This document shows positions 1 through 64,000 of a stretch of 64,000 nucleotides of DNA, one piece after another (within the stretch, counting starts at the first letter, position 1; every line of letters begins with the position of its first letter). The notes under the pieces are model-generated. The model saw only the letters and a list, made by a program, of their open reading frames with translations, did no database searches and was not told the DNA's origin. The position numbers and the translations under genes are program-made. This DNA is from Erythrobacter sp. F6033 (GTDB taxonomy: Bacteria > Pseudomonadota > Alphaproteobacteria > Sphingomonadales > Sphingomonadaceae): contig NZ_JALKAZ010000001.1 of NCBI RefSeq assembly GCF_023016005.1, forward strand, positions 2,046,001 through 2,110,000. Reading direction: 5' to 3'.

Positions 1-357
1 TGATTGATCGAGCGCCGCAAACACATCGTCCAGTGCATTCAAAGAGGTGGCGACAATCAATTGCGCTCCGGTGCGCGCAACTCGCATATCCAGCCTGCTG
101 AGAGCCGCCATGCCCGCTGCATCAACCATCGGGCAATCAACCATCACCACATCACCAAGGAGCGTCAGCGGCCCCTCGAGCAGGTCAGAGATCGCACCAC
201 CTTGCGCACAGCGGAACCCCGCGCCGGCCAAATCCTCCGCAATCTGCGCGCGGGTGACTTCTCGATCGGCAAAAATCGCCACACGCGCCGGCAAGCCCGC
301 CGCATCGCGCGCGCCATCATATGAAAAATCCTGAGTGGTGTATTCAGCCTGCGCCAT
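1..357 (-). CDS. Regulator-like protein, N-terminal part (cut by window edge)
   Basis: The first 119 codons of a gene that runs off the left edge. The ATG at 355-357 begins a reading frame open to base 1. The visible protein has a short polar N-terminus, then alternating hydrophobic strands and helices (VAIFADR, VVMVDCPMVD, QLIVATS) that resemble a degenerate receiver-like or Rossmann-like fold. I recall Sphingomonadales proteins of this type carrying a MarR-like winged helix after such a domain, but that part is outside the window, so the DNA-binding role is a guess. It is transcribed divergently from the ECF sigma gene across about 127 bases, which may hold both promoters. Confidence 0.5.
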   Translation of the reverse strand, partial: MAQAEYTTQDFSYDGARDAAGLPARVAIFADREVTRAQIAEDLAGAGFRCAQGGAISDLLEGPLTLLGDVVMVDCPMVDAAGMAALSRLDMRVARTGAQLIVATSLNALDDVFAALDQS

Positions 358-484
358 CGAATCGCCTCCAAATTGAAGAACGAGAGTAGAACAAATAGAG
401 ATCAGGTCAAGATAATGGGCTGCTTTCTATCTTTTGAACGAGGGCAATTGAACCATTTGTGCCTATCCACGGACTACCCATGTG

Positions 485-1057
485 ATGAACGAAACCGCCC
501 GACCTTCTCCGCCCAAAACAGGCGTATTGTTCGACGAGCTGCTCGTCGTGATGGTGCAACAGGGCGATCGCGGCGCGTTGAATCGGCTTTATGCGAGGTG
601 GGAGAAACGACTTGTTCGTGCGGCCTATCGCTATACCGGCGATGCCGAACTGGCTCGCGATCTTGCGCAGGAATGCTGGATCGGCATCTGGAAAGGGATC
701 GGGGGCCTTCGCAATCCGGCGCGGTTTCGCAGCTATGCCTTCGCCATATTGCACCGGCGCGGCGCCACTCATCTGCGCAGCGCGATACGAGAACGCGATC
801 GGCTGTCGGAACAAGTGATCGAGAATACTCAGGATGCGCCGCAGGATGACACCCTCGCTCTGCAACAGGCATTTGCCACATTGCCACCTAATCAACGCCT
901 CGCCGCGCATCTGTATTTTGTCGAAGGCCTAACCCTAGCGGAAATCGCAGATGTCCAATCCATTCCGACAGGCACCGCGAAAAGCCGCCTGTTCCACGCG
1001 CGTCGCAAATTGAAAGCGGCGCTTAGTCCAGACTTCACCGAAGGAGACTTGCCATGA
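485..1057 (+). CDS. ECF-type RNA polymerase sigma factor
   Basis: A 190-residue sigma-70 family protein with only regions 2 and 4, the ECF layout. Region 2 covers roughly residues 38-75 (RYTGDAELARDLAQECWIGI, the core-binding and -10 reading part). Region 4 covers roughly 125-178 and contains a helix-turn-helix with the usual GTAKSRLFHARRKL ending. A GTG sits one codon before the chosen ATG, so the start could be at 482. The stop codon overlaps the start of the next gene, a small membrane protein, in the arrangement often seen for a sigma factor and its regulator. No zinc-finger anti-sigma motif is present nearby. The ECF subgroup cannot be assigned by eye. Confidence 0.9.
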   Translation: MNETARPSPPKTGVLFDELLVVMVQQGDRGALNRLYARWEKRLVRAAYRYTGDAELARDLAQECWIGIWKGIGGLRNPARFRSYAFAILHRRGATHLRSAIRERDRLSEQVIENTQDAPQDDTLALQQAFATLPPNQRLAAHLYFVEGLTLAEIADVQSIPTGTAKSRLFHARRKLKAALSPDFTEGDLP

Positions 1058-1437
1058 GCAACACCAACCCAACAGACGTCAAAATCACAGAGGCATTGGG
1101 CAGCGATGATCACGAATTCCTCGCAAGCCTCGATGCAGATCGCGGCATGTTCCAACAAATCGGCGATAGCTGGCACGGGCCGCTGGGCGGCTGGGCGCGC
1201 TTTGCCTTTTTCATCGCGATCGTGATCGGTATCGGCCTTGCCTACAGTTTTTACCGCGCGGTCACGGCAGACAGCACCGACATCCTGTTAGGCTGGGGGC
1301 TGACCGTAATCGGTTTGCTGGTAATGCAGGGATTTCTGAAAGAATGGATGTTCGCCCGGATGAACATGCTGACCTTGTTGAGCGAAGTGAAGAAGCTGCA
1401 GGTTCAGGTCGCAATGCTTAACGACAAAGACAGCTGA
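1054..1437 (+). CDS. Small two-helix membrane protein coupled to ECF sigma (DUF6768-like)
   Basis: A 127-residue protein with a soluble N-terminus of about 48 residues, two hydrophobic segments at about 51-71 (FAFFIAIVIGIGLAYSF) and 78-96 (ILLGWGLTVIGLLVMQGF), and a C-terminal amphipathic helix with a heptad-like pattern (LTLLSEVKKLQVQVAMLND). It overlaps the sigma gene by four bases (ATGA), so the two are probably translationally coupled. It lacks the HxxxCxxC zinc-binding anti-sigma motif. It looks like the DUF6768 family as I recall it, and that assignment is tentative. A role in controlling the sigma factor is inferred only from the arrangement. Confidence 0.75.
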   Translation: MSNTNPTDVKITEALGSDDHEFLASLDADRGMFQQIGDSWHGPLGGWARFAFFIAIVIGIGLAYSFYRAVTADSTDILLGWGLTVIGLLVMQGFLKEWMFARMNMLTLLSEVKKLQVQVAMLNDKDS

Positions 1438-1444
1438 TCCGCGT

Positions 1445-2011
1445 TTAGCGGCGGATTTCGATCGGGGTGCCGTCGGGCACGATGCTCCACAGCTCCTCGA
1501 TCTCTTCATTCGTCAACGCGATACAGCCATCGGTCCAGTCGCCTTGCAGTGGCGGCCCGCGATAGCCTGTTGGCTGACCGTGAATGAAGATATCTCCGCC
1601 CGGCGAGCGTCCGTATTGCGCGGCAAAGGCGCGGTCATAGGTATTGGGGTAGGAAATACGCAGACTCAGATGATAGCTGCTGCGCGGGTTGCGGGTGTCG
1701 ATCGTATAAATGCCTTCCGGCGTCCTCTCGTCCCCTTCAAACCGTTTGTGTCCCATCGGCGCGTCGCCAAACTGTATCCCGCGATAGGCGCGGATCGGCT
1801 GACCATTGCTATAAGCGACCAACAGCCGCTCTGATTTATCAACGATCAGATAATCGGCCAGCACCCGCGCGGCGGGCCTGTTTGGCTGATAATCAGGAAT
1901 GGAACGCGCAGCAACACGCGGCTCAGAAACAGGCGCGTTGACTGTCTCATTCGCCGGTGAAGAACAACCAGCAAGGGTAACCAGGAGCAAGAAGGCAACT
2001 GCGCGTTCCAT
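1445..2011 (-). CDS. L,D-transpeptidase (YkuD) lipoprotein
   Basis: A 188-residue exported protein. The chosen ATG gives a typical lipoprotein signal with lipobox LAGC and the lipidated cysteine at residue 16. An upstream in-frame start would add 12 residues before the signal and is less likely. The YkuD catalytic domain fills about residues 50-188, with His144 in IFIHGQ and the catalytic Cys163 in TDGCIALTN. The family usually has His-Gly-Cys here, and Asp-Gly-Cys is a known variation. The family forms 3-3 peptidoglycan cross-links or links lipoproteins to murein in the periplasm. It stands alone, convergent with the sigma operon. Confidence 0.88.
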   Translation of the reverse strand: MERAVAFLLLVTLAGCSSPANETVNAPVSEPRVAARSIPDYQPNRPAARVLADYLIVDKSERLLVAYSNGQPIRAYRGIQFGDAPMGHKRFEGDERTPEGIYTIDTRNPRSSYHLSLRISYPNTYDRAFAAQYGRSPGGDIFIHGQPTGYRGPPLQGDWTDGCIALTNEEIEELWSIVPDGTPIEIRR

Positions 2012-2107
2012 GCCCAAAGGATTAGCGCGGGAGGTCGCCCGGCACAATTGCGCCTGTTGGCCTATGTCCCATGCAAGGACTCGCTAACCGCGTTTTGCAA
2101 AAGGCGC

Positions 2108-3397
2108 TTAATCCTCGAACGGATCGCGCATCAAGATCGTATCGTCACGCTCCGGGCTTGTGGAGACCAACGAGACCGGACATTCGATCAATTCCTGCAC
2201 ACGCTGGATGTATTTGATCGCATTGGCCGGAAGATCGGCATAGCTGCGCGCACCGACAGTGCTTTCGCTCCAGCCTTCCATCTCTTCGTAGATCGGCTCC
2301 ACCGCCGCTTGATCACCGGCATGGCTGGGCAAATAGTCATAGACATTGCCGTTAAGCCTGTATCCGGTGCAGATCTTGACGGTTTCGAGACCATCCAGAA
2401 CGTCGATTTTGGTAAGGGCGATACCGGTCACGCCGCTGATCGAGCATGTCTGACGCACAATGACCGCATCGAACCAACCCACGCGGCGCTGACGTCCGGT
2501 TACAGTGCCGAATTCATGGCCGCGCTCGCCAATACCTTGGCCGATCTCGTCGTTGAGCTCTGTAGGGAACGGACCGGAACCGACGCGGGTGGTGTAGGCC
2601 TTCACAATGCCCAGCACGAACCCGGTTGCATTGGGGCCAAGGCCGCTGCCTGCCGCCGCTGTGCCGCTGACGGTGTTGGAGCTGGTGACGAAGGGATAGG
2701 TGCCGTGATCGACATCCAGCAACACTCCCTGCGCGCCTTCGAACAGAATCTTCGCGCCCGCTTTGCGAACTTTCTTGAGCCGCTTCCAGACCGGCTGCGC
2801 AAACCGCATCACAAACGGAGCGATTTCACGCAGTTCGGCAAGCAAAGCCTCGCGATCCACCGGTGGCTGATCAAAACCGGCACGCAGCGCATCATGGTGC
2901 GCGCATAGGCGATCAAGCTGCGAATCCAGATCATCCAGATGCGCCAGATCGCATACGCGGATCGCGCGTCGGCCCACTTTGTCTTCATAAGCAGGGCCGA
3001 TACCGCGACCGGTGGTGCCGATCTTGCCGCTGCCCGCAGCGGTTTCGCGCAGACCATCAAGATCGCGGTGCAGCGGCAGGATCAGAGGACAATTGTCCGC
3101 CACGGCGAGATTGTCATCATCAATACGGACGCCCTGCCCTTCGAGTTTGGTCACCTCGTCGCGCAGTGCCCAAGGATCGAGCACAACACCGTTACCGATC
3201 ATGCTCATTGTCCCGGATACGATGCCAGATGGCAGCAGGCTGAGTTTGAAGACGTTGCCGTCAATCACCAGAGTGTGGCCAGCATTGTGTCCGCCCTGGA
3301 ACCGGACAACGGCGTCAGCGCGGCTGGCGAGCCAATCGACAATCTTGCCTTTGCCTTCATCGCCCCACTGGGCACCGATTACAGTTACGTTAGCCAT
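2108..3397 (-). CDS. purA: Adenylosuccinate synthetase
   Basis: A full-length 429-residue enzyme that makes adenylosuccinate from IMP, aspartate and GTP, the first committed step from IMP to AMP. The N-terminus has the diagnostic loop [17 protein letters not shown] with catalytic Asp and the GTP-binding P-loop, followed by GGHNAGHT. Further family blocks include [14 protein letters not shown] and [12 protein letters not shown]. The length matches the bacterial family. About 260 bases separate it from a divergent hydrolase gene. The nearby ser and his genes are on the same strand but separated by that hydrolase, so purA probably has its own promoter. Confidence 0.97.
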
Positions 3398-3661
3398 GGG
3401 TATTCCTTCACCCCTGCCCGGGGATCCTCAAACGTCCTTCGACAGGACTCGACGTAGGGGATGAAATGGACGGGCAAAGAGGCCCGAAATGCGGGTGCGG
3501 ACTAGAGCGGCGAGAGCCCTGCTGTCAAGCAATGCCGACTGCCTTGTACTCGCCGGACTTTGACGCCGTGGGCATTACAATTTGCGACGCAGATGTTCTT
3601 GGCAGGACGGCCCCTATGCGCAAAGCTGCATTTCAACGGGGGCTGACAAAGGAGAATGCGG

Positions 3662-4696
3662 ATGAAACGCATGCACTACGCTTTGGCAATTCTTGCCTCC
3701 ACTGCCGCAATCGCGACCCCGATTTTGGCGCAGCAACGCGACCGGCCATCGCGCGAATGTATGCGCGAAGTCAGGGAGTTATGCGGACGGGACCGCTCAC
3801 AAATGCGCAGCTGTTTGCAGGAAAAAGCGGACCAGCTTTCAGGCGAATGCTCGAGCGAACTTCGCGACCGTATGCAGCAGCGCCGCGGCGAGCGTGGCCG
3901 ACGCGATCAAACCGCCGCGCAGACAACGAAAAGGCCTGAACGCACCATCATCTATGGCAATGATCAGCGTCAGCAGATCGATGTGTTCGAGCCAGAAGGT
4001 GCAGTGGATGAATTGCCGCTTGTGCTCCATATTCACGGTGGCGGCTGGTCGTTCGGCAATCACAAGCTCGTCCAATCAAAGCCCGCGCACTTCACGAGTG
4101 CAAATTACTATTTCGCATCGGCAGGATACCGGTTGATGCCAGATGCTCCTGTCGAACAGCAGGCGGCCGATATCGGCACGGCGATACAGGCACTGCGCGG
4201 TCAGGCAGCGGCCATCGGCTTCGACCCGGATCGTATCGTTGTGATGGGCCACAGCGCGGGCGCGCATCTCGCCGCCCTAGTCAGCACCGATCCGCAATAT
4301 GCCGGCGACGCGTTTGATGCTATTCGCGGTGTTATCCTGCTCGACGGCGCTGGTTATGAAATCACCAGCAGCTTGGCTAACGCCGATGCGCAGGCAAAAA
4401 CGCTTTATAGAAATGTCTTTGGCGAAGACACCGAGCGCCACCGGGCACTGTCGCCCGTGGCACATGTCGGCAGCGAGGATGCTCCGAATTGGTTGGCGCT
4501 CTATGTCGCCGAACGTGCGCGCTCAAAATCGCAGTCAGAATTGCTCGTCGCAGGTCTTGGCGATGCCGGAGCGAATGCCGAAGCGGTCGCGATCTCGAAC
4601 ACAGATCATGGCCGCATGAACCGAGAAATCGGAACCGAAGCTGGAGCGCAGCAAACGAAGGCTATCGACGCGTTTCTGCGCCGCGTGTTTAACTAA
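3662..4696 (+). CDS. Secreted alpha/beta hydrolase with N-terminal Cys-rich segment
   Basis: A 344-residue protein with a signal peptide ending near ILAQ. The ATG at 3662 is preferred over the one at 3656 because AGGAG lies seven bases before it. After the signal comes a short Cys-rich stretch (Cys33, 41, 51, 63) with a spacing like the GLG1/cysteine-rich repeat. The hydrolase domain follows: oxyanion-hole motif HGGGW (125-129), nucleophile elbow GHSAG with Ser198, and a likely catalytic His316 in NTDHG. This pattern fits the BD-FAE or carboxylesterase-like branch of the fold. The substrate is unknown. It reads against its neighbours and its stop overlaps the stop of hisZ. Confidence 0.85.
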   Translation: MKRMHYALAILASTAAIATPILAQQRDRPSRECMREVRELCGRDRSQMRSCLQEKADQLSGECSSELRDRMQQRRGERGRRDQTAAQTTKRPERTIIYGNDQRQQIDVFEPEGAVDELPLVLHIHGGGWSFGNHKLVQSKPAHFTSANYYFASAGYRLMPDAPVEQQAADIGTAIQALRGQAAAIGFDPDRIVVMGHSAGAHLAALVSTDPQYAGDAFDAIRGVILLDGAGYEITSSLANADAQAKTLYRNVFGEDTERHRALSPVAHVGSEDAPNWLALYVAERARSKSQSELLVAGLGDAGANAEAVAISNTDHGRMNREIGTEAGAQQTKAIDAFLRRVFN

Positions 4697-5799
4697 AGCG
4701 GCTTTGGCTCGCCATTCTCAAGGATATGGGTGCAACCCATCGCCTTAGGGTCTTCGCTGCCTGAAAGCTGCGCAACTGTGCGCCAGCCATCGGCGCGAAG
4801 GCGCTTTGCTTTGCTGTCGCTGAAACCGGTTGGCAGATACACGGTTTGAGCCACCTCCCCTTGCGGCGCGGCGTCGGCCAGCGCGTCGACGTAAAGGGTG
4901 AACCCGGTTGCAGCTTCGTCGCTTCCGCCGATTTTGTAGGTGCCGCCCCGCCCCGCTGCTCCGCGAACATTCGCGGCGTAGAGGGTAAAGCCGAACCAGC
5001 TTTGATATTCAAAACCGTGGCGCTCAGTCGGGTCGAGCGTGATGCGCGCCGTATCGCCTACCTGCGCGGCAATCGCCTCAAGCCCGTCCAGCCGCGAACC
5101 AAGCGGTCCGCCCGCATCCAGATCGCGCAGCTTCGCCATCGCATCGGCAAACGAGCCGGTTGCATGGATCAGTGGCAAATAGGCTTCTCCGCCTGCTGAC
5201 TTAAGGCCGCCTGCATCCTTGGTATCCAGTTCGCGCCGGATCGCTTCAATCGATTCAAGCGTTATCGACGCGTCTTGAGCCGCAAGCGTATCCACCAGAT
5301 CGGGCATCGTGAAATCAACCGAAATGCCGCTCAATCCCGCTGCCGCTAGAGCCCGGATAGCCAGAACAACGATCTCGCCCGCCGCAGCGGCCGTATCCGC
5401 ACCGATCAGCTCGGCGCCCAATTGCAGACGCTCACGCGCCGGATCAAGCTGGTTTGCCCGGATCACGGCGGTGTCACCACAATAGGCGAGGCGCAGTGGG
5501 CGTGCGGCATCTGCCATGCTGGTCGCGGCAATACGGCCGATCTGAGGCGTAATGTCGCTGCGCAAAGCAAGTGTGCGCAAGCTCGACGGATCGACAAAGC
5601 GGAACATCGAGCGCGTCGAAATCCCCTGCATCCGGCGGCTCAGCGAACCTTCAAATTCAAGCAACGGAGGACGCACACGGTCATAGCCATGGCTGTCCAG
5701 CACATCGAGGCAGGCACGCATAGTCTGAGTGATCCGGTCCGCCGATGCAGGCAGACGGTCTTCTAGGCCTTCAGGCAAAAGATCGGTTTTGTCAGTCAT
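4693..5799 (-). CDS. hisZ: ATP phosphoribosyltransferase regulatory subunit
   Basis: A 368-residue paralogue of histidyl-tRNA synthetase that lacks aminoacylation and forms a complex with short-form HisG, the first histidine biosynthesis enzyme. Class II synthetase features are visible: LLPEGLEDRLP near the N-terminus, MFRFVDPSSLRTLALRSDIT (motif 2-like) and AGRGGTYKIGG. The start MTDKTD is chosen because homologues begin there; an upstream ATG at residue -13 is possible. It lies 73 bases after serA on the same strand, so it probably belongs to the serC-serA-hisZ unit. Its presence predicts a short HisG elsewhere in the genome. Confidence 0.9.
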   Translation of the reverse strand: MTDKTDLLPEGLEDRLPASADRITQTMRACLDVLDSHGYDRVRPPLLEFEGSLSRRMQGISTRSMFRFVDPSSLRTLALRSDITPQIGRIAATSMADAARPLRLAYCGDTAVIRANQLDPARERLQLGAELIGADTAAAAGEIVVLAIRALAAAGLSGISVDFTMPDLVDTLAAQDASITLESIEAIRRELDTKDAGGLKSAGGEAYLPLIHATGSFADAMAKLRDLDAGGPLGSRLDGLEAIAAQVGDTARITLDPTERHGFEYQSWFGFTLYAANVRGAAGRGGTYKIGGSDEAATGFTLYVDALADAAPQGEVAQTVYLPTGFSDSKAKRLRADGWRTVAQLSGSEDPKAMGCTHILENGEPKPL

Positions 5800-5872
5800 T
5801 TCGCGCATCCGCCTGTCCGGAACGCGGCCCCCGGTCAAGCCCGAGCCCGCATTCCGAACAGATTTCAGTCAA

Positions 5873-7456
5873 TTAAAAGACGAGCGATGTCACCGTCTTC
5901 ACGCCATCGACCTTTTCGGCCTCGGCAATGGTTTCGGCGGTTGGCGCTTCGTCGAGGCTCAACAGCAGCACGGCTTCCCCGCCGGCATCGCGCCGACCGA
6001 GGTTGAATGTACCAATATTGATGCCGTTATCGCCGAGCAGCGAGCCGATGCGCCCAATAAAGCCCGGTTTGTCGTCATTGACGATGTAGAGCATGTGGCC
6101 ATCCAGCTCGGCTTCGATACCGATACCGAAAATCTCGACCAGCCGCGGTTTGTCACTGCCAAAGAGTGTGCCCGCGACAGAGCGTGGTCCGGCTTCGGTT
6201 TCAACGGTCACACGGATCAGCGTGTTGAACGCACCGTCGCGCTCATGGCGGATTTCGCTCACTTCAAGGCCGCGTTCCTTGGCGAGATATGGCGCGTTGA
6301 CCATGTTCACGGTGTCGGAGTAGCGACGCATAAAGCCCGCCAGAACAGCGCCCGTAATCGGCTTACCATTAAGCTGTGCAGCGGCGCCTTCGCGTTCGAT
6401 GCTGATCTTGGTCAGATTGCCATGGGCCAGCTGACCCACCAGCGAACCCAGACGCTCTGCCAGCGCCATGTAGGGCTTCAGCTTCGGCGCTTCTTCGGCA
6501 GAGAGCGATGGCATGTTGAGCGCGTTGGTGACGCCGCCATTGACGAGGTAATCGGCCATCTGCTCGGCAACCTGCAGCGCAACATTGACCTGCGCTTCAG
6601 TGGTCGATGCACCCAGGTGTGGCGTACAGATGAAGTTCGGAGCGCCGAACAGCGGATTTTCCTTCGCCGGTTCTTCAGCGAATACGTCCAGAGCCGCGCC
6701 AGCAACCTGGCCGCTTTCCAGGCAGTCTTTCAGCGCAGCTTCGTCGATCAATCCACCGCGTGCGCAATTGACGATCCGGATGCCCGGTTTCGCATTTTCC
6801 AGCCGCTCACGGCTCAGGATGTTGCGCGTCTGATCGGTCAGCGGAGTGTGCAACGACACGAAATCGGCGCGTGACAGGAGATTGTCGAGATCGACTTTCT
6901 CAATGCCCAACTCCACCGCGCGGTCTTCGGTCAGGAATGGATCGTAAGCGATCACTTTCATCTTCAGGCCCTGAGCACGGCTGGCGACGATCCCGCCGAT
7001 ATTGCCCGCACCGATCAGGCCGAGCGTTTTGCCGGTCACTTCGATGCCCATGAAGTCTTTCTTGGGCCATTCGCCGCTTTGCGTGCGCGCATTGGCAGCA
7101 GGGATCATGCGGGCCAGCGCCATCGTCATCGCGATGGCATGTTCAGCCGTAGTGATCGAGTTGCCGAACGGCGTATTCATCACGACAACGCCTTTGCCGC
7201 TGGCATAGGGAATATCGACATTGTCGACCCCGATGCCAGCACGGCCAATCACTTTCAGGTTCGTCGCCGCATCCAGAATTTCTGGTGTCACAGTGGTCGA
7301 AGAACGGATCGCAAGGCCGTGATACTCGCCGATGCGCGCCTTCAATTCTTCCGGGCTTTCACCGGTAATCACATCAACATCACAGCCGCGCTCTTCAAAA
7401 ATGCGCGCTGCATTCGGGTCCATCTTGTCAGAGATGAGCACTTTGGGTTTGGTCAT
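5873..7456 (-). CDS. serA: D-3-phosphoglycerate dehydrogenase
   Basis: A 527-residue type 1 enzyme that oxidises 3-phosphoglycerate to 3-phosphohydroxypyruvate, the entry to serine synthesis. The order is an N-terminal substrate-domain half, the NAD-binding Rossmann segment (TLGLIGAGNIGG), the catalytic region ending in TPHLGASTTEAQ, then the extra intervening domain and a C-terminal ACT domain (HMLYIVNDDKPGFIGRIGSL) that normally senses serine. The length is that of the long, ACT-containing form. It lies about 100 bases after serC, the next enzyme in the pathway, on the same strand. Confidence 0.97.
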   Translation of the reverse strand: MTKPKVLISDKMDPNAARIFEERGCDVDVITGESPEELKARIGEYHGLAIRSSTTVTPEILDAATNLKVIGRAGIGVDNVDIPYASGKGVVVMNTPFGNSITTAEHAIAMTMALARMIPAANARTQSGEWPKKDFMGIEVTGKTLGLIGAGNIGGIVASRAQGLKMKVIAYDPFLTEDRAVELGIEKVDLDNLLSRADFVSLHTPLTDQTRNILSRERLENAKPGIRIVNCARGGLIDEAALKDCLESGQVAGAALDVFAEEPAKENPLFGAPNFICTPHLGASTTEAQVNVALQVAEQMADYLVNGGVTNALNMPSLSAEEAPKLKPYMALAERLGSLVGQLAHGNLTKISIEREGAAAQLNGKPITGAVLAGFMRRYSDTVNMVNAPYLAKERGLEVSEIRHERDGAFNTLIRVTVETEAGPRSVAGTLFGSDKPRLVEIFGIGIEAELDGHMLYIVNDDKPGFIGRIGSLLGDNGINIGTFNLGRRDAGGEAVLLLSLDEAPTAETIAEAEKVDGVKTVTSLVF

Positions 7457-7559
7457 TGGGTTTTCCTTTGGCCAGCCGCGCGCCCTTTCAGGCGTCGCGG
7501 TCTGTAAATCTCAATTAACAGGGGAGGCAGCGGCCCGAACATGCCGGACCGCGCACCAA

Positions 7560-8726
7560 TCAGCCGTTCTTGACGGTCTCGTAAGCCCACTCGATCCACG
7601 GCAAGAGGCGCTTAATGTCCTCCTGCTCCAGAGTGCCGCCGCACCAGATGCGCAGCGATGGCGGGGCGTCTCGATAACCGTTGAAGTCATAGCCGACATC
7701 CCGCTCTTCAAGCATCGCGACGATTTTCTTCGGGACGGCGGCCTGATCTTCAACCGAGAGGCTTTCATACCACTCACCCTGAAACACCATGCAAACACCG
7801 GTATTGGTGCGCAGCGCCGGGTCCGACGCCATATTGCGCAGCCACGGTGTCGCCTCGATCCAGTCCTTCACGATGTTCGCATTGGCATTGGCGCGGTCAA
7901 ACATCGCCTGACGCCCGCCAATCGATTTCGCCCATTCAAGCGCAGCGATATAATCTTCGGTCGCCAGCAACGAAGGCGTGTTGATTGTCGCGCCTTCAAA
8001 GATACCGCGATTGAGCTTGTCGCCCTTTTTCATGCGGAACAGCTTGGGCAGAGGCCATGCCGGATCGTAGCTTTCGATCCGCTCCACCGCCTTGGGTGAG
8101 AGGATCAGCATGCCGTGCTGAGCTTCGCTGCCCATCACTTTTTGCCAGCTGAAGGTCGTCGCATCGAGCTTCGCCCAGTCCATCTCCATGGCGAAGATGG
8201 CGCTGGTCGCATCGTTGATCGTGATGCCCTCACGGCCCGGCTCAAGCCAGTCCGTGTTCGGGATCATCGCGCCCGAAGTCGTGCCATTCCATGTGAACAC
8301 AACATCATTGCGCTGCGGGATGGTCGAAAGGTCGGGAATTTCGCCATAATCGGCGGAAAGCGTTTGCAGGTTCGGCAGTTTGAGCTGCTTCACCGCATCC
8401 TGAATCCACACATTGCCAAAGCTTTCCCACGCTGCGACCGTTGCCGGGCGCGCAGGATCAAGCATCGTCCACATCGCCGCTTCGAGAGCGCCCGTGTCCG
8501 ATGCTGGCATGATGCCAACAAGGTAATCGTCCGGCACACCCAGCAGCTCACGCGTCAGGTCAATCGCGTATTTCAGCCGGCCTTTTGCGAGCTTTGAACG
8601 ATGCGAACGCCCAAGCGATTCAGTTTTGATTTTGTCGAGGGACCATCCGGGAAACTTAACAGTCGGGCCGGATGAAAATTGAGGACGTGCCGGCTTTACT
8701 GCCGGCTCGGCAGGTACGTTAGTCAT
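7560..8726 (-). CDS. serC: Phosphoserine aminotransferase
   Basis: A 388-residue PLP enzyme converting 3-phosphohydroxypyruvate to phosphoserine with glutamate. It is of the alphaproteobacterial type, beginning with a short tail before RPQFSSGPTVKFPGW. The Schiff-base lysine lies in SWQKVMGSEAQHG, and NTPSLLATED and TGVCMVF are further family blocks. The start at 8724-8726 is supported by AAGGAG about nine bases upstream; the frame extends 36 codons further but without a convincing site. The Shine-Dalgarno sequence is part of a hairpin, described as a separate leader feature. serA and hisZ follow. Confidence 0.96.
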   Translation of the reverse strand: MTNVPAEPAVKPARPQFSSGPTVKFPGWSLDKIKTESLGRSHRSKLAKGRLKYAIDLTRELLGVPDDYLVGIMPASDTGALEAAMWTMLDPARPATVAAWESFGNVWIQDAVKQLKLPNLQTLSADYGEIPDLSTIPQRNDVVFTWNGTTSGAMIPNTDWLEPGREGITINDATSAIFAMEMDWAKLDATTFSWQKVMGSEAQHGMLILSPKAVERIESYDPAWPLPKLFRMKKGDKLNRGIFEGATINTPSLLATEDYIAALEWAKSIGGRQAMFDRANANANIVKDWIEATPWLRNMASDPALRTNTGVCMVFQGEWYESLSVEDQAAVPKKIVAMLEERDVGYDFNGYRDAPPSLRIWCGGTLEQEDIKRLLPWIEWAYETVKNG

Positions 8727-8731
8727 TGATA

Positions 8732-8784
8732 TTCTCTCCTTACAGAGAGCTCGCGCGGCGTTGGGACCGCGTGGCCCACTGGCC
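8732..8784 (-). promoter_or_regulatory. Structured serC leader (candidate serC RNA motif)
   Basis: Reading toward serC, three small hairpins follow each other: GGCC-AGTG-GGCC (8773-8784), CGCGGT... with arms pairing across 8754-8771, and CTCTC/GAGAG (8734-8749) whose 3' arm contains the AAGGAG ribosome-binding site. A hairpin that contains the ribosome-binding site directly before the start codon fits translational control. A serC RNA motif is known upstream of serC in Alphaproteobacteria, and the place and form here agree with it as I recall, but I could not check against the covariance model. The ligand or trigger, if any, is unknown. Confidence 0.5.
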
Positions 8785-8898
8785 GCACTAAAGATGCAGG
8801 TTTGAGAGTCAACGCCCGAAATGGGTTTGATCAACCGAAAGAGCTTTTTCCCGTGCCCTCTCGCAAATCGCGCACGGCTCGCCTAAACGGGGCGCGAT

Positions 8899-10101
8899 AT
8901 GGAAACATCCGATCTGCGCATTGCCCTGTTTAGCGGCAACTATAATTACACCCGCGACGGGGCGAATCAGGCTCTCAATCGGCTTGTAGGGTCGTTGCTG
9001 GCCAAAGGTGCGCAAGTACGCGTCTATTCGCCTACGGTGGATGAACCAGCGTTTGAACCGACGGGCGATTTGATCGGTGTGCCATCCGCAGGCGTGCCAT
9101 TCGGCCGCGGTGAATATCGCATCCCGACAGGCCTCGGTCGCAAAGTGAGGCGCGATCTGGAAAAGTTCGCGCCAAACATCGTCCACCTGTCTTCACCAGA
9201 CCCCGCCAGCCACGCCGCGCTGCGTTGGGCGCAAGATCACGACATTCCCGTCCTGGCTTCCGTTCACACCCGGTTTGAAACCTATCCGCGCTATTACAAG
9301 CTCGGCTTTCTCGAGCCGCTGGTCGTGAAATTGCTCAAAAGGTTCTACAATAGATGCGACGCCTTGGTTGCGCCATCCGACAGCATGATCGAAGAGCTTC
9401 TGGAACAGAAGATGCATGACGATATCGGTCTATGGAGCCGGGGCGTTGAACGCTCTGTCTTTTCGTCCGAAAAACGCGATCTGGAATGGCGTCGCTCGCT
9501 CGGCTTGGCCGATGATGATGTCGCGATTGTCTTCCTTGGCCGTCTGGTCATGGAAAAGGGATTGGACGTCTTTGCCGAAACTATCGTCCAATTGCGCAAG
9601 CGACAGGTTCCTCACAAAGTCCTCGTGATCGGTGATGGTCCGGCGCGCGAATGGTTTGAAACGAACCTACCCGGCGGGATTTTTGCAGGCTTTAAGACAG
9701 GCCCTGATCTGGGTCAGGCGCTGGCAAGCGGCGACATTTTCTTCAACCCGTCAATCACCGAAACATTCGGCAATGTCACATTGGAAGCGATGGCCTGCGG
9801 CCTGCCTGTTGTCGCAGCCGGAGCGACCGGCGCGGCCAGCCTCGTCAATCACGGCGTTACAGGCCAGCTTGTGCCGCCGACCAAGGACAAAGACACCAAC
9901 GCGGTCGCCTTCGCCGAAGCCATCGCCCCGTATTGCACCGATCCGGCACTGCGCATGTCCCACGGCGCGGCTGGAGAAGAGCGCAGCCGAGAGTTTAGCT
10001 GGGAAGCTATCAATCAGGTTGTGGCGGACACCTATATTCGCCTTGTGGAAGACCGCCGCGCGCTGCAGGCAAAAGAGGCGGTCGAAACCGCCTCCTCATA
10101 G
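8899..10101 (+). CDS. GT4-family glycosyltransferase
   Basis: A 400-residue GT-B fold enzyme. The N-terminal acceptor domain begins RIALFSGNYNYTRDGANQ with the typical Gly-rich loop. The C-terminal nucleotide-sugar domain shows GRLVMEKGLDVF, VIGDGPAREWFE and the retaining-enzyme E-x7-E region (SITETFGNVTLEAMACGLPV). Its make-up resembles the MgtA/SqdX-like branch that transfers mannose or another sugar to lipid or diacylglycerol acceptors. The exact donor and acceptor cannot be read from sequence. It stands alone, divergent from serC and convergent with a small membrane protein gene. Confidence 0.88.
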   Translation: METSDLRIALFSGNYNYTRDGANQALNRLVGSLLAKGAQVRVYSPTVDEPAFEPTGDLIGVPSAGVPFGRGEYRIPTGLGRKVRRDLEKFAPNIVHLSSPDPASHAALRWAQDHDIPVLASVHTRFETYPRYYKLGFLEPLVVKLLKRFYNRCDALVAPSDSMIEELLEQKMHDDIGLWSRGVERSVFSSEKRDLEWRRSLGLADDDVAIVFLGRLVMEKGLDVFAETIVQLRKRQVPHKVLVIGDGPAREWFETNLPGGIFAGFKTGPDLGQALASGDIFFNPSITETFGNVTLEAMACGLPVVAAGATGAASLVNHGVTGQLVPPTKDKDTNAVAFAEAIAPYCTDPALRMSHGAAGEERSREFSWEAINQVVADTYIRLVEDRRALQAKEAVETASS

Positions 10102-10105
10102 CGGA

Positions 10106-10543
10106 CTATTTGAGCACGCCCGAGCGAGCCATACGCGACGCGTAGAAAAACAACGCGATGGTGATCACCCAAATTGCAACAGCGAACCAAAGCTGACCAT
10201 GGGTTTGCATCGATTCCGGGATGTCGGCAGCGGCGCGTTCGTAATATGTCGTGCCGAGCAATCCGATGATCGAGATACCAAACAACCAAACCGCGAACTT
10301 TCGGCGCAGCAGCAAGGCGATTGAGCCCAAAAAGCATCCCCAAACACCGAGCGCCCAAAAGGCAACGGCCCATGCCGGGAAACTGGAAAAGTAAGCGATC
10401 TGCTCAGGGGTCATCCCCATCGCATCGAGATTGCCAGTTTCGGTGGCGAGGTAGCTTGCAACTCCGCCAGCGTTCCAGATTGTTGCGATGATTCCCACCA
10501 CCCACAAATGCCAAGGCGTTTTCGCCTGTCCAAGCTCGTTCAT
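10106..10543 (-). CDS. Four-helix membrane protein of unknown function
   Basis: A 145-residue protein with four hydrophobic segments, at about 12-33, 55-80, 85-103 and 118-137, separated by short polar loops. No catalytic motif is visible. It is convergent with the glycosyltransferase (four bases apart) and downstream of the padR gene, from which it is separated by a strong hairpin terminator, so it should have its own promoter. I do not recognise a named family with confidence. Confidence 0.7.
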   Translation of the reverse strand: MNELGQAKTPWHLWVVGIIATIWNAGGVASYLATETGNLDAMGMTPEQIAYFSSFPAWAVAFWALGVWGCFLGSIALLLRRKFAVWLFGISIIGLLGTTYYERAAADIPESMQTHGQLWFAVAIWVITIALFFYASRMARSGVLK

Positions 10544-10601
10544 TCTATCCCTCCCAAGACGGTGCGACCCGATCCATACGAGTGAAGATAGTGAAACGAT
10601 A

Positions 10602-10637
10602 AAGGCGCGGCAAACCCGTTAAGGATTGCCGCGCCTT
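10602..10637 (-). terminator. Strong hairpin terminator after padR
   Basis: A perfect 12-base stem (10602-10613 with 10626-10637, AAGGCGCGGCAA and its complement) with a 12-base loop, placed 21 bases after the padR stop codon. On the minus strand it is followed by TTTATCGTTTC, a weak U-rich tail. The form is that of an intrinsic terminator. Confidence 0.75.
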
Positions 10638-10658
10638 CAGCATCAGTGTGTTGTTTGG

Positions 10659-11303
10659 CTACATGCGCTCAATGCGCTTGGCGACCTCGTCGATAATGTC
10701 GACAATTTCATCAATGGCCGCTTTGTCGAGCTTGCCGTTGCTTGCGCGGTTTTTCAGCACATTGGCGAGGTTGCCCATCGCACGGAAGAGGTCGGGGGAT
10801 TTCTCTTTCACACGTTCGGCGCGGTCGCCGTGCTCGGAAATGCGGCCCATCAGCTGATCGACCTCGTCGCTGCGCTCTTCCAACTCAGCAACACCGGTTT
10901 TGGTCGCCTTGAACGGTTTCTTGCTACTGACGTCCTCATCCTTGCCTTTGCCCTTGGGCTTGGCCTGTTTGATCTGGCCCTCTTCTTCAAGCATTTGCAG
11001 CGTCGGATAAACGGCACCCGGGCTTGGCGCATAAGCGCCACCTGTCATGTCTTCGATGGCCCGGATCAGTTCATAGCCATGGCGCGGTTCTTCATTGATC
11101 AGCGCAAGCAATGCGAGGCGCAATTCACCGGACCCGAACATGCGGCCACGGCGCTTGCTGCGGCGCGGGCCGTCTTGCCAATTGCGACCCCGGCTCTGGC
11201 GGCGTTCACCGCTGTCCCAATCGCTTGCGGCAGATGCCGCCATCATCGCAATCATCGGGCCGAGATTGTTCCAGCCGCCTTTTCCATATTTCTGCCAGGT
11301 CAT
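10659..11303 (-). CDS. PadR-family transcriptional regulator
   Basis: A 214-residue protein. About 55 residues of Gly/Arg-rich, probably disordered sequence precede the PadR winged-helix domain (about 57-140), recognised from GELRLALLALINEEPRHGYELIRAIE and SPGAVYPTLQMLEEEG. The C-terminal third is a long charged helix typical of PadR dimerisation segments. PadR proteins repress genes for detoxification or transport in response to small molecules, and often repress themselves. A 12-base palindrome lies 33 bases upstream of its start and may be its operator. No transporter is adjacent, so the target is unknown. Confidence 0.88.
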   Translation of the reverse strand: MTWQKYGKGGWNNLGPMIAMMAASAASDWDSGERRQSRGRNWQDGPRRSKRRGRMFGSGELRLALLALINEEPRHGYELIRAIEDMTGGAYAPSPGAVYPTLQMLEEEGQIKQAKPKGKGKDEDVSSKKPFKATKTGVAELEERSDEVDQLMGRISEHGDRAERVKEKSPDLFRAMGNLANVLKNRASNGKLDKAAIDEIVDIIDEVAKRIERM

Positions 11304-11336
11304 TATCTATTGCTCCAGATACGTTTTGATAGGTTG

Positions 11337-11348
11337 AAGATATATCTT
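11337..11348. promoter_or_regulatory. Perfect palindrome before padR (candidate operator)
   Basis: AAGATATATCTT is a perfect 12-base palindrome in an AT-rich stretch between padR and the divergent rarA gene. It is placed well for autoregulation by PadR and could also affect rarA. This assignment is inference from position and symmetry. Confidence 0.35.
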
Positions 11349-11409
11349 AGAGCTGTCGTTACAAGAGGTGCATGGCTTTTTCCGACGAGCGTCCTATTTC
11401 GGACGATGA

Positions 11410-12726
11410 ATGGCTGACTTGTTTGGAAATGACCCCGCACCTGCGCAGCGCGATGAACCGCGTGAAGATGCGCCGCTGGCTGATCGCCTGCGTCCGCGCG
11501 CGCTTTCTGAAATCATCGGGCAGGATCATCTGACCGGCCCGGAAGGCGCGATTGGCCGAATGGTTGCAGCGGGCAAACTGTCGAGCATAATCCTTTGGGG
11601 ACCGCCGGGCACTGGTAAAACCAGCATCGCCCGATTGCTAGCCGATGAAGTCGGTATGCGCTTCACCTCGATCAGCGCGGTGTTCTCCGGCGTGGCCGAT
11701 CTGAAGAAAGCTTTTGCCGAAGCGGAAAAGATGGCGGGAGCGGGCCAACGCACGCTTTTATTCGTAGACGAAATCCACCGATTCAACCGCGCGCAGCAAG
11801 ACGGGTTTCTGCCATTTGTTGAGCGCGGCACCGTCACATTGATCGGCGCGACAACCGAAAATCCCAGCTTTGCTTTGAACGCCGCTCTGCTTAGCCGCGC
11901 GCAAGTCCTAATTCTGGAGCGCCTCGATCATGCCGCGCTCGAAGCTTTGCTTGCACGCGCCGAACAATTGGAAGGCCCCCTTCCCTTAGCCAACGATGCA
12001 AGAGCCGCTTTGATCGCCAGCGCGGATGGCGATGGCCGGTTCCTGCTGGGTCAGGCAGAAACGCTGTACAACGCGGCCATCCCGGAACCGCTTGATCCCG
12101 CCGCGCTCGGCGCTTTTCTTCAACGGCGGGTCGCTGTCTATGACAAGGATCGCGACGGACATTACAATCTGATCAGCGCGCTGCATAAATCGCTGCGAGG
12201 CTCCGATCCGCAGGCGGCGCTTTACTACATGGCGCGGATGCTGACGGCAGGCGAAGAGCCTCTTTATGTCCTGCGCCGCTTGGTCCGCTTTGCCAGCGAG
12301 GATATCGGTCTCGCCGACCCGAACGCCCTCACCCAATGCCTAGCGGCAAAACAAGCTTACGAATTTCTTGGCAGCCCCGAAGGCGAAGTCGCGATTGTTC
12401 AGGCGTGCCTCTATCTTGCGACCGCTCCCAAATCGAACGCCGCTTACAATGCGCAAAAGGCTTCTTTCCGCGCGGCCAGGGAAACCGGTAGCCTGATGCC
12501 GCCCGCCAATATCCTCAACGCGCCGACCAAGCTTATGAAAGACATTGGATACGGCGAAGGGTATTCATACGACCACAATTCCGAAGACGGCTTTTCAGGC
12601 GACAATTACTGGCCAGATGGCATGGAGCCTCAGGAATACTATACGCCTGTAGAACGCGGTTTTGAGCGTAAGGTGAAGGAGAGAATGGAATGGTGGGCGA
12701 AAAAACGCGCCGAATTGCAGGGGTGA
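11410..12726 (+). CDS. rarA: Replication-associated recombination protein A (AAA+ ATPase)
   Basis: A 438-residue AAA+ ATPase of the RarA/MgsA/WRNIP1 family, related to clamp loaders and acting at stalled replication forks with SSB. The Walker A GPPGTGKT is at 64-71, Walker B ends in DEIHRFN at 120-125, and sensor 1 is in LIGATTENPSFALN. The C-terminal half carries the family blocks DPQAALYYMARML and ASEDIGLADP and ends in the conserved YKYDHNSEDG-like segment. The length is normal. Its last 37 bases overlap the next gene in another frame. Confidence 0.95.
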   Translation: MADLFGNDPAPAQRDEPREDAPLADRLRPRALSEIIGQDHLTGPEGAIGRMVAAGKLSSIILWGPPGTGKTSIARLLADEVGMRFTSISAVFSGVADLKKAFAEAEKMAGAGQRTLLFVDEIHRFNRAQQDGFLPFVERGTVTLIGATTENPSFALNAALLSRAQVLILERLDHAALEALLARAEQLEGPLPLANDARAALIASADGDGRFLLGQAETLYNAAIPEPLDPAALGAFLQRRVAVYDKDRDGHYNLISALHKSLRGSDPQAALYYMARMLTAGEEPLYVLRRLVRFASEDIGLADPNALTQCLAAKQAYEFLGSPEGEVAIVQACLYLATAPKSNAAYNAQKASFRAARETGSLMPPANILNAPTKLMKDIGYGEGYSYDHNSEDGFSGDNYWPDGMEPQEYYTPVERGFERKVKERMEWWAKKRAELQG

Positions 12727-13418
12727 TGATCGCAGCCGCCGTTGCAAGCCTTGCCTCGGTGGCTCCCCTAGGTGCGCAAGAGGTGCCGCAAACGCGCCCA
12801 GACGCAAGCACAGAATGTCCCGATAGACCCATCCTGGACGATGCACAGCCTGACCGCGAGACCGCGCTTATTTTGCCTGATGAATGGGCAGAATTTGCCG
12901 ATATGTCGATGTACTGGCTGGCCGTAAAAACCCAGCTCAACGCAGTTCATTGCGTCGAAACCGCATGGGCACTTCATACGGACAAATTTGAGAGATTGAA
13001 CGAACGCTTCTTAGGGTACGAATGGCACGGATACGAGGCCGGCGGCTATATGCTGATCGATACAGCGGGCACCGGTAGTAGCACCGATACCGGGGCCAAG
13101 CCGGTGTTCTCGCCATTGGGAGGATACTTTGCCGCAGTGCAATTCTCGGATGCGGGATGGGGCGGATTGGAAGGCTTCGCAGTCTGGCGCACCTACGCTG
13201 GCGGCATGACGCCCATACATGTCGATACCAACCTGCCAACAATGGCTGATTGGCGCATCGACAAGTGGGAGAATGACGGCTGCTTGCATCTCTCCGGCAT
13301 TCCTTATGATCGGATTGAGGATTGGAGAAATTTGGCGCAGTACCAGCGCGACCGATACGTATCGCGCGCTCGCGATGGCTGGAAAATCCGTGCTGGTAAG
13401 GATTGCTCTCCATCGTGA
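12690..13418 (+). CDS. Exported protein of unknown function
   Basis: A 242-residue protein with a basic n-region (MVGEKTRR), a hydrophobic core and a likely signal-peptidase site near PLGAQ. The ATG at 12690 has AAGGAG eight bases before it; a start at 12726 directly at the rarA stop would also keep most of the signal. The mature part is Trp- and acid-rich with several cysteines (Cys43, 91, 199, 239 approximately). No catalytic motif was recognised. It overlaps rarA upstream and shares TGATG with the gene downstream, so the three are probably co-transcribed. Confidence 0.7.
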   Translation: MVGEKTRRIAGVMIAAAVASLASVAPLGAQEVPQTRPDASTECPDRPILDDAQPDRETALILPDEWAEFADMSMYWLAVKTQLNAVHCVETAWALHTDKFERLNERFLGYEWHGYEAGGYMLIDTAGTGSSTDTGAKPVFSPLGGYFAAVQFSDAGWGGLEGFAVWRTYAGGMTPIHVDTNLPTMADWRIDKWENDGCLHLSGIPYDRIEDWRNLAQYQRDRYVSRARDGWKIRAGKDCSPS

Positions 13419-14317
13419 TGCGCGATTGGGATCACTTTGTCGCCATCGATTGGTCCGGTGCCAAGGGCGAACGGCACAAAGGCATCGCGATTGCCATTGC
13501 CGATGTCAAAGGCGGTCCGCCAGTACTGGTCGATCCGCCGACACGCGGTTTTTCCCGCCCCGAAGTGATGGAAATCCTGCGGAGTGATCTACCCGCCAAC
13601 TCTCTGGTCGGCATAGACTTGGGGATCAGCCTGCCGTTCAATGATGCAGGGGCCTTCTTCCCCGGCTGGGATAGAAGCCCCAAGAGTGCGAAACGGCTCT
13701 GGGCGATGATAGACGCGATTTGCGACAATGATCCGCATTTGGGCGCGAATAGCTTTGTCACCCATCCCGACGCCTCGCGATATTTCCGGCATGGGAAAGA
13801 CCATCTGGGTGACCGATTCCTGCTGCATGGTGCGGTCACACGAGAAGGTCGTTTTCGCGAAGCAGAGACCGCGCAGCGGGCGCAAAAATGCCGCCCCGTA
13901 AGCAATTTCAACCTCGTCGGCGCTGCGCAAGTCGGCAAGAGCTCGCTGACCGGGATGAGAATGCTGCATCAGTTGCGCGGTCAATTGCCAGTATGGCCGA
14001 TGGACCCGATCCCCGACAAACGAATCACCAAAGGCGGATCGATGCTCGTGGAAATTTACACCGGACTCGCTTCCAAAGAGACCGCAGCGTTGGGCGCACG
14101 AACCAAATTGCTAACTTACGCAGACCTCAACGCGGCATTGTCAGCGCTGGATTGTCCCGCAATCGACCGAACCGGAGAAATCGACGATCACTCCTCGGAC
14201 GCATTGCTAACGGCAGCATGGCTGCGGAAAGTCGCACCAGAAAAGCGCAGATGGGAACCCAAGTGCCTAACAGCCGAAATCGCTTACACTGAAGGCTGGA
14301 CCTTCGGCGCGCTCTAA
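13418..14317 (+). CDS. Predicted RNase H-fold protein (DUF429-like)
   Basis: A protein of 299 residues when started at the ATG that overlaps the previous stop (an in-frame TTG lies five codons earlier). The pattern fits DUF429-type proteins with an RNase H-like fold: a first strand with an acidic residue (VAIDWSGAKG, Asp11), a second in VGIDLGISLPF, a Glu in MLVEIYTG, and a C-terminal DDHSSDALLTAAW carrying acidic residues. These sit where metal-binding residues would be expected. Nuclease activity is a prediction from fold only. The gene is coupled to the exported protein upstream and follows rarA, a loose link to DNA repair. Confidence 0.65.
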   Translation: MRDWDHFVAIDWSGAKGERHKGIAIAIADVKGGPPVLVDPPTRGFSRPEVMEILRSDLPANSLVGIDLGISLPFNDAGAFFPGWDRSPKSAKRLWAMIDAICDNDPHLGANSFVTHPDASRYFRHGKDHLGDRFLLHGAVTREGRFREAETAQRAQKCRPVSNFNLVGAAQVGKSSLTGMRMLHQLRGQLPVWPMDPIPDKRITKGGSMLVEIYTGLASKETAALGARTKLLTYADLNAALSALDCPAIDRTGEIDDHSSDALLTAAWLRKVAPEKRRWEPKCLTAEIAYTEGWTFGAL

Positions 14318-14332
14318 GACAACCTGCTCACC

Positions 14333-15106
14333 ATGAGCGATTTTTCTATCAGTTTTGGCTTTGAAGGCTCGGGTTCACCGACGCACCAACCCGCATCCTC
14401 CACAGAGCCGCAAATCGAATTTCTGTGTGATCCGGCGCTGGCGGGGACAATTCCACAGCCGGAACGCGCGATACGCTTTGCCCCGGACTGGTTTCGCAAG
14501 TTAAAGCCCGAAATGGACATGCTGGATGCGGAGGGTTTGCCCGGTCTCACCGCGAAGGCATGCCTGCCTATGACCGATGCGTTCTCGCTCGGCTTCGTCA
14601 TTCCGCTGCCTTACGATGTTCAATTGCGCGTGCCCGATGATGAAATGAATATCGCGATGGGCTGGAGCGATCATTGTGCGTTTGCTCCGCTTGAAACGCA
14701 CATGCCGCAACAATTGGGCGCGCCCGAGCCGCCATTTTCGCAAGTCATGCCTCTGAAATTCGTCAATCCGTGGCGGATCAAAGTTCCGGATGGCTATTCT
14801 CTGTTGTTTCAGCCGCTTGCCAATCGGCCGGAGCTGCCATTTTACTGCTTTTCCGGACTCGTAGATTGCGACCGTTTCGACACGACGATCAATTTCCCGT
14901 TTATTTGGACAGGTGGACCGGGTGATTTCAGACTGTCGGCTGGATCTCCGATGGTTCAAGTTATCCCGATCAAACGCGGCACCTTGATCAAAGGCCACAC
15001 CGCGCGGGGTTCAACCGAAGATGAACTTGCCGAGCAACAATCGGCCAGCACACGCAAACACACCGAGGAATCGACCTACCGAAAAGACTGGCGGGTCAAG
15101 AAATAG
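14333..15106 (+). CDS. DUF6065-like protein of unknown function
   Basis: A 257-residue soluble protein rich in aromatic residues and prolines. Recurring blocks include FVIPLPYDVQL, MPLKFVNPWRIKVPDGYSLL and FPFIWTGG, which match my memory of the DUF6065 family, found in bacteria and tailed phages. The function is unknown. The C-terminus is charged (HTEESTYRKDWRVKK). It lies 15 bases after the DUF429-like gene on the same strand and ends immediately against the convergent TM2 gene. Confidence 0.65.
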   Translation: MSDFSISFGFEGSGSPTHQPASSTEPQIEFLCDPALAGTIPQPERAIRFAPDWFRKLKPEMDMLDAEGLPGLTAKACLPMTDAFSLGFVIPLPYDVQLRVPDDEMNIAMGWSDHCAFAPLETHMPQQLGAPEPPFSQVMPLKFVNPWRIKVPDGYSLLFQPLANRPELPFYCFSGLVDCDRFDTTINFPFIWTGGPGDFRLSAGSPMVQVIPIKRGTLIKGHTARGSTEDELAEQQSASTRKHTEESTYRKDWRVKK

Positions 15107-15508
15107 CTACCGATAAAGGTTCGAGGTATCGCGCCGGTCTTTCCGATATCCAGTCGTGCGCAAATCTTCGAGCATCGCCTCGCGTTTGCGATCAGCCTGT
15201 GTCTGGACTTTGGGGGCTGCAGGCACAGGGGCTTCGGGTGAGCCATGTGATAACATGTTGATGGTCTTCATGTTTTCATCACGGATCAGGCCAGGAATCA
15301 ACACCAGATCGGCAAGCAACCATGGGATAAGAACCAGCCACCCGATCACCGAAAGCGCCAATACCAGCTGCGCAATACCTGTCTTGGTTGAACCAGCGTA
15401 AAACCGGTGAACTCCGAAAAAGCCAAGGAAGAACCAAAGCAGATAGGCAATGCCCACCGACTTACGGTTTGCTTCAAACACCATTTGTTTATGCGCGCTG
15501 TCGTTCAT
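15107..15508 (-). CDS. TM2 domain-containing membrane protein
   Basis: A 133-residue protein with the TM2 domain at about residues 15-75: a first helix in IAYLLWFFLGFFGVHRFYAG with the conserved FFGVHRFY turn, then a second helix through VLALSVIGWLVLIPWLLADL. The C-terminal 55 residues are polar and Ala/Pro-rich. TM2 proteins are small inner-membrane proteins whose role is mostly unknown. It is convergent with the DUF6065-like gene. Confidence 0.85.
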   Translation of the reverse strand: MNDSAHKQMVFEANRKSVGIAYLLWFFLGFFGVHRFYAGSTKTGIAQLVLALSVIGWLVLIPWLLADLVLIPGLIRDENMKTINMLSHGSPEAPVPAAPKVQTQADRKREAMLEDLRTTGYRKDRRDTSNLYR

Positions 15509-15697
15509 AATTCGTCCCTGTAACGCTTCTGTTCTTGGGCGGATGATGATCTGGGCGCAAGCTTCAATTGCCGATCATCGACGAAACGCCAAACCTTGTC
15601 GGCACACGCATTGCGCCAGACTGATAATTGCCTCTTGAGGGGATCGAAGCTTTCGACTAGAGGACGGCTCCGCTTCGAAAGAGGCGATCAGAAATGG

Positions 15698-15773
15698 GCC
15701 GGCTTAGCTCAGTTGGTAGAGCAGTTGATTTGTAATCATCAGGCCACGCGTTCGAATCGTGTAGCCGGCACCA
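15698..15773 (+). tRNA. tRNA-Thr (anticodon TGT)
   Basis: A complete cloverleaf of 76 bases with an encoded CCA tail. The acceptor stem pairs GCCGGCT with AGCCGGC, the D-arm contains AGCTCAGTTGGTAGAGC, the anticodon loop reads TTTGTAA with TGT in the centre, and the T-arm has GTTCGAATC. The anticodon reads ACA and, by wobble, other threonine codons. No tail duplication or integrase lies nearby, so it is not an occupied insertion site within this window. Confidence 0.97.
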
Positions 15774-15840
15774 TTTCTATTTTCCCACTCCATAGTTGCT
15801 CCCGCCACTAGCTGGTTTGTCTAATCTTCTGCCATACGCT

Positions 15841-15867
15841 AGTTAAGTTGCAAATGACGACTTAACT
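15841..15867. promoter_or_regulatory. Inverted repeat before the flavin oxidoreductase gene (candidate operator)
   Basis: Perfect 8-base arms AGTTAAGT (15841-15848) and ACTTAACT (15860-15867) separated by 11 bases. The second arm ends one base before the GGAG of the downstream gene's ribosome-binding site, so a bound repressor would block transcription or the RNA hairpin would mask the site. Old yellow enzyme genes are often controlled by TetR- or MarR-type repressors, though none is adjacent here. Confidence 0.4.
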
Positions 15868-15877
15868 GGAGCGCGAG

Positions 15878-17164
15878 ATGGGCACCGAACTGAATACCCC
15901 GCTGACACTTCCGTGCGGGGCCGTAATGCCCAATCGTATCGCCAAGGGCGCGATGACAGAGGGGTTGGCCACACCTGACGGTCGCCCAACTCCCGAACTT
16001 GAGCGGCTTTACGGCATTTGGGCCGATGGCGGCGCGGGTATGTTGCTGACCGGCAATATCATCATCGACAAGGATCACCTCGAGCGGCCGGGAAATGTCG
16101 TGATCGACCGCGAGCCACACGCCGACATGGCCGAGCGGCTTGCGAGTTGGGCCAAAGCAGGCACGCGCGCCGGCAACCATTTGTGGGCGCAGATCAGCCA
16201 TGGCGGGCGACAAACGCAGAAGCTGGTGAACCCGAATCCCAAATCATCATCCGATGTGGCTTTGGCTTTGCCTGGCGGGCAGTTTGGGAAGCCCACACCG
16301 CTTACGAAAGAAGAAATTGCCGATCTGGTGAACCGCTGGGCAATCGCAGCGAAGGCTTGCAAAGACGCGGGATTTACCGGCGTGCAAGTCCACGGTGCAC
16401 ATGGCTATCTGATCTCACAATTCCTCAGCCCGCGAGTTAACCTTCGAACCGATGAATATGGCGGAAGTCTGGAAAATCGTGCGCGTTTCCTGCTTGAGGC
16501 CGTTTCCGCAGTTCGCATTGCTGTCGGAGCAGATTTCCCGATCTCTGTTAAATTGAACAGCGCCGACTTCCAGAAGGGTGGTTTCGCGTTTGAAGACAGC
16601 ATAGCTGTGGTGAAATGGCTTGAGGCCGCCTCTGTCGACCTGATCGAAATTTCAGGCGGCACCTATGAACAACCCAAATTGATGGGCGTTGAGGGAATGG
16701 AGGAAGAAGAGGTTCAGAATGTCGCCCCTTCGACTGCCGCTCGCGAGGCCTACTTTGTTGACTTTGCCAAGGCTATGCAGGCCGAAGTGAACGTCCCGCT
16801 GATGGTGACCGGCGGTTTCCGCAGCCGCGCAGCGATGGAGCAAGCGTTGGACATGGGGGCCGCCGATGTGATCGGATTGGGCCGCCCGATGTGCCTGAAA
16901 ACGGATGCTCCACAACAGTTGATGGACGGGCTAGACGCCCTTCCGCGCTATGAGGACAATCTTGATTTGATCCCAAGCTGGCTTGGCTTTCTGAAACGCC
17001 TGCAAATGATGAAGGCGCTCAACGGCTTTGCGGGCATTTACTGGTTTTACGAACAGCTTTGGATGCTTGGCCATGAAGGGCGCGTGGATGAAAGCTATCC
17101 AGTGTTCAAAGCCTTCCGCGCTGTCGAAGCCCGCAACAAAGCGATTATGAAAGCGCGTCGCTAG
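15878..17164 (+). CDS. NADH:flavin oxidoreductase (old yellow enzyme family)
   Basis: A 428-residue FMN-dependent TIM-barrel enzyme. Family marks are LPCGAVMPNRIAKGAMTEG near the N-terminus, QISHGGRQ, FTGVQVHGAHGYLISQFLSP with the substrate-binding HxxH/N region, NLRTDEYGGSLENRARFLLE, and the FMN phosphate region MVTGGFRSRAAMEQAL and GADVIGLGRP-like text. Such enzymes reduce activated double bonds of enones, nitro compounds or fatty-acid derivatives; the natural substrate is not predictable. There is no C-terminal FAD or iron-sulfur domain, so it is the short form rather than a 2,4-dienoyl-CoA reductase. It appears to be a single-gene unit with an inverted repeat in its leader. Confidence 0.93.
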   Translation: MGTELNTPLTLPCGAVMPNRIAKGAMTEGLATPDGRPTPELERLYGIWADGGAGMLLTGNIIIDKDHLERPGNVVIDREPHADMAERLASWAKAGTRAGNHLWAQISHGGRQTQKLVNPNPKSSSDVALALPGGQFGKPTPLTKEEIADLVNRWAIAAKACKDAGFTGVQVHGAHGYLISQFLSPRVNLRTDEYGGSLENRARFLLEAVSAVRIAVGADFPISVKLNSADFQKGGFAFEDSIAVVKWLEAASVDLIEISGGTYEQPKLMGVEGMEEEEVQNVAPSTAAREAYFVDFAKAMQAEVNVPLMVTGGFRSRAAMEQALDMGAADVIGLGRPMCLKTDAPQQLMDGLDALPRYEDNLDLIPSWLGFLKRLQMMKALNGFAGIYWFYEQLWMLGHEGRVDESYPVFKAFRAVEARNKAIMKARR

Positions 17165-17170
17165 CCCTGA

Positions 17171-17641
17171 CTAACCACGCCCGCGATAGCTGGCTACGCC
17201 TTGATCAGGCACCCAAAGATCGGCGGGCGGAGCGCCTGTTTGCCAGAACACGTCAATCGGAATGCCGCCACGCGGATACCAATATCCGCCGATGCGAAGC
17301 CAGTGCGGCTTCATTTCCTCAGCGAGCCTCTGACCAATCCCAACCGTCACGTCTTCATGGAAACCATTGTGATTGCGGAAGCTGCCAAGAAACAGCTTGA
17401 GGCTTTTCGACTCAACTATCGTCTCGTTCGGTGCGTAGTCGATGACCAGATGCGCAAAATCGGGCTGGTCGGTGACCGGACAAAGCGAGGTAAATTCGGG
17501 CGCCGAAAAGCGGACCAGATACATTGATCCTTTGCGCGGATTGGGCACGTAATCGAGTTGCGCCTCTTCCGGTGATCGGGGAAGCGGCGTGTCTTTGCCG
17601 AGAAATGCTGGCTTGGGGTCGTTTTCGGGTGTGCTTTCCAT
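17171..17641 (-). CDS. queF: NADPH-dependent 7-cyano-7-deazaguanine reductase
   Basis: A 156-residue enzyme of the short (unimodular) QueF type that reduces preQ0 to preQ1 in queuosine biosynthesis. The nucleophilic Cys54 lies in [12 protein letters not shown] with the proton donor Asp61, and the QueF NADPH-binding motif ESKSLK is at 77-82, followed by [10 protein letters not shown]. It is convergent with the old yellow enzyme gene. No other que gene is in the window. Confidence 0.96.
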
Positions 17642-17774
17642 GCCGCGCTGTTGCCGCGAAAGTGCAGGATACGCAAGCGGGGAACTGGACTGTCGCGCAG
17701 CAATATCTATGTCGGGCTCCGGCCAGACCCCGTAGGCCGACCGTTAATGTAGCCGATTGTACAAGACCCGCACC

Positions 17775-19058
17775 ATGCGCGCTCCGACACGTTCACCTTT
17801 GTTTTCCAGAGCACCACTTTTGTGGTCAGCTGCGCTAGCCCTTGCTACGTCAACGGCATTGGCGACGACGCTTTCCGCTCAGGAAAGCCCACCCGAGTTC
17901 TCTCTGCCCGATCCCACTCCGACGGCGACGCCAACGGGAGCGCCGCAGGGTCCAGTGGATGTGCGCAGCGGTGTGCCAATTGGGCCCCGGCGTATCCAGC
18001 CGCCAGTGGCAACTCCTACGGAGGCAGCACCCCCGACTCCTTCGCCGACCGAAACAGCTCCATCGCCGGACGCAGCAACATCAACTCCAGAAGTTGCAAC
18101 AGAGAATACAGCTCCGGCCGAGCGGACCGCATCTGATCCTACTATCCGAACGCAGGCTCAAACACGAACGCCGCCGACGGTGGTGAGTTCGCCTTCCCCC
18201 CAAATACAAACCGATCAAACCGCCAGCCCAGACCCTGCCGAAGACGCGCAGCCAGGCTTCGATGACAATAGCCTTTCTCCAAGTGAGCGGATTGATCCCG
18301 CTGGTCCGGCTGCTGCTGCCGCGAGCAGCACAAATCAGAGCACAATCGGTACAGGCGGCTGGTTCGGGTCGCCGCAAATGTTTGGCGCGCTAGCGGCTCT
18401 TATAGCGCTCTTGGGAGGGATCGGCTGGTGGTTCTGGCCCCGTAACCGTGGTGATGTCGGCTCTCCAGAATTGCTCGCAGCGCCTAAACTTGCCGCTTAC
18501 GTCCGCAAACCAAGTGCCCCGATCGAGCCAGCTCCGACGCCTACGGCACCGATACCACCTGCTGCTGGAATAGCGCCGAAAATGGCGCTTGAGCTGAACA
18601 TCGCGAGTGCTTCACGCAGTATGATGATGTTCACAGTCGAATACCGGCTCAATATCGCAAACCGCGCTGATCAGGCGCTGCGCGATCTATCAATCAGTGC
18701 GCGTTTGGTATGCGCGAAACGCTCGGCGAGCATGCCCGCCTCCATTGACGACAAACCCGCGCAGGAAATCGAACGCATCGGCCCCAACCAAAGTCGCACG
18801 GTAAGCGGCACATTGCAGATGCCGCTGAGTGAGATCAGCCCGTTACGGCAAGGCGCAAAGCCATTGTTCATCCCGCTGATCGAAATGAGCGTAAAAGCAG
18901 CTGACCAAGACACCAAGGCTCACAAATTTGTGCTCGGCCTACCAAGTGCGGCCAGTTCAACGCGTCTTCATCCCATCCCGCTCGATACGCCTCCGGGCGG
19001 AGTGCGGGGTTTGCGCGCAAACGAGATCAAGGACGCGGCTGTAAAACAGACCGCCTAA
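17775..19058 (+). CDS. Pro/Thr-rich single-pass membrane protein of unknown function
   Basis: A 427-residue protein. The ATG at 17775 is preferred to a TTG six codons earlier. The N-terminus carries a signal-like hydrophobic stretch ending near LSAQ. Residues of about 40-190 are low-complexity Pro, Thr, Ala and Ser, probably disordered and periplasmic. A single transmembrane helix follows (MFGALAALIALLGGIGWWFW), then basic residues, then a folded C-terminal domain of about 190 residues with beta-rich sequence, predicted to be cytoplasmic if the signal is cleaved. No motif was recognised. It precedes sseA on the same strand by about 50 bases. Confidence 0.7.
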   Translation: MRAPTRSPLFSRAPLLWSAALALATSTALATTLSAQESPPEFSLPDPTPTATPTGAPQGPVDVRSGVPIGPRRIQPPVATPTEAAPPTPSPTETAPSPDAATSTPEVATENTAPAERTASDPTIRTQAQTRTPPTVVSSPSPQIQTDQTASPDPAEDAQPGFDDNSLSPSERIDPAGPAAAAASSTNQSTIGTGGWFGSPQMFGALAALIALLGGIGWWFWPRNRGDVGSPELLAAPKLAAYVRKPSAPIEPAPTPTAPIPPAAGIAPKMALELNIASASRSMMMFTVEYRLNIANRADQALRDLSISARLVCAKRSASMPASIDDKPAQEIERIGPNQSRTVSGTLQMPLSEISPLRQGAKPLFIPLIEMSVKAADQDTKAHKFVLGLPSAASSTRLHPIPLDTPPGGVRGLRANEIKDAAVKQTA

Positions 19059-19106
19059 GCGAAACCTCCCTTGGCGCGGAGTTCAGGCCGCGCTACTCCG
19101 CTTGGC

Positions 19107-19961
19107 ATGAGCGAACACATCAACAGCCTCGTCTCGACCGAATGGCTCGCCGCAAACCTCGACGCACCTGATCTGATTATCCTTGATGCGTCGCGGCATC
19201 TGCCCGCAGCCAACCGCGATCCGATTGCAGAATTTGAAGCCGACCATATCCCCGGCTCCCGATTTCTTGATCTCGCCAATCTGACAGACACCGCTTCACC
19301 CGTCCCACAGGCGCTGCCAAATGCCGCTCAATTGGCTCAGCAGCTCGCGCGCCTTGGCGTGCAAATGGACCACAGGATTGTCCTCTACGATGACAGTGCG
19401 GTCAAAACTGCGGCACGCGCATGGTTCATGTTGATCGCCCATGGGATCGAAAACGTGGCGATACTTGATGGAGGCCTAGCGAAATGGCGCGGCGAAGGGC
19501 GTGCTTTAGAAACCGGTCAAGCAGAGTTTGCAGCCGCTGCTGTCGGTACGCTCGCAGAAGCCCAGGGTCTCCGCTTCAAAGCGGACATTTTGGCCAATCT
19601 TGAAAGCAAGGAAGAACAGGTTCTTGATGCACGCGCCGCAGACCGTGTGTTTGGCAATGGTATTGATCCCGTTCATGGCGGCGAAAATGGGCGCATACCC
19701 GGCTCATGCAATCTGCCCTTCGGCCAAGCCTTCAATGGAGACGGAACCTACAAATCAGCTGATGATCTTCGCACGGCATTTGAGGGGGCAGGCATCGATC
19801 TATCAAAGCCAATCGTTACATCGTGCGGAAGCGGAGTGACGGCGAGCGTTCTCCTCTTCGCACTGCACCTCATCGGTAAATACGACATAGCCTTGTACGA
19901 TGGCAGCTGGGCCGAATGGTCAGCCGATCCGGCAACACCGAAACAACAGGGTCCGCAATGA
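19107..19961 (+). CDS. sseA: 3-mercaptopyruvate or thiosulfate sulfurtransferase
   Basis: A 284-residue tandem rhodanese. The first domain is inactive and the second carries the active-site loop CGSGVTA with the persulfide-forming Cys240, a loop shared by mercaptopyruvate sulfurtransferases. WLAANL and GGLAKWRGEGR are common family blocks. The start is set at MSEHIN by homology; the upstream TTG would add 12 unlikely residues. It overlaps metC by ATGA, placing it in a sulfur amino-acid unit. Whether it prefers mercaptopyruvate or thiosulfate is uncertain. Confidence 0.9.
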   Translation: MSEHINSLVSTEWLAANLDAPDLIILDASRHLPAANRDPIAEFEADHIPGSRFLDLANLTDTASPVPQALPNAAQLAQQLARLGVQMDHRIVLYDDSAVKTAARAWFMLIAHGIENVAILDGGLAKWRGEGRALETGQAEFAAAAVGTLAEAQGLRFKADILANLESKEEQVLDARAADRVFGNGIDPVHGGENGRIPGSCNLPFGQAFNGDGTYKSADDLRTAFEGAGIDLSKPIVTSCGSGVTASVLLFALHLIGKYDIALYDGSWAEWSADPATPKQQGPQ

Positions 19962-21169
19962 GCGGTAAGGACCCGAAAGATATGCGCCCTGCAACGCGCG
20001 TCACCAATGCCGGGAGACGCGAGGAATGGACCGGGCCTGTGGTCAACACACCCGTCTGGCGGGCCTCAACCCATCTCTATAAGAAAGAATCCGACCGAAA
20101 AGCGGCAAACAAAACCAATGCCGACGGCGGGTTCTTTTATGGCCGCCGGGGCGCGCCGACGCAGTGGTCTCTCGCCGAGGCTCTGACGCAGATTGAGCCC
20201 GGCGCACACGGCACAGTGCTCTATCCAAGCGGGGTTGCGGCAATTGCTGGCTCCCTGCTCGCGGTTCTGAAACCGGGTGACCGCTTATTGATGAGCGACA
20301 ACGCCTATGATCCCTCACGAAGTATGGCGACCGGGTTGCTGAAACGCCTTGGCATTGCTCACACCTTCTTCGATCCGCTTGACCTCGATACCTATCGACA
20401 CTTGTTCGATGAGCCGGTTAAAGCCGTGTGGCTGGAAAGCCCCGGTAGTCTGACCATGGAAGTCAGCGACGTGCCTGCTCTGGCCGCGATTGCACGAGAA
20501 AACGGCGCGGTCAGTTTGATCGATAATACGTGGGCAAGTTCGCTCGGTTTCGCCGCGCTGGATCATGGCTGCGATATCGCGATGATGAGCCTTTCCAAAC
20601 ATGTGGGCGGGCATTCGGACTTGATGATGGGCAGTGTCAGCGCCGGAGAGCGGTGGTATCGCGCCTTGCGCCGCACGTCCCAGGAACTCGGTCAGGTCGT
20701 TTCGCCCGATGATGCGGCGCTTGCCGCGCGCGGGCTCCGCACGATGGCAATCCGGCTCGAAAAATCGACCACCAGCGCCATCCGCGTCGCCGAATGGCTC
20801 TGCGATCAGCCGCAAGTAGCGCAGGTGATGTGCCCGATGCTGACGAACGATCCAGGGAATCCACTATGGAAGCGCGACTTTACTGGCGGTTGCGGCCTCT
20901 TCAGCTTTGTTCTGGCTTCAAGCGATCCTGACGCTAGCGGGAAACTGGCCGATGCGCTGGAGCTGTTCGGTATTGGATACAGCTGGGGTGGGTTTGAAAG
21001 CCTCGCACTTCCGATTTTTCCGCTTGATCACCGCGCCGCCATGGCGTCACCGACAAAGCCCGCGAGCGATACTGGCGTTAAACCTGCCATTCGCCTATCC
21101 ATCGGCCTCGAAGACACAGATGACCTGATTGCCGACCTCGCACAGGCGCTTGAAAAATTGGATGATTGA
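19958..21169 (+). CDS. metC: Cystathionine beta-lyase
   Basis: A 403-residue PLP enzyme of the Cys/Met metabolism family that cleaves cystathionine to homocysteine. The Schiff-base lysine is Lys214 in MSLSKHVGGHSD. Other family marks are YGRRGAPTQWSLAEAL, YPSGVAAIAGSL and the metC-type C-terminal GYSWGGFESL. The ATG overlapping the sseA stop is chosen as start. The next gene, a MscS channel, begins within the metC stop codon, so sseA-metC-mscS are probably read from one transcript. Confidence 0.92.
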   Translation: MSGKDPKDMRPATRVTNAGRREEWTGPVVNTPVWRASTHLYKKESDRKAANKTNADGGFFYGRRGAPTQWSLAEALTQIEPGAHGTVLYPSGVAAIAGSLLAVLKPGDRLLMSDNAYDPSRSMATGLLKRLGIAHTFFDPLDLDTYRHLFDEPVKAVWLESPGSLTMEVSDVPALAAIARENGAVSLIDNTWASSLGFAALDHGCDIAMMSLSKHVGGHSDLMMGSVSAGERWYRALRRTSQELGQVVSPDDAALAARGLRTMAIRLEKSTTSAIRVAEWLCDQPQVAQVMCPMLTNDPGNPLWKRDFTGGCGLFSFVLASSDPDASGKLADALELFGIGYSWGGFESLALPIFPLDHRAAMASPTKPASDTGVKPAIRLSIGLEDTDDLIADLAQALEKLDD

Positions 21170-22272
21170 TGACCGCTTCTGCCTCGTTGCCCGCTGATGT
21201 GACCGAGACGACCGACCCTTCTGCCGAAGGCGAAACTGGCGCGGAGGGAACTCCTGCGGAGGAAACAGCGGCAACGCCCGAACCGGAGCCGACACCGGAA
21301 GAGCCGGTCGAGGCAATCGAGGCCTCCCAGAACATCGTAGAAGGTGTAGGCGAGAAGAGCGAAACGGCAGGCGCTGTGCTGCAGTCGTTTCAGGATTTTG
21401 CTTTCGAAATTGGCAATATGCGGATTTCGCTGCTCGATGTGCTGCTCGTTATCGGGGTTATCCTGTTCGTTATCACCCTCGCCTGGGTGGCGACGCGCCT
21501 CAGCCGCGGCTTGATCAGGAAAATTACGCGGTTTGACAGCACGCAGAAACTGCTCGCTGAAAAGCTGAGCACGGTTGCGATCTGGGCGCTCGCGTTCCTG
21601 ATCGGGATCGACATGCTCGGTATCGATCTGACCGCGCTGGCCTTTTTCGGCGGTGCGTTTGGTCTGGCCATTGGTTTTGGTTTGCAGAAAACCTTCGGCA
21701 ACCTGATTTCAGGCATCCTGCTGTTGCTCGACAAGTCGATCAAGCCAGGCGATGTTATCTCTGTAACCGATCAGGCGGGTAACGAAGCGATCGGGCAAAT
21801 CCGTAAGATCGGCATCCGCGCCATTTCCGTTATTACTCGCGATCAGACCGAGCATTTGATCCCGAACGAAAATCTGATGATCAATCAGGTGGTCAACTGG
21901 TCCTATTCCTCGCGTGATGTCCGGGTAAAAACCCCAGTCGGTGTGTCTTATGGCAGTGACCTCCATCTTGTCACGAAGCTGCTTTATCAAGCCGTAGACG
22001 ACACGCCGCGCGTTCTTGAGCGGCCAAAGCCCCGCGTAAATCTTATGGGCTTTGGGGATTCGTCCGTCGATTTCGATTTGCGTTTCTGGATACAGGACCC
22101 CGAGGAAGGCCTCGCGAATATCCGCTCCGACGTATATATGCGGATTTGGGAGCTGTTTAAGGAAAACAATATCGAAATCCCGTTCCCGCAGCGCGATTTG
22201 AACCTTCGCTCAAGCGATCAGATCGATCGTTTGATTGAAGCCATGTCCGCTCAAACCAGCGCGAAGAAATAG
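21169..22272 (+). CDS. MscS-type mechanosensitive ion channel
   Basis: A 367-residue membrane protein. About 75 acidic, Glu/Thr/Pro-rich residues precede the membrane part: helices at about 85-108 (LLDVLLVIGVILFVITLAWV), 125-145 and the pore helix TM3 with the Gly/Ala-packed segment FFGGAFGLAIGFGLQKTFGN. The beta domain follows (PGDVISVT, the TEHLIPNENLMINQVVNWS stretch), then the C-terminal alpha/beta domain. It is a tension-gated osmotic safety valve of the inner membrane. It is coupled to metC by a TGATG junction, with no clear functional reason. Confidence 0.92.
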   Translation: MTASASLPADVTETTDPSAEGETGAEGTPAEETAATPEPEPTPEEPVEAIEASQNIVEGVGEKSETAGAVLQSFQDFAFEIGNMRISLLDVLLVIGVILFVITLAWVATRLSRGLIRKITRFDSTQKLLAEKLSTVAIWALAFLIGIDMLGIDLTALAFFGGAFGLAIGFGLQKTFGNLISGILLLLDKSIKPGDVISVTDQAGNEAIGQIRKIGIRAISVITRDQTEHLIPNENLMINQVVNWSYSSRDVRVKTPVGVSYGSDLHLVTKLLYQAVDDTPRVLERPKPRVNLMGFGDSSVDFDLRFWIQDPEEGLANIRSDVYMRIWELFKENNIEIPFPQRDLNLRSSDQIDRLIEAMSAQTSAKK

Positions 22273-22348
22273 ACCGCAAAAGCTTTCCTTAGCACGCGCA
22301 AACCCATTCTCACTGGCGAATGGGCGATGGGTCGATCATCTCGGCCCC

Positions 22349-23107
22349 ATGGAAAACACCGGAACAATATTTCTCGTTGGCGCAGGGCCGGGTGATCCCG
22401 ACCTTTTGACGCTACGAGCCGCTCGATTGATCGAGCAAGCCGAGACGATCGTCCATGATGGTCTCGTCAGCCGCGAGATACTCGCGATGGCTCGCCCAAC
22501 CGCTCGCCTAATCTCTGTCGCAAAGCAGCGCTCGAAGCACACGCTGCCACAGGAAGAGATTAACGCCCTGTTGGTTCGAGAAGCTCTCGCCGGACGCGAT
22601 GTTGTGCGCCTCAAGGGCGGCGACCCGCTGATCTTCGGTCGCGGCGGTGAAGAGGCAGAAGATGCCAAAGCCGCCGGTGTTAACGTGGAGATTGTGCCAG
22701 GCATTTCCGCAGCCAACGGCGCGGCAGCGGCGACCCAGATTGCTCTCACCCATCGCGACGCTTCCAGCATCGTCAGCTTTGTCGCGGGCCAATGCAAAGG
22801 TCTCTCGGATCAGAACTGGTCTGGCCTCGCCGGTGCTGGCCGGACGCTGGTGATCTATATGGGCGTCAAAACCGCACCGCAGATTGCCGAGAAGCTGATG
22901 GCAGACGGCCTTGCGCCGGACATGCCACTAGCCGTGATCGAAAACGCTGCGCGTAGCGATATGCGGGTGGTTCGCGGGATGCTGGCCGGTCTGCCCGATC
23001 TCGTCACAAACGAAAAAATCAAAAGCCCCGCTCTGATCGTGATCGGTGAAGTCACCGCTCGCGACAATGTTGCGCTTACTCAAACAGCTTTGGAGGCAGC
23101 CCGGTGA
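22349..23107 (+). CDS. cobA: Uroporphyrinogen-III C-methyltransferase
   Basis: A 252-residue SAM-dependent enzyme (SUMT) that methylates uroporphyrinogen III twice to precorrin-2, the branch to siroheme and cobalamin. It has the tetrapyrrole methylase blocks VGAGPGDPDLLTLRAARL, RLKGGDPLIFGRGGEE and VPGISAANGAAA. It lacks the CysG N-terminal oxidase/chelatase module, so those steps must be encoded elsewhere. The start is placed at MENTGT, where homologues begin. The stop overlaps the start of the DUF2849 gene. Its position before cysI suggests that its main use here is siroheme for sulfite reductase. Confidence 0.95.
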   Translation: MENTGTIFLVGAGPGDPDLLTLRAARLIEQAETIVHDGLVSREILAMARPTARLISVAKQRSKHTLPQEEINALLVREALAGRDVVRLKGGDPLIFGRGGEEAEDAKAAGVNVEIVPGISAANGAAAATQIALTHRDASSIVSFVAGQCKGLSDQNWSGLAGAGRTLVIYMGVKTAPQIAEKLMADGLAPDMPLAVIENAARSDMRVVRGMLAGLPDLVTNEKIKSPALIVIGEVTARDNVALTQTALEAAR

Positions 23108-23400
23108 AAATCCTGACTGGAAACGATCTTAAATCCGGCGCCGTCATCTGGTGGGATGGCGAAAACTGGTCAATCTATGTCGATTGCGCTGCCGATGTCG
23201 GTGAGCAGGGACAAGAGATCCTCGCGCGTGAAGAAGCTCTTCGCCGCGTCAACGTGCCCTACATCATCGAAGCGGAACGCACCGAAGCCGGCGTGCGCCC
23301 TGCCCATATCAAAGACCGTGTGCGCGCGGTTGGCCCCACCGTTCGGCCTGATCTCACGCTCAACCCCCAAAACCCCGAAGCTCTCGACTGGGTAATCTGA
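23104..23400 (+). CDS. DUF2849 protein of the sulfite reductase operon
   Basis: A 98-residue soluble protein beginning at a GTG that overlaps the cobA stop. It starts MKILTGNDLKSGAVIWWDGE, matching DUF2849, a small family that in Alphaproteobacteria regularly sits between cobA/cysG and cysI. No catalytic residues are obvious. The conserved position suggests a part in assembling or assisting sulfite reductase, but no function is established that I know of. Confidence 0.85.
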   Translation: MKILTGNDLKSGAVIWWDGENWSIYVDCAADVGEQGQEILAREEALRRVNVPYIIEAERTEAGVRPAHIKDRVRAVGPTVRPDLTLNPQNPEALDWVI

Positions 23401-23401
23401 C

Positions 23402-25022
<1,621 letters not shown>

Positions 25023-25030
<8 letters not shown>

Positions 25031-25481
25031 TCGTGACGATCTTGGGACATCCCCAGACGAAGTGCAGTTCCGTTTCCGCGATGATGAGGTCGCCGATCAC
25101 GGCACTGTCACGGTCGATGCCTGCTGCGACCAGACCAACGCAACTGCTGTGCGTATTGAACCAGGCGACGATGCGCGTGCGCTCTTGCCGTTTCTTGATA
25201 GGCTTGCGCTCGTCGAAGTGAACTTCCCTAGCTTTGCTGACGGGCGAGGCTATTCCTCTGCGCGCATCCTGCGCGAGGCCGGATATACAGGCGAGTTGCG
25301 CGCGGTCGGAGATGTGTTGATCGATCAACTCAGCCATATGCGCCGCTGCGGCTTTGATGCTTTTGCACCCGATACACCGCTGGATGAAGACGATGCGCAG
25401 CGTGCCTTCGCAACGTGGGATAATGTGTACCAGACCACGATCGATGGCCGCAAAACCATTCAGGAATTGCGTCATGAATGA
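25023..25481 (+). CDS. DUF934 protein of the sulfite reductase operon
   Basis: A 152-residue soluble acidic protein. The ATG at 25023 overlaps the last eight bases of cysI and is chosen because DUF934 proteins begin in this region. Family text includes VEVNFPSFADGRGYSSARILRE-like sequence (RGYSSARILREAGYTGELRA) and GDVLIDQLSHMRRCGFDAF. DUF934 is consistently linked to cysI/cysH in proteobacteria and has been suggested to help sulfite reductase; its biochemistry is unknown to me. The stop overlaps the region of the cysH start. Confidence 0.88.
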
Positions 25482-26232
25482 AGTCCGCAAAATTGACCGC
25501 ATCGATACTGCCCCGCGTTTTACAGAGCACGATGCCGTGCGGCTCAACCGGATGTTTCGCGGCTCCTCGACACAGGAAATGCTCGATGCCGTGATCAAAA
25601 GCAGCCTTGCCGGCGATGTGACGACCGTATCCAGCTTTGGCGCGGAAAGTGTCGTCCTGCTCCATCTGATCGCGCAGGTCGATCCATCGGTACCCGTCCT
25701 GTTCCTCGACACCGGAAAGCACTTTGCTGCCACGATCAAATACCGCGATGAAGTGGTGGAGCGGCTTGGCCTGACCAATCTCGTGGTGCTGACACCGGAC
25801 GAGGCCAACCTTTCGGCCAAAGACGAGACCGGTTTGCGCTGGTCCTATGATCCGGATGGCTGCTGCGAAATCAGAAAGGTCATTCCGCTCGCAAGGGCAC
25901 TCGCCGATTACGATGCGAGCTTTACGGGCCGCAAGGCGTTCCAATCTTCGACACGCGCAAATTTGCCGCGTTTCGAAGTGGACACTTCAGACGCGCAGGG
26001 CAGGCTCAAGATCAATCCGCTGATCGATTGGACTGCGGAAGACATTAACGCCTATTTGGAAGAGCACGATCTACCGCGTCACCCGCTTGTGGCCGAAGGT
26101 TTCCCGTCGATTGGATGCGAGCCATGCACACACAAGGTGGCAGATGGCGACGACCCACGCTCGGGCCGCTGGAAAGGCTGGGACAAGGTCGAATGCGGCA
26201 TCCACCAGCCGGGCGAGGAACCGTTCCTTTGA
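25474..26232 (+). CDS. cysH: Adenylyl-sulfate (APS) reductase
   Basis: A 252-residue thioredoxin-dependent reductase yielding sulfite. Although usually annotated as PAPS reductase, it has the four cluster cysteines of the [4Fe-4S] form, Cys130-Cys131 and Cys215-x2-Cys218, which is the APS-using type. The catalytic Cys241 lies in VECGIH near the C-terminus. VSSFGAESVVLLHL is the ATP-pyrophosphatase-like loop. It overlaps the DUF934 gene by eight bases. Together with cobA and cysI it completes APS to sulfide; the sulfurylase cysDN is not in the window. Confidence 0.94.
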   Translation: MNEVRKIDRIDTAPRFTEHDAVRLNRMFRGSSTQEMLDAVIKSSLAGDVTTVSSFGAESVVLLHLIAQVDPSVPVLFLDTGKHFAATIKYRDEVVERLGLTNLVVLTPDEANLSAKDETGLRWSYDPDGCCEIRKVIPLARALADYDASFTGRKAFQSSTRANLPRFEVDTSDAQGRLKINPLIDWTAEDINAYLEEHDLPRHPLVAEGFPSIGCEPCTHKVADGDDPRSGRWKGWDKVECGIHQPGEEPFL

Positions 26233-26277
26233 TCCGTTAGAGCTGAGTTCAGATCGCTCATGGTTTAGCTACTCCCC

Positions 26278-26880
26278 ATGTTGATCTCACTGATGCTCGC
26301 CGCTGCTCAGCCTGCTTTACCTGAACCAACGGATGTGCCTTCGGACGCGCCCGATTGCTCTTACGATCTCGACGCAATGCTCAAGCTTGATCGAAATGAC
26401 TTCGATCAAAAAATGAACAGCGGTTGGCGGAGAATCGGCGAATCTGGAGGCTGCGAGGCCGCTGCCGCCGAGCTTATCCGGGAATGGCGCCATGCAAAGC
26501 GCGACCATGCCTCCATCCTGTATTGGCATGAGGGACAGATGCGCGCCTCGGCTGGCCAAACCGATGAGGCCATCGCGTTGTTTAAATTGACCTATAAAGC
26601 CGCGGAAGATGATGCTGATTTCGGCTGGAACCACTACGTCGCTGGCACAATTGCCTTTCTGCAGAGAGATCGTGAGCGCCTCGACAATGCGATCAAGAAC
26701 CTGAAATTGGTCCCAAAGCCCGAGAGTGCCAGCTTCAAAAAACCGGATGGATCAATCGTGCAGATGAGATGGCCACCGAACCTGAATGTACTCGAAGGCT
26801 TCGCAAAGTGTTGGGAAGAGTCATACGAAAACGTTTATGGTAACCGAGACTGTTCTACCTCGCCTAGTCTAGAAAACTAA
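26278..26880 (+). CDS. Hypothetical exported protein, helical-repeat-like
   Basis: A 200-residue protein with a short hydrophobic N-terminus (MLISLMLAAAQPA) that may be a signal peptide. The body is helical, with a TPR-like segment at about 75-125 (HEGQMRASAGQTDEAIALFK followed by a second helix pair) and four cysteines. No family was recognised. It is convergent with the epimerase gene, overlapping its stop, and follows cysH by 45 bases, which may mean readthrough from the sulfur operon. Confidence 0.65.
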   Translation: MLISLMLAAAQPALPEPTDVPSDAPDCSYDLDAMLKLDRNDFDQKMNSGWRRIGESGGCEAAAAELIREWRHAKRDHASILYWHEGQMRASAGQTDEAIALFKLTYKAAEDDADFGWNHYVAGTIAFLQRDRERLDNAIKNLKLVPKPESASFKKPDGSIVQMRWPPNLNVLEGFAKCWEESYENVYGNRDCSTSPSLEN

Positions 26881-27791
26881 AGCCAGCCTTCTTCTTTATA
26901 CCAGTCAGCGGTCATCTTGAGCCCATCGGCTCCCGACCATACCGCTTGCCACACTGATAGCGGCGGCGCTTTCTTCATGTCGCACACCCAATCGGGGTGC
27001 AGCATATAGCCAACCCGGTCTGGCGTCAGCTTTGCCTTTGATCCGCGTAGCAACCCGTCAGCTTTCGCTGCAAACCGCATGACCGCTGGCGGCAAGGGCA
27101 GAGCTTTTGCGTGGTCATTGCCCATCGCCTCACCAATCATTTTGGCGAGCTCAGAATGCTCATAGCCAAAGCCATTGTCATCCCATGGCTCATAGGTCTG
27201 GCCCTTTGTGATCGGGTTTGCGGGAACAAGCGCGATGAGCAACCGCGCAAGATCCTCTACATGGATAATCGATGTACGCCCCTTCGCTGGAACCGGAACG
27301 ATCCCGTACTTTGCAGTTCGGAACAGCTCGAACATATCGACATCGCGCGGGCCATAAACGGCAGGTGGCCGCACTATGGTCCAATCGAGACCGCTCGCCT
27401 TCACCAGCTCTTCAGCACGCGCTTTTGACCCGCCATAGGCAGACAGGTTTGGTTCGCGCGCAGACAGTGACGACACGAAAACAAAACGATTTACACCGGC
27501 CGCTTTCGCAGCTGCGATCATATTTGCCGTACCGGTAACATTGGCCGCTTCAAACCGGTCTGGATTGGGCGTGTTGGTGAGACCCGCAATGTGAACCACC
27601 GCGTCTGACCCGCCGACTAGTTCAGTCAAAGCGGCTGTGTCATCCAACGTACCGCGCACCCACTCAACGCGGCTCTGCGCCGGTTGCACACGCCTTGTCA
27701 GCGCACGGACAGAATACGCGCGGTGCAGCGCCACTTCGAGAGTTGCACTGCCGACGAAGCCGGTCGCTCCGGTGATTGCAATTGTGCTCAT
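26877..27791 (-). CDS. NAD(P)-dependent epimerase/dehydratase, NDUFA9-like
   Basis: A 304-residue atypical short-chain dehydrogenase. The Rossmann motif GATGFVGS is at the N-terminus, with VVHIAGLTN and FVFVSSLSAREPNLSAYGGSK carrying the Ser-Tyr-Lys-type region, and IVRPPAVYGPRD after it. The pattern resembles complex I NDUFA9-like and sugar-nucleotide epimerase proteins of Alphaproteobacteria. The substrate is unknown. It lies two bases after proB and is likely the third gene of the obgE-proB operon. Confidence 0.85.
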   Translation of the reverse strand: MSTIAITGATGFVGSATLEVALHRAYSVRALTRRVQPAQSRVEWVRGTLDDTAALTELVGGSDAVVHIAGLTNTPNPDRFEAANVTGTANMIAAAKAAGVNRFVFVSSLSAREPNLSAYGGSKARAEELVKASGLDWTIVRPPAVYGPRDVDMFELFRTAKYGIVPVPAKGRTSIIHVEDLARLLIALVPANPITKGQTYEPWDDNGFGYEHSELAKMIGEAMGNDHAKALPLPPAVMRFAAKADGLLRGSKAKLTPDRVGYMLHPDWVCDMKKAPPLSVWQAVWSGADGLKMTADWYKEEGWL

Positions 27792-27793
27792 GC

Positions 27794-28915
27794 CTATCCG
27801 CTTACCATATGATCACGATGGACGACTGCAGCGCGCGGAGCATACCCCAGCTTCGCCTCTTGGTCGTCCTGTTTAAGGCCAATAATCGCGCGGCATTCAT
27901 CGGAACTGTACTCGACCAGCCCTTGCCCCAATCGCTGCCCCTTCGGGCCATGCAGACTGACCAATGCGCCGCGCTGAAACTCTCCTTCGATCTCGATCAG
28001 ACCTGCAGCAAGCAAGCTCGCACCGCCTTCGAGAGCCTCGACGCAGCCAGCATCTACTGTCAGCACACCTTCGGGTGCCAACCGGCCGCCAAGCCAGCTC
28101 TTGCGCGCACTATCCGCGCGAACAGGTATAAATACCGTCCCAAGCCCGTTTTTCATGGAACTTGCAATCGGGTGACTATCCGTACCGTTGATTATCGCGA
28201 GCGTTATTCCGGCTCGCTCAGCAATCCGTGCAGCTTGAAGTTTGGCGCGCATACCGCCCGAGCCCAAACCAGAGGACGATCCGGCTCCGGCCATGGCGAT
28301 AACTTCAGGAGTTACGCCTTCGACGCGCTCAATCAGCTTTGCGCGGTCTTCTTCAGGAGGGCGGTCATACAGGCCGTCAACATCAGACAGCAGCATCACT
28401 GCATCAGCACCAGCAGCCTGCGCCACCCGCGCTGCCAAACGATCATTGTCGCCAAAACGGATTTCTTCGGTCGCAACGCTGTCATTCTCGTTGACCACGG
28501 GCACAGCGCCCGCTTCAAGCAAGCGTTCTAAGGTAGCGGCTGCGTTGAGATAGCGGCGGCGGTCTTCCAGATCGTCCAATGTCACAAGCATTTGCGCCGC
28601 AGTCAGGTCATGCTTGCCCAGCGCACCTGCCCAGAGCTGCGCCAAGGCAACTTGCCCGACGGAAGCTGCCGCCTGTGCATCTGCAAGGCTGGCTCTGCCG
28701 CCCTTCGGCAAGTCAAGACGCGCGGCACCAAGTGCGATCGCGCCCGAGCTTACGATGATGATTTCGGCTCCGTTTGCGCGCAGTGCCACAATATCTTGAA
28801 CAAGAGCATCGAGCCACTCGCTGGCAGGCTCGCCCGATCGCACCAAAAGCGCGCTGCCGATCTTGATGACAATCCTGCGCGCCGTAGCGAGGTCTGAAAT
28901 CGTGCCTATCGCCAT
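27794..28915 (-). CDS. proB: Glutamate 5-kinase
   Basis: A 373-residue enzyme phosphorylating glutamate in the first step of proline synthesis. The amino-acid kinase domain starts RRIVIKIGSALLV and contains IIVSSGAIALGAARL, VPVVNENDSVATEEIRFGDN and LLSDVDGLYDRPP. A C-terminal PUA domain follows (GRLAPEGVLTVDAG onward). The start at 28913-28915 leaves four bases after the obgE stop. proC, a later proline enzyme, lies about 6 kb away on the same strand; proA was not found. Confidence 0.96.
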   Translation of the reverse strand: MAIGTISDLATARRIVIKIGSALLVRSGEPASEWLDALVQDIVALRANGAEIIIVSSGAIALGAARLDLPKGGRASLADAQAAASVGQVALAQLWAGALGKHDLTAAQMLVTLDDLEDRRRYLNAAATLERLLEAGAVPVVNENDSVATEEIRFGDNDRLAARVAQAAGADAVMLLSDVDGLYDRPPEEDRAKLIERVEGVTPEVIAMAGAGSSSGLGSGGMRAKLQAARIAERAGITLAIINGTDSHPIASSMKNGLGTVFIPVRADSARKSWLGGRLAPEGVLTVDAGCVEALEGGASLLAAGLIEIEGEFQRGALVSLHGPKGQRLGQGLVEYSSDECRAIIGLKQDDQEAKLGYAPRAAVVHRDHMVSG

Positions 28916-28919
28916 AGAG

Positions 28920-29978
28920 TTAGATCGGGGACCATTCCCCGCCCGCCTCGTCTTCATCCTCGACTTCGACGGTGTTCGTCTCTGTCGATGTTCGGTCGGG
29001 GAGGTACCCGAGAACCGCATCCATCAGTTCGGAGATTCCCTCACCAGTAGCGCCTGAAATCGAGAAAACCTTGTCCGCGCCAGCGTCCATCAGCTCTTTG
29101 GCAAAGGCATCGCCGAGTTCAGCATCAGCGAGATCAAGCTTGTTCAGCGCAATCAATTGCGGCTTGTCTTCCAACCCAGAACCGTAAGCGGCCAGTTCGT
29201 CCTGAACGATCTTCATCGCTTCAGCGGGATCATCCCCTGCAATATCGACGAGGTGAATGAGCACACGGCAGCGCTCGATATGACCGAGGAACCGGTCACC
29301 AATCCCTGCACCATCCGCAGCGCCTTCGATCAGACCGGGAATATCAGCGAGCACAAATTCGCGCCCCTTATGCGAGACGACACCTAGTTTCGGGACCAGT
29401 GTCGTAAAGGCATAATGACCGACCTTCGCCTGAGCATTTGAAACGGCATTGATGAACGTCGATTTACCCGCATTGGGCAGGCCAAGCAGGCCCACATCGG
29501 CCAGCAATTTCAAGCGTAGCCAAACCCACATCTCCTCACTCGGAGTGCCCGGCTGATGCTGACGCGGGGCGCGATTGGTTGAGCTTTTGTAAGACGCATT
29601 GCCGCGCCCGCCCATGCCGCCTTCAAGGAAAACGATGCGCTGACCGATCTCAGTAAAGTCGGCGAGAACCTCTTCTTTGTCTTCGGAGAGAACCTGAGTG
29701 CCCACCGGGACCTTGATCACCAGATCAGGCGCAGCCGCACCAGTGCGATCCTTGCCCTGCCCGTGATTGCCGCGCTTGGCTTTGAAATGCTGTGCGTAGC
29801 GAAAGTCGATCAGCGTGTTCAGGCCCTGAACCGCCTCGAACACGATATCGCCGCCTTTGCCGCCATTGCCGCCGTCAGGACCGCCATATTCGACATACTT
29901 CTCGCGCCGGAAACTGACCGCTCCTGGCCCTCCGGCACCGGATTTGAGATAGATTTTGGCTTGATCGAGGAAATGCAT
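28920..29978 (-). CDS. obgE: Obg-family GTPase (ribosome assembly, stress control)
   Basis: A 352-residue GTPase. The N-terminal Gly-rich OBG domain is recognised from MHFLDQAKIYLKSGAGGPG and GGPDGGNGGKGGD. The G domain has G1 GLPNAGKST, G3 DIPGLIEGA and G4 NKLDL. Only a short acidic tail follows. The protein binds the 50S subunit late in assembly and responds to (p)ppGpp. The start MHFLDQ is chosen since the family begins exactly there. It leads the operon obgE-proB-epimerase. Confidence 0.96.
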   Translation of the reverse strand: MHFLDQAKIYLKSGAGGPGAVSFRREKYVEYGGPDGGNGGKGGDIVFEAVQGLNTLIDFRYAQHFKAKRGNHGQGKDRTGAAAPDLVIKVPVGTQVLSEDKEEVLADFTEIGQRIVFLEGGMGGRGNASYKSSTNRAPRQHQPGTPSEEMWVWLRLKLLADVGLLGLPNAGKSTFINAVSNAQAKVGHYAFTTLVPKLGVVSHKGREFVLADIPGLIEGAADGAGIGDRFLGHIERCRVLIHLVDIAGDDPAEAMKIVQDELAAYGSGLEDKPQLIALNKLDLADAELGDAFAKELMDAGADKVFSISGATGEGISELMDAVLGYLPDRTSTETNTVEVEDEDEAGGEWSPI

Positions 29979-30018
29979 GGGACGCACCTATGCATTTCCT
30001 CGATGAATTGCGAGAAGA

Positions 30019-31986
30019 TTAGAACTTAGCGCGGATTCCGACGGTCGCTGTGCGGCCCGGCGAGACGAAGCTGAACACTTGCTCATATGTCTGATCAAGC
30101 AGATTTTCGACCCGTCCGAACAGGCTCACACCCTCGGTGAGGCGTACTTCGCCAGAGAAATTGACGAGCGTAAAATCTTCCAGTGTTTCGCGAACAGGGA
30201 TGAAGCTTGGGTCGGTGAAAGCAAGATCTTCGGTCTCGGCATTGTGGCGTATAACCAGCGTGGCTGAAGCTCCGTCGTCCGGAGCGGTCCAATTGAGCGA
30301 TGCACTTGCGATGTGATCAGGGCGACGGACTTCTTCAATTCCGTCTTCCTTTGCATCGAGGTAGCTATAGGCCGCATCGAACGAGAACCCATTGCCGAGC
30401 TCTGCCCTCGCGGACACTTCAACGCCGCGGCGAATGCTGTCCGTCTGCCGATTGGCAGGCGTGGCGATGAAAGTGGGCGCTGGAAAGGTCGTGAAAATCT
30501 CATTTTCGAGAGTGCTGTCAAAATAGGTTAGCGAAACGCTCGCCTTCCCGTCTGCAAAGCTCTGGTCGATGCCCACTTCCCAGCCGGTCGATTTTTCAGG
30601 CTGTAGATCCTCGTTGCCGATAAATTGCCCGTCGAAGAATCCAAACAGCTCGAAAAACCCGGGATTCTTGATGCCTGATCCTGCGCTGGTCCGCACGCGG
30701 GTAGTGTCCGTGATGTTGTAGCCAGCTCCGATGCGGAAAGTGGTTTCGTCCGCAAAACGATCATTGATATCGTGACGAACCGCCGCTGAGAAATCGACGT
30801 CTCTGCCGGCGAATCGGTATTCGCCGACCAAACCAACATTCTCGATTTCGCGCCGCCCAGCAAACGCCGTTCCGAAGGGGTCATTGTTGCGGAACTGTTC
30901 CCGCTCCCAGTCGGTCGCGAGTGTGATGAAATGATTTTGGTTTCCGGCACCGAACTGGGCCGCGCTGACATAGGATGCCTTCAGGCGATCTCCTTCGCTT
31001 CCGCCGCTTCGGCCAAAAGCTCCAAACGTGTCGCGATTGATATCGGCGAGTTGCGCCGAAATGTCATGCGTCCATGCTTCGTCAAAAGTCGTAAGGTTCA
31101 GCCCGGCAAGCGCATAGATCGCTTCGTTCTCAAACCGCGTCTCTGGTGTGTCGATAATGAGGCCGAAAGTCGGGCTGGTCGTGTCAAAATCCGAATTGTT
31201 GAAGTCGCCGTCGGTTCGGATAAACCGTGCCGCCACACGGGCTTCCAGTGCGCCTGCAAGGCGTACCGATCCTTTGCCTGATACAGTGTAGCTGTCGCGG
31301 CCAAGATTGCGCGTACCGCCGCGAGCGTTTGGCTCACCATCTGTGCTAACAACAGTCGCATTGATCGCAAGGTCAGCGTCATAATTGCCGATCCCAAACT
31401 GTGCTGAACCGTTGATCGTATTGTTAGTACCGGCTTCAATGCGCACACCAAAGCCATTCACTTGCGCGCCGCGTGCGCTTTCATAAGCGACGATGCCACC
31501 GATAGCGTCCGCGCCATAAAGCGCAGACTGCGGGCCGCGCAGCACCTCCACTTTGCTGCCGATTTCGGTCTGCAATGTGCCAATGTCGAACTCACCGGCA
31601 AAGGGATCGGAAACCTCGATCCCGTCCACCAGCACGAGCACATGGTTCGCCTCCGAACCGCGGAGCCGGATCTGGGTCTGGCCTGCGACGCTGCTGACCG
31701 CGACGCCCGGTACATCGCGCAGCACATCGGCAATATCGCGCGTTTGCCTATTGGCAATGTCCTCGCGCTCAATGATCGTGGCTGAACCGGTGTAGTCTTC
31801 TATGTAGCCTGGGCTGTCATCCCGATTTGCACTGACTAGAATGCCTTCGATCCGAATGTTCGTTTGCAACGTGATACTTCGATCATCTTCGGCTTCGTCG
31901 TAATCAGCCCGAACGTCTTGTGCCAAAGCGGGCGTAGCCAAACACAGCGCTGCAACCGCAGCACCGCACAAATATTTCGTATTCAT
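30019..31986 (-). CDS. TonB-dependent receptor, BtuB-like
   Basis: A 655-residue outer-membrane receptor. A signal peptide (to PALAQ) precedes a plug domain with ANRQTRDIADVLRDVPGVAV, IRLRGSEANHVLVLVDGIEV and VEVLRGPQSALYGADAIGG. The 22-strand barrel ends in the aromatic GIRAKF, as expected for BAM recognition. A cobalamin riboswitch lies directly upstream, which, with the BtuB-like plug text, points to vitamin B12 or a cobinamide as cargo. No btuFCD genes follow. The start is fixed by the signal peptide. Confidence 0.92.
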   Translation of the reverse strand: MNTKYLCGAAVAALCLATPALAQDVRADYDEAEDDRSITLQTNIRIEGILVSANRDDSPGYIEDYTGSATIIEREDIANRQTRDIADVLRDVPGVAVSSVAGQTQIRLRGSEANHVLVLVDGIEVSDPFAGEFDIGTLQTEIGSKVEVLRGPQSALYGADAIGGIVAYESARGAQVNGFGVRIEAGTNNTINGSAQFGIGNYDADLAINATVVSTDGEPNARGGTRNLGRDSYTVSGKGSVRLAGALEARVAARFIRTDGDFNNSDFDTTSPTFGLIIDTPETRFENEAIYALAGLNLTTFDEAWTHDISAQLADINRDTFGAFGRSGGSEGDRLKASYVSAAQFGAGNQNHFITLATDWEREQFRNNDPFGTAFAGRREIENVGLVGEYRFAGRDVDFSAAVRHDINDRFADETTFRIGAGYNITDTTRVRTSAGSGIKNPGFFELFGFFDGQFIGNEDLQPEKSTGWEVGIDQSFADGKASVSLTYFDSTLENEIFTTFPAPTFIATPANRQTDSIRRGVEVSARAELGNGFSFDAAYSYLDAKEDGIEEVRRPDHIASASLNWTAPDDGASATLVIRHNAETEDLAFTDPSFIPVRETLEDFTLVNFSGEVRLTEGVSLFGRVENLLDQTYEQVFSFVSPGRTATVGIRAKF

Positions 31987-32111
31987 TCTCGGATTCCTTC
32001 CGAATGAGCAACACAAATGACCGCACGAAAATGCCCGCACGGCCAGCTATTCGTCGCTCGAAACGAAAGTCTTTTTCGCGCCTCTCCAATCCCTGAGAGG
32101 GGCAACAAGCG

Positions 32112-32276
32112 ACACGCTCCGGTCGGTCTCCTGGCTCACGGATCAGCGCGCTTGTTTCTCACCTTCCCAAGGTTTCCCTCAGTGGCTGCGTCTCTTGCGA
32201 GATCACGCGAAACAATCGCTCACCGCTTACAGTTGCAGGGACAGCTGCGGAATCTAACCGCATTCCCGTTACCGAA
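32112..32276 (-). promoter_or_regulatory. Cobalamin riboswitch
   Basis: On the minus strand the hallmark segments of the B12 aptamer occur in order: GGGAATGCGGTTAGATTCCG, the entry stem and core; GCTGTCCCTGCAACTGTAAG; AGCCACTGAGGGAAACC; and the TGAGCCAGGAGACCGACC stretch (the B12 box, about 32119-32140). It lies about 125 bases before the TonB-dependent receptor. Cobalamin-bound RNA normally lowers expression of such receptors by masking the ribosome-binding site or by termination. The boundaries are approximate. Confidence 0.93.
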
Positions 32277-32307
32277 GTGATTGCGCGGCGTTACCCGCGA
32301 AGGCGCT

Positions 32308-33267
32308 TTATCGCAAGCCGCGCGGTGCAGGCGCCGGGGTCTGATCCTCGGTGCTGTCACCCTCCGTCTGGATAGGTTCAACAACGGGCTGAGAAACGAA
32401 GCCGTCCTGAACAGGCACGACCGGCACTTCTGCACCCGTTTGGCTGTCGACCACAGTCCCTCCCACAGCGGTAGGAGATGCCAGAGTGGTTACGGGATCC
32501 GCCCCGGCAGTCGGGACAACAACCCCGTTGGCACGAGCATTTTGGACGGCCACCCAACCAGGCTGCGAGGGGCCATATTTTGCACCATATTTGGCATCCC
32601 AGCTCGCCGACAGATTCTGATATTCAGCATACTGGTCGAAGAACGTCAGGAATGGTTGCTGGAGTAGAGGGAAGTTCTCCATCGCAAAGGCAATCGGATC
32701 GGTCGGCGGCGTCGTCAGTGCCCTATTTGAGATATCGAGCGCAGACGCACAAAAACCGCGACGTGCCGGCGGCAAAGCAAAGTAATTGTAGACGCTGGTC
32801 ATCTTGCCTTCGCGGGCAATGATTCCTGCCCGGCGTGCCCCCATTTCGCTGCGATACTTGCGATCGATACGATCATTGACCCGTTTGAGGGCGCGCGCAT
32901 GGTCTTTGATGTAAACACTGTAAGCATCGAGGATCGGTTGGAACCGTGCAGCGGTGCAATTGAGAGCAGCAACGTTCCATGCCGAACGGAAGTGCCACAC
33001 TTTTTCATCATCGCTGATCCCCGAATTGACCGTCATTCGGCCACCGAGCGAACTCTTGGCTGGAATCTTCATCACATAGGACGCGCCGCCTGGCGGCAAT
33101 GGTCGAAGCGGAATGATCTCAGCTGCTGGCGGCGGCGGCGGCGGAGGCGGTGGAGGCGGCGGTGGAGGCGGCGGAGTTGTACACGCGGCAAGCATGCCGA
33201 TGGCAACCGCTACGCTGGTAATTTTCAGTCCGGCGGGCTTTCGATTGCCTGCATCCGCTTTTTTCAT
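32308..33267 (-). CDS. Lipoprotein with 16-residue polyproline tract
   Basis: A 319-residue lipoprotein. The lipobox LAAC gives lipidated Cys29, followed at once by 16 consecutive prolines (32-47), encoded by mixed codons. The folded part (about 55-245) is helical with conserved-looking YVMKIPAKSSLGGRM and a long charged helix; the C-terminal 70 residues are low-complexity Val, Pro and Thr. The polyproline would act as a rigid spacer from the membrane and needs EF-P for translation. No family was recognised. It lies just upstream of the riboswitch, on the same strand. Confidence 0.75.
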   Translation of the reverse strand: MKKADAGNRKPAGLKITSVAVAIGMLAACTTPPPPPPPPPPPPPPPPAAEIIPLRPLPPGGASYVMKIPAKSSLGGRMTVNSGISDDEKVWHFRSAWNVAALNCTAARFQPILDAYSVYIKDHARALKRVNDRIDRKYRSEMGARRAGIIAREGKMTSVYNYFALPPARRGFCASALDISNRALTTPPTDPIAFAMENFPLLQQPFLTFFDQYAEYQNLSASWDAKYGAKYGPSQPGWVAVQNARANGVVVPTAGADPVTTLASPTAVGGTVVDSQTGAEVPVVPVQDGFVSQPVVEPIQTEGDSTEDQTPAPAPRGLR

Positions 33268-33363
33268 ATTCGCTCTCTCTCAGTGACCAGCTGGCATCAT
33301 GCCTGAAACCGCCTTGCTCGCAAATGAAGTGCAAAGCGATAGTCACCTGAGATAGCAAAGCAA

Positions 33364-33395
33364 ATGCCCGAAACCTAATGAAAGGCTCCGGGCAT
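33364..33395 (-). terminator. Hairpin terminator after the Bax-inhibitor-1 gene
   Basis: Arms ATGCCCG (33364-33370) and CGGGCAT (33389-33395) with a small inner stem, followed on the minus strand by TTGCTTTGC. It lies about 60 bases after the stop of the upstream gene and could end its transcript. The U-tract is poor. Confidence 0.5.
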
Positions 33396-33452
33396 CGCAG
33401 ATTTCACCAGTTTGATCCGAATTCAATCATCCGGACCGTATCGGAAGCGCGA

Positions 33453-34202
33453 TTATTCGCGGCTGCCGAGGAACTGAAGCAGGAACATGAACATGTTCAC
33501 AAAGTCGAGATACAGGCTGGTTGCGCCCATAATCACGGCTTTGCCCGCAAAGTCAGTGCCGCGCACATACTGATACTCGTTCTTCAGACGCTGCGTATCG
33601 TAAGCAGTGAGGCCCGCAAAGATCAGCACGCCGATACCGCTAATGACGAAAGCCATGGTTTCGGAACCGAGGAAAATATTGATGACCATGGCGATGATCA
33701 GACCGATCACGCCCATGATCAGGAAGCTGCCCCAGCCCGAAATGTCCTTCTTCGTAGTGTAGCCCCACAGCGAGAGACCGGCGAAGGCGCCAGCCGTTGC
33801 AAAGAACGTAACGGCGATTGATTCAGCCGTGTAGACGAGGAAAATCGTCGAGAGCGATAGACCCATGACAGTCGCAAACGCCCAGAATACGATTTGGAGT
33901 GTCGCTTGGCTCATCTTGTGAAGGCCGAAGCTCATGGCTAGAATGAACGCTAGCGGAGCGAGCTTTACTGCCCAGAAAAGCAGGCCGCCATTGATGGCGA
34001 GCGAGTACGCAGGTGATTCAGCACCGCCCCATGAGAACATAAGTGCTACGATACCGGTCCATAGAACGCCGGAGGCCATGTAATTATAGATCGAGAGCAT
34101 GTGCTTGCGCAGGCCCTGATCATAGGCAACGCCAGCAACATCGCCGCCAGCGCGCGGCACCGAGCCAAAGCCGGTGCGCTGTGTGTCATTCCAATCAGAC
34201 AT
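33453..34202 (-). CDS. Bax inhibitor-1/YccA family membrane protein
   Basis: A 249-residue protein with seven hydrophobic segments after a polar 45-residue N-terminus, and the family's C-terminal AGLTAYDTQRLKNEY block containing the pH-sensing Asp pair. Members are inner-membrane proteins; the bacterial YetJ member is a pH-sensitive calcium leak and YccA modulates FtsH. Which of these applies cannot be said. The start MSDWND is chosen because homologues begin so; the frame is open 27 codons further. It appears to be a single-gene unit with a terminator. Confidence 0.92.
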   Translation of the reverse strand: MSDWNDTQRTGFGSVPRAGGDVAGVAYDQGLRKHMLSIYNYMASGVLWTGIVALMFSWGGAESPAYSLAINGGLLFWAVKLAPLAFILAMSFGLHKMSQATLQIVFWAFATVMGLSLSTIFLVYTAESIAVTFFATAGAFAGLSLWGYTTKKDISGWGSFLIMGVIGLIIAMVINIFLGSETMAFVISGIGVLIFAGLTAYDTQRLKNEYQYVRGTDFAGKAVIMGATSLYLDFVNMFMFLLQFLGSRE

Positions 34203-34313
34203 AATGGATCCCTTGTCTCCAAATGCGGCGCGACAATACGCGCCTGTCCCAATCAATATCGGTGTTTTATCGCCCAATTTCAAGCAAAACCGATCCTGAG
34301 ATGTTGACGGGTG

Positions 34314-35126
34314 TTAACCGTTTCCAGCGGACAATTCCGCGCCGCGCTCTGCAGTTGCTTTCAGGGTTCTTACCAGCAGTTTGTGCAGAGCCTGATCGGC
34401 ATCGAGTACATTCATACCTTCGCGTGTCATTCCGCCCGGGCTGGCGACGCGATCTGCCAGGTCGCCGGGAGAAAGCGCTTCGCCCGCAGCCAGCGATGAT
34501 GCACCATCGACCATGGCTACCGCCAATGCCTCTGCTTGAGCCGCTTCGATTCCGAGCTCGATCGCCGCGCTCGCAAGCGCGTCAATAAATCGATAAACAA
34601 ATCCCGGTCCTGACCCGGCAAGCGCTGTGACAAGGTCAAACTTATCCTCGTCATCCAGCCAAACGGCTGTCCCGAGCGCATCAAACAGCCCGAACGTGCT
34701 GTCACGTCTTTCGGAAACAAGGCCACTTTCAAGAAGAATGATCGGTGATTTATTGATGCGTGAGGCCAAGTTCGGCATCACACGAATATGCGCTTCAGCG
34801 TGCGGAAATGCGCTCTTTAACTGCGCAAGTGTAAGCCCGGCGAGCAACGAATATACCTCAACGCCACCACCAGTGAGAGCCTGCAATTCCGGCGCCACAT
34901 CACCCAGTTGCTGGGGCTTAAACCCGAGCATGACAGCATCGTGGCCTCCGGCGGCAACCGCGTCTGCAATATCTCGATAAACCTTCACGCCATCAGGAGC
35001 GGATTTCGGACTCCGATTGAGAATTGCGAATCGCTCAGGTGCCTCGCCAGCAGCTAGCCAACCGGCAAGCATCGCGCCGCTCATATTGCCATAACCGATG
35101 ATGAGGAGCTGCTTGATACCGGACAT
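34314..35126 (-). CDS. proC: Pyrroline-5-carboxylate reductase
   Basis: A 270-residue NADPH-dependent enzyme for the last step of proline synthesis. The Rossmann motif is GYGNMSGAM near residue 12, and the C-terminal dimerisation domain carries ALAGSGPGFVYRFIDALA, LSPGDLADRVASPGGMTREG and LDADQALHKLL, all typical. It follows the YbjN-like gene on the same strand by about 40 bases, a common pairing in Sphingomonadales to my memory. Confidence 0.95.
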   Translation of the reverse strand: MSGIKQLLIIGYGNMSGAMLAGWLAAGEAPERFAILNRSPKSAPDGVKVYRDIADAVAAGGHDAVMLGFKPQQLGDVAPELQALTGGGVEVYSLLAGLTLAQLKSAFPHAEAHIRVMPNLASRINKSPIILLESGLVSERRDSTFGLFDALGTAVWLDDEDKFDLVTALAGSGPGFVYRFIDALASAAIELGIEAAQAEALAVAMVDGASSLAAGEALSPGDLADRVASPGGMTREGMNVLDADQALHKLLVRTLKATAERGAELSAGNG

Positions 35127-35168
35127 TGCGAACGACCCTTGTTTGAAGCGTTGAAGACCTCTTAGTGG

Positions 35169-35675
35169 CTATGCCTCGCCCGCTGCGTCAACCATTGCCG
35201 CTTCCAACGCTGCTTTCGGGGCCTTGTCGCCCCATAAAACGAACTGGAAAGCGGGATAAAACCGGTCGCATTCGTCAATCGCATTTTCGACGAGCGATTG
35301 CGCCTGGGTCAAGCTCAACATACCGTCATCGCCCAGCAACACGCCATGACGATAGAGCAGTACGTCGCCGTTCGACCAAATATCAAAATGGCCCAGCCAC
35401 ATTTGCTCATTGATCAGGCTGAGCAGCTCGTATGCGCATTCTTTCTTATCATCCTGAACGCGGATCTCTGGCAGGCAAAGGAATTGCAGTACACTGTCTT
35501 GAGCCCGCCAAATGGCTTTGAGTTTGTACTTCGCCCAACTGCCTTGAACTTCGCCCGCCATTTCATCGTCCGAGACTATCTCGAACGACCATCCGCGCGC
35601 TTCGAATAGAGCGGCGAGCATTTCGACAGGAGCCGCGTCATCTTGCGCAACGAAATCGTGTTCGCTCGTTCTCAT
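35169..35675 (-). CDS. YbjN-domain protein
   Basis: A 168-residue acidic protein with the YbjN fold, similar to type III secretion chaperones: EMLAALFEARGWSFEIVSDD, then AIWRAQDSVLQFLCLPEIRV, LLSLINEQMWLGHFDIW and a long C-terminal helix. YbjN in E. coli affects motility and stress by an unknown mechanism. The start MRTSEH is favoured; an upstream in-frame ATG adds 17 atypical residues. It precedes proC on the same strand. Confidence 0.88.
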   Translation of the reverse strand: MRTSEHDFVAQDDAAPVEMLAALFEARGWSFEIVSDDEMAGEVQGSWAKYKLKAIWRAQDSVLQFLCLPEIRVQDDKKECAYELLSLINEQMWLGHFDIWSNGDVLLYRHGVLLGDDGMLSLTQAQSLVENAIDECDRFYPAFQFVLWGDKAPKAALEAAMVDAAGEA

Positions 35676-35819
35676 TGGTTGGGTGCCATTTGTAACATCG
35701 GCTTGTGGAATGCCTGTCCAGCGCACTGCTTGGCAATGCGCGCATCAATAGCGGCTGGGGAGAACCGATTTCGCTTGTTTAAAGCTTGTGCACAGAAAGG
35801 CGGGGATGGTTCAAAAGAA

Positions 35820-37274
35820 CTACTTTAACTCTTTAATTTCAGTACCTTCTGGGCTTGTAAAGCGGAAAGTGTCGACACCCTTCTGCTTTAGCGCACTGAT
35901 CAGTTCATTTGCCGCTTTGCGAGATGAAACCGGCCCTGCAAGCAACCGATTGGCTTGCCCCCAAGGGGTCACATGCGGCTCAAAACCATCGAGCAAGTCA
36001 GGGGCCTTACGGCTAAACCGGCGCCAATCGAATTTCAGCGCAGAGACATCCCGCCCTGTTGCAAGCTGCACCCAGATGCGGCTTGGATGGGCGGGTTTGG
36101 CTGGTTCTTCCGCCTTCGGTTCTGGCTTGGTTTCGCGCGGAATCTCAATCGCAGCGAGATCAACGGCCTCACCGCCAGCCTTTGTCGCGGGCAACGCCGC
36201 ATCACCAAGATCGGCGAAAGCATCGGCGACGCTCGCAGGTTGCGGGGTCGGAATCGCAACCTGTGTTGTTGCAGGACTTGGCGATTCTGCTGGAGCTTGC
36301 GCAACATCAGCTAGGTCAAACCCGGGCTCGGGTGCCGGGGCTGCTGCGGCGACCTGAGCTACGGCTTCGGTTCGCTCACCCAAAGGTGCGCCCGATGGCT
36401 CTAGCTTGCTATCCGCAGTCCTTGCTATCGCAGAATCGCTGCTCGTTACACCGCTAGTATAGGCGGCAATGCGCGGGTCTTCGCGGCCTATGTCGGCGAC
36501 CTGCGGAAAGATGCCCAGATTGGCTGCAGCGGCTTGCTGGGCCTTGGTCAGGCGCGGCATGAATTCAAGATATGGGTTGATCCTGCTTGCAAGATCCCGC
36601 GGCATCACCGCGTCAACAATCGCCGCAGCGCGTTCCTGCTCCCCCATGATTGCGAGCCCGAATGCACGGGTGCGAAATGACGCGAAATCCCGGCGGTCGA
36701 GCATCGGACGCAAAACGTCTTCAAAGCCCGCCTTATTGCCGGAAATAGCATAGCTGATAGCGAGGCGGCGCTTTGCCTCAGTGTCATCGGGCCTGAGCGA
36801 AATTGCGCGCTGATGGGCCGGTTGCGCGCTTACCGTATCGCCGACCATATCGAACGCAAGCGCGCGGTCGCTTAACAAATCGCCCGCATCCGCTCCCGCA
36901 CTTTGCGCAGCCGCATAAAGCGGTAGCGCATCGACCGGTCTACCGGATTTGAGAAACACGCCTGCCATGCCAAGTTTTACCCGGGCATCGTTCGGCGCGA
37001 TACCGTTGGCTTTGGCATAAAAACCCATTGCCGCGTCCAAATCACCGACCTTTGTGGAAGCTTCGCCAGCCTCCAAAAGCGCGGCTACATTTTCGGGTCG
37101 TTTGGCGAGACGCAACAGAGCACGATTAAGCAATTGCGCGTCTTTGGACGGCAGGGCCTGAACCACCTCGCGTGATGTCGAATCCTGCGCATTCGTCGGC
37201 AATGCAATGCACACCGAAAGAGATGCGACAGCTAACGATAAGGCACGCGGAGTAATCATCGGAACGCTCGTCAT
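35820..37274 (-). CDS. TPR and SPOR domain periplasmic protein
   Basis: A 484-residue protein with a signal peptide (to PTNAQ), about five TPR-like helical repeats at 40-250, a Pro/Ala/Glu-rich linker at about 270-400 and a C-terminal SPOR domain (WVQLATGRDVSALKFDWRRF, ANRLLAGPVSSRKAANELI). SPOR domains bind glycan strands without stem peptides at the septum, so a division-site role is likely. It is the next gene after ftsZ on the same strand, 137 bases on. Two ATGs five codons apart are possible starts. The binding of denuded glycan is family knowledge, not shown here. Confidence 0.88.
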   Translation of the reverse strand: MTSVPMITPRALSLAVASLSVCIALPTNAQDSTSREVVQALPSKDAQLLNRALLRLAKRPENVAALLEAGEASTKVGDLDAAMGFYAKANGIAPNDARVKLGMAGVFLKSGRPVDALPLYAAAQSAGADAGDLLSDRALAFDMVGDTVSAQPAHQRAISLRPDDTEAKRRLAISYAISGNKAGFEDVLRPMLDRRDFASFRTRAFGLAIMGEQERAAAIVDAVMPRDLASRINPYLEFMPRLTKAQQAAAANLGIFPQVADIGREDPRIAAYTSGVTSSDSAIARTADSKLEPSGAPLGERTEAVAQVAAAAPAPEPGFDLADVAQAPAESPSPATTQVAIPTPQPASVADAFADLGDAALPATKAGGEAVDLAAIEIPRETKPEPKAEEPAKPAHPSRIWVQLATGRDVSALKFDWRRFSRKAPDLLDGFEPHVTPWGQANRLLAGPVSSRKAANELISALKQKGVDTFRFTSPEGTEIKELK

Positions 37275-37411
37275 TTCAATGTCAGCTAATCAATTCTGAG
37301 AATGCGAATAGCCCCATGGGTCTGAACGCAGGGCGAATAGCCTTGCGTTCACGCCGAGCCGAGAACTTCAAATGCTAAGGCGAACCGAAGAGCAGCCGTC
37401 AGCTTCTCTCA

Positions 37412-39181
37412 TTACTGATTGTTTTGCCGACCAAGAAAACGCGGGATGCTGAGCGCTGGTGCATCATCACCATCGCTATCATCATCTTCGCCGTCCTCAT
37501 TCTCGTCCGAACCAGTCCGCGAAAGGTTCGCCATACGCTCGAACAGCGTGCTTCCACCAGCAGCTCCGCCGCCACCAGCCTGACCTGCATCGGCACCGCC
37601 GTCGCTCGCTTCACCGTCAGCGCCGCCGCCCAAGAGACTGCGTCTGCGTCCGCCAAGACGTGCCTCAACCGGCTTGTCTTCTTCTGCCAAACGATCGGCA
37701 TCAGAAAGGATTTCGTCGTTGCTGTCGCCCGCTGCCAGTTCACCTGTCAGGTCAAGCGTGCCCTCGTCGGCGCCCTCAGCAAAGCCTTCATCATCGGCTT
37801 GACCGTACAGGCTATCATCAGCCGGATCGGCCAGTTCTGCGTCGTCAGCTGTCGACAAATCATATGGCTCTTCTTCGACACCGCGAAGGCCAGCGAGTGG
37901 ATCGACGATGCCATCAACATCGTCGTCTTCCTCTCCCATATCGTCACCAGCCTGCATGCCGCTCAAATCGAACGGCTCGGCTTCGTTGGAGAGTTCGGGT
38001 TCTTTTTCCAGCTCTGGTTCTGGTTCTGGCTCCGGTTCGGCTTCGAATTCCGGCACTTCCGGAGCCGTCAGCGTCAGAGGCTCTTGCTCCTCAACCTCCA
38101 CCGGTGCTGGCTCTTCGGCCACCTCATTATCTTCGGGAAGCTCAAGCACAGGCCGCTTTGGCGCGCGCGAACTGGAAAGCGAAACCGCCGCAGAGCTATC
38201 AGCTTGCCCTGCAGCGCCAGGTTCAATTCCCGTAGCGACAACAGAAACTCGGATTTTACCATCAAGGTCAGGATTAAACGCGCTTCCCCAGATGATATTT
38301 GCATCTTCATCAACGAGCTCGCGAATATGGTTCGCAGCCTCATCAACTTCGAGAAGCTTCATGTCCTCGCCGCCGATGATCGAGATGATCACACCTTTGG
38401 CGCCCTGCATGCTGACACCGTCGAGCAGCGGGTTGGCGATGGCTTGCTCTGCAGCATCCAGAGCGCGCGTTTCGCCTTCACCCTCGCCCGTACCCATCAT
38501 CGCTTTACCCATCTCGCTCATAACAGAGCGGACATCGGCAAAGTCGAGGTTGATAAGACCCGGCATAACCATGAGATCGGTGATCGAGCGAACACCTTGT
38601 TGCAGGACTTCATCAGCAAGCTCGAAAGCTTCTTTGAAAGTCGTTTCAGCTTTCGCGATTAGGAACAGGTTCTGGTTCGGAATTACGATCAGAGTGTCGA
38701 CGTGGTCCTGAAGCTCGGCGATGCCAGCTTCCGCAGCACGCATGCGGCGCGTGCCTTCGAACAAGAATGGCTTGGTCACAACACCAACGGTCAACACGCC
38801 TTTGCGACGTGCGGCCTCTGCAATGACTGGAGCAGCGCCCGTACCGGTGCCGCCGCCCATGCCAGCCGCGATGAAGACCATGTTGACGCCCTCAAGCGCT
38901 TCTTCGACTTCGGCTACGGTTTCTTCAGCAGCGGCTTTGCCGACTTCTGGCCGGGCACCCGCGCCAAGGCCGCCTGTAATATCAGGACCAAGCTGGATGC
39001 GTTTTTCGGCAGGGCTGCTGCTCAATGCCTGCGCATCGGTGTTCGCAACAATGAACTCGACGCCTTCGATTTCTGAAGCGATCATGTTCGCAATCGCGTT
39101 GCCGCCCGCGCCGCCGATCCCGACCACAGTGATGCGGGGGCGAAGATCGTCAATGACTGCTGGTCCGATATTGATGCTCAT
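37412..39181 (-). CDS. ftsZ: Cell division protein FtsZ
   Basis: A 589-residue tubulin homologue forming the Z ring. The GTPase domain covers about 15-325, with GGAGGNAI near the N-terminus, the tubulin signature GGGTGTG at 109-115 and the T7 loop [11 protein letters not shown]. The linker from about 330 to 570 is very long and acidic (repeats of EPEP, DD and EE), then comes the conserved C-terminal peptide around [10 protein letters not shown], which binds FtsA. The usual length is about 380-500 residues, so the extra length is all linker. It is preceded by a 179-base gap after ftsA, which suggests its own promoter. Confidence 0.97.
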
Positions 39182-39360
39182 TTTGCTTTTCCTCTAAGCC
39201 GACGGGGCGCCCCTGTTTTATCTGCCGCCTGGTCTTGCTTTTTACTCAATTCGCTTGTGCCACATACGATAGGCGCCCGTTATACCGCAGAATTCCTTAT
39301 CCACAGTGGCTTATTAACCCTCATAGAGCACGCAGCGTCGTGTTAAAATCTCAATCGCTT

Positions 39361-40695
39361 TCAGAAATACTCTTTCATAGCTCGAAACAGACGCGTGAAA
39401 CTGAACGTGCTGGCCAAGCCTGTTGCGCTGCCCCGATACTCTCGATGACGCGCGCCGATCGCGCGAATGTCAATTGGATCGTCAGCAGCATAAAGACAAA
39501 GCCCCGCCAATGTTGCAAAGCCTGGTGTAGAATGTGCTTCCGGCAGTCCCGTAAGCGAAGGCGCTCTGCCAACCCGCACCGGCATGCCAAGCGCACTCTG
39601 GGTGAATTCTGCAAGGCCCGCCAGCTCTGCGCCGCCGCCTGTCAGCACAACTTGGCCTGCACGGGATCCCACAAAACCCATTTCTTTGAGAGACTTGCCG
39701 ACCTCCCGTGTCAGCTGTGAAAGCTGTTGAGTCACGACTGAGACCAATTCAGCGCGAGGGATACGGTTTTTCTCATCAGCACCGCGTGCGACAGGGCCGG
39801 AGCCATCTTCATCCCAACCGTCATTCGGGCCATTGACCGGGATCATTTCGCGATGATCAGACGGGCTGGCGATGGCGGAACCAGATACGCATTTCAAACG
39901 CTCTGCCTGAAACCGCCTGATGCCAAATGCACTAGCGATTGCATCGGTGATGTCGCCCGACCCCATCGCGATGGCGCGAAGGCCCAACAGCATGCCGCCT
40001 GCGAAAACGGAAACATTTGTAACATCGGATCCGATTTCGACCAAAGCGACGCCCAGCTCGCGTTCTTCGAGCGAAAGACAGGCATAGCCGGATGCGAGCG
40101 GAGCCGCGACGACTCCTTCAACCTCAAGATGTGCACTTTGCACCGCCTCCATCAGGTTGCGCACAGGCGCACCATCGGCCAGCATCACGTGAACATCCAC
40201 GCCCAGTCGCTCAGCGTGCAGGTTGCGAGGATTAGCCACACCATGCGCGCCATCCAACGTGTAATGCGCCGGCTGAGCGTGAAGCACAGTGCGGCCATCC
40301 GGCTGGATCATATCGCGCGCTGCGACCAGCAAATGCTCGACATCGTCTTCTTCGATACGGCGGCCGCCGATCTCGATTTCAACCTTTGAAACACGGCTTT
40401 TGAGACCAGCACCCGCGCAGGCGATCCAAACGCTCTGCACGCTTTGGCCTGCATTCTTTTCCGCCCGCTCGACCGCATCACGGATAGCATATGTGGCGGC
40501 CTTCATATCGGTGACATAGCCGCGCTTGATACCTTGGCTGGCGCGGTGGCCGGATCCGAGGACGATCAGATCGCCGGTTTCAGTCTCACCCATGATCATC
40601 GCGGAAATACGGAACGAACCGATGTTCACCGCGCCGAAAACCTTGGCGAGGCGCGCGCGAGAGATGTTGGGTTTGGTCTTGGCCGCGATGCTCAT
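39361..40695 (-). CDS. ftsA: Cell division protein FtsA
   Basis: A 444-residue actin-like membrane tether for FtsZ. The N-terminal AVNIGSFRISAMI, the SHM-type 1C subdomain after IKRGYVTDM, and the phosphate loop VVLTGGGAELAGL are visible. The last 15 residues (about STFSFTRLFRAMKEYF) form the amphipathic membrane-targeting helix. A probable insertion of about 30 polar residues (NGPNDGWDEDGSGPVARG) distinguishes it from E. coli FtsA. The start overlaps the ftsQ stop by ATGA. Confidence 0.96.
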   Translation of the reverse strand: MSIAAKTKPNISRARLAKVFGAVNIGSFRISAMIMGETETGDLIVLGSGHRASQGIKRGYVTDMKAATYAIRDAVERAEKNAGQSVQSVWIACAGAGLKSRVSKVEIEIGGRRIEEDDVEHLLVAARDMIQPDGRTVLHAQPAHYTLDGAHGVANPRNLHAERLGVDVHVMLADGAPVRNLMEAVQSAHLEVEGVVAAPLASGYACLSLEERELGVALVEIGSDVTNVSVFAGGMLLGLRAIAMGSGDITDAIASAFGIRRFQAERLKCVSGSAIASPSDHREMIPVNGPNDGWDEDGSGPVARGADEKNRIPRAELVSVVTQQLSQLTREVGKSLKEMGFVGSRAGQVVLTGGGAELAGLAEFTQSALGMPVRVGRAPSLTGLPEAHSTPGFATLAGLCLYAADDPIDIRAIGARHREYRGSATGLASTFSFTRLFRAMKEYF

Positions 40696-41600
40696 TGAGA
40701 ATTTCCAGCAAGAGAGACTTCTTCTGAGCGTCCGGGCACGCGCATGTAAATTCGCGGTGGATCGCGCATGTCGAAATTCGCAACCTTCCCGCCTAGCAAA
40801 CGGTTTTGTCCGTCCATGCGAGCGAATTTGACGAGCGCCGAGGCTGCTTCGTCTTCGCCTTCGGGAAGAGCGAGCACCTGATCGCTTTTAAAGGTCACGT
40901 TCCAGCGACGGTTTCCGATCCACTCTGCACCAGCAACTTGCGGCTGCAATGCAGGCGCTGCGGCGAGGAGGCGGTCCAAGTTACTGACCTGTTTGGCCGA
41001 ACCTAGTCCGGAAATACGAAGCTGGCCTTCAACCTTGTCCGCCGCAACCGGGGCAAGCTCGTGCCCCTCGGCGTCGATCAACACCAGCCGATCGGCCTTT
41101 TCCAGAACTGCATGCGGTTCACGCTCCACGATATCAATCGCCAGTGTATCCGGCAGCTGCACCGAAACGCGCGCATCCGCGACCCATGGCAGTTCGAGCA
41201 GATCGTCCCGCAGCTGTTCAATATCGACTTGCGGCATCGGCTGATCGCGGCGTGCCAGCGCGCGGGCATAGACTTCACGTTCATCCATGCGGTTGGTGCC
41301 GGTAACGCGGACTTGCCTCACTTCAAAACCGGCATCGGCGGCGACCTGAGCGACTTGCGCCTGAGCCATTGCCGGAACGCCAGCAAGGTTCGCAATGACC
41401 CACGCCAGAGCCACCGCTCCGCCGATGATGATCGCCAGCCAGATGCGGCTCCATTGTTCTTCGGTGAAAGGCAGAATGCCCATTGCACCATCGACAAAAC
41501 CGGTTGTCTTCGCTTTGGCCCGGCGAGCGCCAGCGGCGCGGCTTTGCGATTTCGCTGCGCGGCGAACACCTTTGCCACTCGAACGCTTGATTTTAGCCAT
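40692..41600 (-). CDS. ftsQ: Cell division protein FtsQ
   Basis: A 302-residue bitopic protein. About 50 very basic residues form the cytoplasmic tail, followed by a transmembrane helix (IWLAIIIGGAVALAWVIANL) and a periplasmic POTRA domain (FEVRQVRVTGTNRMDEREVY) with the beta domain behind it. FtsQ links early and late divisome parts through FtsL/FtsB. The ATG at 41598-41600 overlaps ddl by eight bases. The N-terminal tail is longer and more basic than in E. coli. Confidence 0.94.
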   Translation of the reverse strand: MAKIKRSSGKGVRRAAKSQSRAAGARRAKAKTTGFVDGAMGILPFTEEQWSRIWLAIIIGGAVALAWVIANLAGVPAMAQAQVAQVAADAGFEVRQVRVTGTNRMDEREVYARALARRDQPMPQVDIEQLRDDLLELPWVADARVSVQLPDTLAIDIVEREPHAVLEKADRLVLIDAEGHELAPVAADKVEGQLRISGLGSAKQVSNLDRLLAAAPALQPQVAGAEWIGNRRWNVTFKSDQVLALPEGEDEAASALVKFARMDGQNRLLGGKVANFDMRDPPRIYMRVPGRSEEVSLAGNSQ

Positions 41601-42570
41601 GGGCGCCTTCTGTCTGTTTTGCCTTGTGCACACGGAGAGCTTCGCGAACGATCATGTCGCATAGCTCGGGATAGTCGATACCAGCATGACGGGCCTGCTC
41701 GGGTACAAGGCTGAGCGGAGTCATGCCCGGCTGTGTGTTGGTTTCTAGCACGAAAAGGCCTTCTTCGCCCTGTTCGTCATCCCAGCGATAGTCGGTTCTG
41801 CTCGTCCCGTGACAACCGAGCAGTTTGTGCGCGCGGATAGCATAGTCTTCGCACAGAGCGGCGATTTCAGCGGGAATTGCCGCCGGGCAAACATGTTGAG
41901 TGCGGCCCTCGGTGTATTTGTGTTCGTAATCGTAGAAGCCGGTTTCAATAATGAGCTCAGTCACGCCAAGCGCGCGAGGACCATCGGGGCCATCAATCAC
42001 TGCGGTCGTCAGTTCGCGGCCCTTGATAAAGGGCTCGGCAAGAAGCTCGTCAAATTCCTGCCACGGCCCTTTAGCGGTGGCCGCAATCGGATTTCCGACA
42101 TTGCTGTCTTCAGTCACAATCGCAACGCCGACTGATGAGCCTTCATTGACAGGTTTGAGCACGTAGGGACGCGGCAACGGATCGCGCTCGTACAGCTCAT
42201 TGGAAGGCACGATGCGTCCACCCGGCATCGGGATGCCATGCGGGACCAACGCTTGTTTGGTCAGTTGCTTGTCGATCGCGATTACGGAGGTCGCCACACC
42301 TGAATGGGTATAGGGTATGCCCATCAGATCGAGCATACCCTGAACTGTGCCGTCTTCACCCGGGACCCCGTGGAGAGCGTTAAACACAACGTCGGGAGCG
42401 GCTTCCGCGATTTTCTGCGCCACATCGCGGCCCATATCGATTTCGGTAACGCGGTGCCCTTTGCTTTCGAGAGCATCGGCAACGCCCGCGCCGCTCATCA
42501 AAGACACTTCGCGCTCATTGGCCCAGCCACCCATCAAGACGGCAATGTGGAGAGGCGATTTATCGATCAT
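41593..42570 (-). CDS. ddl: D-alanine--D-alanine ligase
   Basis: A 325-residue ATP-grasp ligase making the D-Ala-D-Ala dipeptide for peptidoglycan. Visible parts are HIAVLMGGWANEREVSLMSG (N-terminal domain), NALHGVPGEDGTVQG, KPVNEGSSVGVAIV and the metal-binding region FVLETNTQPGMTPLSLVPEQ. The Ser-Val-Gly loop fits a D-alanine ligase, not the D-lactate type. It starts within the stop of the DUF4262 gene and ends within the ftsQ start. Confidence 0.96.
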   Translation of the reverse strand: MIDKSPLHIAVLMGGWANEREVSLMSGAGVADALESKGHRVTEIDMGRDVAQKIAEAAPDVVFNALHGVPGEDGTVQGMLDLMGIPYTHSGVATSVIAIDKQLTKQALVPHGIPMPGGRIVPSNELYERDPLPRPYVLKPVNEGSSVGVAIVTEDSNVGNPIAATAKGPWQEFDELLAEPFIKGRELTTAVIDGPDGPRALGVTELIIETGFYDYEHKYTEGRTQHVCPAAIPAEIAALCEDYAIRAHKLLGCHGTSRTDYRWDDEQGEEGLFVLETNTQPGMTPLSLVPEQARHAGIDYPELCDMIVREALRVHKAKQTEGAHG

Positions 42571-43082
42571 ATTGCTGCCTCATACAGTGCCGGCTGGTCC
42601 GCTTTGACCCAACCTTCGCAGCCGTCTCCCCAAGGGAAGACACCCTTTGAATCCGGCCAAACCAGCATCGCAACATCTTCGAGATCAGAGTTCATCTGGG
42701 TCCGATGGAACCAGATAGCCGAATTAAAGAAAGCGTCAGTGATGTTGCTCGGATCGACCATTCTTACGATCCCATCATAGTCACCGAAGAAGCTGTCGAG
42801 GCGCGTTCCTTCGTCGAGCTTCTGACCCGCCGCGCACAGCGCAAGAAGCTGGTTGATGGCAGGACCGCAAAAATCACCGGGAAGGCCGAAGATAACAACT
42901 TCAGGCACGCCGGGGCGGCCTGTCTTCGCCAAAGTCTTCGTAAATCCGATCGAGTATACGAAGTTGGGGTGTTCGTCGTCAGGATCGAAAACTCCGTTTA
43001 GATGGCAACCATGCTTTTCAACGTTTGATATGAGATCGCGTTCAAACTTCGACAAATTATCTTTCTTGAACCAATTTCTCAT
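42567..43082 (-). CDS. DUF4262 protein inside the murein operon
   Basis: A 171-residue soluble protein. Its core resembles DUF4262: ISNVEKHGCHLNGVF, FVYSIGFTKT, EVVIFGLPGDFCGPAINQL and a C-terminal VWPDSKGVFPWGDGCEGW. DUF4262 has no known function and is usually not tied to any pathway. Here it lies between murB and ddl, with ATGA overlaps on both sides, so its ribosomes are supplied by murB translation and passed on to ddl. The start MRNWFK is chosen because of that overlap; longer frames run antisense-like through murB. Base composition matches the neighbours. A cell-wall role is inferred from position alone. Confidence 0.85.
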   Translation of the reverse strand: MRNWFKKDNLSKFERDLISNVEKHGCHLNGVFDPDDEHPNFVYSIGFTKTLAKTGRPGVPEVVIFGLPGDFCGPAINQLLALCAAGQKLDEGTRLDSFFGDYDGIVRMVDPSNITDAFFNSAIWFHRTQMNSDLEDVAMLVWPDSKGVFPWGDGCEGWVKADQPALYEAAI

Positions 43083-44053
43083 GGCCGACCCACCCGTTGG
43101 ATTTCCCATTCGAGCGTGACACCGGATTGTTTGTAGACCCGCTCGCGCACTTCTTCGCCTAGGGCTTCGATATCTGCGCTGGTGGCATTGCCGGTGTTGA
43201 TCAGGAAATTGGTGTGTTTTTCGCTCACTTGCGCCCCGCCAATCTGAAAGCCTCTGCAACCGGCTGCATCGACGAGTTGCCACGCCTTGCCGCCTTCGGG
43301 GTTTTTGAATGTAGAGCCGCCGGTCTTCGTCCGCAGTGGCTGAGACTCTTCGCGAGCCTGCGCGATCCGGTCCATTTCTGCGCCAATATCATCCGGCTTC
43401 CCTGGAACGCCCTTAAAGCGCGCAGAGACAACAACGGCGCCTTCCGGCAATGCGGAATGACGGTATGTGTACTGAAGATCGACAACAGGCAGTGTCGCAA
43501 GCTCGCCATCGGGCATAATAACATCGCAATCGATCAGGATGTCGGCAACTTCCCGGCCATACGCGCCGCCGTTCATACGGACAAAACCGCCGACTGTGCC
43601 CGGAATACCGCGTAAGAATTCCAATCCGGCAATGCCCGCATCGCGGGCTTTCGAAGCTGCGAGAATACCGGGGGCGCCGCCTCCGCAGGTCACTTCAAGT
43701 TCGCCAGTGACTTCTACGCCAGCGAACGGCTTGCCCAACCGAACAACAACGCCTGGTACGCCGCCATCGCGTATAATCAGGTTTGAACCCAGCCCGAGCG
43801 CCATGACCGGCATCGTCCCGCCGAGCCGCTCCATAAACAGTTTGAGATCGTCCAGATCAGCCGGCTCAAACAGCCAATCGGCCTTACCGCCTGTCTTAAA
43901 CCAAACGAGTTTGGCCAATGGCGCGTTACAGGTCAGATTGCCTCGAACGTCATCGAGCGAGACAGGCGCAGCAACCGCGCCTTCGACCGTACATGTCGGC
44001 GCCGCGCCAGTGTCTCTGTCAAACCAGTCGTCAGGTTGCTCCATTGCGATCAT
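43079..44053 (-). CDS. murB: UDP-N-acetylenolpyruvoylglucosamine reductase
   Basis: A 324-residue FAD enzyme reducing UDP-GlcNAc-enolpyruvate to UDP-MurNAc. FAD-binding text includes [29 protein letters not shown] and [21 protein letters not shown]; the proton-donor Ser is in [10 protein letters not shown], and the C-terminal domain has [20 protein letters not shown]. The N-terminal 30 residues before DVRGN are extra and may be unstructured; a second ATG three codons on is an alternative start. The start overlaps the murC stop by four bases. Confidence 0.95.
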
Positions 44054-45474
44054 GAGCCCCGCTTTGATTCAATCGCGGACGCAAGGCCAGCCGCCCAACG
44101 GGTGATATCCCCCGCGCCAAGACAAACGATAATATCGCCCTGCTCGATTTCGTGTGCCAGCGTGCTCGCAAGCTCATTCTCATCGGCGATTGTGGCGGCA
44201 GATCGGTGCCCGCGTGATTTCAGGCCGGCGACCAAGCCGGCAGCATCGGCGCCCTCAATCGGTTCCTCGCCTGCCTCATAAACTGGCGTTACATAGACGA
44301 TATCCGCATCGTTGAAGCAGGTTTGGAAGTCATCCATCAGATCGTTGAGACGCGTGTATCGGTGTGGCTGAGCCACCGCGATGACGCGCCCATCAGGAAC
44401 CGCTTCACGCGCCGCACCAAGGACCGCGCGAATTTCGACAGGGTGGTGAGCATAGTCATCAATCACACTCACGCCGCTGCCTGCGACGTCAATGGACCCG
44501 ACTTTGGTAAAGCGGCGGCGCACACCGCCAAAGCTACCAAAACCGTTTTTGATAACCTCGTCAGCGCAGCCCATTTCGATCGCGACAGCGATGGCGGCAA
44601 GCGCGTTTTGGACGTTGTGTCGGCCCGGCATCGGCAGATGCACGCCTTCAATCCGGCGATCTTCCTCGCCGCGCTGACGCACGATCACGTCAAACGTATT
44701 TCCGCCTTCATTGGGGCGAACGTTCACCCCGCAAATGTCGGCTTGGAGAGAGAAACCATAGGTCACAACCTTACGGTCACGCACATTGCCGATGACAGCC
44801 TGAACCTCTGGATGGTCAACGCACAGGATCGCTGCGCCATAAAAGGGCACGTTGTGAATGAACTCTACAAAAGCCTTCTTCACACCGTCAAAGTCACCGT
44901 AGTGATCGAGATGTTCGGGATCGATATTTGTGACAACAGCAATCGTACCATCGAGCCGCAGGAAGCTGCCGTCGCTTTCATCGGCTTCAACAACCATCCA
45001 ATCGCTATCGCCGAGACGCGCATTGGAGCCGTATTGTTCAATAATCCCGCCATTAATGACGGTCGGATCAACATTGCCCGCATCCAGAAGAGCCGCGATC
45101 ATGCTGGTTGTCGTGGTTTTCCCATGCGTGCCAGCGACAGCTACGGTCGACTTCAAACGCATCAATTCGGCAAGCATTTCAGCCCGGCGAACGACAGGAA
45201 TGCGGTTTTCGAGCGCGTAAGCGACTTCGGGATTTGTCCGGCGCACGGCGGTTGAGGTCACAACTACTGCTGCGCCTTCCACGTTTTCCGCAGCGTGCCC
45301 GATTTCAATTCTCACGCCGCGTGAACGCAGCCGCTCAACCACAGGGCCTTCTTTGATATCGCTGCCCTGAACCGAATAGCCGATATTGGCCATCACCTCA
45401 GCGATGCCCGACATCCCGATGCCGCCAATGCCGACGAAGTGGATCGTGCCTATGTCGGTGCCGACACCTTTCAT
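44050..45474 (-). CDS. murC: UDP-N-acetylmuramate--L-alanine ligase
   Basis: A 474-residue Mur ligase adding the first stem-peptide residue. The N-terminal Rossmann part begins [18 protein letters not shown], the ATP loop is [13 protein letters not shown], and the C-terminal domain has [14 protein letters not shown] and [13 protein letters not shown], which are specific for MurC. It overlaps murG and murB by four bases each. Confidence 0.97.
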
Positions 45475-46706
45475 GCTGCGACATCCTTTGCCGGGTCACG
45501 GGTAGCCGTTTGTGTTTTCGTTGCGACCGTGACCGCGCGGGGATTGGCCTCACCCACGCGAACAACATCCATCAGATCTATACCCGCCATGCTTTCGACC
45601 AGATCGGCCAGATCTTTCGCCGCATCAGGGTAACCGCAGTTCCATGCGCCATGCGCGGCGTTGGCAAGGCTCGACGGATTCTGCGCCATCGCCTGTATCT
45701 GTTTCGCGAGCTCCTTGGGAGTAAAGCTGCTCTGGCGGATCATCCGCGCACCACCCGCTTTCACCACATCGCGCGTATTCACCGCCTGATGATCGTCGGT
45801 TGCGATCGGCAACGGCACAAGAATTGCCGGCCGACCCACTGCCGTCAGCTCTGCAATCGTTGATGCGCCTGCGCGCCCGATAAACAGATGCGTATCGGCG
45901 AGCCGTTCGTGCATATCTTCGAAATAGGTCCCGAGCTCAGCGGCGATGTCATGAGCGGCATAGCGTTCACGCACGCGGTCGACATCCTCGCTGCGGCATT
46001 GCTGTGTCACCTGAAGGCGCGCCCGCAATCCATCGGGAAGCATCGAAAGCCCGTCTGGCACCACATCAGATAGAACACTCGCGCCTTGGCTGCCGCCGGT
46101 TACAAGGACACGCAGCAACCCGTCCTCGTTGAATGGTGGGAATTCCTGATCGCGCAGAGCCAGAACTTCCTCACGAACAGGATTACCCACCAGATGCGTT
46201 TTACCAGCGTATTTTGCGGGCTTAAGCCGCTCTACTTTTGAATAGGATGTCGCAATGGCTTCCACGCGGCTGGCCAAGAGGCGATTGACCCGTCCCAGCA
46301 CCGCGTTTTGCTCATGAACGATACTCGGGATCTTGGCCGATGTTGCGGCCAATAATGCAGGCAATGCCGGATAGCCGCCAAAGCCGACGACAGCGCTTGG
46401 CTCAAAGCTCTCGAACAGCCGCAGCGCCATATTGCGCCCTTCAAGAACCGCGCGCACGCCGCTGATCCAATTCAGCGGGTTCTTCCCGAACCGGCCCGCA
46501 GGCAGGACATGCGCGGTCAGGCTGTCCGGCTTCCCCGGAATGTTGGCCCCGCGATCATCGGTGATCAGCGCAACATGATGTCCGCGCGCCTCCAATTCGG
46601 TCGCAAGCGCAAACGCCGGGATCAAGTGCCCGCCCGTGCCTCCTGCGGCGAGGACGAAATGCCGACTGGCGCCAGTGGCCACTGTCTGCGTTGTCTCGCT
46701 GTTCAT
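45471..46706 (-). CDS. murG: Undecaprenyldiphospho-muramoylpentapeptide GlcNAc transferase
   Basis: A 411-residue GT28 enzyme converting lipid I to lipid II at the cytoplasmic face. The N-terminal loop [20 protein letters not shown] binds the phosphate of the lipid, and the C-terminal half has [13 protein letters not shown] and [21 protein letters not shown] for UDP-GlcNAc. About 40 C-terminal residues after the domain are extra compared with E. coli and end in AKDVAA. It is coupled to ftsW upstream and murC downstream. Confidence 0.96.
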
Positions 46707-47947
46707 GCGCGTTCCTCCCTGTGACCACTCTTGGGCCGGTCGAATAAGTCTTTCAGCCCGCTGCTTTCACGTTCAAGGAACGGGTTGCGACGAGTAATCG
46801 CAAGCAACAGCCCTACCGTAAAACACACGGCCAGCGTGGATGAGCCGCCATAGCTGATCAAAGGCAGTGTCATTCCCTTTGATGGGAACAGCTGCAGGTT
46901 CACCAGAATATTGATGAACGCCTGACCACCGATCTGGGTAACCAACCCCGCCCCTGCGAGGAGGGCGAACAGGTTCTCCTCGTCCACCAAACGCATCAAC
47001 GCCTTTCCGATAATGGCCAGATAAAGGAGAACAATGAGCCCGCACATTAACAGTCCGAATTCTTCGCCAATAACCGAGAAAATGTAATCAGTGTGAGGTT
47101 CAGGCAAGTTCATCTTGCGAACACCGAGCCAGAGGCCGCTACCGGTCCATCCGCCCGAAAGCAAAGTGCGCTGGGCAAGATCGACCTGATCAAAGGCAGT
47201 GCCTCCGCCAAGGAAGGAATCGATGCGGTAGCGCGCGTTGTCATACAGGAAATAGGTTGCAGTCAGACCCACGAGCCCAGCCCCGATAAGCGCGCTTATC
47301 CGTTGAATGGAAACACCGGCAAGTAGCACAAGCACAAACCAGATACCGCCAAACAGGATTGTCGCACCTAGGTTCGGCTGCAGCATCAAGAGACCAGCTA
47401 TGAGAGCCATGATCGCCGTCACAAAAGTCAGCACTGGCAAGTTCTGATCCCGCAATTTCCAGCTAAGAATCCATGCGAGCATCACTGCAAAACCGGGCTT
47501 TAGAAACTCCGATGGTTGAAGCGACATGCCGAACTCTAGCCAGCGGCGCGCGCCATTCTTTTCCACACCGATGATCGGCACGAGGAAAAGCAGTAACAGA
47601 AACCCAACAAAGACAAGAATTCCAAGTCGGCGAGCCGTATCGCGGTCCATAAATGACACGAAGATCATCCCACCAATGCCCATCACCTGCCACATAATGT
47701 GCTGGCGCAAATAGTGGAACTCACCCACTTCGACCCCGCGGCGCGCCAACTGTTCCGAGGCTGCCGGCGCGGCAGCAGCGACTGCCACTGTGCCCAAGGC
47801 CATGACCAACAAGATCAGGAACAACAGCCACTTGTCGATTTCACGCCACCAGATGCGGACATGCTCGCTCAGCTTCCGGTTCGTTGGGACAGGCGCGTGG
47901 AATGCCCTGTCGCCGCGTGGAACGGCGATTGTTCCGTCACCACTCAT
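46703..47947 (-). CDS. ftsW: Peptidoglycan glycosyltransferase FtsW
   Basis: A 414-residue SEDS protein with about ten membrane helices that polymerises septal glycan together with FtsI. Typical parts are AARRLGILVFVG, the LGATILFGGIWFVLVLLAG helix, and the conserved PLISYGGSSTLAVCFTVGLL near the end. A cytoplasmic N-terminal stretch of about 45 residues comes first. The ATG that overlaps the murD stop is chosen. FtsW, not RodA, follows from its place in the cluster. Confidence 0.95.
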   Translation of the reverse strand: MSGDGTIAVPRGDRAFHAPVPTNRKLSEHVRIWWREIDKWLLFLILLVMALGTVAVAAAAPAASEQLARRGVEVGEFHYLRQHIMWQVMGIGGMIFVSFMDRDTARRLGILVFVGFLLLLFLVPIIGVEKNGARRWLEFGMSLQPSEFLKPGFAVMLAWILSWKLRDQNLPVLTFVTAIMALIAGLLMLQPNLGATILFGGIWFVLVLLAGVSIQRISALIGAGLVGLTATYFLYDNARYRIDSFLGGGTAFDQVDLAQRTLLSGGWTGSGLWLGVRKMNLPEPHTDYIFSVIGEEFGLLMCGLIVLLYLAIIGKALMRLVDEENLFALLAGAGLVTQIGGQAFINILVNLQLFPSKGMTLPLISYGGSSTLAVCFTVGLLLAITRRNPFLERESSGLKDLFDRPKSGHREERA

Positions 47948-49269
47948 GATGCTTCTCTTGAGGGGCTGCAATCGCCCAGCTCGTCAATCACTCCGACAAG
48001 CTTTCGGAAATGCTCGCCGCGCGCCTCGTAATCGCGGAATTGATCGAAACTGGCGCAGGCGGGGGAAAACAGGACAACATCGCCAGGCCTCGCCGCATCG
48101 CGCGCCATCCGCACTGCTTCATTAAGCATCTCGGCGCGCTCAACATTGGGTACACGCCCTTCGAGCAGCTCGGCAAAGCGGGGACCGGCCTCTCCGATTG
48201 TGTAGGCCGCGGCGATATTGGCAAGATGCTGTTCGCACGGGCCAAGGCCATCCTCTTTCGGCAAGCCACCAACGATCCAGTGAATACGCGGGCGGCCATC
48301 TGCTGCGGGCGGATAGGCTGCAAGCGCGGGCGCTGTGCTGTCGGGATTGGTCGCCTTGCTGTCGTTTATATAAAGTACGCCTTCACGCTCTGTCAGCAAT
48401 TCCGTCCGATGCGGCAAGCCCTTGAAGCTGCGAAGACCCTGCTCGATTTCATCCGGTGCCAGATCAAGTTCGATGCAAGTCTGGATAGCAGCCGACGCGT
48501 TTTCCGCATTGTGCGGTCCAGCAAGCGATGGCCAATGCAGCTGCCGGGCAGGTTCGATTGTTGGAATGGGGTTCGTGCCGAATTTGATTTCCAGCCCGTC
48601 TGGCAGAATGCTGCCGACAAAGCTCAGGTGCTGGCCCGTTTGCATCTGCAACAGGCGAACTTTTGACGCTGCATAATCGCCGTAACTGCCATACCGATCC
48701 AAATGATCGGGCGTGATATTGAGCAGCACCGCAATGTTGCAATCGAGGCTGAATGTCAGGTCGATCTGGTAACTCGACAGTTCCAGCACATAGATGCCGC
48801 CTTCTGGCAAAGGTTCCTGCGCGAGGATCGGTAGGCCAATATTGCCGCCCATCGTCGTCGGCACGCCAGCCTCTTCCAAGATGTGATGCACCAGCGCCGT
48901 GGTGGTCGATTTACCGTTCGTTCCCGTAATTCCTACGACTTTGTGCGGCGGCAAATCGGCACGTGCCTGCGCGAACAGCTCGATATCACCAATCACAGGT
49001 ACGCCAAATTTTTCGGCATATGGCTTGATCGGGTGCGTGTTGAGGGGGACACCGGGTGACACAATGACACCAGAAAAGCCTCTAAGGTCAGTATCCAGCG
49101 GGTCAGCAATGGTGCAGCGATTTGCGAATGGCTCACGCGCCACGTCCTGCCTATCCCAAGCAGTGACTTCGGCTCCGCTCGCGAGCAATGCCTCCACTGT
49201 CGCCGCACCGGAGCGCGCGAGACCTAGGACGGCATAGCGTTTTCCGGCAAAGGCAGGGGAAGTGATCAC
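47944..49269 (-). CDS. murD: UDP-N-acetylmuramoylalanine--D-glutamate ligase
   Basis: A 441-residue Mur ligase adding D-glutamate. The start of the protein (GKRYAVLGLARSGAATVEAL) is the UDP-binding part, the ATP loop is VVGITGTNGKSTTTALV, and the C-terminal region holds INDSKATNPDSTAPAL and LFSPACASFDQFRDYEARGE, which distinguish MurD. It follows mraY by ten bases and overlaps ftsW. Confidence 0.97.
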   Translation of the reverse strand: MITSPAFAGKRYAVLGLARSGAATVEALLASGAEVTAWDRQDVAREPFANRCTIADPLDTDLRGFSGVIVSPGVPLNTHPIKPYAEKFGVPVIGDIELFAQARADLPPHKVVGITGTNGKSTTTALVHHILEEAGVPTTMGGNIGLPILAQEPLPEGGIYVLELSSYQIDLTFSLDCNIAVLLNITPDHLDRYGSYGDYAASKVRLLQMQTGQHLSFVGSILPDGLEIKFGTNPIPTIEPARQLHWPSLAGPHNAENASAAIQTCIELDLAPDEIEQGLRSFKGLPHRTELLTEREGVLYINDSKATNPDSTAPALAAYPPAADGRPRIHWIVGGLPKEDGLGPCEQHLANIAAAYTIGEAGPRFAELLEGRVPNVERAEMLNEAVRMARDAARPGDVVLFSPACASFDQFRDYEARGEHFRKLVGVIDELGDCSPSREAS

Positions 49270-49279
49270 GCGTAGCCCG

Positions 49280-50350
49280 TTACCTCAGCTTCAGTGTGGC
49301 AAGGCCAATCAGCGCGAGAATGATGGAGATGATCCAGAACCGGATCACGACCTTGCTCTCGCTCCAGCCGAGTTGTTCGAAATGGTGGTGAATTGGCGCC
49401 ATGCGGAACACGCGCTTGCCCGTCCGCTTGAACCAGAACACTTGGATAATCACCGATACCGCTTCGAGGACAAACAAGCCGCCAACGATGGCAAGTACCA
49501 CTTCGTGATGGCTCGCGACAGCAATCGCACCAAGCGCTCCGCCCAGAGCCAGCGATCCGGTGTCGCCCATGAAAACCGCAGCAGGCGGCGCGTTAAACCA
49601 AAGGAACGCGAGGCCCGCCCCCATAATCGCCGCCGAGAAAATGGCCAACTCGCCAGCACCCTCTACATAAGGGATACCGAGATATTCACTAAAATCTGTG
49701 CGCCCAACAAGGTAGGCAATGATCGCAAACGTGCCCGCAGCAATGATGACCGGCATAATCGCAAGACCATCCAGCCCGTCGGTCAGGTTCACCGCATTGC
49801 CAGCGCCAACGATCACAAAGGCAGCAAAAACATAATACGCTGGACCAAGCGGAATGCTGACATCGGAGAAAAACGGAATATACAGATTGGTGTTTATCTG
49901 GCTGACGATCAGATACGAGGCGACGCCTGCGACCGCAAATTCGGCGAGCAAACGGATTTTCCCCGAAAGGCCTGCATGGCTGTTCTTTGTGACTTTGTCG
50001 TAGTCGTCGAGAAAGCCGATCAGGCCGAACCCAATGGTGACCGCAAGACACGCCCAGACGAGCGGGCTTCTCAAATCCATCCAAAGTAAGAGCGAAAGAA
50101 CAAGCGCAACAAGGATCATCAACCCGCCCATTGTCGGCGTACCGACTTTGGCAAGGTGGGTTTGCGGTCCGTCTTCCCGGATCGGCTGCCCCTTACCCTG
50201 GCGCACACGCAACATATTGATGAAGCGCGGACCGATAATCAGGCCAAGGATAAGCGCCGTCATCAGCGTCGCACCGAAACGGAACGTCTGATAGCGCACC
50301 AAATTCAGCGCGCCTTCAAATCCCAGCCATTCCGCAAGTAGATAGAGCAT
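49280..50350 (-). CDS. mraY: Phospho-N-acetylmuramoyl-pentapeptide transferase
   Basis: A 356-residue polytopic enzyme that transfers the UDP-MurNAc-pentapeptide to undecaprenyl phosphate, giving lipid I. Ten helices can be traced. The catalytic Asp loops are [13 protein letters not shown] and [12 protein letters not shown], with the His-rich loop [15 protein letters not shown] near the C-terminus. It follows murF by 20 bases, one of the two junctions in the cluster without overlap before ftsZ. Confidence 0.97.
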
Positions 50351-50370
50351 TCAGACCCCTCGCCCGGCAA

Positions 50371-51831
50371 TCAAGCCGAAGCGTTCGTAAAGTGTGTCAC
50401 CAGCCTGCCGAGACCGACGGAATTGGAACCCTTTACGAGGACAGCGTCGCCGTGTGTGAGACCGAATTCTTCGAGTGCCAAAATCGCTTCGGCAGGCCCT
50501 TCGCAATGGGCGAAGCTAGGAACAAAGCCAAGCGGCCCGGCGGGGGCTTTCCCCAACTGCCCTGCAAGAGCGCGCATCTCGTCGCCGACAAGGATCACAT
50601 GGTCGATTTTTGCTTCGCTAATCGGCTCGACCAGTTGGCGGTGGAATTTCGGGCCAAAATCACCCAATTCCATCATGCTGCCAAGCACAGCAACGCGGCG
50701 ATGCGCTGGTGTTTGACCAATGGCGCGCAATGTCGCCCGCATCGAAGCAGGGTTTGCGTTGTAACTTTCATCAATGAGCAGGGCTTTGCCGCCTGGAACG
50801 GTGATATTGAACCGCGCGCCGCGCCCCTTCAGACCACCCATTTCCGCCAGAGCCAGTCCAGCGCTGGCGAGATCGCCGCCAGCTGCGCGAACCGCCGCCA
50901 TGACGCCGAGCGAATTGGCAATCCAGTGTTCGCCCGGCTCGGCGACTGAATAGCATAGCCGCTGATCGCCGAGGTCGGCAGTGACAAGCGAGCCGCCATT
51001 GGCGCTGGGAATTGCGTCGAGCAAACGGACATCCGCATCGGCGCTGCGCCCGAATGTGACGACCTTCACGCCAAGCTTGCGGGCGTGCTCGACCATGCGC
51101 GGGGTGTATTCGCTATCCGCCGGAATGACAGCGGTCCCACCTTCGGCAAGGCCCTTGAAAATTTGTGCTTTTTCGTCAGCAATCGCCTCCATCGAACCGA
51201 GGTTTTCGATGTGAGCAGGCGCGATTGTGGTGATGACAGCGACATTCGGGCGGACATGATCGGCAAGCGGCGCAATCTCGCCCGCGTGGTTCATACCCAT
51301 TTCGAACACGCCGTATTCTGCCCGAGCAGGAAGTCGCGCGAGGCTAAGCGGAACGCCGACATGATTGTTGTAGCTTCGCACGCTGCGATGTGCCGCGCCG
51401 CGACTTGCGCGGTCGAGACTGTTGAAGATGGCCTCTTTAACGCCGGTCTTGCCGACGGAACCAGTGACGGCGATCCGTACACCTTGGCAGCGATCACGGG
51501 CTTCATGGGCCAGATCGTGAAGCGCCTGAGTTGTGTCCTTCACCAGCACGTGCGGAAAATCGACCGGGCGATCGACGATGGCTGCAACCGCGCCTTTGGC
51601 AAAAGCGACTGCGATAAATTTGTGACCATCCATTGCTTCGCCCTTTAGAGCGACAAACAAATCGCCGGGGCGCACATCGCGGGAATCCATCTCGACACCG
51701 GATGCCTGAAACGCGTGGCTTGCATTGCCGCCCGTGGCGTCCGCAATCTCGGCAGAGTTCCAGAGCGCGAGCGGTAATGTGTCGCGCGCATTGACTGGCC
51801 AAGCGCGAAGCATTGCATGCGCGGCGTTCAT
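50371..51831 (-). CDS. murF: UDP-MurNAc-tripeptide--D-alanyl-D-alanine ligase
   Basis: A 486-residue Mur ligase adding D-Ala-D-Ala to the tripeptide precursor. The ATP loop is AVTGSVGKTGVKEA, slightly different from the TGTNGKT of its paralogues but usual in MurF. Other marks are SYNNHVGVPLSLARL, FEMGMNHAGEIAPL, LIDESYNANPASMRATL and VLVKGSNSVGLGRLV. The ATG overlapping the murE stop by four bases is used; the frame is open seven codons further. Confidence 0.96.
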   Translation of the reverse strand: MNAAHAMLRAWPVNARDTLPLALWNSAEIADATGGNASHAFQASGVEMDSRDVRPGDLFVALKGEAMDGHKFIAVAFAKGAVAAIVDRPVDFPHVLVKDTTQALHDLAHEARDRCQGVRIAVTGSVGKTGVKEAIFNSLDRASRGAAHRSVRSYNNHVGVPLSLARLPARAEYGVFEMGMNHAGEIAPLADHVRPNVAVITTIAPAHIENLGSMEAIADEKAQIFKGLAEGGTAVIPADSEYTPRMVEHARKLGVKVVTFGRSADADVRLLDAIPSANGGSLVTADLGDQRLCYSVAEPGEHWIANSLGVMAAVRAAGGDLASAGLALAEMGGLKGRGARFNITVPGGKALLIDESYNANPASMRATLRAIGQTPAHRRVAVLGSMMELGDFGPKFHRQLVEPISEAKIDHVILVGDEMRALAGQLGKAPAGPLGFVPSFAHCEGPAEAILALEEFGLTHGDAVLVKGSNSVGLGRLVTHFTNASA

Positions 51832-53312
51832 GCCACCATCTCCGCCGCGCATTCGCGCGCGACCTGTACGTCGTTAAACGGCAATACTCGCATAGTGTCC
51901 CCTGACCCGATTATCTGGCCTTCTTCGTGGCCTTTGCCTGCGATTAGAATGATGTCTTGCGGCCCGCCCTCGGCGATGGCTGCTGCGATGGCTTCACGCC
52001 TGCCGCCCACTTCGCGGGCATTGGTATCGGCGCCGGACAAAACTTCTGCGCGGATGCTGGCTGCATCTTCGCCGCGAGGGTTGTCGTCGGTCACGATAAC
52101 GGCATCGGCATGTTTCGAAGCGGCTGCGCCCATCGGCGCGCGCTTGCCCGTATCCCGGTCTCCACCTGCGCCGAAGACCACAATCAACTTGCCGCTTTTT
52201 GTGTGATCCACATGAGGGCGAAGCGCGATAATCGCGGCCTCAAGCGCGCCAGGAGTGTGGGCGTAATCGACATAAACGGGCGCGCCGTATGCGGTGATAA
52301 CCGCGCGTTCAAGCCGCCCGCGAACCGGCTGCAACCGGCCAATCGCGTCGAATACTTGAGCTGTATCCGCTCCCGTGGCCATCGCCAGTGCGGCAGAAAC
52401 CAGCGCGTTTGCGGTTTGATAGGCACCGATCAGCGGCAGTTTCACAGTTCGCGTTTCGCCATCATGCTCAATCGTTAGCGTTTGACCAAGCTGGCTCGCC
52501 TCGCGGGCGGCAAGACGGAGGAACTCGCCTTGCTCACCCACTGTGAGCACCTGCAAGCCGCGCTTGTCAGCATGCTCGATGGCGCGGCGGGTCCACTCGC
52601 TATTTTCCCCGCCGCTCCAGATGATTGCCGGTGCACCGTCTTCGACGACTTCATCAAACAGGCGCATCTTGGCCGCGAAATATTCGTCCATCGTGCCGTG
52701 ATAGTCGAGGTGATCGCGACTGAAATTCGTGAAAGCCCCTGCGCTCACCCGCAATCCTTCGTTGCGGAACTGCGAAAGGCCGTGGCTGGAGGCTTCATAG
52801 GCGACATGGGTCACCCCTTCGCGCGCCAAACCACTCATATTCGAAAGGAACGTGACTATATCCGGCGTTGTCAGGCCGGTGGAAATACTGCCATCGGGGG
52901 TAGTCACGCCCAATGTGCCGATGCTGGCGGCGCGCTCGCCACACATGCGCCAGATCTGCCGGGTCATCTCCGCCGTTGACGTCTTTCCATTGGTTCCGGT
53001 GACCGCAACAACTGTCGAAGGAACGGGCGTAAAGAACTCGGCAGCAAGGTTGGCAAAGGTCTGCCGCGGCTCGTCGTTGGCGATATGCAGCGCGCCTTCT
53101 ACTTTTGCCTCGGGCCGCGCTACGATGGCTACCGCGCCTGCTTCGATGGCAGCCGGGATAAAGTCTTCGGCATTGAACTTGGCACCCTGAAACGCGCCAA
53201 ATACGGTGCCCGGCGCGATCTTGCGGTGATCAATGGCAAAGCCGGTGACGCTGGCGTCACCGGCTTCAACACCGGCAATTCCGGCACGAGTGATCAGATC
53301 GGCGAGCTTCAT
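51828..53312 (-). CDS. murE: UDP-MurNAc-L-Ala-D-Glu--meso-diaminopimelate ligase
   Basis: A 494-residue Mur ligase. The ATP loop VTGTNGKTSTAEMT, FTNFSRDHLDYHGTMDEYF with the carbamylated-Lys region, and VDYAHTPGALEAAI are family marks. The motif DNPR (about residues 408-411, in VTDDNPRGED) is the signature of selection for meso-diaminopimelate over lysine, which indicates DAP-type murein. It overlaps ftsI and murF by four bases each. Confidence 0.96.
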   Translation of the reverse strand: MKLADLITRAGIAGVEAGDASVTGFAIDHRKIAPGTVFGAFQGAKFNAEDFIPAAIEAGAVAIVARPEAKVEGALHIANDEPRQTFANLAAEFFTPVPSTVVAVTGTNGKTSTAEMTRQIWRMCGERAASIGTLGVTTPDGSISTGLTTPDIVTFLSNMSGLAREGVTHVAYEASSHGLSQFRNEGLRVSAGAFTNFSRDHLDYHGTMDEYFAAKMRLFDEVVEDGAPAIIWSGGENSEWTRRAIEHADKRGLQVLTVGEQGEFLRLAAREASQLGQTLTIEHDGETRTVKLPLIGAYQTANALVSAALAMATGADTAQVFDAIGRLQPVRGRLERAVITAYGAPVYVDYAHTPGALEAAIIALRPHVDHTKSGKLIVVFGAGGDRDTGKRAPMGAAASKHADAVIVTDDNPRGEDAASIRAEVLSGADTNAREVGGRREAIAAAIAEGGPQDIILIAGKGHEEGQIIGSGDTMRVLPFNDVQVARECAAEMVA

Positions 53313-55105
53313 TTGCGCCCCTCGACCAGATAGCGAAGGTCCGAAATATCGACATCACGGTTGGCATCGGGCCGGACACCGAGCATCGGGCCGATCCGTG
53401 GAACCAAACGACCAACGACAGGAGCAGCGTTAAACGCTGCGGTCCGCTGGAATGAACTCGCGCGGGTTCCGCGTGGCTCATCAATCATTGTGACGATCAC
53501 GTAGCGCGGGCGATCCATCGGAAAAGCCGCAGCGAAGGTCGAGATAATCTTGCGCTCGCTATAGCCGCCGCGCGCATTCGGCTTTTCTGCCGAACCCGTT
53601 TTGCCGCCAACACGAAAGCCGGGAGCGTTCGCGCTGCGTCCGGTGCCGTAGATCGAGATCATACGCAGCATCTGACGCATGCGGGCCGAAGTCGAAGCTT
53701 TAAAAACGCGCTTTCCGCGCGGCACATCTTCAGGTGCAAGTTTTCGCAGGGTCGACGGGCGCCAAATGCCGCCATTCACCATCGCCGCATAGGCATTCGC
53801 CAGATGAAGCGGCGTCACGGCCAAAGAGTGACCGTAACCGATCACCATATTGGTGTGGCGATTGCTCGGATTTTGTGGCCAAAGCGGCTTACCCTTCGCA
53901 GGCAATTCGATGAACGGACGCTGGTCCATCCTCAGATCAACCAGCATCTGCTGAAGGCGATCCGCGCCCATCTCGTCGGCGATCCGTGCAGTCACCGTAT
54001 TGGAAGAGTATACAAGCGCCTGAGGCACATTGAGCGTGCTGCCCTTGGGCTTCAAATCCTGAATGGTCCGCGTGCCAACTTCGACAGGACGCGCGTTCCA
54101 ATCCTTTGAAAGGTTGCGAACGACGCCGGCATCAATGGCAGCTGCAACGGTCAGCGGTTTAAAGGTCGACCCCAGCTCGTACACACCGTTGGTCGCGCGG
54201 TTGAACACGTTCGGGGCGCCATCCGCACCCACGATATTGGGATTGAATTCCGGCAGGGATGCCATCGCCATCACTTCACCGGTGTCGACATCCAGAACGA
54301 CGCCTGCCGCACCAATAGCGTCGGTCGCCAGCATTCCGCGGCGCAGCTCATCTTCGAGCGCGCCTTGCACCCGAACGTCGATAGAAAGCGAGACCGGCTC
54401 GGCGCGCAATTCCGGATCGGAAAGGCGCTCTTCCAGCACTTGCTCCATGCCCAGTTTGCCGCCCTGCTGTTCGACCACATAGCCAAGGATATGCGCGGCC
54501 AGCGACCCTTGCGGGTAATGGCGGTCGGTCTCCTGAGGGAACTGCAGAGCAACTTCGCCAAGTTCGAAAACGCTGTTGGCATCCTCTGGCAGGACGCGGC
54601 GACGCAGATAGCCAGCACGGCCCGATGCAAGGCGCTGAGCCGTCTTTGCCTCGTCCATGTCAGGGAAAATCGCTTTCAGCTCTGCCGCGACTTCTTTCGG
54701 CGCAGCGACAAGAGGCTCGCCGCCGTCGCCCATCGCGTCAGGATCGTACCACAAGGCGTAGGCGGGAAAGGCACGCGCCAGCGGCGCACCATTGCGATCG
54801 GTGATTTCACCGCGAGGTGGCAGCAATTGATCGGCAACGCTCGATTGGCTCGGTGCGTGACCGGCAAAACCGAGCCACACAATTCGCGTGATCGCAGCCA
54901 GAGCGACCAGCGCAAAAACTGCCGCGATCAAGAGCACACGCATGCGTGCGGTCAAAACCGATTGGAAACGCAGCTGCACCAATTGCACACGTCCAGCAGG
55001 GATAGCGGGCCCCGTCGCGGCGCGCGCGCCGCTTGATTTCAATTCAGTGTCAAGGAACGCCTCTGAGCCAAAGTCCAGCCCCAGTTGAGGGCTAAACGCA
55101 TTCAT
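53309..55105 (-). CDS. ftsI: Septal transpeptidase FtsI (PBP3)
   Basis: A 598-residue class B penicillin-binding protein cross-linking septal murein with FtsW. A cytoplasmic tail of about 54 residues and one membrane helix (about 55-77) precede the pedestal domain (LLPPRGEITDRNGAPLA). The transpeptidase motifs are S313-TFK in ELGSTFKPLT, SSN at 367-369 and KTG at 502-504. The long N-terminal tail compared with E. coli (about 20 residues) is notable. It overlaps ftsL and murE by four bases each. Confidence 0.96.
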   Translation of the reverse strand: MNAFSPQLGLDFGSEAFLDTELKSSGARAATGPAIPAGRVQLVQLRFQSVLTARMRVLLIAAVFALVALAAITRIVWLGFAGHAPSQSSVADQLLPPRGEITDRNGAPLARAFPAYALWYDPDAMGDGGEPLVAAPKEVAAELKAIFPDMDEAKTAQRLASGRAGYLRRRVLPEDANSVFELGEVALQFPQETDRHYPQGSLAAHILGYVVEQQGGKLGMEQVLEERLSDPELRAEPVSLSIDVRVQGALEDELRRGMLATDAIGAAGVVLDVDTGEVMAMASLPEFNPNIVGADGAPNVFNRATNGVYELGSTFKPLTVAAAIDAGVVRNLSKDWNARPVEVGTRTIQDLKPKGSTLNVPQALVYSSNTVTARIADEMGADRLQQMLVDLRMDQRPFIELPAKGKPLWPQNPSNRHTNMVIGYGHSLAVTPLHLANAYAAMVNGGIWRPSTLRKLAPEDVPRGKRVFKASTSARMRQMLRMISIYGTGRSANAPGFRVGGKTGSAEKPNARGGYSERKIISTFAAAFPMDRPRYVIVTMIDEPRGTRASSFQRTAAFNAAPVVGRLVPRIGPMLGVRPDANRDVDISDLRYLVEGRK

Positions 55106-55677
55106 TCGCCGCCCCCGGCCATTTCCTGTGCCAGTCCAGCCGCAGCCTCACCCGTCACCGTTTGCGCATTGGCCGCGCGGATAGGGGACGCCTCGATCAG
55201 AAAATCACCAAAGGCATCTGCGAAGACAGCTCCGCCCTCCGCCTCTACAGCCGCAGAAGCGAGCGTAATTGCCTCACCCGTAAGCGGCGAGACCATTTCG
55301 CGTTCTTGAACCGGCCCGCCCGGCGAATTGCCAGTATCGGCACGGGCAACACGGATCGGGCTTGGTGCATTCGGGCCGCGCGGCTGTCCGAGGCTCGCCA
55401 ATTGACGTTCATTATCGAAATACTGATCAGCGCGCGGTGCTTCAAAGCCGAACTCGACAGAATTCCAATTGGCCAATTGACGCTGGCTCGCACGGGTTTG
55501 AAACTCGGTTTCGAGCAACAAAGTCTCACGCTTGAGAGATACGATTTTTCGTTCAGCCAGTTGCACTTCGCTGTTCACGGCATGGACGCGGAGACTGAGC
55601 ACGACAAACATGCCAACACAGATCGCAAGCAATGCAGCCCAACCAAGCGAGCGCAGTTGTGAATTTGTTACGATCAT
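55102..55677 (-). CDS. ftsL: FtsL-like division protein with long C-terminal extension
   Basis: A 191-residue bitopic protein in the ftsL position. A short cytoplasmic N-terminus, a membrane helix (about 11-30) and a coiled-coil segment ([20 protein letters not shown]) match FtsL, whose coil pairs with FtsB and joins FtsQ. After about residue 75 comes a 115-residue extension rich in Ala, Glu, Gly and Pro, with no recognised motif; FtsL is normally about 90-120 residues. Gene order and topology support the name, since FtsL conserves little sequence. Confidence 0.85.
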
Positions 55678-56612
55678 AATGCAGCCTCCCTTGCTGGTGC
55701 CGCCGTACGGATTGCGTGGCGCAATGTTGATGAACGGGCGCGCGGGTTGCGCCCGATTTCGGCGTCGGATGGCCGGATAGCCTTGGACACTTTGGTGAAA
55801 ACCGGATCGGGGCCGGGAATTTCGCCGGGCAAGTGGCGCGATACAGCGCGCCCGGCACCTGACGCCTCTTTAAAGAAGCGTTTGACGATACGATCTTCGA
55901 GACTGTGAAAGCTCACCACAGCAAGAACACCGCCCTCTTTCAGCATCGCTTCGGCGGCGACTAAACCAGCGCGAAGCTCACCCAGTTCATCATTCACATG
56001 AATGCGAACAGCCTGAAACGTACGCGTCGCAGGGTCTTTTTTATCATGCGGCTTATGGCCCAGAGCGCGGCGAACCACGCGGGCAAGCTCTCCGGTCGTC
56101 TCAAGCGGGCGCGCTGCAACAATCGCACGAGCAACACGCCGCGATTGGCGCTCTTCACCATATTCATACAGCACATCGGCAATCGCTGCTTCGTCTGCGG
56201 TGTTGAGGAAATCCGCCGCGCTTTCGCCCGACTGGCTCATCCGCATATCGAGCGGCCCGTCATTCGAAAACGCAAAGCCGCGCTCGCCTTGATCAAGCTG
56301 CATCGAGGATACGCCGATATCCATGACAACGGCGTCCACTTGGCCCACACCAATCCGTTCAAGCTCGGCCCGCATTTCGGAAAAGCGCTCCTGATGCAAA
56401 GAAAGCCGGCCGCCATGCTCGGCGACCATTGCCTCACCATCGCGGATCGCATTGGGGTCGCGGTCAAACGCGTAGACGCGCGCGCCGCCAGATAGCAACG
56501 CAGCGGAATAGCCACCCGCACCAAAGGTCGCGTCGACAACAGACAGGTCCGCACGCGGATTAATCGCGCCGACCACTTCATCTAGGAGCACAGGGATATG
56601 AGGTACGGTCAT
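55674..56612 (-). CDS. rsmH: 16S rRNA (cytosine-1402-N4)-methyltransferase
   Basis: A 312-residue SAM-dependent methyltransferase (MraW) that modifies C1402 in the decoding centre. It starts [15 protein letters not shown], has the SAM loop [16 protein letters not shown], and contains [24 protein letters not shown] text (seen as [16 protein letters not shown]), [14 protein letters not shown] and [15 protein letters not shown]. It is coupled to mraZ upstream and ftsL downstream by ATGA overlaps. Confidence 0.97.
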
Positions 56613-57121
56613 TTGCTCGCACCTTTCGAACTGGCTTTGGCCGCAGCCTCCGCCATCAATTTTTTGCAGGTAACCTGCGCACCGCGGAACGAACGATCCA
56701 TCCGCGCCAATTCTTCTGGGTTCCAGATAAAGAAGAACTCGCCCGCGCCGTGGAAATAGAGACCATCACCAACATTGCCGAGATCGCGCAGATGCTCAGG
56801 CATGACAAAACGGCCACTGTCGTCGAACGGCAGTTGCTCAAACCCAAACAGCTGCTGGGCACGGACATCACGCTCCCAATCCAGATCCTTCATTTGGATC
56901 GCGCGCTCTTCTTCTTTATCGAGCTTAGCATGCAGTTCAGAGATGCGGGACAGGCCAAAGCCGATCAGGCAATCAAACTTGTCATGCACAGCGAGGCAGA
57001 GTGTCTTCTTGCCCTCGCCGCTTTCTTTTACAGCTTTGCGAAATGCTGGTGGCAGGACAAAACGGCCTTTATCACCCGAAGGCGAAAAAGCTTGGCCATT
57101 ATATCCTTCAAACGCAGACAC
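56609..57121 (-). CDS. mraZ: Division/cell-wall cluster transcriptional regulator MraZ
   Basis: A 170-residue protein with two AbrB-like MraZ half-domains: the first with [17 protein letters not shown], the second with [19 protein letters not shown], each carrying the (D/G)-x-x-G-R core that contacts DNA. It starts at GTG, preceded by AGG nearby. MraZ binds repeats ahead of its own gene and, in E. coli, represses the cluster. It is first in the dcw operon and overlaps rsmH by four bases. A tail of about 25 residues rich in Lys/Ala is extra. Confidence 0.94.
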
Positions 57122-57129
57122 TTGCGCCT

Positions 57130-57164
57130 ATCCCCTAACATCCCTGACCAGCCAAAAATCCCCT
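57130..57164 (-). promoter_or_regulatory. AGGG(G)AT repeats before mraZ (candidate MraZ boxes)
   Basis: On the minus strand AGGGGAT, AGGGAT and AGGGGAT occur at 57158-57164, 57140-57145 and 57130-57136. The last two are 10 bases apart, one helical turn, within 45 bases of the mraZ start. MraZ is known to bind tandem GGGA-type repeats spaced by about ten bases in this position, so this is the probable autoregulatory site. The binding itself is inferred. Confidence 0.45.
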
Positions 57165-57526
57165 GACTGGGCTTCACTGCAAACATGACTTCCTCACCGC
57201 CGCCACCGCGCGAGCGGGGGCAGCGCGCCAACCGAAACAGGCGACGCGAGGCAAACAGTTATGTTTGATGGAAGACGGTATTATCGTTAACGCAGCACTG
57301 AGGAAAGGGCTTTTTGCGGGAAATCTAGGGATTACGTGCAAAGTTATTGATTTATATCTATTTTTTAGAGTTGTAACATTTCAATTACACCCCTTGGGAA
57401 CCCGAAATTTCCCGTAGAACCCTCAAAGAAGCCGCTGAATTGTGACGAAATCCCGGAATTTCCCATGCGAGTCTTAACCAAGATTGAGCATTTCATGCTC
57501 TTTCCCGTGATTTTCCCAAAAACGAT
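57165..57526. other. Gene-free region upstream of the dcw cluster
   Basis: About 360 bases with no supported gene. The part nearest mraZ is GC-rich; the middle (57350-57390) is AT-rich and the likely place for a promoter. Two similar 14-base elements, CCCGAAATTTCCCG (57401-57414) and CCCGGAATTTCCCA (57452-57465), lie 51 bases apart, and further TTTCCC copies are at 57501 and 57512. A small hairpin, GAGCAT-TTC-ATGCTC (57486-57500), lies just after the stop of the lipoprotein gene and may be a weak terminator. No -35/-10 pair stood out clearly. Confidence 0.5.
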
Positions 57527-58306
57527 TCAGCGGAAAACGTATTGCAACAGCTGATGGATCGGCTGGCGCTCTCCGGTATAGTCGCGCTCTATGATAAGCT
57601 CGTGCTCAAACGCTGCAGCATCGGCAAGCAAGAAGATCGATCCTTCGCCTATTGCGCAGCGCGCAAAGACGCCCTCACCCGAAATGTCGCATTGTTTGCT
57701 GCCATTTCCGATTTCGATCTGACCCGCAAGGGAAACGCGATAACGGCCGCTGCCGAAGGGCACATCTACGCTTTTGGAGAAGGGCTGGTCTTCATCGAAT
57801 ACCACCTGCATGCCCCATCGTTCTACAACCGGGGGGATCAGGGCCGCATCCACTGGCCTACCGGGATCACCAAGGGGGAGATCATATTCTCCGGTCAGCA
57901 TCGGATCCAATACGAGCAACAATTGCCCGCCTGCCCGAACCCACTCATCCAACGCCACATTGTCCGACGGCGAAAGGCCGCGCGGCTGGATCACGGCTAG
58001 GCGGTCAAGCTCGGCGAGTGGATCGTAACCGCTTTCATTGACCGAAAGAGTATCAAGCGGAACCAATGTGTTGCATTTTTCGAGGGCAAGCCTTTGCCAG
58101 GGAAGCTTCGGCTCTTTCACATCGACAGCAAAGAAGTCAGCAGGCCAATAGATCGGCAAGCTGGTCATTAGCCCTAGCGCGGGCAGTGGCTCTTCCACGC
58201 CGCAAGCATTGCCTGCTTCAATTCCGCCGGAAGGATTTTCGTTGCACGCTCCGAGTGCGAATGCAGCGATCAGGAATGCGAGCGTGTTATTGCGCGGGCG
58301 TATCAT
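57527..58306 (-). CDS. Lipoprotein with GldG/DUF4350-like domain
   Basis: A 259-residue protein. The chosen ATG gives a lipoprotein signal with lipobox LGAC and Cys21 or so; the open frame extends much further upstream but antisense to the next gene. The mature part has alternating strands and helices, with DRLAVIQPRGLSPSDNVALD and WVRAGGQLLLVLDPMLTG, as in GldG-like and DUF4350 proteins of the ABC-linked family with a glutamine-amidotransferase-like fold. No catalytic triad is evident. It overlaps the membrane protein gene upstream by 20 bases. Confidence 0.65.
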   Translation of the reverse strand: MIRPRNNTLAFLIAAFALGACNENPSGGIEAGNACGVEEPLPALGLMTSLPIYWPADFFAVDVKEPKLPWQRLALEKCNTLVPLDTLSVNESGYDPLAELDRLAVIQPRGLSPSDNVALDEWVRAGGQLLLVLDPMLTGEYDLPLGDPGRPVDAALIPPVVERWGMQVVFDEDQPFSKSVDVPFGSGRYRVSLAGQIEIGNGSKQCDISGEGVFARCAIGEGSIFLLADAAAFEHELIIERDYTGERQPIHQLLQYVFR

Positions 58307-58679
58307 CGGGCGGCCCTGCGGGATTTTCCGCACCCTGCTCGGGTAGAATAGGCTCGTCACCGCTCGGAGTCGGGCTCGGCTCAGCCGGAATATCCGGAAC
58401 AACACCTGCATCGGCAAGAGGATCACGCTGTGGCAATGCATCGGTAGGTTCAGTCGTCGGAGCCGCATCGGGCACCGCGTTCGCCTCCGTCAGTTGCGCC
58501 TGATTTCCGATCACGCTGGCAAGGCCAACAAGCAGGATCATCGCGCCAATTCCGAACAAGCCAACTTGCAGACGCTGCATCGCTTCTTCGCGATTGCCAC
58601 CCAAAGGCGCGCTTTCTGGCGGGCTTTCACTTTTGGAATTGTTACCGACGAAGCGGCTCAAGAATTGTTTCTCTGCCAT
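58287..58679 (-). CDS. Single-pass, Pro-rich membrane protein of unknown function
   Basis: A 130-residue protein with a polar cytoplasmic part (1-38), one transmembrane helix at about 39-58 (LFGIGAMILLVGLASVIG), and an acidic Pro/Thr/Ala-rich tail to the end. It lies 12 bases after cysK and overlaps the lipoprotein gene, so the three seem to form one transcript. No family was recognised. Confidence 0.65.
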   Translation of the reverse strand: MAEKQFLSRFVGNNSKSESPPESAPLGGNREEAMQRLQVGLFGIGAMILLVGLASVIGNQAQLTEANAVPDAAPTTEPTDALPQRDPLADAGVVPDIPAEPSPTPSGDEPILPEQGAENPAGPPDDTPAQ

Positions 58680-58691
58680 AGGAGCTGAATA

Positions 58692-59714
58692 TCAGGCGTC
58701 GTCCCGTTGCGCCAGCCAATCAAAGACCGGCAGACCTTTCGCGGCCAACCATTCAGCGTTGTAAAGCGTAGATAGATAGCGGAAACCGGTGTCGCACAGG
58801 ATCGTCGCGACCTGAGGGTTCTCGCGGCCTTCGGCGATCAATTGCTTGCCGAGCTCAATTGCTCCGGCAACATTGATCCCGCTCGACAGGCCGAGGCAAA
58901 GTCCCTCTTCGCGAAGCAGCCGCTCAACCCAGATCAGCCCTTCTTCGTCAGAGATACGGAATTGCGTATCGATCGGCGCACCTTCGAGGTTGGCGGTGAT
59001 CCGGCCCTGCCCGATACCCTCTGCCACCGAAGAGCCCTCGCCCTTCAATTCACCATTCGCGTAATAGTTATAGAGCGCAGCGCCATGTGGATCTGTCAGC
59101 GCGATGCGGACATTGTCCGACTTTTCTTTAAGACCCATGCCAACACCTGCGATCGTTCCGCCTGTCCCAGCTGCGCAAGTGAAGCCATCGATCTTGCCGC
59201 CGGTCTGAGCCCACAATTCCTCGGCCGTGCTCTCGATATGCGCTTTGCGATTGGCGGTGTTGTCAAACTGGCCTGCCCAAACAGCGCCTTCGGTTTCTTC
59301 GGCCATCCGGCGAGAGACATGCTGGAAGTGGCAGGGATCGGCATATTTGGTCGGAGGAACGAGAACAAGCTGAGCGCCAAGCGCACGCAGAGTGTCCATT
59401 TTCTCTTTCGACTGGTTGTCAGGCATGACGATGATCGTCTTGTAACCCAGCGCATTGGCCACCAGCGCGATGCCGATGCCGGTATTCCCAGCAGTGCCTT
59501 CGATCACGGTGCCGCCGGGTTTTAGTTCACCGCGCGCTTCCGCATCACGGATCATATAAAGCGCGGCGCGATCTTTTACCGATGATCCGGGGTTGGCAAA
59601 TTCGCATTTACCCCAAATGTCGCAGCCAGCCGCCTCACTGGGTCCAGCAAGGCGCACCAGCGGCGTATTTCCGATCAGGGCGAGCGTATCGCCGAGTGGT
59701 TGAGTGATGTTCAT
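58692..59714 (-). CDS. cysK: Cysteine synthase A (O-acetylserine sulfhydrylase)
   Basis: A 340-residue PLP enzyme making cysteine from O-acetylserine and sulfide. The PLP lysine lies in NPGSSVKDRAALYMI, substrate-binding text is EGTAGNTGIGIALVANALGY, and the phosphate loop is TCAAGTGGTIAGVG. The C-terminal FRYLSTLYNAEWL matches CysK rather than cystathionine synthase, though a CysK/CysM distinction by eye is not certain. The start MNITQP is used; the frame is open twelve codons more. It supplies the end of the pathway started by cysH-cysI at 23-26 kb. Confidence 0.92.
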   Translation of the reverse strand: MNITQPLGDTLALIGNTPLVRLAGPSEAAGCDIWGKCEFANPGSSVKDRAALYMIRDAEARGELKPGGTVIEGTAGNTGIGIALVANALGYKTIIVMPDNQSKEKMDTLRALGAQLVLVPPTKYADPCHFQHVSRRMAEETEGAVWAGQFDNTANRKAHIESTAEELWAQTGGKIDGFTCAAGTGGTIAGVGMGLKEKSDNVRIALTDPHGAALYNYYANGELKGEGSSVAEGIGQGRITANLEGAPIDTQFRISDEEGLIWVERLLREEGLCLGLSSGINVAGAIELGKQLIAEGRENPQVATILCDTGFRYLSTLYNAEWLAAKGLPVFDWLAQRDDA

Positions 59715-59858
59715 AGCTGCGGATTTAGGACGCCCAGCTCGTGGTCGCAATGTAGATTGCTTTGCGTGTGCAACACATGGGCTATCGGATGCTTGGCATC
59801 CGCAAGGGCGACCGCCCGTCCGCAGGTGCCCGCAGCATCGCGAAGGAATAGCACCGAG

Positions 59859-59882
59859 GAGTGCTCGCGGATGCGAGCACTC
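59859..59882. terminator. Perfect hairpin between ferredoxin and cysK
   Basis: A perfect 10-base stem with a four-base loop (GAGTGCTCGC-GGAT-GCGAGCACTC) 18 bases after the ferredoxin stop. It could end the ferredoxin transcript, but no T-run follows on either strand. A second short repeat pair (GATGCTTGGCATC, about 59788-59800) is close by, so a repeated extragenic element is an alternative. Confidence 0.45.
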
Positions 59883-59900
59883 AAACCCAAAGCGCCAACA

Positions 59901-60218
59901 TCAATCTTCAGGGGCAATAGTTACCTTAAGCCCGTCGAGCTCCGGCGTGAGCGGAACTTGGCAGGAAAGACGCGATGTTTCTTTGCGATGATCCGAAGAT
60001 TCGAGCAGGTCGTCTTCGTCTTCGCTCATCTCCGACAGATTACCAGTCGATCCGTTATCAACATAGATGTGGCACGTCGCGCATGAACAGCAGCCGCCGC
60101 ACAGCGCCAGCAATTCGTCAAAGCCATTGTCGCGGATGGCTTCCATCACAGTGAGGCCATTTTCGACATCGATTTCGCTTGTTTCACCTTCACGATTGGT
60201 GACGACGAGCTTTGGCAT
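59901..60218 (-). CDS. 2Fe-2S ferredoxin
   Basis: A 105-residue adrenodoxin-type ferredoxin. The cluster cysteines follow C-x5-C-x2-C (Cys40, 46, 49) plus Cys86 in RLSCQVPL, with an acidic helix between (SEMSEDEDDLLESS) typical for partner binding. It might serve P450s, iron-sulfur assembly or sulfite reductase; it is not placed in an isc cluster here. It lies upstream of cysK on the same strand but is separated by 186 bases with a hairpin, so co-transcription is doubtful. Confidence 0.93.
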   Translation of the reverse strand: MPKLVVTNREGETSEIDVENGLTVMEAIRDNGFDELLALCGGCCSCATCHIYVDNGSTGNLSEMSEDEDDLLESSDHRKETSRLSCQVPLTPELDGLKVTIAPED

Positions 60219-60329
60219 GGACAGGCTTCCTCTTTGGCAATGACATTGAGCGCAAGAACGCGCGCTATCGAATGAACAGACGGGCTGCTAGGACGTTCCG
60301 AATTTCAACGCAAGCCAAGGAACATCCAA

Positions 60330-60947
60330 GTGGGCATCTCTGCAGAGCAAATTCGCGCCGGGCTCGATGAGCTGGCATCGAACGATCCCAAACTTGCCAG
60401 CGAGCTGCAGCGGGTCGGTTATCCTGAGCCGCGCCTGCGGACTCGCGGTTACAAAACGCTGCTGCGGACTATTGTCGGCCAGCAAGTCTCGGTCGCGGCA
60501 GCCACATCAATGTGGAACAAGCTGGAAGGCGAGCTGGGCCAAGAGTTCACACCCTCCTGCTTGCTGGAGCGGGACTTTGACACTCTGCGAGCCTGCGGCC
60601 TTTCGCGGCAAAAGCAGGGGTACGCGCGGTCATTGTGCGAACTGGTCGCGGCGGGCGAGATTGATTTCAATGATCTGCCTGCGGGCGATGAAGACGCCAT
60701 CGAAGAGCTCACCCGCATCAAAGGAATCGGACGCTGGTCGGCCGAGATATACTTGATGTTTGCAGAGGGACGCGCCGACATGTGGCCCGCAGGCGATCTT
60801 GCAGTTCAGGAAGGCGTCAAACGCCTGCTTGAGCTGGACGAGCGGCCAAAGGAAAAGGAATTGCGGGAGATCGGAGAACGCTGGTCTCCGCATAGGGCGG
60901 CGATGGCGCTGTTCTCGTGGAGATATTACGACGCTCCGGCGCTTTGA
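60330..60947 (+). CDS. DNA-3-methyladenine glycosylase II (HhH-GPD)
   Basis: A 205-residue base-excision glycosylase of the AlkA/MAG1 branch. The helix-hairpin-helix is at about 127-145 (LTRIKGIGRWSAEIYLM) and the Gly/Pro-rich loop ends with catalytic Asp156 in WPAGDLAVQEG. It lacks both the N-terminal TBP-like domain of E. coli AlkA and the C-terminal iron-sulfur motif of Nth/MutY, so it is the short form. The start is a GTG with AAGGA eight bases upstream. It removes alkylated purines. Confidence 0.93.
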   Translation: MGISAEQIRAGLDELASNDPKLASELQRVGYPEPRLRTRGYKTLLRTIVGQQVSVAAATSMWNKLEGELGQEFTPSCLLERDFDTLRACGLSRQKQGYARSLCELVAAGEIDFNDLPAGDEDAIEELTRIKGIGRWSAEIYLMFAEGRADMWPAGDLAVQEGVKRLLELDERPKEKELREIGERWSPHRAAMALFSWRYYDAPAL

Positions 60948-60952
60948 CCTGA

Positions 60953-61213
60953 CTACATCTGACCGGCGGCAGAGATCATATCCATGAAATTGCGCGCTGC
61001 CTCACGCTCTTCCTCGTCCTCGAACGCAACATCCAATGCAGGTGCGGCGTCGAGCATGAACAATAGGCTCCACAGCGCAAACCGCTTCCCGCGATCTTTC
61101 TCCAACCCGAAATCGACCAGCATCCGGTCGGTCGCGGCAGGGATCGCATCGACCTGAACCTCGCCCAGATCGGTTGTGCCAAAATAGCGTTGCAGCAGAT
61201 GTTCCATATCCAT
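60953..61213 (-). CDS. Small helical protein of unknown function
   Basis: An 86-residue acidic protein, mainly helical (LLQRYFGTTDLGEVQ, RFALWSLLFMLDAAPALDVAF, EEEREAARNFMDMI). No motif or signal was recognised. It is convergent with the glycosylase gene (five bases apart). An intact frame with a sensible start supports it as a real gene, but no family could be named. Confidence 0.65.
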   Translation of the reverse strand: MDMEHLLQRYFGTTDLGEVQVDAIPAATDRMLVDFGLEKDRGKRFALWSLLFMLDAAPALDVAFEDEEEREAARNFMDMISAAGQM

Positions 61214-61318
61214 GCCGCTTGGCTAGACGTCTGTGGCAAGGATGCAAGCTTTGCGAATTCGTTTTTCTCCGCGTTCAATTTCATTGGGCACGGCGGATAG
61301 GCTTGCTAGAGGCGCGCC

Positions 61319-63190
61319 ATGCTAACCATCGATGATATTACTGTCCGGCTTGGCGGCCGCTCGATCCTGGAACATGCCAGCGCCGCAATTCCGGATGGCG
61401 CGCGGGTCGGTCTGATCGGCCGCAATGGCGCGGGCAAATCAACATTGATGAAGGCCTTGATCGGCGAGATTGAGCCGGATGAAGGCGCGATCACGAAGTC
61501 ATCCAAACTGCGCCTAGGCTATATCGCGCAGGAAGCGCCGAGCGGAAATGCGACACCCGAAGAGGTTGTTCTGGCCGCCGATACGGAACGCGCGGCGCTG
61601 CTGGAGGAATCCGAAACCTGCACCGACATGGACAGGCTCGGCGATGTACATGAGCGGCTGCTGGCGATTGATGCCTACAGCGCTCCGTCCCGCGCGGCTC
61701 GCATCCTGATCGGCCTCGGCTTTGACGAAGAGATGCAGCGCCAGCCGCTCGACAGTTTCTCCGGCGGGTGGAAGATGCGGGTGGCATTGGGCGCGCTCCT
61801 GTTTTCACAACCTGACATCCTGCTGCTCGACGAGCCATCGAACCACCTCGATCTCGAAGCGACCTTGTGGTTGGAGAATTTCCTCAAAAGCTATCCCGCC
61901 ACACTGCTCGTCATCAGCCACGAACGCGATCTGCTCAACAAGGTTGCCGACCATATTTTGCACCTGCAAGGCGGGCGGTTGACCTTGTATCCCGGCGGCT
62001 ACGACAGCTTTGAAAAACAACGCGCCGAACGCGCCGCTCAGCTTGAATCCGCAAAAGCTGCGCAGGACGCCCAGCGCGCCCGGCTTCAAGACTACGTCGC
62101 CCGCAACAGCGCCCGCGCCTCAACCGCCAAGCAAGCCCAATCCCGCGCCAAGATGCTGGCGAAGATGCAGCCCATCGCCGCGCTGATGGAAGATCCCTCG
62201 CTCAGCTTTGATTTTCCAAGCCCCAGCCAGCTGAAACCGCCGATGATCACAATGGATATGGCGGCGGTTGGTTACACAAAGGACGTGCCGATCCTGAAAC
62301 GGGTTAGCCTGCGGATTGAGCCGGATGACCGGATCGCGCTGCTCGGGCGCAACGGCAACGGCAAAACAACTTTGGCGCGCTTGCTCGCCGCCCAGCTTCC
62401 CCTGATGGAAGGCGAAGTGAACGCTCCGGGCAAGATGAAGGTCGGTTACTTCACCCAGTATCAGGTGGAAGAACTCTCAGGCGACGAAACCCCGCTGGAA
62501 CATATGACCCACGCGATGGAGGGCATGCCGCCGGGCAAGGTTCGCGAGCAGTTGGGCCGCTTTGGTTTCTCCGGCAACCGCGCGACGCAAAAGGTCGCCA
62601 AGCTATCGGGCGGCGAACGCGCCCGCCTCGCGCTTGCCCTGATCACCCGCGACGCGCCGCATCTGCTTATCCTCGATGAGCCGACCAACCACTTGGATGT
62701 CGATGCCCGCGAAGCCCTCGTTCAAGCGCTTAACGACTATAACGGCGCCGTCATCCTGATCAGCCACGACCGGCATATGGTCGAACTCAGCGCAGACAGG
62801 CTGGTGCTGGTGGACGAAGGCACGGCCAAGGAATTCTCCGGCAGCATGGAGGATTACATCGACTTCGTTCTGGGCCTGAACCAGCCGAAGAAAGAGCGGG
62901 GCGAAAAGCCTGAAAAAGGGAAGCGCGGCAAATCCTCCAAGGAAAAAGCCGCCATCCGCAGCATTCGCGCCGACGTGACCCGCACCGAAAAAGCGATGGC
63001 CAAACTACAGGCCGATTGTACCGCGATTGATCAGGCGATGTACGAACCGGTCAACGCCGCCAAGCACCTCGCCGATAAAAGCATGAGCGAACTGCTCTCC
63101 ATGCGCTCCGAATTGTCCGACGAATTGGACACGGTCGAAGCGGAATGGATGGACTTCAGCGAAAAATTGGAAGCCGCAGAAACGGCCTGA
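61319..63190 (+). CDS. ABC-F family ATPase (Uup/YheS-like)
   Basis: A 623-residue soluble protein with two ABC ATPase domains and no membrane part. Domain 1 has Walker A GRNGAGKST (34-42), signature SFSGGWKMR and Walker B LLLDEPSNHLD; domain 2 has GRNGNGKTT (about 343), KLSGGERARL and LLILDEPTNHLD. A Gln/Ala-rich linker with arginines (the P-site tRNA interaction motif region) joins them. The last 100 residues are Lys-rich and coiled-coil, as in Uup, a domain that binds DNA or rRNA. It acts on stalled ribosomes; the exact subfamily is uncertain. Confidence 0.93.
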   Translation: MLTIDDITVRLGGRSILEHASAAIPDGARVGLIGRNGAGKSTLMKALIGEIEPDEGAITKSSKLRLGYIAQEAPSGNATPEEVVLAADTERAALLEESETCTDMDRLGDVHERLLAIDAYSAPSRAARILIGLGFDEEMQRQPLDSFSGGWKMRVALGALLFSQPDILLLDEPSNHLDLEATLWLENFLKSYPATLLVISHERDLLNKVADHILHLQGGRLTLYPGGYDSFEKQRAERAAQLESAKAAQDAQRARLQDYVARNSARASTAKQAQSRAKMLAKMQPIAALMEDPSLSFDFPSPSQLKPPMITMDMAAVGYTKDVPILKRVSLRIEPDDRIALLGRNGNGKTTLARLLAAQLPLMEGEVNAPGKMKVGYFTQYQVEELSGDETPLEHMTHAMEGMPPGKVREQLGRFGFSGNRATQKVAKLSGGERARLALALITRDAPHLLILDEPTNHLDVDAREALVQALNDYNGAVILISHDRHMVELSADRLVLVDEGTAKEFSGSMEDYIDFVLGLNQPKKERGEKPEKGKRGKSSKEKAAIRSIRADVTRTEKAMAKLQADCTAIDQAMYEPVNAAKHLADKSMSELLSMRSELSDELDTVEAEWMDFSEKLEAAETA

Positions 63191-63194
63191 AACG

Positions 63195-63304
63195 TGTAGG
63201 ACACACATGACACATTCTCCAACATGTCATGCGGTGCCTACAGGGTTAGAGAACTGTTTGTATTGCGAAAGAATGATGTAGGATACGGATGACAAGTGTC
63301 CAAC
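63195..63304. repeat. Imperfect direct repeat downstream of the ABC-F gene
   Basis: A 28-29-base element occurs twice in the same direction: 63195-63223 and 63277-63304. Both begin TGTAGGA-AC and end TCCAAC with ATGACA in the middle, about three quarters identical. The first copy also forms a partial inverted repeat with TGTCAT downstream. The rest of this 256-base gap holds nothing I can identify. Confidence 0.35.
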
Positions 63305-63446
63305 TCTTTGAGGGTTTTGTGGGCCTGTTTTGCCTAGAAAATCGAGCGTCGACGATATGAAAGAGCCGCAGAGTTGATAGCAACAAGCGCTTCTGTAGGA
63401 AATTCCAACTATGAAGCTCGATCAAGGCGCTTTAAAGCCTCCAGCT

Positions 63447-63938
63447 TTATGGCACCCTGAATATCTTCTGCTCACTCTCGCTTGATCCTTCGCTTACAAC
63501 GCCAAGTCTGAATTCGGCACTTTCGTTTGGAAAGCAACGACCTGAGGCGTAATTGAGGGCCGATTTGCTGGCTAAGAATTCGCTAATCTCCGGCACAGCA
63601 GCAGTGCGGTCTTTGCCGTCGATTGCGTAACTTTCAAGCCGCCAAGCCGCCTTCAATCGAGGGATACCATCCGCGCCATCAAACTTGGTAAATGAATGAG
63701 CGAACACAACCTCGCGCTTAACGTCTCCGCAAGTCCAAACATAGCTCATACGAGAAGTGTTTGGGGTGCCGCTAAGATAATCGCCATGGCCATCAAAACT
63801 TGGCGGCGGTGGCGGGGCGTGGTGATCCGATGCCGATACCGCACATCCGCTTGCCAGAACGGTCAGGATCAAAAATAGACTAAGTTTTTGGATCTTTCTG
63901 TCTCTTGTATATCGTCTTACGGGAACGGAACCGCCCAC
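63447..63938 (-). CDS. Lipoprotein of unknown function
   Basis: A 163-residue protein. A lipobox (LASGC) gives lipidated Cys32 in this frame, with the basic n-region RDRKIQKLS before it; a start nearer to the signal is possible but no ATG is present between, so a GTG or TTG start may apply. Five prolines follow shortly after the lipid site. The mature part is beta-rich with two cysteines (in YVWTCGDVKRE and SGRCFPNES) that could form a disulfide. No family was recognised. It stands alone at the right end of the window. Confidence 0.65.
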   Translation of the reverse strand: MGGSVPVRRYTRDRKIQKLSLFLILTVLASGCAVSASDHHAPPPPPSFDGHGDYLSGTPNTSRMSYVWTCGDVKREVVFAHSFTKFDGADGIPRLKAAWRLESYAIDGKDRTAAVPEISEFLASKSALNYASGRCFPNESAEFRLGVVSEGSSESEQKIFRVP

Positions 63939-64000
63939 TCGGTCAATTCGAAAATCCGAATTTTCGCACTACTAGTAGCTTACTTGCTCGAGAAAAGCCT

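Follow-up and report, generated by a model that had tools for sequence, protein, structure and literature searches.

A DUF4262 accessory gene between murB and ddl in the division and cell-wall cluster of Sphingomonadales

The division and cell-wall (dcw) cluster is one of the more rigid bacterial gene blocks. In the window, by which we mean the whole 64,000-nucleotide stretch of DNA analysed here, a gene of the DUF4262 family (PF14081) lies within that cluster between murB and ddl.

A literature word search for DUF4262 gave one paper, a passage of which assigns the domain to WpsD, encoded in an exopolysaccharide cluster of Actinoplanes (PMC13390465), and among the titles and abstract openings covered we found no report of a DUF4262 gene in the murB–ddl slot. 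Passages on rickettsial endosymbionts describe a hypothetical CDS that some of them have between murB and ddlB and others lack (PMC4324946). It resembles the slot gene as a variable gene in the corresponding place in a different group of bacteria; those passages state no family for it. Sphingomonads are thus not alone in using this junction loosely. Two described protein systems are also close. The SUFU superfamily is presented, in the passages and table seen, as including versatile immunity proteins of bacteria and as having conserved residues GxS, E, E and DxxR (PMC3482391). Zeta toxins are described as poisoning murein-precursor synthesis and phosphorylating UDP-GlcNAc (PMC3062530), and epsilon/zeta (PezAT) is thus an earlier example of a protein antitoxin that counters a poison of this kind; one DUF4262 gene outside the slot overlaps a Zeta_toxin-like gene, whereas the slot itself holds no zeta gene.

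Comparison of the retrieved loci showed one DUF4262 lineage in the murB–ddl junction; the gene lies on the operon strand and, with few exceptions, overlaps the genes on either side. We tentatively read it, at somewhat less than an even chance, as an accessory gene that is locked to one position in the division and cell-wall cluster of Sphingomonadales but exchangeable there, and that perhaps guards the synthesis of murein precursors.

The slot gene, its overlaps and selection

The minus-strand order in the window is murG, murC, murB, a 171-residue ORF, ddl, ftsQ, ftsA and ftsZ (Table 1), with murB, ddl and ftsQ named by profile matches and the other four known genes by gene order and eye. A sequence-only reading of the window had described the ORF as a DUF4262 gene sharing an ATGA with each neighbour, and this was borne out by profile matches (PF14081, NF010480 and NF002378) and the sequence. 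The window protein, which ends in YEAAI, scored 87.9 bits against PF14081 (cut-off 28) over residues 20–155 and profile positions 1–126 of 127; it belongs to DUF4262, sharing the whole domain and its conserved Y-S-x-G, P-E, W-P and P-W positions, and is the only copy in its genome. NCBIfam gave no match for the protein and PADLOC matched 0 families at E values up to 1, which does not place it among known anti-phage defence systems. The G+C content of the gene was 51.4%, against 57–60% in seven mur/fts genes measured alongside, as expected of a late arrival. The ORF at the ftsZ position (window 37412–39181, named by eye) encodes 589 residues with a long acidic C-terminal stretch.

Table 1 Features of the murB–ddl slot and its surroundings in the window.
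Feature	Position	Strand	Basis
murB, left slot flank	43079..44053	minus	NF010480, 374 bits
ATGA overlap, murB stop TGA / DUF4262 start ATG	43079..43082	minus	sequence
DUF4262 gene, 171 aa plus stop	42567..43082	minus	PF14081, E 8.5e-25; AlphaFold model pLDDT 93.3; SUFU match in fold search
ATGA overlap, DUF4262 stop TGA / ddl start ATG	42567..42570	minus	sequence
ddl, right slot flank	41593..42570	minus	NF002378, 370 bits
ftsQ, the dcw gene after ddl	40692..41633	minus	POTRA_1 and FtsQ_DivIB_C

Of 44 distinct slot copies, all of them full length (162–175 aa), 42 were scored as overlapping murB by 4 bases and 40 as overlapping ddl by 4; the script took the start codon nearest the expected place and so favoured a −4 call. 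Both murB and ddl were neighbours in 56 of 56 slot loci. Same-strand placement and overlapping neighbours make the gene, by organisation, a member of the dcw operon. Its dN/dS (NG86, Nei–Gojobori) was 0.07–0.27 in nine of twelve pairs, the other three being dS-saturated, and MurB and Ddl gave 0.05–0.27 in the same twelve; slot DUF4262 is under purifying selection in all nine pairs with unsaturated dS. A random or spurious ORF is ruled out by this selection, the PF14081 match and the recurrent overlaps.

Occurrence and the empty junction

DUF4262 was found in 13 of 114 genomes of the window genus (Erythrobacter plus Porphyrobacter, among named records having proteins identical to it), as 14 copies. 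Nine copies, in nine genomes, occupied the slot, and neither murB nor ddl was found adjoining the other five. These 114 genomes comprise a 100-genome sample, in which two gave no ddl match and four with ddl were not retrieved (G008, G016, G036 and G106), and 14 genomes beyond it. A family sample, searched free of the slot bias of the named-genome scan described below, held the gene in 32 of 397 genomes: 17 of the 33 copies were in the slot, 13 were elsewhere, one (L275) came directly after murB and was truncated by the contig end, and two (G344 and the second copy of G313) came without a retrieved locus and were also left out of the DUF4262 tree. Outside the family the gene is rare, at 5 of 385 class-sample genomes, the window genome included, and 6 of 398 phylum-sample genomes, the window genome and one family member included. 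When each genus of the family was represented by one genome, the slot held DUF4262 in 3 of 90. A core gene of the dcw cluster would be present in nearly all members of a clade, and neither 9 of 114 nor 3 of 90 approaches that; judged from its distribution, DUF4262 in the murB–ddl slot is an accessory gene.

A pattern scan of named genomes, biased to the slot because its profile was built from slot proteins, found 45 loci with 32 in the slot. All but one of these 32 were titled Sphingomonadales, their names including Qipengyuania, Novosphingobium, Sphingomonas, Sphingobium, Sandaracinobacter, Citromicrobium and Stakelama; the exception (L171) had no taxon in its title, and its Ddl nests with Sphingobium in the Ddl tree. 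Sphingomonas pituitosa and Novosphingobium beihaiensis are among the species that carry the slot gene. The 13 remaining loci, among them Caulobacterales, Hyphomonadaceae and Pseudovibrio, had no murB or ddl. An oddity of the window genome alone is ruled out by slot copies in so many genera.

The sequence-only reading had asked for murB–ddl intervals to be compared in relatives, and had named as refuting outcomes either absence from this place in close relatives combined with no fitness or wall effect on loss, or scattering at random positions in other genomes. The slot gene recurred in many Sphingomonadales and was absent from most genus and family genomes sampled. It was missing, with murB and ddl directly overlapping, from the close relatives G110, G018, G097, G111 and G017, which answers to half of the first of these outcomes, and in the filled and empty close pairs G000/G110, G076/G097, G061/G111 and G089/G017 the break fell at the stop and start codons. 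Copies inspected outside the slot were scattered, and slot copies were fixed in one place. The sequences thus show the gene kept, missing or exchanged for a remote version from one close relative to the next, and the breaks coincide with the overlapping stop and start codons.

Intervals were scored in 95 of 96 genus loci (L137 lacked murB), giving 10 rows with the gene from nine genomes (G076 twice) and 85 without it from 84 genomes (G066 twice). In those 85 rows murB and ddl overlapped by 4 bases in 66 and by 1 base in two, and were separated by 1–10 bases in six, by 22 in one and by 91–241 in ten. The gaps of 91–241 bases held REP-like stretches or, in two genomes (G104 and G094), a small membrane ORF, and no decayed DUF4262 was seen in them by eye. 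The REP-like palindromic stretches, also recognised by eye, measured 91–141 bases in L085, L107, L119, L106, L082, L114 and L103. The membrane-protein-like ORFs, of 70–81 aa, start within the murB stop overlap at loci lacking DUF4262 (L018:1259–1503, and L121 at 2233–2447 of the coding strand); that of G104 has a weak likeness to Phage_holin_3_6 (E 0.0049, below the cut-off of that profile).

The one-per-genus series comprised G138–G230 outside the window genus; G144, G173 and G218 had been dropped beforehand for want of a usable ddl, and L274 and L275 were not part of it. All 90 of its junctions were scored, L209 being mis-scored by the script; murB and ddl overlapped by at least 4 bases in 67, and inspection by eye found no clear gene besides DUF4262 in the gaps, the longest open stretch being 61 codons.

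We considered whether DUF4262 might be a sheltered passenger, whose function has nothing to do with the wall and which gains steady dcw expression in one insert-tolerant junction and is retained by recombination through the flanks. In 60 genus loci with a slot lacking DUF4262, gaps above 20 bases occurred in 10 of 59 murB–ddl junctions, against 1 of 57 for murC–murB and 0 of 42 for ddl–ftsQ, so that, by these interval lengths, murB–ddl is the permissive junction of the three compared. Such tolerance is what a passenger would need; the REP-like stretches and membrane ORFs of some genomes, and the unrelated genes around most inspected non-slot copies, agree with it. A permissive site should, however, hold many kinds of gene, and DUF4262 was the only clear coding insert in the 90 one-per-genus junctions, with just two other small ORFs seen in the slot within the genus. 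A general cargo hot spot is not supported by these 90 junctions. The sequence-only reading had itself allowed for a passenger; with DUF4262 almost the sole coding cargo in the gap, a random passenger alone accounts poorly for the data, and we think the sheltered form of the idea rather unlikely, though the strongest rival to an exchangeable guard.

The slot lineage and its exchange

All 44 distinct slot proteins fell on one side of a branch from 25 non-slot proteins (support 99/98). This first tree omitted ten copies missed by tblastn with the window protein; an enlarged tree, to which nine of these and six other copies were added (L286 as part only), again split the 44 from 40 non-slot proteins (97/98), and L005 and L051, which have in-frame stops, were kept out of both. 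The pair Cys26 and Cys83 was present in 37 of 44 slot rows; none of the 25 non-slot rows had both. Slot proteins thus differ from the rest of DUF4262 as a separate lineage found only between murB and ddl, and independent insertions of unrelated DUF4262 genes are ruled out by the single clade.

Within that lineage, the AU test rejects a clade of the nine window-genus proteins, with p 1.15e-4 when only slot proteins are in the tree and 3.75e-5 in the tree of 69 rows; the Ddl tree holds 34 genus rows together, with support of 90/77 that is not strong. G123 and G063 share 97% protein identity in MurB and 96% in Ddl, against 38% in DUF4262; at the DNA level the 3′ part of murB is 93% identical, the DUF4262 gene 53% and the 5′ part of ddl 92%. 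Overall, versions 38–46% alike were found beside Ddl proteins 96–97% identical. Between Sphingobium AP50 and S. lactosutens, identity was 48–60% within the gene and 74–100% per window outside it, over about 8 kb. The reverse pattern appeared in L147/L151, where the gene is 84–90% alike and the surroundings 50–87%, and in L155/L153 and L062/L058, two pairs not mutually independent, where the gene is 91–98% alike and similarity drops on both sides. We set aside a conserved-anchor measurement of the flanks, in which length differences had gone unaligned. This exchange would be explained most simply by homologous recombination in the flanking sequence.

The same comparisons bear on whether DUF4262 modulates a wall enzyme, binding MurB, Ddl or a neighbouring Mur enzyme to adjust precursor flow under some condition, with species lacking it managing without that control. 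The 4-base overlaps in nearly every copy, the near-monopoly of the gap, purifying selection on the measured pairs and a binding fold like that of SUFU in AlphaFold models are all consistent with such a role, as are WpsD in its exopolysaccharide cluster (PMC13390465) and a transglycosylase gene after a plasmid copy. Against it, the swaps beside nearly identical Ddl reveal no co-adaptation with the flanking enzymes, and DUF4262 identity correlated weakly with that of Ddl (Spearman 0.108, 946 pairs) and MurB (0.171), with MurB–Ddl itself at only 0.279; the gene is also absent from most species sampled. We regard a modulator as unlikely. Plain vertical inheritance of an old, fast-diverging dcw gene with many independent losses is very improbable: a single slot clade, and filled sites with a 4-base overlap at both ends where empty sites have it once, would fit clean losses, but genus-level monophyly is rejected by the AU test, and the idea is disfavoured further by the swapped pairs and by regions in which similarity is higher in the gene than around it.

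Genus murB also varied. Its identity to the window copy was bimodal: one set lay at about 62–68% and the remaining loci at 69–90%. For ddl, by contrast, the corresponding range was 75–94% (loci L006–L035 and L079–L138). The murB tree cannot hold the 34 genus rows together (AU p 6e-4) and groups L134 murB with Sphingobium murB (90/76); genus murB itself seems to have been replaced in place.

Predicted fold, a possible guard and copies outside the slot

AlphaFold models from two DUF4262 clades, that of the window protein among them (Table 1), resemble SUFU proteins, and the DUF4262 fold may be SUFU-like. Slot DUF4262 is like SUFU/Imm-SuFu (PF05076; bacterial structure 3k5j) in modelled fold, patchy presence and fast divergence, but differs in sequence and context: the window protein has no Pfam SUFU match, hhalign of DUF4262 against 24 bacterial SUFU proteins gave a probability of 0.5, which provides no profile link or membership by sequence, and the slot has no linked toxin. 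The DUF4262 profile found nothing below E 0.3 among PDB sequences. The phage counterpart of the window protein was phrog_17488 (E 1.5e-7), a PHROG of unknown function; a fold search with the window model also found DUF4262-like folds in phages phiRSL1 (Ralstonia), Noxifer, PhiPA3, 201phi2-1 and Phabio (Pseudomonas), PhiEaH1 (Erwinia) and Lacusarx (Sphingobium), and tblastn of the window protein against phages gave no match. On the modelled folds, Sphingomonad phages may be carriers or donors of such genes.

The exchangeable guard that we tentatively favour would work as follows. DUF4262 would share a transcript with murB and ddl and be translated in concert with them. Exchange would run through the conserved genes on either side by homologous recombination, and for that reason the address of the gene would never change. 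Its product would be a non-enzymatic protein-binding module with a SUFU-like fold. At the weakest step, it would guard cytoplasmic murein-precursor synthesis, as an immunity protein that binds an incoming or resident inhibitor of the pathway or shields one of its enzymes; versions would be swapped because the attacker changes. Position, exchange and selection are grounded in data, and co-expression, binding and guarding we infer. Patchiness, distant swaps, purifying selection within a version and the bases shared with murB and ddl are compatible with a protein that guards the precursor pathway or confers immunity on it; a wall-enzyme tuning factor or a sheltered passenger fits them too, but less well. 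Going further, the junction could be a dedicated exchange slot for such guards, an immunity locus within the division and cell-wall operon. Each version would then recognise its own set of toxins or inhibitors aimed at the wall, and species would swap versions by recombining in the conserved flanks; we consider this doubtful, but a guard so placed would always be produced in proportion to the enzymes it protects.

The sequence-only reading had proposed a part in murein-precursor supply or its regulation. The coupling on which it built is real and recurs across many genera, but the gene is accessory and is swapped with no matching change in MurB or Ddl, and an obligate step of murein supply would not behave so. 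The protein may be linked to the wall, or have a regulatory or protective role tied to wall enzymes, and the slot pattern suggests a protein that binds or guards, not a routine component of wall synthesis. What makes the locus worth pursuing is that a single-gene slot is filled, emptied and then refilled by distant members of one family while its overlaps persist, which points to selection on some new factor that attacks or tunes murein-precursor synthesis. DUF4262 thereby gains a candidate fold, from models, and a tractable system, since isogenic laboratory Sphingomonads could be built with, without and with swapped versions of the gene.

No toxin gene lay beside slot DUF4262 in any of the 56 loci, which does not match the arrangement of polymorphic-toxin immunity genes. 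Outside the slot, we inspected ORFs around 17 loci and six of 20 plasmid copies, one plasmid record having no annotation, and scanned 14 neighbour genes with Pfam. The copies lay in scattered places, mostly among unrelated genes such as a DEAD helicase, topoisomerase I with RNase R, and endonuclease III. Two copies have envelope genes nearby: on a Geoalkalibacter plasmid a transglycosylase SLT gene is directly downstream (L279:3926–5223), and in L168:3995–7536 lpxB, lpxI and an lpxA-like gene lie on the strand opposite DUF4262. The copy at L051:1501–1872 has an in-frame TGA and is likely a pseudogene.

The scanned neighbours included a single Zeta_toxin-like gene (PF06414, E 3.7e-12), which overlaps and follows the DUF4262 gene in L166 (4007–5010 for this locus); the pair is possibly toxin–antitoxin-like, and as a single case we treat it as a lead. 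A genus-wide link to zeta toxins was uninformative, with PF06414 matching 110 of 114 genomes and all 14 control genomes, presumably through generic P-loop kinases. In L060:1468–3329, the gene after a non-slot DUF4262 copy from the same bacterial family matches CAP12-PCTIR_TIR weakly (E 4.9e-5; 23.7 bits against a cut-off of 24.7), hinting at a defence-related neighbourhood.
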